From a virus, in IMG/VR virus record IMGVR_UViG_3300035698_000125, positions 1 to 24,999 of that record: a stretch of DNA of 24,999 nt. One strand, written 5' to 3'. This document shows, piece by piece, positions 1 through 24,999 of the stretch; positions within the stretch are counted from its first letter, which is position 1; every line of letters begins with the position of its first letter. Position numbers and translations under genes: made by a program. The notes beneath the pieces are model-generated. The model saw only the letters and a list, made by a program, of their open reading frames with translations. It was not told the origin of the DNA and made no database searches.

Positions 1-1
1 A

Positions 2-217
2 GCCATTGCTGTGCAAACAGTAGGGCTAGTTTGGTATATGTCATCTCTCGACGCTACAGTTGAGACTAACGCTCGTGAGATTGCACGGCATGAGATAAGG
101 ATCAATGAGGTAGAGAGAACGGCACAGTTACAGGCAGTAATGCTTGGGCGTATTGATGAGAACATAAAAGCTATTCGAGATGCAGTGGACGCAATGAGAG
201 AAAAGGCTGAAAAGTGA
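2..217 (+). CDS. Membrane-anchored coiled-coil protein (5' end outside window)
   Basis: The reading frame is open from the first bases of the window, so the GTG at 11 is probably internal and the true start lies upstream. The visible 72 residues begin with a hydrophobic stretch (about AIAVQTVGLVWYMSSL). A charged helix with heptad-like spacing follows (EIARHEIRINEVE, then LGRIDENIKAIRDAVDAM). This N-in/C-out layout (one membrane helix, then a coiled coil) is common among small phage membrane proteins, including spanin-like and holin-accessory proteins, but no motif fixes its function. The stop overlaps the GTG start of the next gene (GTGA), so the two are translationally coupled. It is the first visible member of a run of seven exported or membrane proteins. 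Confidence 0.6.
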   Translation, partial: AIAVQTVGLVWYMSSLDATVETNAREIARHEIRINEVERTAQLQAVMLGRIDENIKAIRDAVDAMREKAEK

Positions 218-768
218 TTCGTTATTTAACTCTACTAGTATTTATCTTAATAGGTAGCTTTGCCTATGCACAAGTAGATGATGGCGTAATACGCAGTGAT
301 ACTTCTGTTAGCTCTAGCGGTACAATGGATACTACTGTTCGTAGCCCACCTCCCAGTGCAATCTCTCCTCAACTTGGTGTAGGGTCAGGAGATCTTTGTA
401 CCATAGGTGTATCTGGTGCAGTACAAACTCAGATCCTTGGTATATCAATGGGCAAGGTTTACACTGAAGAGAACTGCCTTCGCCTAAAGAACGCTAAGAC
501 TATGTATGATATGGGCATGAAGGTTGCTGCTGTGTCTGTCATGTGTCAGGATGAGAAAGTCTTTGATGCTATGATGAATGCAGGAACTCCCTGCCCTAAG
601 GATGGCCTCATTGGTAATGCAGCTAAACTTGCATGGGAGATGGAAGCCAATACACCTCCTACACAAATTGGTAAGGGTAAAGCAAAGGGGTTAATGAATG
701 TTGATGATGAAACAAAGCTTGGCGTTGGCGCTGTGCTTGGTGTCCTTTTCTTCCTCATGCTTCTCTAA
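214..768 (+). CDS. Exported protein with C-terminal membrane anchor, unknown function
   Basis: This 184-aa protein starts at a GTG inside the stop of the upstream gene. Residues 1-19 form a typical Sec signal peptide (basic MIR, hydrophobic core, SFAYA cleavage site before QVDDG). A Ser/Thr/Pro-rich linker (20-58) leads to a compact core with four cysteines (C62, C88, C111, C127), which could form two disulfides in the periplasm. Residues 170-184 are a terminal hydrophobic helix ending LGVLFFLMLL with nothing after it, so the protein is probably tethered by its C-terminus. From memory, the core resembles uncharacterised proteins of marine phages; I cannot name a family. Its last 71 bases also encode the signal peptide of the next gene in another frame. 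Confidence 0.75.
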   Translation: MIRYLTLLVFILIGSFAYAQVDDGVIRSDTSVSSSGTMDTTVRSPPPSAISPQLGVGSGDLCTIGVSGAVQTQILGISMGKVYTEENCLRLKNAKTMYDMGMKVAAVSVMCQDEKVFDAMMNAGTPCPKDGLIGNAAKLAWEMEANTPPTQIGKGKAKGLMNVDDETKLGVGAVLGVLFFLMLL

Positions 769-1570
769 TCCATACACTTATGGTTCTACAGGGAATGCTG
801 CCCTACAAGGCTTGAGTTGGGACATGGGTTCTGTATTCCCCTCTGTGCCGGGTCTAGATGTTAATGGTTTAATATATCGTTATACAACTATAAAGAATAC
901 AGAAGATAGTATGAAGGTTCACGTTGGTAATCTTAATGCAGAAGGTGGGGGTTACATTTTTAGAGAGACAGATGATTGGTCAGGACTCCCCGGCAATACA
1001 ATCACAAAGTCTTTTTCAGTTGGCAATACCCCTTCTGCTGCTTGGGGTGCTGGTTCAATTGAAGTAGAAGGACAAGGCTCTGTAGATAATGCCTCAGTAA
1101 TTTATAGTTATAGGGTAGATGAATGTTACGATCCTCAATTAAATCCCGGTTGCGCCGGATACGTAGAGCCTGTTCCGACTGTGGTAGAAGTCGTTGTATA
1201 CGATGCACTAGACGATGACTCTGTTGCGGCAGCACTAGATAATGATACAGAATTTAAATACGACAGTGATGGTAATCGCATTGTTGATGAAGAAGACGAA
1301 GAAGAAAAGACTAACCTTGAAAAGGGATTGTCTGCTACTGATAATGCTTTAACTTTGTTTAAGACGCAAGGACAAGCAGACTTAATTATGGCAATCAATC
1401 TACAGACTAACATTGCGATGTACTACAACTCCTCCATTAACGGGGGTGTTTACAAAGATAACAATACTCTTGCTGATTCAAAGCTACCTGACAACCCAAA
1501 GGCGTTTAGAAATCATCTAGCACAACAACTATTGCACGAAGAACTAATGCAGTTGCAATACAAACAATGA
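698..1570 (+). CDS. Exported acidic protein, unknown function
   Basis: This 290-aa protein has several possible starts. ATG 698 is preferred because AAAGGGG at 684-690 lies 7 nt upstream; ATG 704 and 707 are alternatives. The N-terminus (KQSLALALCLVSFSSSCFS, then NPYTYG) is a signal peptide. The C at position 21 is not preceded by a proper lipobox, so a lipoprotein is unlikely. The middle (residues 45-140) is rich in Gly, Ser and beta-branched residues, suggesting a beta-sandwich, and ends with a close Cys pair (C143, C152). Residues 170-203 are strongly acidic (DSDGNRIVDEEDEEE) and might bind Ca2+, although the spacing is not a canonical EF-hand. The C-terminus is helical. It overlaps both neighbours and belongs to the exported-protein block. 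Confidence 0.75.
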   Translation: MLMMKQSLALALCLVSFSSSCFSNPYTYGSTGNAALQGLSWDMGSVFPSVPGLDVNGLIYRYTTIKNTEDSMKVHVGNLNAEGGGYIFRETDDWSGLPGNTITKSFSVGNTPSAAWGAGSIEVEGQGSVDNASVIYSYRVDECYDPQLNPGCAGYVEPVPTVVEVVVYDALDDDSVAAALDNDTEFKYDSDGNRIVDEEDEEEKTNLEKGLSATDNALTLFKTQGQADLIMAINLQTNIAMYYNSSINGGVYKDNNTLADSKLPDNPKAFRNHLAQQLLHEELMQLQYKQ

Positions 1571-1578
1571 GGTTTACT

Positions 1579-2067
1579 ATGAAATATCCTGTTCTAATTC
1601 TTTCTATGTTTGCGCTGCCTGCCTTTGCAGATGTACAAATCTATGGTAACGTAGAGGCGAAGTGCATAATCCAAACAGACAACGCTGGCGTCTACGGAAA
1701 CCCTACAGCTACTAAACTTTCTACTGTACCTGCTGATGGTGGTGTCTTGCCAATTGTTCGCTATGACGTAGCGGTTGCTGACTACTACACAGCCCGTATA
1801 ACAAGCCCTACAGAGTTCTCCTCTTCCCCTTCACTAACTGATACAGTTACGTGGACAGGCTCTTCCTCTGTATCCCAAACTAGTGATGCAACTATGGCTG
1901 CGTATGATACTAACAAAATAGTCTATGGCAACGTAACTGACTTTGGATTGACAGTTGCTGGCAGCACTTGGTTTTCAACAAGCTCTACCGCTGTGTATGG
2001 CGTAGACAAATCATTCCCCGGTGGTACATATATAGCCGTTGTACAGGCAGAGTGTATTGCTAACTAA
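1579..2067 (+). CDS. Exported beta-rich protein, possibly pilin-like
   Basis: The start at ATG 1579 is chosen because GAGG at 1569-1572 sits 6 nt upstream. An in-frame ATG at 1567, which overlaps the previous stop, would add four residues. The 162-aa product has a clean signal peptide (MKYPVLILSMFALPAFA, then DVQIYG). The mature part is almost entirely short beta-strand-like stretches rich in Thr, Ser, Val and Gly. It has one cysteine near its start (C29) and one near its end (C159 in VQAECIAN). An all-beta secreted subunit with an N- to C-terminal disulfide resembles chaperone-usher or spore-coat-U-type pilins. This is a fold-level impression, not a family match. The end of the gene overlaps the next start. 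Confidence 0.7.
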   Translation: MKYPVLILSMFALPAFADVQIYGNVEAKCIIQTDNAGVYGNPTATKLSTVPADGGVLPIVRYDVAVADYYTARITSPTEFSSSPSLTDTVTWTGSSSVSQTSDATMAAYDTNKIVYGNVTDFGLTVAGSTWFSTSSTAVYGVDKSFPGGTYIAVVQAECIAN

Positions 2068-2443
2068 AATAACTTTAATACTTCTAGGTTGGGCATCAGC
2101 GTTATCAGCACACGAGATGACACCTGCCTACCCAGAGTTAAAACCCTCTTATGTAGTAGGTATATTTAAAGCAGAGATGTCTCTCTTTAATTATAGATCA
2201 GATGTAGAGTACTATCAAGTAGATATGTTTGATAAGGATTGGCTTAACGTATCTTTCTCTACAACCTATAGAGTGCTAAAGGTTAAGCATGGTCAGCGTA
2301 AAGACTTTGATGTGTATATACGTAGTGAGGACATAAACCGTGCCGTGTATATATGTACAACATCTAAGATTAAAAGAAGTAAGGATGTTACCACTCTAGT
2401 TTCCTCTCGAATCTGCTCAAAGCTTGGTGGAGATAATAAATGA
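2057..2443 (+). CDS. Exported Ig-like protein, possibly a pilus-chaperone-type domain
   Basis: TTG 2057 is preferred as the start: AGGCAGAG (2045-2052) precedes it, and it yields a compact signal peptide (LTKITLILLGWASALSA, then HEM). TTG 2039 is the longer alternative. The roughly 110-aa mature domain alternates strands and turns: YVVGIFKAEMSLFNY, EYYQVDMFDKDWLNVSF, YRVLKVKHGQRKDFDVYIR, RAVYICTTSKI. This is reminiscent of the first Ig-like domain of periplasmic pilus chaperones (PapD type), but the second domain and the signature Arg/Lys pair cannot be confirmed. Two cysteines (in YICTT and SRICSK) could pair. It follows directly after the pilin-like gene, which is the normal order for a subunit and its chaperone. 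The stop overlaps the next ATG (ATGA). Confidence 0.65.
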   Translation: MLTKITLILLGWASALSAHEMTPAYPELKPSYVVGIFKAEMSLFNYRSDVEYYQVDMFDKDWLNVSFSTTYRVLKVKHGQRKDFDVYIRSEDINRAVYICTTSKIKRSKDVTTLVSSRICSKLGGDNK

Positions 2444-2835
2444 GACTAGCAGTTGCCTTATTCTTTTTAGCTACATCAGTCAGTGCAGAGAGCAGTTCTC
2501 TTGCACTACAGCTTCCAAGCCCACCAATGAACTATCAATCAGATAGGTTCCGGGCTGGTAACTTAGACTGTTCAAACGCTGTTGGTGGTAGTACTACACT
2601 TGAGTTTGGTACTACAGGGGTGCTAACTAATATGAACAGTGTAGCTGAAGGTAAAGACATTGGTATATACGCCCGGATAGTTATACCTCTAGATAAGCCT
2701 AGAACTAGAATAAACTGTGATGACTTGTTTCAATTAGAATTATCACAGCGGCGATTAGAAGTACAAGTCCTTCGTGCAGAACTAGATCAAATGAAACGTA
2801 TGCAATCAAACAATTCTACGGACTTTGAAAACTAA
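2440..2835 (+). CDS. Exported protein with C-terminal coiled coil, unknown function
   Basis: This 131-aa protein starts at an ATGA overlap with its upstream neighbour. The signal peptide is short and typical (MRLAVALFFLATSVSA, then ESSS). The mature protein has a beta-like core, RAGNLDCSNAVGGSTTLEF to IGIYARIVIPLDKP, with two cysteines (C44, C93). A basic/acidic amphipathic helix follows (residues 97-121; LSQRRLEVQVLRAELDQM) with clear heptad spacing, so oligomerisation is likely. From memory, similar proteins occur in marine phages without known function. It ends in a TAATG junction with the following membrane protein, suggesting the two are made in fixed proportion. Confidence 0.7.
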   Translation: MRLAVALFFLATSVSAESSSLALQLPSPPMNYQSDRFRAGNLDCSNAVGGSTTLEFGTTGVLTNMNSVAEGKDIGIYARIVIPLDKPRTRINCDDLFQLELSQRRLEVQVLRAELDQMKRMQSNNSTDFEN

Positions 2836-3380
2836 TGGTTGATCTAACTAAAGTAGCAGGAGATCTTGATGGCCTTGCTGATCGTCAGATAAAAGCTGGA
2901 GGGTTTAAGTTAACCATTACTTCAGTGTTTGCAATCTTTGCTTTCATATCTACAATTGTAGGGGGTCTGTATGGTGGCTTTGTTCTATACCAAAAGATAG
3001 AAGGCATAGCAGGGTTAGACCTTGGTGCTTATCAACAGCAAATGAAGGTCATGGATGCCAAGGTGTCCGGTATATCAGTCAAGGTTGAAGAGAGCGTTGA
3101 GTATACAAGAGACATCAAGAATGGATTACGTGAAGACATCCTTGGTATTGAAAAACAAACTGACCGTGTTGAAGATATGGTTAGGGAACTTGAAGACAGC
3201 GTTGATAAGTTACTTCGTGAATATGAAACTAAGATACGTAGCTTGATAGATGCAGCTGACATACGCTTTGAGAGTCAGCGTGAGAGAGTTAGAATATCAC
3301 AAGACTCAGCCATGAAAGAACTAGAAGAGCGCCTTAACGACAAGCTACAACGTGCACTAGATAACCCGTTAGCTGATTAA
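2835..3380 (+). CDS. Membrane protein with long coiled coil, unknown function
   Basis: This 181-aa protein starts at a TAATG junction. A soluble N-terminus (1-24) is followed by one strong membrane helix (about 25-52, LTITSVFAIFAFISTIVGGLYGGFVLY). A charged helical region then runs over residues 68-178 with repeated hydrophobic spacing (for example VEDMVRELEDSVDKLLREY and ISQDSAMKELEERLNDKLQ). There is no signal-peptide cleavage site, so the hydrophobic segment is probably a membrane anchor with the coiled coil on one side. A scaffold or spanin-like bridging role is conceivable, but nothing proves it. It is the last gene of the exported and membrane block; a 40-bp gap follows. Confidence 0.7.
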   Translation: MVDLTKVAGDLDGLADRQIKAGGFKLTITSVFAIFAFISTIVGGLYGGFVLYQKIEGIAGLDLGAYQQQMKVMDAKVSGISVKVEESVEYTRDIKNGLREDILGIEKQTDRVEDMVRELEDSVDKLLREYETKIRSLIDAADIRFESQRERVRISQDSAMKELEERLNDKLQRALDNPLAD

Positions 3381-3385
3381 AGTAA

Positions 3386-3420
3386 TTGACTTTTGACTCG
3401 TTTTGAGTTAAACTATAGTA
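3386..3420 (+). promoter_or_regulatory. Candidate sigma70-like promoter with hairpin, upstream of the acyltransferase-like gene
   Basis: TTGACT (3386-3391) and TAAACT (3409-3414) are separated by exactly 17 bp and match the bacterial -35/-10 consensus at 5/6 and 4/6 positions. A start about 7 nt downstream would fall at the ATG of the next gene (3421), giving a leaderless message, which fits the absence of a Shine-Dalgarno sequence there. The same stretch holds a weak inverted repeat (TTGACTC at 3393-3399, GAGTTAA at 3405-3411, one G-U pair) that could be an operator. This is a visual pattern match only; phage genes of this type may use other promoters. Confidence 0.3.
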
Positions 3421-3843
3421 ATGCAAATAGATAACAATAAAGCCTTAGCTGATGGTCTAGAACTCTTTAAGAACAGTAAATGGCACAAGGTTTATAACGT
3501 AGACGATGTATATAGATATCTTATTGCCCCTATAAAGTATAATAGAATTAGATTGTACTATCAAGAAGACAAGCCAATAGGTTTAGTTACTTGGTGCTGG
3601 TTGACTAAAGAAGATGGACAACGCTTTCTAAACAATGATTACTACATAACAGAGAGTGACTATGTTTCAGATACAAATGAAGAGCTTTGGGGAATAGAGT
3701 TACTTGCTCCTTATGGAAATGCAAGACAGGTCTTTAGCCTTATAAGAAAAGAACACACCAATGTGTACGGACGTAACGAAAAAGTAAATTGGCGCAGGCT
3801 ACATGAACCAAGCAAAAGACATACAAGAGAGTTTAAAAAATGA
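3421..3843 (+). CDS. HlyC/CyaC-like toxin-activating lysine acyltransferase
   Basis: This 140-aa protein aligns by eye along most of its length with HlyC-family acyltransferases, which move a fatty acyl group from acyl carrier protein to internal lysines of RTX toxins. The family's catalytic His is present (H22 in SKWHKVYNVDDVYRYL; HlyC H23). The core follows as in HlyC: IAPIKYNRIRLYYQEDKPIG, VTWCWL, an acidic helix, then LWGIELLAPYGNARQ against HlyC KWFIDWIAPFG. The essential HlyC Asp92 is replaced by Glu here (E93). The C-terminus (VNWRRLHEPSKRHTREFKK) is shorter and more basic than usual; the family is about 170 aa. No RTX nonapeptide repeat occurs in the window, so its substrate is unknown. 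It is coupled to the 711-aa protein gene by ATGA. Confidence 0.75.
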   Translation: MQIDNNKALADGLELFKNSKWHKVYNVDDVYRYLIAPIKYNRIRLYYQEDKPIGLVTWCWLTKEDGQRFLNNDYYITESDYVSDTNEELWGIELLAPYGNARQVFSLIRKEHTNVYGRNEKVNWRRLHEPSKRHTREFKK

Positions 3844-5975
3844 GCTACATTAACCCTTTCATGATTAGTCGGCACCTAAACCCAAGGGCTTCTGGGCTTA
3901 TAGTTTTTGGTGGTGGTGGCGGAGATCCTGCACCTGCCCCTGTTGCGGCACCTGCACCTACTGCTGCTGAGGTAGCTGCTGCAAACAAAGTTGAAGTTGA
4001 TCGTCGTTCTGCAGAAGAGAAAGCTGCAGATGAAGCTGCGGCTAAACTAGCAGCAGAAAAGCAAGCTGATGCTCAGGCTATTGCCGCATACAAAGCAGCA
4101 CTTGGTGCAGCTGAGGCGGGTGTACCTACTGCAGGATTAGATGCCTTAGGTGTGGCACGTCAGCAACTCTCTGCAGTCACTGCTGTACCTAAGCCTACTG
4201 TAACTCACAACCCTGAACAGGTTACTGCAGCATTTGATGCGTATAACACTAAGTTGCAAGGTAAGATGCAATCTTCAGCGCAGCAGTCATCAGAGCAGGT
4301 AGCTGCAGGACAACGTAATCTAGTAAGCTCAGCTATTACAGACCCTGCCAGCTTAACTACTCCACAAACAGTAGCGGCAATAGATCCTAATGCAGCTGGT
4401 ACTAACATTGCTGTAGGTACTGGTCAGACAGGTATACTCCCTGCAGCTACAGCTGGTACTGTTGACACTCCTGCCACTGCTGCTACACCTACTGACATTA
4501 CTACATCTACTATGCAAGCCGCTACCTCTCAGCCTGCTGTAACTGATGCCGTAGCTGGAACAGAAGCTGCACAAGGTACACTGTCAGATGGTTCTACAGT
4601 AACTGCAGCTACTATGACGCCTACTGATACTGCTGTGTCTGACTTAACTGCAGCGCAAGGTGAAGCTATTGTAATGGATAATCCTGTACAACGGGAGATT
4701 CAACAAGGTGAGCTTATCAGTGGTGCAGCGGATGCTACTAAGGCTGCTGCTTTCACTGAACAGATCCAAGCTGCTACAGCTACACCCTCTGATCAAGCTA
4801 CCGTTAAAGGACAACTTACGGGCCTCATGCAGGACTTTGAGGGAGGTGCTACACCACCTTGGGCTGCAGGAGCCTTACGCAACGCTACAGCTGCAATGGC
4901 TGCTCGTGGCTTAGGTGCATCATCTATGGCTGGACAGGCACTGGTACAGGCTGCTATGGAGTCTGCGATACCTATAGCTGCACAAGATGCACAGACTGTT
5001 GCAGGCTTTGAGATGGCTAACCTGTCTAACAGGCAGCAACGTGCTATGCTTGCAGCTGAACAACGTGCAGCATTCATGGGACAAGAGTTTGACCAAGCAT
5101 TCCAATCTCGTGTAATGAACGCAAGTAAGATTAGCGATGTAGCTAATATGAACTTCACTGCTGAGCAGCAGGTAGCACTTGAGAACTCTCGTAACGCTAA
5201 CACAATGAACATGGCAAACCTAAGCAATAGGCAAGCAATGGCAATGGGTGAGGCTGCAGCTATCTCAAACCTAGAGATGGCTAACTTGTCTAACCAACAG
5301 CAAGCTGCTGTACAGAACGCTCAGGCCTTCTTGCAGATGGACATGACTAACTTAAACAACCTGCAACAGACAGAGATGTTTAAAGCTCAGAGTGTCATTC
5401 AGTCTATCTTTACTGATCAGGCTGCAGAGAATGCTTCCAAACAGTTTAATGCCTCTAGTGAAAATCAAACTAAACAGTTCATGTCTAACATGAGGACACA
5501 AGTAAACCAGTTCAATGCTTCTCAAAGCAACGCTATGTCTCAGTTCAATGTATCTGAAACAAACGCTATGGCTAAATTTAATACTGACATGAAGAACCAG
5601 CGTGATCAGTTTAACTCTACCAACCAGCTAGTCATAGCTCAAGCCAACGCTCAGTGGCGTCAGAACGTATCAACAACTAATACTACAGCACAGAACGTAG
5701 CTAACGCAGAGGCAGCTAAAACAGCCAATGCATTTACTGCATCTACACTGGATCAGATCTGGCAGCGTGAGCGTGACATGATGTCTATGGCTTGGAAGTC
5801 ATCTGAAAGTGCAGGAGATCGTGCTAACAATATTATCTTGAGCCAGATGTCAGTGGATGCACAGAGAGAAGCTCTTGCACTACAAGCTAAGGCTAGTGAA
5901 GATTCAGCTAAGGGTAATTTCTTTAGTAAGCTTCTATTCTATGGTATCACAGGTGACGCCAAAACCCTTATGTAA
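3840..5975 (+). CDS. Ala/Gln/Asn-rich hendecad-repeat structural protein (putative virion/ejection protein)
   Basis: This 711-aa low-complexity protein begins at an ATGA overlap. Residues 1-30 are followed by a Gly run and an Ala/Pro linker (GGGGGDPAPAPV), then an Ala/Glu/Lys helix (about 40-90). Residues 110-300 are a Thr/Ala/Pro-rich, probably flexible region. From E391 to V610 the sequence holds an unbroken 11-residue register of about 20 units. Examples are EMANLSNRQQR, NMANLSNRQAM, EMANLSNQQQA and DMTNLNNLQQT, then the xQFN type (KQFNASSENQT, NQFNASQSNAM, SQFNVSETNAM, DQFNSTNQLVI). Hendecads form long, nearly untwisted coiled coils. There is no signal peptide, and the C-terminus is hydrophobic (FFSKLLFYGI). 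Its place beside the hydrolase and large virion-type proteins suggests an internal core, ejection or tail protein; from memory, similar proteins occur in marine cyanophages. Confidence 0.75.
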   Translation: MSYINPFMISRHLNPRASGLIVFGGGGGDPAPAPVAAPAPTAAEVAAANKVEVDRRSAEEKAADEAAAKLAAEKQADAQAIAAYKAALGAAEAGVPTAGLDALGVARQQLSAVTAVPKPTVTHNPEQVTAAFDAYNTKLQGKMQSSAQQSSEQVAAGQRNLVSSAITDPASLTTPQTVAAIDPNAAGTNIAVGTGQTGILPAATAGTVDTPATAATPTDITTSTMQAATSQPAVTDAVAGTEAAQGTLSDGSTVTAATMTPTDTAVSDLTAAQGEAIVMDNPVQREIQQGELISGAADATKAAAFTEQIQAATATPSDQATVKGQLTGLMQDFEGGATPPWAAGALRNATAAMAARGLGASSMAGQALVQAAMESAIPIAAQDAQTVAGFEMANLSNRQQRAMLAAEQRAAFMGQEFDQAFQSRVMNASKISDVANMNFTAEQQVALENSRNANTMNMANLSNRQAMAMGEAAAISNLEMANLSNQQQAAVQNAQAFLQMDMTNLNNLQQTEMFKAQSVIQSIFTDQAAENASKQFNASSENQTKQFMSNMRTQVNQFNASQSNAMSQFNVSETNAMAKFNTDMKNQRDQFNSTNQLVIAQANAQWRQNVSTTNTTAQNVANAEAAKTANAFTASTLDQIWQRERDMMSMAWKSSESAGDRANNIILSQMSVDAQREALALQAKASEDSAKGNFFSKLLFYGITGDAKTLM
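5010..5669 (+). repeat. About 20 degenerate 33-bp units encoding a hendecad repeat
   Basis: Codons 391-610 of the 711-aa protein fall into consecutive 11-codon units with no insertion or deletion. The consensus is roughly x-(M/Q)-(A/F)-N-x-(S/N)-N-x-Q-x-x. The best matching units are the four MANLSN/MTNLNN copies and the run of xQFN/xKFN copies. DNA identity between units is low, so this is an old protein repeat rather than a recent tandem duplication. Confidence 0.8.
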
Positions 5976-6034
5976 TCCTCAAGATGTTACTAACAATAAT
6001 ACTAGCGACACAGTTACAAACGAAAGTACCCAAT

Positions 6035-7384
6035 ATGGCATATGGCTCAACAAAAAGTATATCTGACTCCATTCTAGCGGCTACTGATGGTGAGTCTATC
6101 CAAGAACAAATTGATGCATACATGCAGAGTTCTGCTTCAGGAACCACAGGTGATGGGCTTATAGCAGCTGCAACTATCAATAAAGATACAGATGCTGCTG
6201 TGTCAGCTATGCGTAAGAAGTCCTTAGGTGCACGAGAAAGCCAAGCTAAAGCACAGAAGGCTGTCGTTAACGATAAGCTTGCTAGTGTGGGTAGAGATTG
6301 GCTGACACTGATGCAGGGGGACGGGCAGGCTAACGCTTCTGAGATTTCAGAGAAGCGCTCTATTCTTCTGGCTGAAGTTGAAGACATTCCAACTACTGAA
6401 TTAACAGACGATCAATACTTCTTGCGTACAGGTAAGAAGCGCCCTGATTACGCTGATGACCCTGATGTATTTACAAAGGATGGCAGTGATAACATCTCTG
6501 GCTCTGGTGCAAGTCTCGCTGAGCGTTCAGGTGGGGTAATGAACTTTACAGCAGGTGATATAGACTTGAGTAAGTTTGTAGTGTTTGATGATAGTGGTGA
6601 TACAGGTAATGGCTTGATGAGTAGCCCTAGACCTAAAGTTAGGCCTGATAACGCTCCTGTAGTTACGTCTAACAGAGATCCTGTAAAAGTTGCCGTTGAT
6701 ACCACTACAACTAGTTCTAACGTTAAAAAGATACAACAAGCCTTAACTACTATGGGCTTTAAACCTAACGGTGTAGATGGTGCTATGGGCGGTGGAACAG
6801 CTAGAGCTTTAAGAAAGTTTCAAGCTGCAAACGACTTACCTATTACAGGAAAGCTAACTCAAGAAGTAGCAGATCTTTTAACCAACGGTACGTCCATTAC
6901 TTACCCCGACAGGCCTGTACCTTTTGCTGTACCAGAAGACATTGAAGATAATCTATTTGATATCTTTAAAGTAGAAGTTGGTTACATTGAAAGTAAAAAC
7001 AAATACAACATTAAAGGGGGGTCTGGTAATCATTATGATGGTAGATATCAGATGGGAGAAGCCGCAAAGAAAGATGCAGGTCGTGCTTTAGGTATATCTT
7101 TGAAACATGATGCAGCCTCTCGTAAGGCGTTTAGAGAGGATTCAGCCCTTCAAGACAAAGCATTTAAAGCCTATACAGAAATGAATCATACTCACCTGAC
7201 TAGGAACTCTGAGAAGTACAGGAATATGTCAGTAGAAGAGAAGCTTGGTATACTAGGCTACGCACATAACCAAGGGGCTACTGCTGCAGAAGAGTATTTG
7301 TTTACAGGTATTGTAGGAACAGATGCCAACGATACTAAAGGCACTAGATATACAGACGCTATTGCAAAGGCTTTAGGTAACTAA
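6035..7384 (+). CDS. Peptidoglycan hydrolase with PG-binding domain and lysozyme-like domain
   Basis: ATG 6035 (MAYGSTKSIS) is preferred because GAAAG lies 8 nt upstream. An in-frame ATG at 5984 would add 17 residues with no visible ribosome site. The 449-aa protein has a polar N-terminal region, then a PG_binding_1-type domain (about 227-281: NVKKIQQALTTMGFKPNGVD, ARALRKFQAANDLPITGKLT). The C-terminal lysozyme/transglycosylase-like domain starts with the candidate catalytic E319 in GYIESKNKYNIKGG and continues GRYQMGEAAKKDAGRALG. That Glu plus downstream Gly-x-Tyr-Gln pattern is typical of SLT/lysozyme-like folds. There is no convincing signal peptide, so it is either a virion-carried hydrolase or an endolysin released by a holin. 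The holin-like gene follows at a TAATG junction. Confidence 0.8.
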   Translation: MAYGSTKSISDSILAATDGESIQEQIDAYMQSSASGTTGDGLIAAATINKDTDAAVSAMRKKSLGARESQAKAQKAVVNDKLASVGRDWLTLMQGDGQANASEISEKRSILLAEVEDIPTTELTDDQYFLRTGKKRPDYADDPDVFTKDGSDNISGSGASLAERSGGVMNFTAGDIDLSKFVVFDDSGDTGNGLMSSPRPKVRPDNAPVVTSNRDPVKVAVDTTTTSSNVKKIQQALTTMGFKPNGVDGAMGGGTARALRKFQAANDLPITGKLTQEVADLLTNGTSITYPDRPVPFAVPEDIEDNLFDIFKVEVGYIESKNKYNIKGGSGNHYDGRYQMGEAAKKDAGRALGISLKHDAASRKAFREDSALQDKAFKAYTEMNHTHLTRNSEKYRNMSVEEKLGILGYAHNQGATAAEEYLFTGIVGTDANDTKGTRYTDAIAKALGN

Positions 7385-7806
7385 TGTTTGGCTTACCCTT
7401 AGAACTAATCACAATGCTCTTCTCCACCGTACTAGGTGGGGTCATGTCTATGTGGGGTCAGAACACTAAGAACAAAGCTGAACAACAGAAGCTTATGATT
7501 ACTGGTATGCAGGAAGCCAGAGAGCACGGCAAGAGTGACACACACTTTGCTTGGACACGCAGACTAATAGCACTATCTGCAATCTTTTCTATTATTGTCT
7601 TGCCAAAGGTAGTAGCTGTATGGTATCCTGAGGTCAGCGTTATCGTAGGTTACACTGAGGTACACGGTGGTATAATCAACTGGATCTTGGGCGGTGATGG
7701 TACAGTAAAGTGGCAAACCGCACATGGCTTCGTAATCACACCCCTAGACACACACATCGTTTCAGCCATAGTAGGTCTATACTTCGGCGCTGGATTTACT
7801 AAGTAA
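7384..7806 (+). CDS. Small membrane protein, putative holin
   Basis: This 140-aa protein starts at a TAATG junction with the hydrolase gene. Three membrane segments are likely: about 5-24 (PLELITMLFSTVLGGVMSMW), 60-80 (RLIALSAIFSIIVLPKVVAV) and 121-137 (LDTHIVSAIVGLYFGAG). A charged loop (26-58) separates the first two and a short Gly-rich loop precedes the third. Size, three membrane helices and placement next to a cell-wall hydrolase fit a holin, in particular the three-helix type found in gene-transfer-agent-like clusters. Membrane-associated virion protein is an alternative, because the flanking genes look structural. Confidence 0.6.
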   Translation: MFGLPLELITMLFSTVLGGVMSMWGQNTKNKAEQQKLMITGMQEAREHGKSDTHFAWTRRLIALSAIFSIIVLPKVVAVWYPEVSVIVGYTEVHGGIINWILGGDGTVKWQTAHGFVITPLDTHIVSAIVGLYFGAGFTK

Positions 7807-7821
7807 GAAGGTATATTATAA

Positions 7822-8445
7822 ATGGCAATGCTTGCTCCCATCCCCGGTCAATCTCTTACAGATGAACCTCAGAACTTCGCTTGGGAAAGACCTCCTGAGA
7901 TTGTAGATCCTAATGAAGCTATAAAGTTTCACATGGATAGGCTGTCTGAAAAGCCTGTCGTTGAGTCTGTTATGTTTCTCATGGAGCTTGGCTACCCTGT
8001 AGATGTACTGACACGCAGTATGCTCACAGCATCTGTAGGTGAAGGCATACACACAATTGATGTTAGCTTGATTGCTGCCCCTGTCATTGAGGAAGAGCTA
8101 AGCTACATGGCTCGTACTGCAGGCATTGAATACAAAGAAACCTTTGCTAATGATCAGACAGAAGATGAGATACAAGAAGAGAAACTACGCATCTTAATCA
8201 ACCAGAAGTTAGAAGATAACTTAGGTAAGCAGGATAAATCCTTTGCACGTAGTGTTGTAGAAGAGTTAGGCACACCTGCTGAAGATGACCTTGAGGCCAT
8301 GCAGGATAGCATAACACCTGAGCAAGAGGCAGAGCAACAAGGCCTTATGGATGCGGGTGCAGATGAGATGGAAGATCCAATGTTAACTGAAGAAATGTCA
8401 GACCCCTCACAAAGTGGTCAAGGTTTAATGAGCAGGGGTGTATGA
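7822..8445 (+). CDS. Putative virion structural protein, acidic C-terminus
   Basis: This 207-aa protein has GAAGG upstream of ATG 7822; ATG 7828 is possible. It has no signal peptide or membrane segment. The first 120 residues look folded and helical (EAIKFHMDRLSEKPVVESVM, LMELGYPVDVLTRSMLTASV, GIHTIDVSLIAAPVIEEEL). The rest is strongly acidic and Gln/Glu/Asp-rich, ending in a disordered tail. From memory, a protein of this size and opening (M-x-L-A-P-I-P-G) sits beside the large structural genes in marine cyanophages and related phages, without a firm assignment. Its place between the holin-like gene and two giant proteins supports a virion or assembly role. Confidence 0.65.
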   Translation: MAMLAPIPGQSLTDEPQNFAWERPPEIVDPNEAIKFHMDRLSEKPVVESVMFLMELGYPVDVLTRSMLTASVGEGIHTIDVSLIAAPVIEEELSYMARTAGIEYKETFANDQTEDEIQEEKLRILINQKLEDNLGKQDKSFARSVVEELGTPAEDDLEAMQDSITPEQEAEQQGLMDAGADEMEDPMLTEEMSDPSQSGQGLMSRGV

Positions 8446-8446
8446 T

Positions 8447-10909
8447 ATGAGTTTTGCAACAGGGTTCTTCAACGCAAGCAGCGATATTCTAGACGAAAAC
8501 CAACGATACATTAAGGAGAAACGTGCTAAGGACCGTGACTTCCTCATGACGTATGGTGTGCAGGCTGTAACTAAGGCACAAGAGAAGGTGAACAACGCTG
8601 TCACTGTGGCTATGCAGCTTGAGAGCTATGGTGTAGATAAAGAAGATATTAGTTACATCGTAGATACGTCTGGCCCCTTGGGTTTGAAGGCTGTCTATGA
8701 TGAAGTTAAGCCTATCTATGATGAAGGCAGGCTTACATCAGACACTCTTTCGTCTATGATAAAAAGGACGCAGGAGTATAAGCCTTCTAACATGACATAC
8801 GAAGACATGATTAAGAAAACCTTTGGCTTGTATAAGGCTAACGCTACTGATGATCCAGCTGAGAATGAGAAGATTGGCTTCTGGTCTGCCTTGGGCTTTG
8901 ACTCCCGTGCAGCAGATTCAGCTTTGAATGAACAGTACATTGATGGCTTTACTGGGCGTGACATTAAACGCATTATGGGAACAGCATCACCGGGACTTAA
9001 AGCTCCTGTACCTGTAGACTTCAGCTTGTTGCCTAAGATACACAGTGATACAACCCTACGGTCTTTTGCTATAAGTAACCTCACTCGTATGGAAGATGAT
9101 GCGGAGGCTTTTGTTTCAGCTATGGCACCCACGGATGCGGCATACGCAGCACTGTCTGATGATGACAAGACAAAGCACGACACCATTAAGGCTGCAATTA
9201 AAGCTAAGCGGTATGACCTTCTACTTAAGTATGTACCAACAATACAATCTCATCTGTTAGACTTTGATAAGGAAACCAGAGGAGGTCTTAGCCAGAACCC
9301 ACACTTTAATACAGTAAGAGGTATGGAGCCTTTCTTTACTAATACTGCTGCTAAAGTAGAAGGTAGCACTGCAACAACTTCTGCAGCTAAAACAGATGAG
9401 CCTATTCAAACTCCTCCTTCTGTAGAAAATGCTGCCTACAAAACAGATCTTGCTAAGATACATAGTATGTACCCTAACCTTGTAGACACTATTAAACTAG
9501 CCAACATTAAAACATATGAGACTAAAGAAGAGGCTACTAAATCTGGTGACCCTGTATACATTCTTAACGGACAGTTATTGGGTAGGTCAAGCTTGCTTAA
9601 AGCGCTTAATAGCGGAGCATCTACTGAGAAAAAGGTAGTGGCTGCAACAGGTGTAGGTTCATCCTTCCTTAACATTGATGTCCCTGACTCAGATGGAAAC
9701 TTTTCAACTAGGTCAGGCCTATTTAGCACAGGTGATTACACTAACCCAGTAGTAAATGCATGGGATACATTAGTTCAGGATGCCCTAAGTGAATTTCGGT
9801 ATGATGGAAAGACTAAAGAACAAATAAATCGTTATGATCGTAAGGGTTATAGGACAGCTAGGAAGCCTCTTGAAGACTTGTTAGAAAGTGTAACTGATTA
9901 CCTTATAGCAGATGCAGAAGGAGCACCAGATGATGAACGCCTTGCATTAGCTGAAGAATTAGGTGCTAAAATAAACGAGGCACCTGAAGAACTTCAAGTA
10001 ACTATTGCTAATCTTCTAAATAAATTTCAAGGCATAAAATCTGAAGACTTAAAATCTGCTACCTCTGTAGTACCTGCTGCATCCACAACAGAAATTGAAA
10101 CTGCTATCTCTGATGAGGCTCCCTCTGCTATTGACGCAGCGCCATTTTTCCCTAGACCGGGACAGCCTATCTCAGATAGTAATGCCCCTGAGTCTAGGGA
10201 CGAGAATCCTGTGCAAAGAGTAGCTAAACCTCTTGCAGGAGATAGCGAAGGTGAAAGTCAATTTAAGGATGGTATTGATAATGTAAATGTAGTAGAGGAA
10301 TTTAACCCTATAGGAGAAGCTTACAGAAACCCAGATGAAGTGATTGCTAATGGCTATATGCCCTTCACTGAATTGGTAGAAACAAGTATGATACCTAAGG
10401 ATGCAATAGAATTAACCTCATTCGATACACTAAAGGCACGACTAAAAGACGGGACTATCAAAGAAGGTGATGTAGTTACAGGTCTACGGGGTAAGTCTTT
10501 CTTAGTAGACCACTCAGGTGTTGGTGCAGTAGATAAGATTAAATTTTCTAATGAATCAATCTCCTCTCCGTCCACAGAGTCTGCCAGTTTGATGTCTCCT
10601 ACAACAGATACTAATGAGACTTCGTTTACGGATGAAGAAGCTATGACAATGTATAGAGAGATGTTGCAGCGTGAACCTGCACAAGGCGTTGGCAGGCTTC
10701 CTCAGTATGCACGGCCTGAAGATAGGCGTGATCCAGTTTCTAGAGCCTTATATATAGACATCTTCTTAGAGGCCCTAAAGACTAGGCCATCTTTTGAAAC
10801 AAGAGGAGATGCAATTCTTTGGATAGAGGACAATTTCCCTGAAGCAGACTTTACATTACAGGAAAAAGGTAGGGCTTCTGGGACACTCTTTGGCAGGTTT
10901 GGATCATAA
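8447..10909 (+). CDS. Large putative internal virion / ejection protein
   Basis: ATG 8447 is chosen over GTG 8438 because AGGGG (8434-8438) lies 8 nt upstream. This gives 820 aa starting MSFATGFFNASSDILDENQR. The N-terminal 200 residues are helical and charged, then a region of short helices runs to about 300. Residues 300-620 alternate folded stretches with Ser/Thr/Ala/Pro linkers. The C-terminus (FTDEEAMTMYREMLQREPAQ to FPEADFTLQEKGRASGTLFG) forms a last helical domain. No enzyme motif, signal peptide or membrane helix is seen. Size, position and the even larger partner downstream fit the pair of large internal core proteins that short-tailed phages eject to cross the cell envelope (T7 gp15/gp16 role); this is by analogy, not homology. 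Confidence 0.65.
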   Translation: MSFATGFFNASSDILDENQRYIKEKRAKDRDFLMTYGVQAVTKAQEKVNNAVTVAMQLESYGVDKEDISYIVDTSGPLGLKAVYDEVKPIYDEGRLTSDTLSSMIKRTQEYKPSNMTYEDMIKKTFGLYKANATDDPAENEKIGFWSALGFDSRAADSALNEQYIDGFTGRDIKRIMGTASPGLKAPVPVDFSLLPKIHSDTTLRSFAISNLTRMEDDAEAFVSAMAPTDAAYAALSDDDKTKHDTIKAAIKAKRYDLLLKYVPTIQSHLLDFDKETRGGLSQNPHFNTVRGMEPFFTNTAAKVEGSTATTSAAKTDEPIQTPPSVENAAYKTDLAKIHSMYPNLVDTIKLANIKTYETKEEATKSGDPVYILNGQLLGRSSLLKALNSGASTEKKVVAATGVGSSFLNIDVPDSDGNFSTRSGLFSTGDYTNPVVNAWDTLVQDALSEFRYDGKTKEQINRYDRKGYRTARKPLEDLLESVTDYLIADAEGAPDDERLALAEELGAKINEAPEELQVTIANLLNKFQGIKSEDLKSATSVVPAASTTEIETAISDEAPSAIDAAPFFPRPGQPISDSNAPESRDENPVQRVAKPLAGDSEGESQFKDGIDNVNVVEEFNPIGEAYRNPDEVIANGYMPFTELVETSMIPKDAIELTSFDTLKARLKDGTIKEGDVVTGLRGKSFLVDHSGVGAVDKIKFSNESISSPSTESASLMSPTTDTNETSFTDEEAMTMYREMLQREPAQGVGRLPQYARPEDRRDPVSRALYIDIFLEALKTRPSFETRGDAILWIEDNFPEADFTLQEKGRASGTLFGRFGS

Positions 10910-10911
10910 GA

Positions 10912-13900
10912 ATGGATAGTTTAGGAATTATTCAAGATGACGATACCATTAACTTTTCTACTATGGGTAGAGAGGATGAAGATACTATTAACTTCTCTAC
11001 TATAGATAAAGAAGATGATGATACTATTAACTACACAAACTTCACACAAGAACAAACTACAGAGAGAGCACTAAACTCTATACCCGGAGCAGAAACAATC
11101 AATGATCTTATGACTGACAGTAACTTTGCTGTAGTCGGACAGTACATGGATCAACGCTTTGGTATGAGGGAAGATCAACATGACCGTCAGAAGATTATTG
11201 ATTCGTATGTTAACCACATGCGGAAGTTTAACTTTGGTCAGTCTGTAGTTACCGCTACAGAGTTAGCCTACCTTAGCACAGATGATGAAGCTAAGAAGCT
11301 AGGCGCTGGTCAGGCATACAAACTCTTTGATAACATGAAGGGTGCATTCTCTGAGGAGTACACGTTTGGTCAGAAGGCTGATGCTGTGTATGATTATGGA
11401 CGTGCTCTTATAGTAGATCCAGTCAACATAGTATCTCTAGGTTTCGGTAAGCTTATTACTGGTGGTGCTACTAAGGTTGCAGCACAGCTTGCTAAGGAGA
11501 CAGTTAAGAAGCTTGTAAAAGAAGCAGCTAAGAAGAGGGGCATCAAAGGTGCTCTTACTAAATCTATGCAGGTAGAAGCAAACATAATTGAACAGCGAGT
11601 AATAGGTAAGATCATCAGAGGTGAGGCTGTTGAGGGCGTAGCTGAAGGTGCATTTTCAGCAGGCCTCAAGCGTGAGGCAAGGAAAGAAGTACTAGCAGTA
11701 TCAGCCTTTGATACAGCAGCCAGTGTTACTGTTGATGGTATCTACCAAAAAGCCTTGATGCAATCTGGTGTACAAGATAATTACAGTGTAATGCAAGGTG
11801 GTATTGCAGGCTTAGGTGGTATCTTTGGTGGCTCATTAGCTTATGGTCTTACCATGCTTAACAAAGCCCCTAGTAGTGAGGCTACCCTGCCACTCTTTAT
11901 GCAGGCTTTCGACAACGCAGCTGCTACAGAGGCGTCAGTTAAGAAGCTTGCAATGACAGGGCGCAACAGGAAGAACAAAGAAGTCTTAGCTAAGATGGAC
12001 TTCGCTGCACTTACTAAGGCCCTGAAGCAAAACTCTACTACTGCAGCTAGATGGTCTGCTAAGGTAACTAAGGGTAATAACCTACGGCGTACTAGGGTAG
12101 AGGATATAGCTGACCCACTCAGAGATGAGTTGATTGGTGCATTCCTGCACGGAGTAGATGAAGGGCCTGATAAATTTAAAGGGCTGAAGAATATCTTTGA
12201 AGACTTTGGTATTGAGTTAGCTAATGAGGATGATTCTTTTAAGAACTTCACGGACTTCTTAGGAGAGACTATTAAATCCTTACCCAAAGGTGAGGGTGGT
12301 GCATACAATGAAGTTAATAATTTGTATAAAGCTACCTTAAGTAAGTTACCTGACTTTAATAATCAAACCTTAGATCAAGGTCTGTATACGCTATCAAGTA
12401 TATCTTCTGAGTGGGGTCGAACAGGTAACACTCTTTCTAAATTTAAGAGAGATCTTATTGCTAAGTTAAAAGTACAACCCGGAATGTCTGCTGGGCAAGT
12501 ATACAATAGTGTTGTAGAGGATGTCCTAGATGCACCTACTAAGAATGTTCGTGAGAAGATTGCTGACGGTTCATCTAAGCTACAGCAAAACCTTATTCGT
12601 ATGTTGATTACTCACCCCGGTACAACGGCGCTTAACCTTGTTGGTTGGGCTAACGCTACAGCTATGCAGTCTATAGGTGACACACTACGTGGGGCTTTGT
12701 ACGGGGGACGTGCATTAAGTGAGATGGCAATAGGGAGAACCACTAAGGCTACAGAGTTTGCCACTAAGTCTAAGCTTATGTTTTCACTACAGCGGCAAAA
12801 AGCTACTAACTTAGTAAGCCCTTACGCTACACAGCAAGCAACATACTCTTTCCTTGCAGCTAACCCTAAGTCACAGAAAGAATTGTTCCGCTATATGTCA
12901 GGCGGCATTGAGCTTGATGATGTCTATAAGAACTTAGGCGTTAAGCTAGATGACATGGAGCAGCCGGGTAACTGGGAAAAGGTAATGGACTTTGCACAGA
13001 CTATGTACGGTGTTAAAGCACAGGACATGTACACTAAGTCACAAGAGTTTATGTATGCATTAGACAAACAGATACGTTTAAAATATGGTAAGACTTATTC
13101 AGAGTTCCTGCAAGATCCGAACTTGTATAGGACTATGAAGGGTGATGACTTCGTAGAGGTACAAGCCATTGCTGTTGAGGATGCACTGCGTAACGTGTAC
13201 GCTAAGTCGTACTCTAAACCTCTATATGGCGACACTAAAGGTACATTAAACAGTGCGGCTGGTGTATTGGAAGACCTTCGTAAGTACCCTATCATTGGTG
13301 CAATGGTTCCCTTTGGTCAGTTCTTTAACAATACATTGGGTCATATGTTTGACCACACAGGCATTAGTCTTATACATAAATACGCAGCAAACACTACACG
13401 TGATCCAATGGAACTACTTACTAAGTCAGCAGTAGGCCTATCCCTGATTGGTATTACAGCTGCACGTGAGTATGACAATATGGAAGAAGGCTTGGCTTTG
13501 TTTGATGAGCGAGGCAGTGACGGTGCTATACGTAACCGTATGTATGATTTCCCTTACAGCTTCTATAAAGCTATGGGACGTATGGCTGCTCATGCTCACC
13601 GGGATGGTAAGATTCCTACTGAGATGGTTAATGAAGTTGTAACTTTGTTTGGCCCAAAGAACCTTACCCGTCAGCTAGGTGACTCAGCTAAGATGTCCTT
13701 TGATTTACTTGTAGACATAGCACAGAATGAAGACGTTGCTGTTGTAGAGGGTTTGGTTAAAGTCGTACAGGATGCAGGGTCTATGTATATCAGTGCTTAT
13801 TCACGGCCTCTTGATCCTATCAATCAAATGATTGCACTAAGTAAGGGTGAAAACTACATTGCACCTGATCGTAAGCAAGGCTCAGAGTGGGTTAATAAAT

Positions 13901-14496
13901 CTCTACGATACTCAGATCAAATCTTTGGTGCCCTGATGGAGGAGCCAGTAGAGAAACAAACTGCCTTGACTGACACTCCTGCAATGATGCCTATAGGGCG
14001 TATCTTTGGTTACCGTGAGGTGCCGGGGCAGACTTCTATCCAGCGTATGTTCAATGAGATTGGTAGGCCTCAATGGCGTACAGATATAAAATCTTTTATC
14101 CCAGAAGTGCAGAACAATATCAATGGTCACATATTTAAATTCTTAGAGTTGAATGCCTCTCAAGTAATAGACAGCGATGCATGGAGGAATGGTACGGAGA
14201 AGACACGTAAGACAATTCTTAGTGATGTTCTTAAGCGTTCTAAGGAAGACGTTGTAGATATTCTCGAAAGAAGTATTGATCGTAACGATGAGCGCACCCT
14301 TAGTCTTTATAAGCTAAGTAAGAAAGGAAGTGGTATTTCTAAAGAGGATGTTGAGAAGGCACTTGTCTCCCTTGATATTGATCTAGAGATAACAGACCTA
14401 GATAAAAATCAATTAGACTTCTTAGTTAACTACCTTGAGTTGTCTAAAGAAGGTACGGACATGGAAGTACTAAGATCTCAACCTAGACTACAGTGA
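10912..14496 (+). CDS. Giant putative internal virion / ejection protein (1194 aa)
   Basis: This is the last plus-strand gene, two bases after the preceding stop. It opens with three tandem 13-residue acidic repeats (residues 8-46; DDDTINFSTM, DEDTINFSTI, DDDTINYTNF). Charged helices follow, then Gly/Ala-rich amphipathic stretches such as GFGKLITGGATKVAAQL and GGIAGLGGIFGGSLAYGLTM (around 180-320). Further segments could insert into membranes: LITHPGTTALNLVGWANATA (about 565-585) and GAMVPFGQFFNNTLGHMFDH (about 797-816). There is no signal peptide. Size and repeated amphipathic or membrane-active segments fit a protein ejected to form a trans-envelope channel, analogous to T7 gp16. No lytic transglycosylase signature was seen here; that activity sits in the gene at 6035-7384. 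Confidence 0.65.
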   Translation: MDSLGIIQDDDTINFSTMGREDEDTINFSTIDKEDDDTINYTNFTQEQTTERALNSIPGAETINDLMTDSNFAVVGQYMDQRFGMREDQHDRQKIIDSYVNHMRKFNFGQSVVTATELAYLSTDDEAKKLGAGQAYKLFDNMKGAFSEEYTFGQKADAVYDYGRALIVDPVNIVSLGFGKLITGGATKVAAQLAKETVKKLVKEAAKKRGIKGALTKSMQVEANIIEQRVIGKIIRGEAVEGVAEGAFSAGLKREARKEVLAVSAFDTAASVTVDGIYQKALMQSGVQDNYSVMQGGIAGLGGIFGGSLAYGLTMLNKAPSSEATLPLFMQAFDNAAATEASVKKLAMTGRNRKNKEVLAKMDFAALTKALKQNSTTAARWSAKVTKGNNLRRTRVEDIADPLRDELIGAFLHGVDEGPDKFKGLKNIFEDFGIELANEDDSFKNFTDFLGETIKSLPKGEGGAYNEVNNLYKATLSKLPDFNNQTLDQGLYTLSSISSEWGRTGNTLSKFKRDLIAKLKVQPGMSAGQVYNSVVEDVLDAPTKNVREKIADGSSKLQQNLIRMLITHPGTTALNLVGWANATAMQSIGDTLRGALYGGRALSEMAIGRTTKATEFATKSKLMFSLQRQKATNLVSPYATQQATYSFLAANPKSQKELFRYMSGGIELDDVYKNLGVKLDDMEQPGNWEKVMDFAQTMYGVKAQDMYTKSQEFMYALDKQIRLKYGKTYSEFLQDPNLYRTMKGDDFVEVQAIAVEDALRNVYAKSYSKPLYGDTKGTLNSAAGVLEDLRKYPIIGAMVPFGQFFNNTLGHMFDHTGISLIHKYAANTTRDPMELLTKSAVGLSLIGITAAREYDNMEEGLALFDERGSDGAIRNRMYDFPYSFYKAMGRMAAHAHRDGKIPTEMVNEVVTLFGPKNLTRQLGDSAKMSFDLLVDIAQNEDVAVVEGLVKVVQDAGSMYISAYSRPLDPINQMIALSKGENYIAPDRKQGSEWVNKSLRYSDQIFGALMEEPVEKQTALTDTPAMMPIGRIFGYREVPGQTSIQRMFNEIGRPQWRTDIKSFIPEVQNNINGHIFKFLELNASQVIDSDAWRNGTEKTRKTILSDVLKRSKEDVVDILERSIDRNDERTLSLYKLSKKGSGISKEDVEKALVSLDIDLEITDLDKNQLDFLVNYLELSKEGTDMEVLRSQPRLQ
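10933..11049 (+). repeat. Three tandem 39-bp repeats encoding an acidic 13-aa motif
   Basis: Codons 8-46 of the 1194-aa protein repeat the pattern (Q/E)-D-(D/E)-D-T-I-N-(F/Y)-(S/T)-x-x-x-x three times with no gap. The DNA copies also remain recognisable (gatac-cattaac-ttttctact, gatac-tattaac-ttctctact, gatac-tattaac-tacacaaac). That suggests fairly recent slippage-type expansion at the 5' end of the gene. Confidence 0.85.
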
Positions 14497-14507
14497 TAGA
14501 CAAAAGG

Positions 14508-14535
14508 AAGGGCAGCACTAAGCTGCCCTTTTTTT
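14508..14535. terminator. Intrinsic terminator between convergent operons
   Basis: AAGGGCAGC (14508-14516), loop ACTAA (14517-14521) and GCTGCCCTT (14522-14530) form a perfect 9-bp stem, followed by a run of seven T (14529-14535). It lies 12 nt after the plus-strand stop. On the minus strand the same stem is followed by a T-richer stretch (CTTCCTTTTG), so it may also stop the opposing replication operon, whose last gene ends at 14539. Confidence 0.9.
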
Positions 14536-14538
14536 GTG

Positions 14539-14754
14539 TTACTTTATACCATACTTCTCTGAGCAATACCTAGCCCATAGGAATACTTCTGTGTAGGTTT
14601 CTAAGGCCTTCTCCTTCTCTTCACTCTCCCATAGTTTGTCACTTATGAACACCTCTACGTTCTCCATACGATCAGCTAACTCAGACAGAAACTCTGTACG
14701 CCTAGCCTTGATGTGCTCTTGTGCTTCTTGTTCTAATTTCACATTACTTCTCAC
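14539..14754 (-). CDS. Small charged helical protein, unknown function
   Basis: This 71-aa product is the last gene of the minus-strand operon, 12 nt after the RNR stop. The GTG at 14754 has no clear ribosome site. An in-frame GTG at 14742, preceded by AGAAG, is an alternative that would remove four residues. The sequence is highly charged and predicted helical (VKLEQEAQEHIKARRTEFLS, KLWESEEKEKALETYTEVF), ending RYCSEKYGIK, and no family is recognised. It ends just before the bidirectional terminator. It is accepted because the gap to RNR is short and both composition and strand match its neighbours. Confidence 0.55.
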   Translation of the reverse strand: MRSNVKLEQEAQEHIKARRTEFLSELADRMENVEVFISDKLWESEEKEKALETYTEVFLWARYCSEKYGIK

Positions 14755-14766
14755 TTGTTTATGTGT

Positions 14767-16668
14767 TTATACTAGGTCTACAATTTCACAGCTGTCACCA
14801 GAGCAGGCTAGTGTTTGACTACCTGATGTGTTGTCTTCTTGCTCATAGTCTGCGAGTTCTTCCCAAGGAATAGTGTCTGGCATACATGAGAGTAGCGTAT
14901 TGTAGTCTGTCTTTGAACACTCCTGATAAGGAGCTTGCTGGTACGTGTGCTCACTGTAAGGCAAGAACGATACACCAGACATCTCATCAAAGTGTTTATA
15001 TACAAAGGCACCTGCTTCAAACCATTCATCGTTTTTAACATTGATAGTTACTGATGGTTTATGTTCACACCAGTGCCTCTGATAAGCTAACCACATCTCT
15101 AGTTGTTCAATGGCACTGATATCTTTAGTACACACTGCACCATCCGGTGCCTTCTGAGGGAAACTAAACACTACAGTAGTGTCAGGCTTCATTACACAAG
15201 GTTGGTTAGGTACGCCCTGATCTTTCATGAACTGGGTTAGGGGGTCTTTAATGTCTCCACGCACCGTGCGGATGTAATAAGGGCTGTGACGAGCATGTAT
15301 CCCACTAGAAGAATTAACAAGTTGGGAGACAGTGCCACTAGGCTTGACACAAGTGATAGCAGTAGAGACAGGGATACCAAGGCGCTCAGACCATTCAGCA
15401 TTAGTAGAGACAGCAATCTGTTTGAGGTGTTCAAGAGTTTTCTCCAATCCAGAGTTAGATGTTGTAAGTAAAGGGTTGTCCATTATCCCTGTGAGTGACA
15501 CACCCAACAGGCGTTCTTCTTCTGTATTTCGCTGCCACAACTTTCGCAAGTAGGGGAACTTTGTGTAGGTAGATTGTACTGTACCCAAGATCGTAGCGAT
15601 ACGAACTTTTCTTTCAAGATCTTCAATGCTATCTGTTGCACGTACTACACACTCCGTTAAGTTACACACCTGACCATTACGTAAAATTATTTCAGAACAA
15701 GGGTTTGTACCGAAGTCATGGTCAGGATCACGTCTACCATTCTTAGCTGCTTGCTTCTTAGCTGCCTCACGATTGAAGATACCACGCTCACCTGAGCCTG
15801 ACTCAACCAGTGCCATCCACTCACGCATAAAGGATATGCTGTCAGGCTTCTCAGTGTAGCTTACAGAGTTGTTAGCCAAGGCACGGTGCGGGTTGTTGTC
15901 CCACCATGAGCCTGACTTAGCGTGGCGCATACGGTCATCAGATAGATTGCTCAATGAAATCATAGCACTACGGCGTACACCACCTACCACTACTACCTCA
16001 CCAATCTTACACATGATGTCGTGGCATTCTATAGAGCTAAGCTTACGTCCCTCTGCTGCCTTAAATGCACGGATAACAAAGTCAAACAAGTCAATCAATG
16101 GAGCAGGGCCTGATGCCCTACCACCGAATGTCTTAAGCCTAGCACCAGCTGGACGTACACTAGACATATCCCACTTAGGAATCTCACCACTATACAGGAG
16201 CGCAATCACTTGACGCAAAGCCTTAGCCCACCCCTCCTTACTATCCTTGACGAAAATAGTAGTTCCACTCTCAAAGAGTTGAGGCACTTCTGGGAGCTTA
16301 CTGATATACTGGCGCTCGACACTGAAGCCCACGCCCGTTCCGCAAAGGAGGACGAACATAGCCTCATCGAAGGATTTAAGGTCATCTACGGCTAGGTATG
16401 AACAGTTGTACATACTGATGTTGTCACGTGCTGCAGCTGGCCCAGCTGTCATAAGGCTACGCATAGAAGGCATGACCTCTAGTGACAGGATAGCCTCTTC
16501 AATCTGCTTGATGTATGTATCATCTCCTGTAACAGGGCGCACGATGTTATCCATGTAACGAGATACAGTCTCGCCCCATGACTCACGCCTACCTTCCTTG
16601 TCTAGCCACCGTGCGTAACGTGACTTATGGATAAAAGATTGATAGTCTGTTGGTAGGTAGTTATTCAT
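14767..16668 (-). CDS. nrdJ: Adenosylcobalamin-dependent (class II) ribonucleoside-triphosphate reductase
   Basis: The enzyme reduces ribonucleoside triphosphates to dNTPs using a cobalamin-generated thiyl radical (EC 1.17.4.2). Signatures seen: PSMRSLMTAG near residue 67; C89 (YNCSY); NPCSEI with the radical C324 and E326; C335 (VCNL); and C-terminal CSGDSC (C622, C627). The spacing matches the monomeric Lactobacillus enzyme (C408/E410, C419 = +11; C731/C736 = +5), so the catalytic and re-reduction cysteines are all present. At 633 aa it is about 100 shorter than that enzyme; 54 residues are missing between the equivalents of C119 and C408, the part that contains its effector-binding insertion. 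No separate radical-generating subunit is needed. The start overlaps the MazG stop by ATGA. Use of this class implies a host that makes or imports vitamin B12. Confidence 0.95.
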   Translation of the reverse strand: MNNYLPTDYQSFIHKSRYARWLDKEGRRESWGETVSRYMDNIVRPVTGDDTYIKQIEEAILSLEVMPSMRSLMTAGPAAARDNISMYNCSYLAVDDLKSFDEAMFVLLCGTGVGFSVERQYISKLPEVPQLFESGTTIFVKDSKEGWAKALRQVIALLYSGEIPKWDMSSVRPAGARLKTFGGRASGPAPLIDLFDFVIRAFKAAEGRKLSSIECHDIMCKIGEVVVVGGVRRSAMISLSNLSDDRMRHAKSGSWWDNNPHRALANNSVSYTEKPDSISFMREWMALVESGSGERGIFNREAAKKQAAKNGRRDPDHDFGTNPCSEIILRNGQVCNLTECVVRATDSIEDLERKVRIATILGTVQSTYTKFPYLRKLWQRNTEEERLLGVSLTGIMDNPLLTTSNSGLEKTLEHLKQIAVSTNAEWSERLGIPVSTAITCVKPSGTVSQLVNSSSGIHARHSPYYIRTVRGDIKDPLTQFMKDQGVPNQPCVMKPDTTVVFSFPQKAPDGAVCTKDISAIEQLEMWLAYQRHWCEHKPSVTINVKNDEWFEAGAFVYKHFDEMSGVSFLPYSEHTYQQAPYQECSKTDYNTLLSCMPDTIPWEELADYEQEDNTSGSQTLACSGDSCEIVDLV

Positions 16669-17021
16669 CGGTTGTCACCCCCTCCTTTAATTACGCCTCG
16701 TTTAGCACGGTCATTAAGTTTGTCCATATTAACTTCCATTACCTCAGGTAAGTTACTGTAAAAGTAATTAGCTAAGGCTGTTGCGTAGAAGATTACGTCA
16801 CCTAGTTCCTTAACAATTTCTTTCTGACTTACCTTAGTGTTGTCTCGTAGGTATTTCTTAACCTTCTCAGCTACCTCACCTGCCTCGCCTACTAGTCCAA
16901 GTGTATTCTCTACTAGGCGTGTCTGACCTTGTGTAATAATCTTATCTTCTACCCAGTAGGAATACTCCATTGGACTTACAGCCACTGTGCTGAAGGCATC
17001 TATGTCATCTTGTGTAATCAC
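16665..17021 (-). CDS. mazG: MazG-like nucleotide pyrophosphohydrolase
   Basis: This 118-aa all-alpha NTP pyrophosphohydrolase hydrolyses NTPs to NMP and pyrophosphate. The Mg2+-binding pattern is intact: E46-x2-E49 in GLVGEAGEVAEKVKK, and E72-x2-D75 in KELGDVIFYATALANYF. It starts at GTG 17021 with a strong GGAG site 8-10 nt upstream, inside the stop of the 58-aa gene. It overlaps the RNR start. In phages, MazG-like enzymes are thought to clean the nucleotide pool or alter host alarmone levels; the location between RNR and other nucleotide-metabolism genes favours a dNTP-supply role. Single-domain length matches phage versions rather than the two-domain E. coli MazG. Confidence 0.9.
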   Translation of the reverse strand: MITQDDIDAFSTVAVSPMEYSYWVEDKIITQGQTRLVENTLGLVGEAGEVAEKVKKYLRDNTKVSQKEIVKELGDVIFYATALANYFYSNLPEVMEVNMDKLNDRAKRGVIKGGGDNR

Positions 17022-17194
17022 GTGTCTCTCTCCTTCACTCTTATGTTATCAACCTTAACATCATCTATATCATAGAACGTATCTGTAATAAGATCATGGA
17101 TGTCATCCTCATGTGCATCGTCATACGCACCTAAGATATTATTCTTCTTATCTACATGAATAAGAAACGATACACTGAAGGTCTTATCTTTCAT
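17018..17194 (-). CDS. 58-aa protein, unknown function
   Basis: The gap between MazG and the DUF3310 gene is filled exactly by a 58-codon frame. Its ATG (17194) overlaps the upstream stop as ATGA and its TGA overlaps the MazG GTG as GTGA. The product (begins MKDKTFSVSFLIHVDKKNNI, ends VDNIRVKERDT) is acidic in the middle (AYDDAHEDDIHDLITD) and probably alpha/beta. No family is recognised. The two coupled junctions and the lack of any other use of this DNA are the main evidence that it is real. Confidence 0.75.
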   Translation of the reverse strand: MKDKTFSVSFLIHVDKKNNILGAYDDAHEDDIHDLITDTFYDIDDVKVDNIRVKERDT

Positions 17195-17475
17195 CTATGT
17201 TTCTCCGAAAGCGCTTCATTCATCTTATGTAAGTACCACTCTGCCTTCTGCATATCTTCCACAGGCTTCTGCTTGTAACGGTATCTGTGTTGGTACTTGA
17301 GGAAGTTACCGTGGCAGTATGCAATGAAGCCATCTAATCCTAGTACCTGTTTGATGTAGTCGATACACTCAATGCCACCCATGTTGTAGTGGGCTGGACG
17401 TTTGACTGAATCGAATCCCTCAGGATGCTGATCATCTACATACTCTGTGTGTGGTAGTGGCTCGTGATCTCTCAT
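17191..17475 (-). CDS. DUF3310 family protein
   Basis: This 94-aa protein carries the whole DUF3310 signature: KRPAHYNMGGIECIDYIKQ, then LDGFIAYCHGNFLKYQHRY, RYKQKPVEDMQKAEWYLHK. The family is common in phages (often annotated as SaV-like or nucleotide-kinase-like) and occurs as a stand-alone domain or fused to other domains; its biochemical role is not established. The conserved His, Tyr, Cys and Lys residues (HYN, CHGNFLKY) suggest a small helical fold. It starts at an ATGA overlap with the 115-aa gene and ends at an ATGA overlap with the 58-aa gene. Its place among nucleotide and DNA-metabolism genes is usual for the family. Confidence 0.85.
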   Translation of the reverse strand: MRDHEPLPHTEYVDDQHPEGFDSVKRPAHYNMGGIECIDYIKQVLGLDGFIAYCHGNFLKYQHRYRYKQKPVEDMQKAEWYLHKMNEALSEKHR

Positions 17476-17819
17476 GCGTTCCCCTTTGTTTTGGTATAAG
17501 CGTTGAAGTTTATTACCTCACCTTTCAACTCTTGTAAAGGCTTATCTTCTTCTTGTCGCCTAGAAAGTTCTTCCATCATTAGGTTGCGCCTATGATCAAC
17601 AACCATTTCCATGACCTCTTCATCTGACTCCATCAAATCTAAGAAGGCACTACATAAGGTGGCTATATAAACCAAGTCATGCAGTACATCATCAGAGTAA
17701 CAGAAGTTACTACCTACTGCTATGCCTGTAGTTACAGTACCATCCCATCCTTCTAATGAACCCTTGCTAGTGGGCCGTATAATAAAAGCAACTTCATCAT
17801 CTCCTAACTCATACGTCAT
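17472..17819 (-). CDS. 115-aa protein, unknown function
   Basis: No family is recognised. The N-terminus is mixed alpha/beta (YELGDDEVAFIIRPTSKGS, DGTVTTGIAVGS). A helical stretch follows (DDVLHDLVYIATLCSAFLDL), then a strongly charged helix (EEVMEMVVDHRRNLMMEELS). The C-terminus is polar (GEVINFNAYTKTKGNA). It has ATGA overlaps at both ends, so it is translated with endonuclease I upstream and the DUF3310 protein downstream. From memory, similar proteins occur in other marine phages at the same place. Confidence 0.7.
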   Translation of the reverse strand: MTYELGDDEVAFIIRPTSKGSLEGWDGTVTTGIAVGSNFCYSDDVLHDLVYIATLCSAFLDLMESDEEVMEMVVDHRRNLMMEELSRRQEEDKPLQELKGEVINFNAYTKTKGNA

Positions 17820-18262
17820 CGTTTTATCTTCTCATACTTAAGGGAGATACGATCTACTTTAACAACATCCCCTGTTTCTTTAAGCCAATCCTCAGGTATA
17901 ACCCTGTGTGCCCAAGTAAACCCTTTCTTATCACACCAATCTGAGTACGTAGACTTAGCACCCTTGTAAAGCTTAGCCTTAGCGTTACTAAATACAAACC
18001 TTATGTCTAACTCAGGGTGCTGCTTACGTACTTCTATATGTTTATTTCTATCATCAGAATCAAAGATACCTTTTGTCTCAATCAAGATGCCATTGTCTAA
18101 TTGAAAGTCAGGGGTGTAAGTGCGATAGTGTAAGTCTTCCCACTCTATCTTTAGCTGCTCATAGCGAACAGCCTTCTGACACTTAGCAAGCACAAGAGCA
18201 GTATCTTTTTCTAACCCACTCTTGTACTTACCTTTAGCGTGATACCGCTTAGTTTTCGGCAT
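17816..18262 (-). CDS. T7-type endonuclease I (Holliday junction resolvase)
   Basis: The 148-aa sequence closely follows T7 endonuclease I (gp3), a PD-(D/E)xK enzyme that cuts branched DNA, helps degrade host DNA and resolves packaging intermediates. All four catalytic residues are present: E18 in KSGLEKD, D52 in YTPDFQL, and E62 and K64 in ILIETKG. The diagnostic stretch is also kept: SDDRNKHIEVRKQHPELDIR, VFSNAKAKLYKG, and RVIPEDWLKE near the end. Active T7 enzyme is a domain-swapped dimer, and the length matches. The start lies 14 nt inside the end of the exonuclease gene, so the two nucleases are made together. Confidence 0.95.
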   Translation of the reverse strand: MPKTKRYHAKGKYKSGLEKDTALVLAKCQKAVRYEQLKIEWEDLHYRTYTPDFQLDNGILIETKGIFDSDDRNKHIEVRKQHPELDIRFVFSNAKAKLYKGAKSTYSDWCDKKGFTWAHRVIPEDWLKETGDVVKVDRISLKYEKIKR

Positions 18263-19100
18263 AGATGTATTCTACCATAGGCGGTGCTTTACTCCCTGTG
18301 TACACCTTAGAGGGTAGTTCTTTTAGTTCAGGCCAGCATTTCTTTTTGTGATCACACCATGAGCAAGTCTTACAAAGCTTAAGGTTACCACTAGCTTTCT
18401 TTCTGAATGTCTCTGGCACTGCCTCAAAGCAACGCTCAAATGGCTCATCGTTATTGATGTAGTCAACTGTACCTTTGATAGAGGCCATCACCTCTTCAAC
18501 ATCAGCAGTCTCAGCTGTTACATATTTGAATTGCCCATTCACTTTATTGATGACCCACCATCCACCAACATCCTTACCTGATGCAACAGCGTATCCAATA
18601 AGCTGAGATACATAACCGAAGTCATCAGAGTATGCGAGTGAATCATAGCTGGCAAACTTGTTGTCGTAACCGTATGGCGTAGTAGATTTAACATCATCTA
18701 CCTTACCATCCAGCACCATGTCATACTCACCGTTGATAGTAACATCACCAACCTTAAGGGCAACCTTATCGTTGTCCCCAAAGTCAACACCAGCTGCACG
18801 TAGTACCCCCTTGAACATAGCCTCAGTCCAATCTCCCATCAGCATGTTGAGCATGAAGGAGGTAGGCTTCTGTACATCTGTATCAGGGTTGTTCTTAGAG
18901 AACCACAGCTGACATCTAGGCCTGCCAATGTTTGACATACGTAGACGGAACTCATCACGAGGCCCACCATTGAACTGCTTGTTGAGTGCAGCAGCCACAT
19001 CCGTGGCTACTTGCTGTATTACTTCTTCACTCATGCTTGCCGTGCCATTGATAGCTGACCGCAAGAATGCGTGTACTGATATCTCAGCGGGGTGTATCAT
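18249..19100 (-). CDS. Cas4/RecB-like PD-(D/E)xK exonuclease with probable Fe-S cluster
   Basis: This 283-aa protein has the nuclease core GEYDMVLDGKVDDVKS (metal ligands D127 and D136, K138) followed by the RecB-family QxxxY motif (Q166 to Y170 in YVSQLIGY). Cysteines sit at C63 (RPRCQLWF) and in the C-terminal cluster C243, C246, C249, C255 (LCKTCSWCDHKKKCW). That arrangement is typical of the 4Fe-4S cluster that staples AddB- and Cas4-type exonucleases. It probably digests duplex ends during recombination or host DNA breakdown, in partnership with the endonuclease downstream and the putative ssDNA-binding protein upstream (ATGA overlap). It is not a CRISPR gene: no Cas1/Cas2 or array is present. 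Confidence 0.85.
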   Translation of the reverse strand: MIHPAEISVHAFLRSAINGTASMSEEVIQQVATDVAAALNKQFNGGPRDEFRLRMSNIGRPRCQLWFSKNNPDTDVQKPTSFMLNMLMGDWTEAMFKGVLRAAGVDFGDNDKVALKVGDVTINGEYDMVLDGKVDDVKSTTPYGYDNKFASYDSLAYSDDFGYVSQLIGYAVASGKDVGGWWVINKVNGQFKYVTAETADVEEVMASIKGTVDYINNDEPFERCFEAVPETFRKKASGNLKLCKTCSWCDHKKKCWPELKELPSKVYTGSKAPPMVEYIYAEN

Positions 19101-19963
19101 CCCTCGAACTCTCGTACTTCTACGATAGACCCTACCATTGCAGCATCAGCATCAGACAGATTACCTATAGACCCTTCATCATGCTTACCTTCGATCCAAT
19201 TGTTAGTGCCTTTGATCCATTCAATGAAGTCTTTCAAGATTTCACTATCCGTTATACCATAGGGTACTTGCTCACCCAAGGAAGGTACAATGATAGCGTA
19301 CTTACCACCTGATGGGAGGTCACGCTTAGCACTACCTAACTTAAGGGTATGCTCGACAGGGGTAAACTTCTTGCTTACGATCTGACTAATGGCTGCATCA
19401 ACAGCCTTCATGGATTCATTGTTCTTCACATCCATTACGAATGGAAGTTCATGCCCTGCATCAGTGATAGGGTTACCCATATCATCAGTAGGTTTTTCCA
19501 ATTTAAGTACACCAAGCATTACTCGTACTCGCTTGACGCCACGAATGATACTCTTCATTTCCTCAGGTAAGGATTGAAAGTCTTTGATGTAACCTGATGG
19601 ACGCCCAAGATTAAAGCCACCCGTAGTATCCTTTAGGTCTACGTTAAGGTTGGGTGCCAGCAATGTCTTATGCATAGTCTTACTATCAGCATCCCATCGT
19701 TGCCACTGGTGACGTTGTGAGAAGATACGTACTGATAGTGTCTTACTGTACAGTATCTCACCATCAGCCATAGTAATCTTATAGGCACCAACAGGAACCT
19801 TGATGTGCTCATCTCCATCATTGTCTGTTACAGTTAACGCTGAGTGGATTTGATTCACTCGTGCTAGTGTAGAGTGAGAGGATGTACCACCCCCACCAGT
19901 GTTGATGCCCATTGCTTCAGCTAGGGACATACCCTCTACACTAAGTGCTACTTCTGTGTTCAT
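19097..19963 (-). CDS. Candidate single-stranded DNA-binding protein of the replication module
   Basis: No motif names this 288-aa protein. It has a Gly/Ser-rich N-terminus (NTGGGGTSSHSTLARVNQIH) followed by a beta-rich region (HIKVPVGAYKITMADGEIL, KTLSVRIFSQRHQWQRWDAD). Lys/Arg/aromatic patches and a second alpha/beta region come next (SIIRGVKRVRVMLGVLKLEK, GKYAIIVPSLGEQVPYG). The order PolA, this gene, exonuclease, endonuclease I is where T7-like phages carry their ssDNA-binding protein (gp2.5 next to endonuclease I), and an aromatic/basic beta-rich protein fits. The usual acidic C-terminal tail is only weakly present (IVEVREFEG). A clear AAAGGAT site precedes ATG 19963. The functional call is inference from position. 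Confidence 0.5.
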   Translation of the reverse strand: MNTEVALSVEGMSLAEAMGINTGGGGTSSHSTLARVNQIHSALTVTDNDGDEHIKVPVGAYKITMADGEILYSKTLSVRIFSQRHQWQRWDADSKTMHKTLLAPNLNVDLKDTTGGFNLGRPSGYIKDFQSLPEEMKSIIRGVKRVRVMLGVLKLEKPTDDMGNPITDAGHELPFVMDVKNNESMKAVDAAISQIVSKKFTPVEHTLKLGSAKRDLPSGGKYAIIVPSLGEQVPYGITDSEILKDFIEWIKGTNNWIEGKHDEGSIGNLSDADAAMVGSIVEVREFEG

Positions 19964-20012
19964 AATTATTATCCTTTGATATGTTTATTGTTAGGGAAGG
20001 TAAGTTATAACC

Positions 20013-22091
20013 TCATACGTCCTTGGTGTCAAGCCAGTTAGGCCCGATTTTTGCCTCTAAAAGTAACGGAATATTCATCTTAACTTTGTAGTTGTCGTAG
20101 ATGATTTGATGTAGGTCCATGTTCATGGAGTTAATGATCTCTATTATCTGATCCTTCTCGTAAGGGTGTATGTCTATGACCATTGAATCATGTACACTGT
20201 TGACCAGCTTAGACCGCATAGGCATGAGCCTACTCTCCATCTCAACCAGCACGACAGGTACGATATCTCCAGTAGCAAACCCCTGCACTGGGTAGTTCTT
20301 TATCATAGTAAAGTTTGTTGGTAGTCCGTTTGGCCTCCTCTCTGTACCGGGGAAAGCGTACTGCCTGCCCCCCTCATTAGTAATCTTCTGGTAACGTATG
20401 GCAGCGTCACCTAACTTCTTATGCCATGCAGCAATACCCTCGTACTTCTCAATGAAGTGATGGTAGTACGCTGCCTCTGCTGGGCTACGCCCATAACCTG
20501 TAGCGCCAAACAGGGGTGCGAAGGTATGTTCCTTTGCTTCTTGCCGGGTAGTTGTCTGGCCTGCATCAGTGATAACCTTTGCAGTGTAGCTGTGTACATC
20601 AAACCCTGTGTTGATCTCTGTCATAGCTAACGTATCCTGACTAAGGTATGCAGCTACACGAAATTCTAGCTGGGCAAAGTCGGCTTCCATTATGTACCCA
20701 CCATCCCAACGACTTACAAACACACGCTTCACTGGGAAAGTACCACCACGTGGCATGTTCTGCATGTTGGGATTGCGTCCAGAGAACCTACCTGTGCTAG
20801 TGATGTGCTGTGTAAGACCCACGTGAAGTATCCCATCATCCTTTGTGTGTACTGATATGCCCTCAACGAATGAGGATAGGTAACTTGATATAGCAGACAG
20901 ACGTTTGAGATCCTTAAGGAAATCTAATGCACTGTCCATGTTGTTAGCCTTAGCTGTAGACATGAGAGAAGATAGATTATCTTTACCTGTACTAAAGCCA
21001 TTGGCACTTACCCATTTCTTACTAGGAGGCATGAACCCCAGCCCCGCCAACTCGTTGGACTGCTTGAGTTGATACCCTCTTGAGTCACAGGCCTTACACT
21101 TGTTAGGGCGTGAGAACTTTGTCCCATCTTTCTTGGTACGATAGACACTACCAACCCCACTACAATCAGGGCAGGTGAAAGCGGAGGTCTTAAGTACCAT
21201 TGTTGTGTTCGCATTGACTGCATCCCTATACTCTTTGTCTGTGTTAGTGTGTTCAAATAGCTGCACCCATTCCTTCTTGTTGACCAGCTTACGACTGTAC
21301 ACTACCTCAGACATCTGCGCTGGGCTGTTAAGGTTTACAGGTGTATCACCCATAAGGTTACGTACCTTGACCTGTAAGCGCCCCTCAATGTCAGCCTTCT
21401 CTTGCTCAAACTCAGTACGCACTGCATCCAATACAGTTAAGTCTACCTTGATACCAGATGAATACATACGAGATAGCGTTAGGCATACCTTGAATGTAAT
21501 GTCACGTATGTTGATAAGAGATTCTGAATCAGGCTTAGCGTAGTCTTCTTGTAACGCTACGTACAATGCACGTGTGGTAGATAGGTCACACTGTAAGTAA
21601 TAGGTAAGCTCATTAAGCGGTATCTCGCTGGTGTTGTATCCTTCCTTAAAGTATTTCTTTAGAGTGTCATCCTTCTGGAACTCTAAGTTTCGGCGTTGTG
21701 CACAGTTATCTAGGCTGAGAGACTTCTTCTTGAAGGCCCCAGTGTTTGTCATCTCTATGTGATTGCCACGCATCAAGACGTATTCAGCTAACATAGTGTC
21801 GTATATGGCACCCTTATACTTGAAGCCACTCTCCCATAGCCACGGCATGTCATGCTGTGCATTGTGTAGTATCAATAGGGTAGTCGCATCTAACTTAGAT
21901 TGTAGTTGCTTGGCTTGTGAGCCATCATAGTCATTAGCTTCTGCATGATCGAAGTTATATATGTCCTGCTTACCTGACACAACTTCCTGCACACCTACCT
22001 GCACAAGCTTATTGGTTGCCTCGAAAGGATCGAGGTGCATCTTGCCACCCCTGTGTGTGACTGTGTTCTCTACATCAAGAACTAATTCCAT
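20013..22091 (-). CDS. polA: Family A DNA polymerase with 3'-5' exonuclease and DnaJ-like zinc-finger insert
   Basis: This 692-aa replicative polymerase has an exonuclease domain with ExoI D6/E8 (LVLDVENT), ExoII N77/D81 (LHNAQHDM) and ExoIII Y165/D169 (YYLQCDL). Residues 305-340 insert a zinc-finger-like segment: C307, C310 in CPDCSGVGSVY, and C332, C335 in CKACDSRGY, the DnaJ CxxCxGxG type. Polymerase motifs follow: motif A D471/E476 (ADFAQLEFRVA), motif B R516, K520, F524 (TRQEAKEHTFAPLFG) and motif C H634/D635 (SVHDSMVI). The residue equivalent to E. coli Phe762 is Phe, and Tyr766 is replaced by Phe (F528). An exonuclease-DnaJ-polymerase order was described for SAR116 phage HMO-2011. It lacks a 5'-3' exonuclease domain, as in T7. 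Confidence 0.95.
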   Translation of the reverse strand: MELVLDVENTVTHRGGKMHLDPFEATNKLVQVGVQEVVSGKQDIYNFDHAEANDYDGSQAKQLQSKLDATTLLILHNAQHDMPWLWESGFKYKGAIYDTMLAEYVLMRGNHIEMTNTGAFKKKSLSLDNCAQRRNLEFQKDDTLKKYFKEGYNTSEIPLNELTYYLQCDLSTTRALYVALQEDYAKPDSESLINIRDITFKVCLTLSRMYSSGIKVDLTVLDAVRTEFEQEKADIEGRLQVKVRNLMGDTPVNLNSPAQMSEVVYSRKLVNKKEWVQLFEHTNTDKEYRDAVNANTTMVLKTSAFTCPDCSGVGSVYRTKKDGTKFSRPNKCKACDSRGYQLKQSNELAGLGFMPPSKKWVSANGFSTGKDNLSSLMSTAKANNMDSALDFLKDLKRLSAISSYLSSFVEGISVHTKDDGILHVGLTQHITSTGRFSGRNPNMQNMPRGGTFPVKRVFVSRWDGGYIMEADFAQLEFRVAAYLSQDTLAMTEINTGFDVHSYTAKVITDAGQTTTRQEAKEHTFAPLFGATGYGRSPAEAAYYHHFIEKYEGIAAWHKKLGDAAIRYQKITNEGGRQYAFPGTERRPNGLPTNFTMIKNYPVQGFATGDIVPVVLVEMESRLMPMRSKLVNSVHDSMVIDIHPYEKDQIIEIINSMNMDLHQIIYDNYKVKMNIPLLLEAKIGPNWLDTKDV

Positions 22092-22105
22092 TAGTCGCCG
22101 CCTTT

Positions 22106-23338
22106 CTATGCTAAGTACTGTGCCCTAGCTCCATCCAATTCACACGTTACCTTACCGTGCCACCCTCCCTTAAGCTTATTCTTTGCAATGATCAAGTACC
22201 TTTGTGAATCTACTGTGTCATCCTCTTTTGCCTCAAGCATAGGGTTCTTACTAATCAGTACCATGAGGTCAGCTTCCGCTGCCTTGCCTGTCTTACTACC
22301 TTCCAGCATAGATTGATCTACATTTATCTTACCTTCAGCATCAGCTGATAGCTGGGACATCCATATCATTGCACAGTTGTACTGCTTGGCTATGTTACGT
22401 GCATGGATGGCAGCATTCTTAAGGTACACATCTGTCTTGTCACTGTTCTTAACAGCAAACTTATCACCCATGTCCAACACTACAATGTCAGGCTTGTAAG
22501 CCTTGATGATAGCCTCAACCCACGCCATGTCCTTACCTGTACTGTCATACAGATTGATCTGATCACGTACTGGTTGGTAGCGTGATGCAGCTAAGGCATA
22601 GTTACCCTTGACCTCCTCCATAGATAGGGATGATGCAGCACTAAGGTAACGTGCACCCACCCGTTCATAAGCTTCCTCGTTGCAGAGGATGAGACACTTA
22701 GCACCCTGAGATGCAAAGCCACCCGGCGCAGCCAACAAGGATGCATGGAAGGATGTCTTACCTGTGTTAGGACGTGCCCCTACTATGATCAAGTGACCAC
22801 CACTGATACCCTCTACCCTACGTGTGAGGCTAGGGATGTTAAACTTCCATTGTGATTGGATATCATTGGACTTGAGTAGGTGATCAATAGATATGTCACC
22901 GAAGTCTAACTTAAGGTTAGGGGTGAAGTCATCCTGATACATCTGCAATAGATTGCGTACAGGCTCAAGGCTATCCAATGATCCGTTAACGTAGTCGAAC
23001 CCTATGTTGGCAAGCTTGTTACCTAGTACCTGTTGGAATAGTTTAGACAGTACCTCATCAGCTATGTCCTTGTTCATAGATTCTTCACGAGACACACGCT
23101 TGAATAGATCATTGTACACCTGCTTGTTAGCAGTGGTCATCGTGGTGTTGTGAGCAAAGAACAATGCCTCAAGCTCAGATGCAGTTAAGGTACGTTCATA
23201 TGTATTCATTGCGTAGTCTAGTGTCTGCTTAATCTTACGTACATCTTTACTGAACAACTCATCAGGGCAACGTATACCCTTGTTGTTGTCATAGAACTCC
23301 TTGTCCATAAGAGTTCTTATTAAGGCTAATTCCATCAT
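22106..23338 (-). CDS. DnaB-family replicative helicase
   Basis: The 410-aa protein has a helical N-terminal domain (1-140, DnaB-N-like) and a RecA-fold motor. Motifs: Walker A GARPNTGKTSF (K194, T195), the post-Walker CNEE (220-222), Walker B DIVVLDMGD (D289), motif H3 IWMSQLSADA (Q329), and KNKLKGG near the C-terminus, as in DnaB and T7 gp4. No zinc-binding or TOPRIM primase domain is attached, so priming must come from elsewhere (host DnaG or a phage gene outside the window). Two consecutive ATGs (23338, 23335) can serve as the start; the first overlaps the previous stop (ATGA). It probably unwinds DNA for the PolA polymerase encoded 14 bp downstream. Confidence 0.9.
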   Translation of the reverse strand: MMELALIRTLMDKEFYDNNKGIRCPDELFSKDVRKIKQTLDYAMNTYERTLTASELEALFFAHNTTMTTANKQVYNDLFKRVSREESMNKDIADEVLSKLFQQVLGNKLANIGFDYVNGSLDSLEPVRNLLQMYQDDFTPNLKLDFGDISIDHLLKSNDIQSQWKFNIPSLTRRVEGISGGHLIIVGARPNTGKTSFHASLLAAPGGFASQGAKCLILCNEEAYERVGARYLSAASSLSMEEVKGNYALAASRYQPVRDQINLYDSTGKDMAWVEAIIKAYKPDIVVLDMGDKFAVKNSDKTDVYLKNAAIHARNIAKQYNCAMIWMSQLSADAEGKINVDQSMLEGSKTGKAAEADLMVLISKNPMLEAKEDDTVDSQRYLIIAKNKLKGGWHGKVTCELDGARAQYLA

Positions 23339-23523
23339 TGCTTATCTCCGTACATAATCTTATCTAGAACAACTCGTACTGCAATGTAGGGCCACATTAA
23401 AGATACAAGGAATGGGCCATGCACATCTTCCTCCTCTGCTTCAAGTACAGTAAGATACATTATTACACCCAACAGGTACATAATAAACGCACCACCTAAG
23501 ACATACCAATATTCATCTTGCAT
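23335..23523 (-). CDS. Small membrane protein, unknown function
   Basis: The start is ATG 23523, because AGAGGAAG lies a few bases upstream and it forms a TAATG junction with the zinc-ribbon gene; a TTG at 23541 is a weaker longer start. The 62-aa product (MQDEYWYVLGG...) has one strong membrane helix (GGAFIMYLLGVIMYLTVL) followed by an acidic turn (EAEEEDVHG). A second hydrophobic segment (FLVSLMWPYIAVRVVLDKI) is next. It may be an early inner-membrane protein affecting the host, but nothing in the sequence shows its role. It ends in an ATGA overlap with the helicase gene. Confidence 0.65.
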   Translation of the reverse strand: MQDEYWYVLGGAFIMYLLGVIMYLTVLEAEEEDVHGPFLVSLMWPYIAVRVVLDKIMYGDKQ

Positions 23524-23690
23524 TATTCTTCCTCTAAACAAAAGCCACAGAAGTTACTCTTCGATGGGACGCCACAACTAACACATGTGGATACGAAGTT
23601 GTTAGCCTTCTCACGTTCAATAGATCTCCTACGTTCCTCCGGTGTCATAGGCCTAATGCCTACCTCTAAGGGCTTATCGTTGTCCGTCAT
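23523..23690 (-). CDS. 55-aa zinc-ribbon protein
   Basis: This short frame encodes a basic N-terminal helix (RPMTPEERRRSIEREKANNF) followed by a compact CxxC-x8-CxxC knuckle (C36, C39, C48, C51 in TCVSCGVPSKSNFCGFC) and an acidic end (LEEE). That is a classic zinc ribbon, likely to bind nucleic acid or a protein partner such as host RNA polymerase. The stop overlaps the next ATG (TAATG), and the start overlaps the upstream gene by 17 bases. Zn-ribbon miniproteins are frequent among phage early genes; no specific family is recognised. Confidence 0.75.
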   Translation of the reverse strand: MTDNDKPLEVGIRPMTPEERRRSIEREKANNFVSTCVSCGVPSKSNFCGFCLEEE

Positions 23691-23835
23691 CTACCTCAAT
23701 ACCTTTCTCAATAAGCTTTATGAAACCATACTCAAAGATCTTGTGGTATGTCTCTGCGTCCATGTCTAGCGTAACACGGGCTGATCCATCCTCGTTATCC
23801 TCTATTTCAGTGATCTTAATATTACCTGCAATCAT
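23674..23835 (-). CDS. 53-aa acidic protein, unknown function
   Basis: ATG 23835 is chosen because AGGAG lies 7 nt upstream; a longer frame from 23880 has no ribosome site and would run through most of the neighbouring gene. The product (MIAGNIKITEIEDNEDGSAR...) has a beta-hairpin-like start, then VTLDMDAETYHKIFEYGFIK and an acidic end (KGIEVDDGQR). From memory, short proteins of this pattern recur in marine phage replication regions, with no known function. It overlaps the 53-aa basic gene upstream by 14 bases and the zinc-ribbon gene downstream by 17. Confidence 0.7.
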   Translation of the reverse strand: MIAGNIKITEIEDNEDGSARVTLDMDAETYHKIFEYGFIKLIEKGIEVDDGQR

Positions 23836-23983
23836 TAGTCTTCTCCTTGCTATGTTTACGGAACCGTTTGTTATAGGCACGTTTGATTTTCTTTAACTGC
23901 CCTGCTTTCCACAGATAAAACCTACGTGCCTTAGTGAGGCCATCGTATTCATCTCCACCCTTCATGGGTATCCTCTTGGGCAT
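23822..23983 (-). CDS. 53-aa basic protein, unknown function
   Basis: ATG 23983 follows AGGAG with 7-nt spacing. The product (MPKRIPMKGGDEYDGLTKAR, RFYLWKAGQLKKIKRAYNKR, then FRKHSKEK) is very rich in Lys and Arg with aromatic residues, as expected for a small nucleic-acid-binding protein. The opening KGGDEYDxLTKAR pattern is one I associate, from memory, with small conserved phage proteins. It ends inside the next gene. The 71 bp between this start and the ThyX stop are the largest gap in the minus-strand operon. Confidence 0.7.
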   Translation of the reverse strand: MPKRIPMKGGDEYDGLTKARRFYLWKAGQLKKIKRAYNKRFRKHSKEKTNDCR

Positions 23984-24018
23984 TCATCATCTCCTACTAC
24001 TACTGGGGTGTTAGTACT

Positions 24019-24031
24019 GGCAAGTATTGCC
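24019..24031. repeat. Short inverted repeat in the ThyX-downstream gap
   Basis: GGCAA-GTA-TTGCC lies in the 71-bp gap between the ThyX stop and the next start on the minus strand. Five perfect pairs around a 3-nt centre could be a small operator or a weak hairpin; there is no T-tract, so it is not a terminator. It may be chance. Confidence 0.25.
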
Positions 24032-24054
24032 TCTTAACTAATACAGTGGTGTCA

Positions 24055-24738
24055 TTAAGCATGGCATCCTTCAAGTGCCTCCCATGATACAGGAAATAGT
24101 TTCAACATTACTTTGTCAACACCAAGGGCTACCTGTTTAGTCTCGTGTTGGGTGTCGGGTGTAATCCTTAGCCTACACATATCAGCGAAGGCATCAAGGC
24201 TACCTGACCAGTACCACTCAGTCATTGTGCTTTGTGGTAAGACCATACGTGCTTGCTCTGGTGCTACCCCTGACTTCAGTAAGGCTTTGTAAGCGCACAG
24301 TGCCTCGTAAGGGCTGTCTGACACGATGGCGGTATCTAGTGTACCTAGATTGACCTCACCCTCACTACCCTGCTTCTTGTCAGCACTACGCCCACGCCAT
24401 AGATCAGGCACATAGAACTCAGGCTCATCATCTACATACCTACGGCTGATCTCATTCCATCGTAGGAACTTATGCTTGACTAGCTGTCGTGCCACAAACA
24501 CTGGAGCCTTGACATGGAAGGATGCAAAGCAATGTCCAAATGGACTATAATGGCTATGATTGGCTAGGTATTGGATTAGCTTTACATCACGGCTTGATAG
24601 TGCTTCTTCTGTTGCTTCACCTGAGTGGAAACCTTTTGTCAATGTGACGTACTCAGACTTCTTACCAAAACTAACCCTCGCTGCATTAACTACAGTCAGG
24701 TCAGTACCCATGTGATCTACGTATGTTACATCAATCAA
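24055..24738 (-). CDS. thyX: Flavin-dependent thymidylate synthase ThyX
   Basis: This 227-aa enzyme methylates dUMP to dTMP using FAD, NADPH and methylenetetrahydrofolate (EC 2.1.1.148). The ThyX motif RHRx7S is present in variant form as K88-H89-K90 to S98, within KHKFLRWNEISRRYVDDEPE. Other family features: NAARVSFGK near the N-terminus, HSHYSPFGHCFASFHVKAPV (61-80), VFVARQLVKHK, and QARMVLPQSTMTEWYWSGSL towards the C-terminus. Lys replacing Arg in the motif occurs in other phage ThyX proteins. Length is normal for the family. It overlaps the upstream gene by 8 bases and lies in the same operon as RNR and MazG, giving the phage its own dTTP supply. Confidence 0.95.
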   Translation of the reverse strand: MIDVTYVDHMGTDLTVVNAARVSFGKKSEYVTLTKGFHSGEATEEALSSRDVKLIQYLANHSHYSPFGHCFASFHVKAPVFVARQLVKHKFLRWNEISRRYVDDEPEFYVPDLWRGRSADKKQGSEGEVNLGTLDTAIVSDSPYEALCAYKALLKSGVAPEQARMVLPQSTMTEWYWSGSLDAFADMCRLRITPDTQHETKQVALGVDKVMLKLFPVSWEALEGCHA

Positions 24739-24997
24739 GTGTCAACTCCCTCAATACTTCCATTGCCTGTTCTTCTGTAAGCCTGAACCACTCACCGTTG
24801 TCATTCTTATTCCAAGGGTGTGTTGTCTTAGCTGCTGCAAGCAGGTGTGCCTTACGTTCTGCTTCGTTACGATCCTCAAAGTATACTGAATGTAGCAGTT
24901 CGTAATCACGCATTGGTGATCCTGTGTGGTAGCTTCTTAGCCTGTCCTCTGCGTCAACTGCCTTGCCTATCTTAATCCAATCAGGCCACGCTGGATT
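24731..24997 (-). CDS. GIY-YIG / T5orf172-like protein (5' end outside window)
   Basis: The frame is open to the window edge, so the ATG at 24913 is probably internal. The visible 88 residues begin NPAWPDWIKIGKAVDAEDRL, then RSYHTGSPMRDYELL, EAERKAHLLAAAK and DNGEWFRLTEEQAMEVLREL. The order vKIGxxxDxxxRLxxxxTGSP, then AE, then EWF is the pattern of the Bacteriophage T5 Orf172 / MUG113 branch of GIY-YIG nuclease-fold domains. The GIY-YIG strand itself would lie just upstream, outside the window. Such proteins may bind or nick DNA, but catalytic residues cannot be checked here. It overlaps the ThyX start by 8 bases. Confidence 0.7.
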   Translation of the reverse strand, partial: NPAWPDWIKIGKAVDAEDRLRSYHTGSPMRDYELLHSVYFEDRNEAERKAHLLAAAKTTHPWNKNDNGEWFRLTEEQAMEVLRELTLD

Positions 24998-24999
24998 AC

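Follow-up and report, generated by a model that had tools for sequence, protein, structure and literature searches.

Genes p2 to p7 of an IMG/VR virus record form a phage-specific, co-inherited and exported late cassette, one product of which has a chaperone-like fold. In acting on the envelope, phages are thought to rely on small late proteins, between one and three in number. An exported set of six genes, inherited together, able to move between phage genome types and including a PapD-like fold, would amount to a novel type of phage envelope machine. The stretch of the record analysed here, referred to as the window, comprises 24,999 bases. Its replication genes have their nearest relatives among Roseobacter phages, including CRP-207, which was treated in the HMO-2011-type paper (PMC9038755). 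No prior description of the cassette was found in the literature searched, which fell short of most subscription journals, and the cassette is judged to be new in kind by its distance from known kinds rather than by proven function.

Gene content and export signals

All seven open reading frames listed between positions 2 and 3380 by a first-pass annotation are present. That annotation treated them as a single seven-gene block, a description that holds for p2-p7 as a conserved unit and not for p1, which is more variable and lies outside it. The genes of the locus are as follows.

p1, 2..217, plus strand: C-terminal part of a transmembrane (TM) and coiled-coil protein, its 5′ end lost at the window edge
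p2, 214..768, plus strand: signal peptide, proline-rich motif SPPPSAI, four invariant cysteines in one domain, C-terminal TM
p3, 698..1570, plus strand: exported protein of 290 aa, two conserved mature cysteines, acidic middle, conserved C-terminal tail
p4, 1567..2067, plus strand: exported pilin-like Ig-type protein, two invariant cysteines, hydrophobic N-terminal segment
p5, 2057..2443, plus strand: exported single-domain protein with predicted PapD-like chaperone N-domain fold, TTG start
p6, 2440..2835, plus strand: exported protein, two conserved cysteines, predicted C-terminal coiled coil
p7, 2835..3380, plus strand: N-in single-TM protein, long coiled coil, near-invariant RALDNPLAD tail
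HlyC-like acyltransferase, 3421-3843: next gene after p7, followed by internal-virion-type genes

Two details of the earlier description are corrected: the start of p5 is most likely the TTG at 2057, not 2039, and p2 bears a C-terminal TM in addition to its signal peptide.

Sec signal peptides had been assigned to five consecutive genes, and each of p2-p6 indeed carries one of the Sec/SPase I type, as judged by a home-made Sec score together with conservation. With 500 shuffles of each protein's own N-terminus as the control, the scores of p2, p3, p4 and p6 exceed all 500 and that of p5 exceeds 480, the remaining 20 reaching it. Only one of the other window genes scored, a short TM protein at 23335-23541, equals p2-p6. 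Cleavage sites of the AxA type are conserved in all five proteins, and no lipobox occurs in p2-p6 of the window, the sites being of SPase I type instead. The pairing of cysteines noted at the outset also stands. Mature p2 has four, all invariant in 28 sequences; p4 and p5 have two each, invariant in 30 and 32 sequences, respectively; the two of p3 are kept in 31 of 32 sequences; and p6 has two that are conserved. The count is thus even throughout the mature exported proteins and near-invariant in relatives. No cysteine is found in p7.

The membrane-anchored coiled-coil proteins said to flank the exported genes are borne out by p7, with one TM close to its N-terminus and the coiled coil after it, and by full-length relatives of p1, which have 88 aa, one N-terminal TM and a coiled coil. 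The C-terminal NPL tail of p7 is found in 126 of 126 p7 copies and in none of 893 other neighbourhood ORFs. Together with strict synteny and with holin or endolysin neighbours in most relatives, the signal peptides, conserved cysteines and inner-membrane-anchored partners make the exported, envelope-level nature of the cassette well supported. It could be argued that these are ordinary structural or internal virion proteins whose hydrophobic N-termini merely mimic signal peptides, since the block lies among late genes and, in the window, adjoins the internal-virion-type genes iv711, g823 and g1194. The conserved AxA-type sites and cysteines, the PapD-like fold and a signal-peptide score specific to p2-p6 all speak against this explanation and leave it very improbable.

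Inheritance and relatives

Related loci were gathered by scanning marine viral contigs with p6 and p5, both of which belong to large families. The complete p2-p7 set, in order, is found at 97 of 138 related viral loci; contig ends truncate 39 of the remainder, and two are partial for other reasons. Conservation of gene order, proposed earlier as a check on the block, is therefore seen. The overlapping starts and stops said to link the genes are present and fixed among relatives, with conserved lengths of 71 bases for p2/p3, 4 for p3/p4, 11 for p4/p5, 4 for p5/p6 and 1 for p6/p7. The signal peptide of p3 is encoded where this gene shares 71 bases with the C-terminal TM region of p2. Median pairwise dN/dS values range from 0.07 to 0.15 across the cassette genes, those of p2 and p3 being biased by their mutual overlap. 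Fixed order, fixed overlaps and purifying selection place the cassette beyond chance. The genome backbones around it vary: the window has internal virion proteins of the T7-like type, one locus (L126) a central fibre resembling lambda J, and another (L030) a podovirus-type portal. A cellular origin was considered and rejected, as a sample of about 400 Pseudomonadota genomes lacks the cassette except for one phage-contaminated MAG, which holds several phage copies.

Parts of the cassette recur in other phages. Among Vibrio phages, four genome types have adjacent genes resembling p4 and p5, and a p6-like gene is present in Vibrio phages Thalassa, 264E42.1 and 1.205.O. Support for this p4-p5-p6 trio comes from BLASTP for p6 (4e-14), hhalign for p4 (4e-5) and PHROG_25455 for p5 (5e-4). 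The alignment of p5 with Thalassa gp151 by hhalign is weak (E 0.008, probability 5%), so the identity of p5 in Vibrio phages leans also on gene order and on shared Cys and Tyr positions. When p4 and p5 were compared directly with phage records by tblastn, neither gave a match, and p5 was reached only via its Vibrio homologue.

Homologues of p2 occur in pelagiphages and roseophages, and HTVC115P and CRP-207 both contain p2-like and p7-like genes (p7: E 4e-15 and 4e-5, respectively). The gene between them in these phages occupies the p3 position with little or no sequence similarity to p3: HTVC115P gp53 shares the C-terminal tail of p3 and the tail only (E 9e-4), and the p3-position protein of HTVC023P has no similarity to p3. 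A proposed homology of p7 to HTVC023P gp48 was discarded as not significant over length. Among phage protein families, p2 matches PHROG_20531 (E 8e-15), p6 matches PHROG_37374 (E 1.5e-9) and p5 weakly matches PHROG_25455, and PHROG_25895 is the family of the Vibrio p4-like proteins. All four are unnamed phage families with no proposed function and no proposed link to one another.

Predicted folds of p5 and p4

The product of p5 (128 aa) was modelled by AF2 as one Ig-like domain (pLDDT 84). Comparison of this model with the PDB by Foldseek returned periplasmic chaperones of the chaperone-usher pathway for 42 of the best 50 matches. The best match is DraB (E 4e-4), FimC aligns with a TMq of 0.60, and FaeE, SfaE, PapD and Caf1M are also listed; just one match has an E-value below 0.001. 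By this computation, the p5 model is shown to carry the fold of a PapD-like chaperone N domain. The second PapD domain, required of a two-domain chaperone, is absent from p5. At the sequence level, no alignment member of p4 or p5 matches the Pfam pilin or chaperone families, and searches of the PDB by sequence profile only gave chance matches or none for either protein.

The likeness of p4 to pilins is modest, its model being less clearly related to them than that of p5 is to chaperones. The AF2 model of p4 (pLDDT 83.5) has CfaB as its top Foldseek match (E 3e-3, TMq 0.47), and the PapG pilin domain, FimG and Caf1 are listed amid unrelated beta proteins such as mu2-adaptin and SdrE. Against viral predicted structures, no convincing match to p4 was obtained. 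The segment that follows the signal peptide, DVQIYGNVEAKC, is conserved, has alternating hydrophobic residues and is unstructured, with low pLDDT, in the monomer model. Because of these three properties, it is read as a possible donor strand.

Chaperone-usher fimbriae are the known system to which these folds point. The p5 model matches the N domain of their PapD/FimC-type chaperones, and p4 resembles their pilins (CfaB, FimG and Caf1 among them), having a conserved, unstructured and hydrophobic N-terminal segment as well as invariant cysteines; overlap of the subunit and chaperone genes, as seen for p4 and p5, is a further likeness. However, the cassette is phage-encoded and located in the lysis region, has inner-membrane-anchored coiled-coil partners, a one-domain chaperone and no sequence-family match, and is devoid of an usher: PF00577 was found in none of 20 cassette records (several incomplete), with a positive E. 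coli control. In the Vibrio phages, the long genes that precede the trio were considered as ushers and rejected, as they are fibre-like and lack a signal peptide. Since the defining features of the family, a two-domain chaperone and an usher, are missing, the cassette may work like chaperone-usher systems and yet is not filed among them. One rather doubtful generalization is that it represents a chaperone-assisted, inner-membrane-tethered periplasmic assembly, completed by donor strands in the absence of an usher, widespread in marine phages and used at lysis or at the cell surface, which would make it a relative of fimbriae in principle and not by descent. An identity with curli/CsgG was also considered and dropped, as no family match was found.

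Genomic neighbourhood and proposed role

Flanks were surveyed at 30 loci whose downstream sequence extends for 2.5 kb or more, and lysis-type genes were sought within 3.5 kb. An EF-hand/TM protein, a 3TM holin-like protein or a GH19/GH108-type endolysin lies downstream at 20 of them. The other 10, mostly window-like genomes, have no holin or endolysin directly downstream and carry other late genes instead. Upstream, tail-fibre-like genes precede many marine cassettes, and in one genome type the genes immediately upstream are portal, scaffold and major capsid protein (MCP), not fibres. The Vibrio trio, in all four genome types, comes right after long fibre-like genes and before a small lipoprotein.

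It is probable that the products of the cassette act as a late envelope complex of some kind. The full reading preferred here, a late phage-specific complex of p1-p7 that acts at or near lysis, is the best single explanation and would still fall somewhat short of an even chance. In this complex, p5 likely guards p4, and p7, p2 and p1 tether the rest. The proteins would be produced late in infection and come together beyond the cytoplasm. There, p5 would cap the Ig-type p4 in the periplasm until another strand, from its own N-terminal segment or from a partner, completes p4. The inner-membrane anchors of the assembly would be p2, p7 and p1, with the coiled coil of p7 spanning the periplasm and its NPL tail docking onto p3 or p2. 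The resulting structure may stay in, or reach, the outer envelope, and the lack of an usher argues against its extrusion as a classical pilus. Finally, at lysis and release, the assembly may act by preparing the outer envelope or breaking it, the most likely job given that the cassette usually directly precedes holin and endolysin genes. Lysis or egress as such is the weakest step of the argument and is held only tentatively.

The first-pass annotation had offered superinfection exclusion, a surface structure or a lysis/spanin apparatus as possible activities. Sequence separates none of these, and the predicted p5 and p4 folds favour a surface structure or an envelope assembly. With respect to exclusion, the Llp protein of phage T5 acts on FhuA as a receptor block. 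The T5 Llp gene adjoins the receptor-binding gene, and the Vibrio trio, after fibre-like genes and before a small lipoprotein, occupies an Llp-like place (PMC9586334). Exported cassette proteins could likewise coat or jam the receptor, block re-infection and spare progeny from debris, a role with which the fibre-like genes upstream of many marine cassettes are consistent. The resemblance to the exclusion lipoproteins of T5 and T1 (Llp and Cor) consists in small exported phage proteins beside fibre or receptor-binding genes in Vibrio phages. In contrast to Llp and Cor, the window's cassette members are not lipoproteins, are encoded by several genes at a late, lysis-side location and have membrane-anchored partners. 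Three inner-membrane anchors are unneeded for a receptor plug, about six proteins are present where one usually suffices, and portal, scaffold and MCP genes replace fibres just upstream in one genome type. A receptor shield is therefore considered unlikely.

The same adjacent fibre genes, with a pilin-like p4 and its putative chaperone p5, could instead indicate an adhesive fibre that matures in the oxidising periplasm and, after lysis, binds released particles and aids in finding or holding the next host. Disulfide-rich proteins would fail to fold in the cytoplasm, where tails are assembled, and one positional counterpart of p3 has a weak match to a carbohydrate-binding domain (CBM_4_9, E 0.009). 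No precedent for such decoration was found in the literature searched, and the inner-membrane anchors p2 and p7 point to retention in the cell, which renders this possibility improbable.

As for the lysis/spanin alternative, the lysis neighbourhood of the cassette favours a lysis-time role, and a canonical spanin function is disfavoured for p4-p6 by Vibrio phage Thalassa, in which an Rz-like spanin pair lies elsewhere in the genome, apart from the trio. In common with spanins (Rz/Rz1 and T1 gp11), the cassette has late envelope genes beside holin and endolysin genes, overlapping starts and conserved cysteines. In addition, p7 and p1 are predicted from sequence to share the type II inner-membrane topology and periplasmic coiled coil of two-component spanins. 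In a strict replacement, p1 or p7 would be the i-spanin and exported p2, p3 or p6 the outer-membrane half. The Rz family PF03245 was found in none of 21 records, many of them incomplete, and no small lipobox ORF lies beside most cassettes, a small lipoprotein neighbour being seen only in the Vibrio phage clusters; both results are compatible with such a replacement. However, there is no lipoprotein partner, p7 lacks cysteine, the cassette has six or seven genes with Ig-fold subunits, and the trio coexists with a separate spanin in Thalassa. Strict spanin replacement is thus improbable.

Weak PHROG matches of p1 include the Rz-like spanin family phrog_739 (E 0.055). As a spanin marker in cassette genomes this family was set aside: several of its matches (E 1e-4 to 1e-5) are p1-like proteins, and 11 of the 14 unrelated genomes used as controls match it too, which makes it uninformative except in Thalassa.

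In a published survey of 677 phages with Gram-negative hosts, no spanin was found in 91 (PMC6139136), a figure that leaves room for a spanin replacement, and the cassette bears on how some of these phages breach the outer membrane. Partial versions are present in cultured phages (Vibrio Thalassavirus, HTVC115P and CRP-207), which makes the question directly testable.

Overlap of p2 and p3

698-768: p2/p3 gene overlap, 71 bases

This overlap is kept in nearly all relatives. A single strand is read there in two frames, one encoding the C-terminal transmembrane segment of p2 and the other the predicted signal peptide of p3.

Genes labelled lysozyme

L003:42027-42605: roseophage CRP-207 gp73, annotated (putative) lysozyme
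L151:9369-9791: CRP-810 gp51, annotated (putative) lysozyme

Both products appear to consist of a transmembrane segment, a coiled coil and an NPL tail, and the p7 profile matches CRP-207 gp73 (hhalign, E 4e-5). The two lysozyme labels are likely misannotations.

Enzyme and membrane genes near the cassettes

3421-3843, +: gene for a toxin-activating acyltransferase of HlyC type (PF02794 in Pfam, E 1e-17)
5984-7384, +: 466-aa protein, PG_binding_1 and endolysin-type C-terminal domain
L030:10917-11234 and relatives: cluster c7, one EF-hand motif followed by two transmembrane segments

The acyltransferase gene is flanked by the cassette and by internal virion genes. Gp46 in the late region of pelagiphage HTVC115P is likewise annotated as an HlyC-type toxin-activating acyltransferase; the window product is possibly a phage late-gene acyltransferase rather than a toxin activator. 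The 466-aa protein, encoded amid the internal virion genes, could be the endolysin or else a virion-borne muralytic enzyme. The c7 gene recurs downstream of p7.

Relatives in other records

L237:10224-10661: PagP-annotated gene (lipid A acylation), Vibrio phage D81
L154:3518-4432: Achromobacter phage JWAlpha gp25, p2-like C-terminal domain (tblastn, E 3e-4)

Five p3 copies, each on its own contig, occur in the MAG "Rhodobacteraceae bacterium Water_Bin34" (L143-L146, L240-L244), which suggests that several phage genomes were binned together with it. In D81, the PagP-annotated gene lies a few kb from p4-p5-like genes. JWAlpha gp25 is an exported protein whose neighbours resemble N4 gp22 and gp24 and are not late genes.

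Follow-up and report, generated by a model that had tools for sequence, protein, structure and literature searches.

What is a predicted DnaJ-type zinc finger doing in the DNA polymerase of a marine virus, and where in the enzyme does it sit? We asked this of a 24,999-base IMG/VR virus record (the window, which is the whole stretch of DNA that we analyzed). A "partial DnaJ central domain" in HMO-2011-type polymerases is described in the accessible parts of PMC9038755, PMC6918029, and PMC8528129. Two of these papers use the domain as a criterion for the group, and one of them counts it in seven new isolates and in 207 metagenomic genomes. The record for the HMO-2011 polymerase is also annotated with PF00684. 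The initial annotation of the window was thus right that the finger had been reported for HMO-2011 and that it marks a lineage. Because the partial DnaJ domain has already been published as a group marker, the feature itself is known, and what we add is its placement in the thumb and the insertion slot that it shares with other polymerases. We found no report of the finger's thumb position or of a tested function for it in the open-licence PMC literature: the words "thumb" and "processivity" are both absent from PMC9038755, and the accessible parts of a jumbo-phage survey contain nothing on the finger.

The polymerase and its genomic context

Judged by its genes, the window comes from an HMO-2011-type marine podovirus, of whose genome it is a fragment. 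The polymerase gene and its neighbors are:

20013..22091, minus strand: family A DNA polymerase gene, 692 amino acids, intact (open reading frame; PF00476, E = 3.9e-44; PF01612, E = 3.5e-5)
21546..22001, minus strand: 3'-5' exonuclease domain, amino acids 31-182 (PF01612)
20031..21026, minus strand: polymerase domain, best Pfam stretch, amino acids 356-687 (DNA_pol_A, in two stretches at E up to 1)
22106..23338, minus strand: DnaB-like helicase, directly upstream of the polymerase gene and 61% identical to the HMO-2011 helicase
18249..19963, minus strand: two genes downstream of the polymerase, syntenic with HMO-2011 gp13 (33%) and gp14 (53%, Cas4-type exonuclease family)

The window's polymerase shares 66.5% identity with its counterpart in Roseobacter phage CRP-207. 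HMO-2011-type polymerases are defined as homologs at at least 25% identity over 80% of the length, which includes the window's polymerase (55.2% identity to HMO-2011's over 100% of the length). Membership is also judged by an HMO-2011-like order of replication genes, and the window has the same order as HMO-2011: helicase, polymerase, gp13, gp14, endonuclease I (59%), and gp17 (47%). There was no real match to gp16, the primase, or the integrase of HMO-2011 within the 24,999-base window. The primase is called core to the group in the accessible part of PMC9038755. A gene upstream of the helicase encodes a ThyX thymidylate synthase (24055-24738), so with no primase match in the window, the primase may lie beyond this fragment.

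We also tried two proteins from the structural region. One resembles proteins of HMO-2011-type phages across its last two thirds. The other (466 amino acids, 5984-7384) matches only large Synechococcus phages: its C-terminal third is 42-48% identical to proteins from five Synechococcus phage records, two of which are annotated as peptidase or peptidase M23, and it had no match to an HMO-2011-type phage at E = 1e-5.

Conservation of the zinc-finger motif

The four cysteines (C307, C310, C332, and C335) are where the initial annotation put them, as 21072-21173 on the minus strand encodes amino acids 307-340, and the two motifs have the forms that were given for them (CPDCSGVG is CxxCxGxG and CKACDSRG is CxxCxxxG). 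These parts of the finger are:

21150..21173, minus strand: knuckle 1, CPDCSGVG, amino acids 307-314 (C307, C310, G312, and G314)
21099..21149, minus strand: basic stretch between the knuckles, amino acids 315-331 (K/R at 318, 320, and 331 nearly fixed; many CRP-738-like members have 12 to 13 more residues here)
21075..21098, minus strand: knuckle 2, CKACDSRG, amino acids 332-339 (C332, C335, and G339)

The 692 amino acids of the polymerase contain no other CxxC pairs. Of 20,000 shuffles of the polymerase, two contained a loose CxxC..CxxC pair and none had the strict pattern, which together with the conservation described below rules out a chance motif.

Sequences came from phage records, from one scan of cellular genomes, and from five scans of viral contigs. 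A scan kept at most its best 80 loci, so our counts apply to relatives close to the queries and do not represent a random sample. A protein was obtained from 362 loci, and 257 proteins remained after we removed identical sequences and those that cover only part of the insert. (Split polymerases were excluded from the 257 or covered in part, and were examined separately.) We then reduced 248 full-length proteins plus the window's to 60 representatives under 88% identity. A second alignment of 59 rows excludes the phage-record loci L081-L086 and has five rows added. Incidentally to these scans, HMO-2011-type contigs of 55,371 and 62,825 bases were each present, with equal coordinates, in two unrelated MAGs; such pairs are a sign that reference genome bins are contaminated with HMO-2011-type phages.

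All seven knuckle residues (C307, C310, G312, G314, C332, C335, and G339) are identical in 60/60 representatives, and they are also invariant in the 59-row alignment. The polymerase's remaining three cysteines (130, 168, and 203) vary among the 60 representatives. Among the matches listed, 251 of the 257 distinct proteins that cover the insert have both CxxC pairs; 241 of these have the strict pattern, and the other ten lack the glycine at 314. (In a separate sequence set, the count of CxxC carriers was 269 of 271.) The six proteins without the CxxC pairs are from Saratov-12, H4/4, 526E57-1, phiV141, Konnatiik, and RHph_X3_9. All six are outside the HMO-2011 group and are at most 28% identical to the group queries. 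Absence of the insert from close relatives, which the initial annotation had named as one of two results that would count against it, was therefore not seen. A scan with the H4/4 polymerase as the query recovered only H4/4 itself, and when the arm alone was compared to phages, there was no match outside the group better than E = 0.6.

The second motif is less uniform. Among the matches listed, it has the form CxxCxGxG in 161 of 249 full-length proteins, including HMO-2011 itself, and CxxCxxxG in the other 88. The published criterion of two CXXCXGXG motifs, taken to the letter, does not hold for motif 2 of the window, which has serine in place of the first glycine. The isolate CRP-207 (CKDCDTRG) deviates in the same way as the window (CKACDSRG), as do the 88 proteins, so the criterion as its authors apply it admits the window.

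The spacing of the knuckles also varies: among the matches listed, 189 proteins have a spacing of 21 residues and 62 a spacing of 33-34. These 62 of the 251 are CRP-738-like, and their linker is longer by 12-13 residues, most of them basic. (The extra residues are absent from two loci, L280 and L285, on the same branch as the CRP-738-like proteins.) The length variants among the CRP-738-like proteins are a natural series for testing the length of the arm.

The finger lies within the thumb

The initial annotation placed the finger between the exonuclease and polymerase domains, as do the published descriptions in their accessible parts. Our alignments do not agree with this: they put the insert inside the thumb of the polymerase domain, at the H1-H2 loop, and we replaced the inter-domain position with this one. 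The relevant features are:

21297..21335, minus strand: thumb motif NLNS..QM and helix, amino acids 253-265 (by alignments to NLSS 579 of E. coli Pol I and FNLNS 482-486 of Taq; helix 257-265 in the model)
20997..21293, minus strand: whole thumb insert, amino acids 267-365 (slot by alignments, secondary structure from the model)

The insert is 99 amino acids long where E. coli has about 14. For the first border, profile and multiple alignments both place NLNS (253-256) opposite NLSS at 579 of E. coli Pol I. For the second border, FST (366-368) aligns with PST 607 of Pol I in a multiple alignment, with the short-looped polymerase of StenR_269 as a bridge; in the global profile alignment to E. 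coli Pol I, which agrees on the first border, the second is unaligned and gapped. The second border therefore rests on the multiple alignment, the StenR_269 bridge, and alignments to other phages.

In Taq, the borders of the slot are FNLNS (482-486) and RST (512-514), so Taq E507 is within the slot. E507 lies in the H1-H2 loop of the thumb, near the phosphate that links nucleotides 6 and 7 of the primer, and in the E507K mutant the Kd for primed DNA falls about 90-fold, from 102 to 1.1 nM, with no change in processivity (20 nt for both enzymes; accessible part of PMC4132270). The contacts to the primer in Taq include E507 and S515 (accessible part of PMC6345897). By these alignments, the finger is in the thumb loop that is equivalent to Taq's H1-H2 loop, which touches the primer duplex.

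T7 gp5, another podoviral family A polymerase, likewise has a large basic thumb insert, the thioredoxin-binding domain, which is located between helices H and H1. T7 needs thioredoxin, whereas the window's insert would have zinc ligands instead. In simulations, exposed lysines and arginines of the T7 domain touch the DNA backbone, and its DNA-contact residues run from K268 to E330 (accessible part of PMC5984650). In T7, FNPSS at 334 is the equivalent motif, and the loop that follows it at the slot is short. (The global alignment to T7 gp5 is poor in the thumb.) The T7 contact segment precedes FNPSS, while the window's insert follows the equivalent NLNS. This position, after the thumb NS motif and not before it, excludes a T7-like thioredoxin segment. 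Nevertheless, the comparison to the thioredoxin-binding loop in the initial annotation was apt: the two inserts are in the same subdomain, on opposite sides of the same thumb helix.

Other podoviral polymerases have inserts in the same slot

We compared the slot in ten phage polymerases from outside the group. It holds 21 residues in StenR_269 and 51-138 amino acids in the other nine, which are those of Foturvirus H4/4, phiV141, Konnatiik, RHph_X3_9, 526E57-1, Saratov-12/ICP2, VP41s3, MEP401, and ctOsX528. None of the ten has a CxxC pair in the slot; the nine long inserts have zero to two lone cysteines there. By eye, five of these inserts end in the same kind of tail as the window's, G[YF]....W...[YF]S (GF..P..KW..FS in the window). 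Several of them also have a Gly/Lys-rich stretch that the multiple alignment places opposite the basic stretch of the finger, which is suggestive only. As nine of ten related polymerases have inserts without CxxC pairs in this slot, the finger seems to be the form that a wider thumb insert takes in the HMO-2011 group. From these sequences, the insert appears to be more widespread than the finger, and the cysteines look like a lineage-specific staple of its tip.

A single origin of the finger is compatible with the tree that we built from 71 rows with the insert columns removed. One change suffices on this tree, with weak support (39/89; 38% of 200 bootstrap trees) at a place where long branches meet.

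Five of the polymerase genes from outside the group (Saratov-12, ICP2, VP41s3, MEP401, and ctOsX528) are split over two reading frames. The first of the two parts stops right after the conserved PNLQN motif in three of them (Saratov-12, ICP2, and VP41s3). Between the halves there is an open reading frame for an HNH endonuclease in ICP2 (where the gene is annotated as joined), small open reading frames in VP41s3, MEP401, and ctOsX528, and nothing much in Saratov-12.

Predicted fold and similarity to DnaJ

The AlphaFold 2 (AF2) model of the whole polymerase has a mean pLDDT of 90.7 and a pTM of 0.83. It matches the Bst, Klenow, and Taq polymerases end to end (Z about 29-33; the best is Bst Pol I, Z = 33.0), and these searches with the whole model are uninformative about the insert alone. 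The finger within the insert is:

21048..21206, minus strand: zinc-finger arm proper, amino acids 296-348 (AF2 model, pLDDT 83-92 per block over amino acids 301-350)

In the model, the insert consists of two helices (272-281 and 285-295), a two-stranded stalk (300-306 and 340-348) with the two putative zinc knuckles between its strands, and a return loop. We infer from this predicted fold that the four cysteines are co-located. Folded alone, the arm has four strands with moderate scores (mean pLDDT 73.5, pTM 0.37). The strands predicted in both models are consistent with two knuckles carried on beta hairpins, as a DnaJ-type finger would have.

Several comparisons favor the initial annotation's reading of a DnaJ-type finger. 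A profile of the insert matches the cysteine-rich domain of E. coli DnaJ (1exk; E = 3.1e-5), spanning motifs 2-3 of DnaJ. Structure matches to the isolated insert are mostly DnaJ-type fingers, and are weak (Z of 4.0 or less; Foldseek E of 0.2 or worse for the isolated arm). They include DnaJA2, DnaJ, anti-TRAP, UvrA, BSD2, and lambda Q; the fingers of the last four belong with the DnaJ-type knuckles. (One of the 20 structure matches to the arm, 8xku_R, has no type assignment.) The likeness to the lambda Q antiterminator, anti-TRAP, UvrA, and BSD2 is weak in structure or profile, and those proteins are not polymerases. Across relatives, 57 of 59 aligned proteins give a DnaJ match at E up to 1, the best being 2.8e-5.

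The resemblance is to part of DnaJ. The polymerase finger and DnaJ motifs 2-3 are alike in having two CxxC knuckles at similar spacing, but the polymerase has two such motifs instead of four, a basic linker, and no J domain. Pfam's DnaJ central domain (PF00684) matches at amino acids 302-343 with 18.5 bits (E = 0.0025), which does not reach the gathering score of 32.7, and none of the records for 10 relatives exceeds this cut-off either. No J-domain family is among the polymerase's Pfam matches at E up to 1. The two motifs, the sub-threshold score, and the lack of a J domain exclude a fusion to full DnaJ or to a J domain. With two motifs in place of four, one zinc site is expected, where DnaJ has two.

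A basic arm that may clamp the primer duplex

The arm is basic. Across 59 proteins, the mean net charge of the arm (amino acids 294-350 and their equivalents) is +8.2, with a range of 2 to 13, as compared to -9.2 for the remainder of each protein. In 56 of the 59, the arm is overlapped by the most basic segment of its length. Lysine or arginine is kept at 301 in 58/59 proteins, at 318 in 58/59, at 320 in 59/59, and at 331 in 55/59. (At 318 it is 60/60 in the representative set, which is a different alignment.)

We propose, at a probability of roughly 45%, that a zinc-stapled basic arm acts as a clamp on the duplex behind the primer end. The insert would be a single-zinc DnaJ-type finger, equivalent to motifs 2 and 3 of DnaJ, that caps a stalk grown out of the H1-H2 loop of the thumb. 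Zinc would bind the two knuckles together, and if it does so, then the conserved lysines and arginines between and beside the knuckles would form a rigid basic arm. This arm would be positioned where the tip of the thumb meets the duplex behind the primer end. By clamping the duplex it would raise the affinity for DNA, and perhaps processivity, without a host factor. We consider this the most likely role because the slot touches primed DNA in Taq, because one added lysine there tightens binding by ~90-fold, and because the arm is basic (and rigid if zinc is bound). T7 achieves something similar from the opposite side of the helix by means of a host protein. Since E507K in Taq raises affinity but not processivity, the clamp may alter affinity only.

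Several observations argue against the clamp. The charge of the window's own arm is a modest +6 (the whole protein is at -3), and the arm is more basic than every non-overlapping segment in only 33 of the 59 proteins. Of the ten slot inserts without CxxC pairs, three have a charge of 0 or -2. Also, a relative of gp13 accompanies the polymerase, which leans towards a docking role.

Alternative roles for the finger

The initial annotation suggested that the finger may hold a processivity or partner-binding site, and we treat both as putative roles. As a partner-binding site, the finger would dock a phage replication protein such as the DnaB-like helicase, the primase, or the product of gp13 or gp14. 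We see this as possible but less probable than the clamp. Synteny with HMO-2011 covers the helicase, the polymerase, gp13, gp14, and endonuclease I, although conserved neighbors need not bind one another. The gp13-like gene (19097-19963) has no significant Pfam or PHROG family, and its product may be a single-stranded DNA-binding protein (SSB) or an accessory replication protein. By tblastn, it matches 8 of 50,697 phage records, with no match in HTVC033P or CRP-3, which we had counted as an argument against docking. This argument was overturned when a search with an iterated profile found relatives in most loci of all four groups: within the best 80 loci per scan, and with flanks cut in many, a gp13 relative is near the polymerase in 233 of 276 loci (76/80, 64/80, 29/36, and 64/80 by group). 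This made docking somewhat more probable in our estimate, and the clamp somewhat less. The last 30 residues of the gp13 product have a net charge of -5 (by eye) and could meet the basic arm, while the tail of the helicase is about neutral (by eye). In T7, the helicase binds the thioredoxin-binding domain. So does the T7 SSB (accessible part of PMC7699545). Against docking, the slot coincides with a loop that contacts DNA.

The other roles that we considered seem less likely still. Zinc might be a purely structural staple that keeps a long thumb insert folded, with no separate partner. With its cysteines and glycines set aside, the insert varies to much the same degree as the protein at large (51% vs. 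55% mean column identity), and relatives manage without CxxC pairs in the same slot; but a staple alone needs none of the basic residues at 301, 318, 320, and 331, which are kept in 55 to 59 of 59 proteins, so we think this unlikely. It is rather improbable that the insert tunes lesion bypass, strand displacement, or the use of RNA primers, in the way that thumb insertion 1 serves translesion synthesis by plant organellar polymerases; insertions 1 and 2 of those enzymes are in the thumb and are thought to be poised on duplex DNA (accessible part of PMC7699545). Least likely of all is a DnaJ-like role, in which the finger recruits host DnaK or acts as a thiol reductase. The accessible part of PMC9038755 recalls the role of DnaJ in lambda replication, and the sequence match covers motifs 2-3 of DnaJ. 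However, half of a DnaJ finger with no J domain, a score well short of Pfam's gathering threshold, and an insert that is fixed within the thumb all make a chaperone function unlikely.

Implications for HMO-2011-type phages

The architecture, the knuckles, and largely the gene order of the window are those of HMO-2011, and placing the finger in the thumb turns a marker for this group into a testable question about DNA affinity or processivity. The arm might be graftable into Pol I or Taq. To judge from titles in a reference list, grafting of this kind has been done with segments from T7 and T3. If the proposed function fails, the finger's use as a marker still stands. More tentatively than for the clamp itself, we suggest that podoviral family A polymerases have an insertion slot in common at the H1-H2 thumb loop, which HMO-2011-type phages, a dominant marine group, may have made into a zinc-stapled, intrinsic clamp. 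This would be a route to binding the duplex tightly that is separate from T7's thioredoxin-dependent insert across the same thumb helix.
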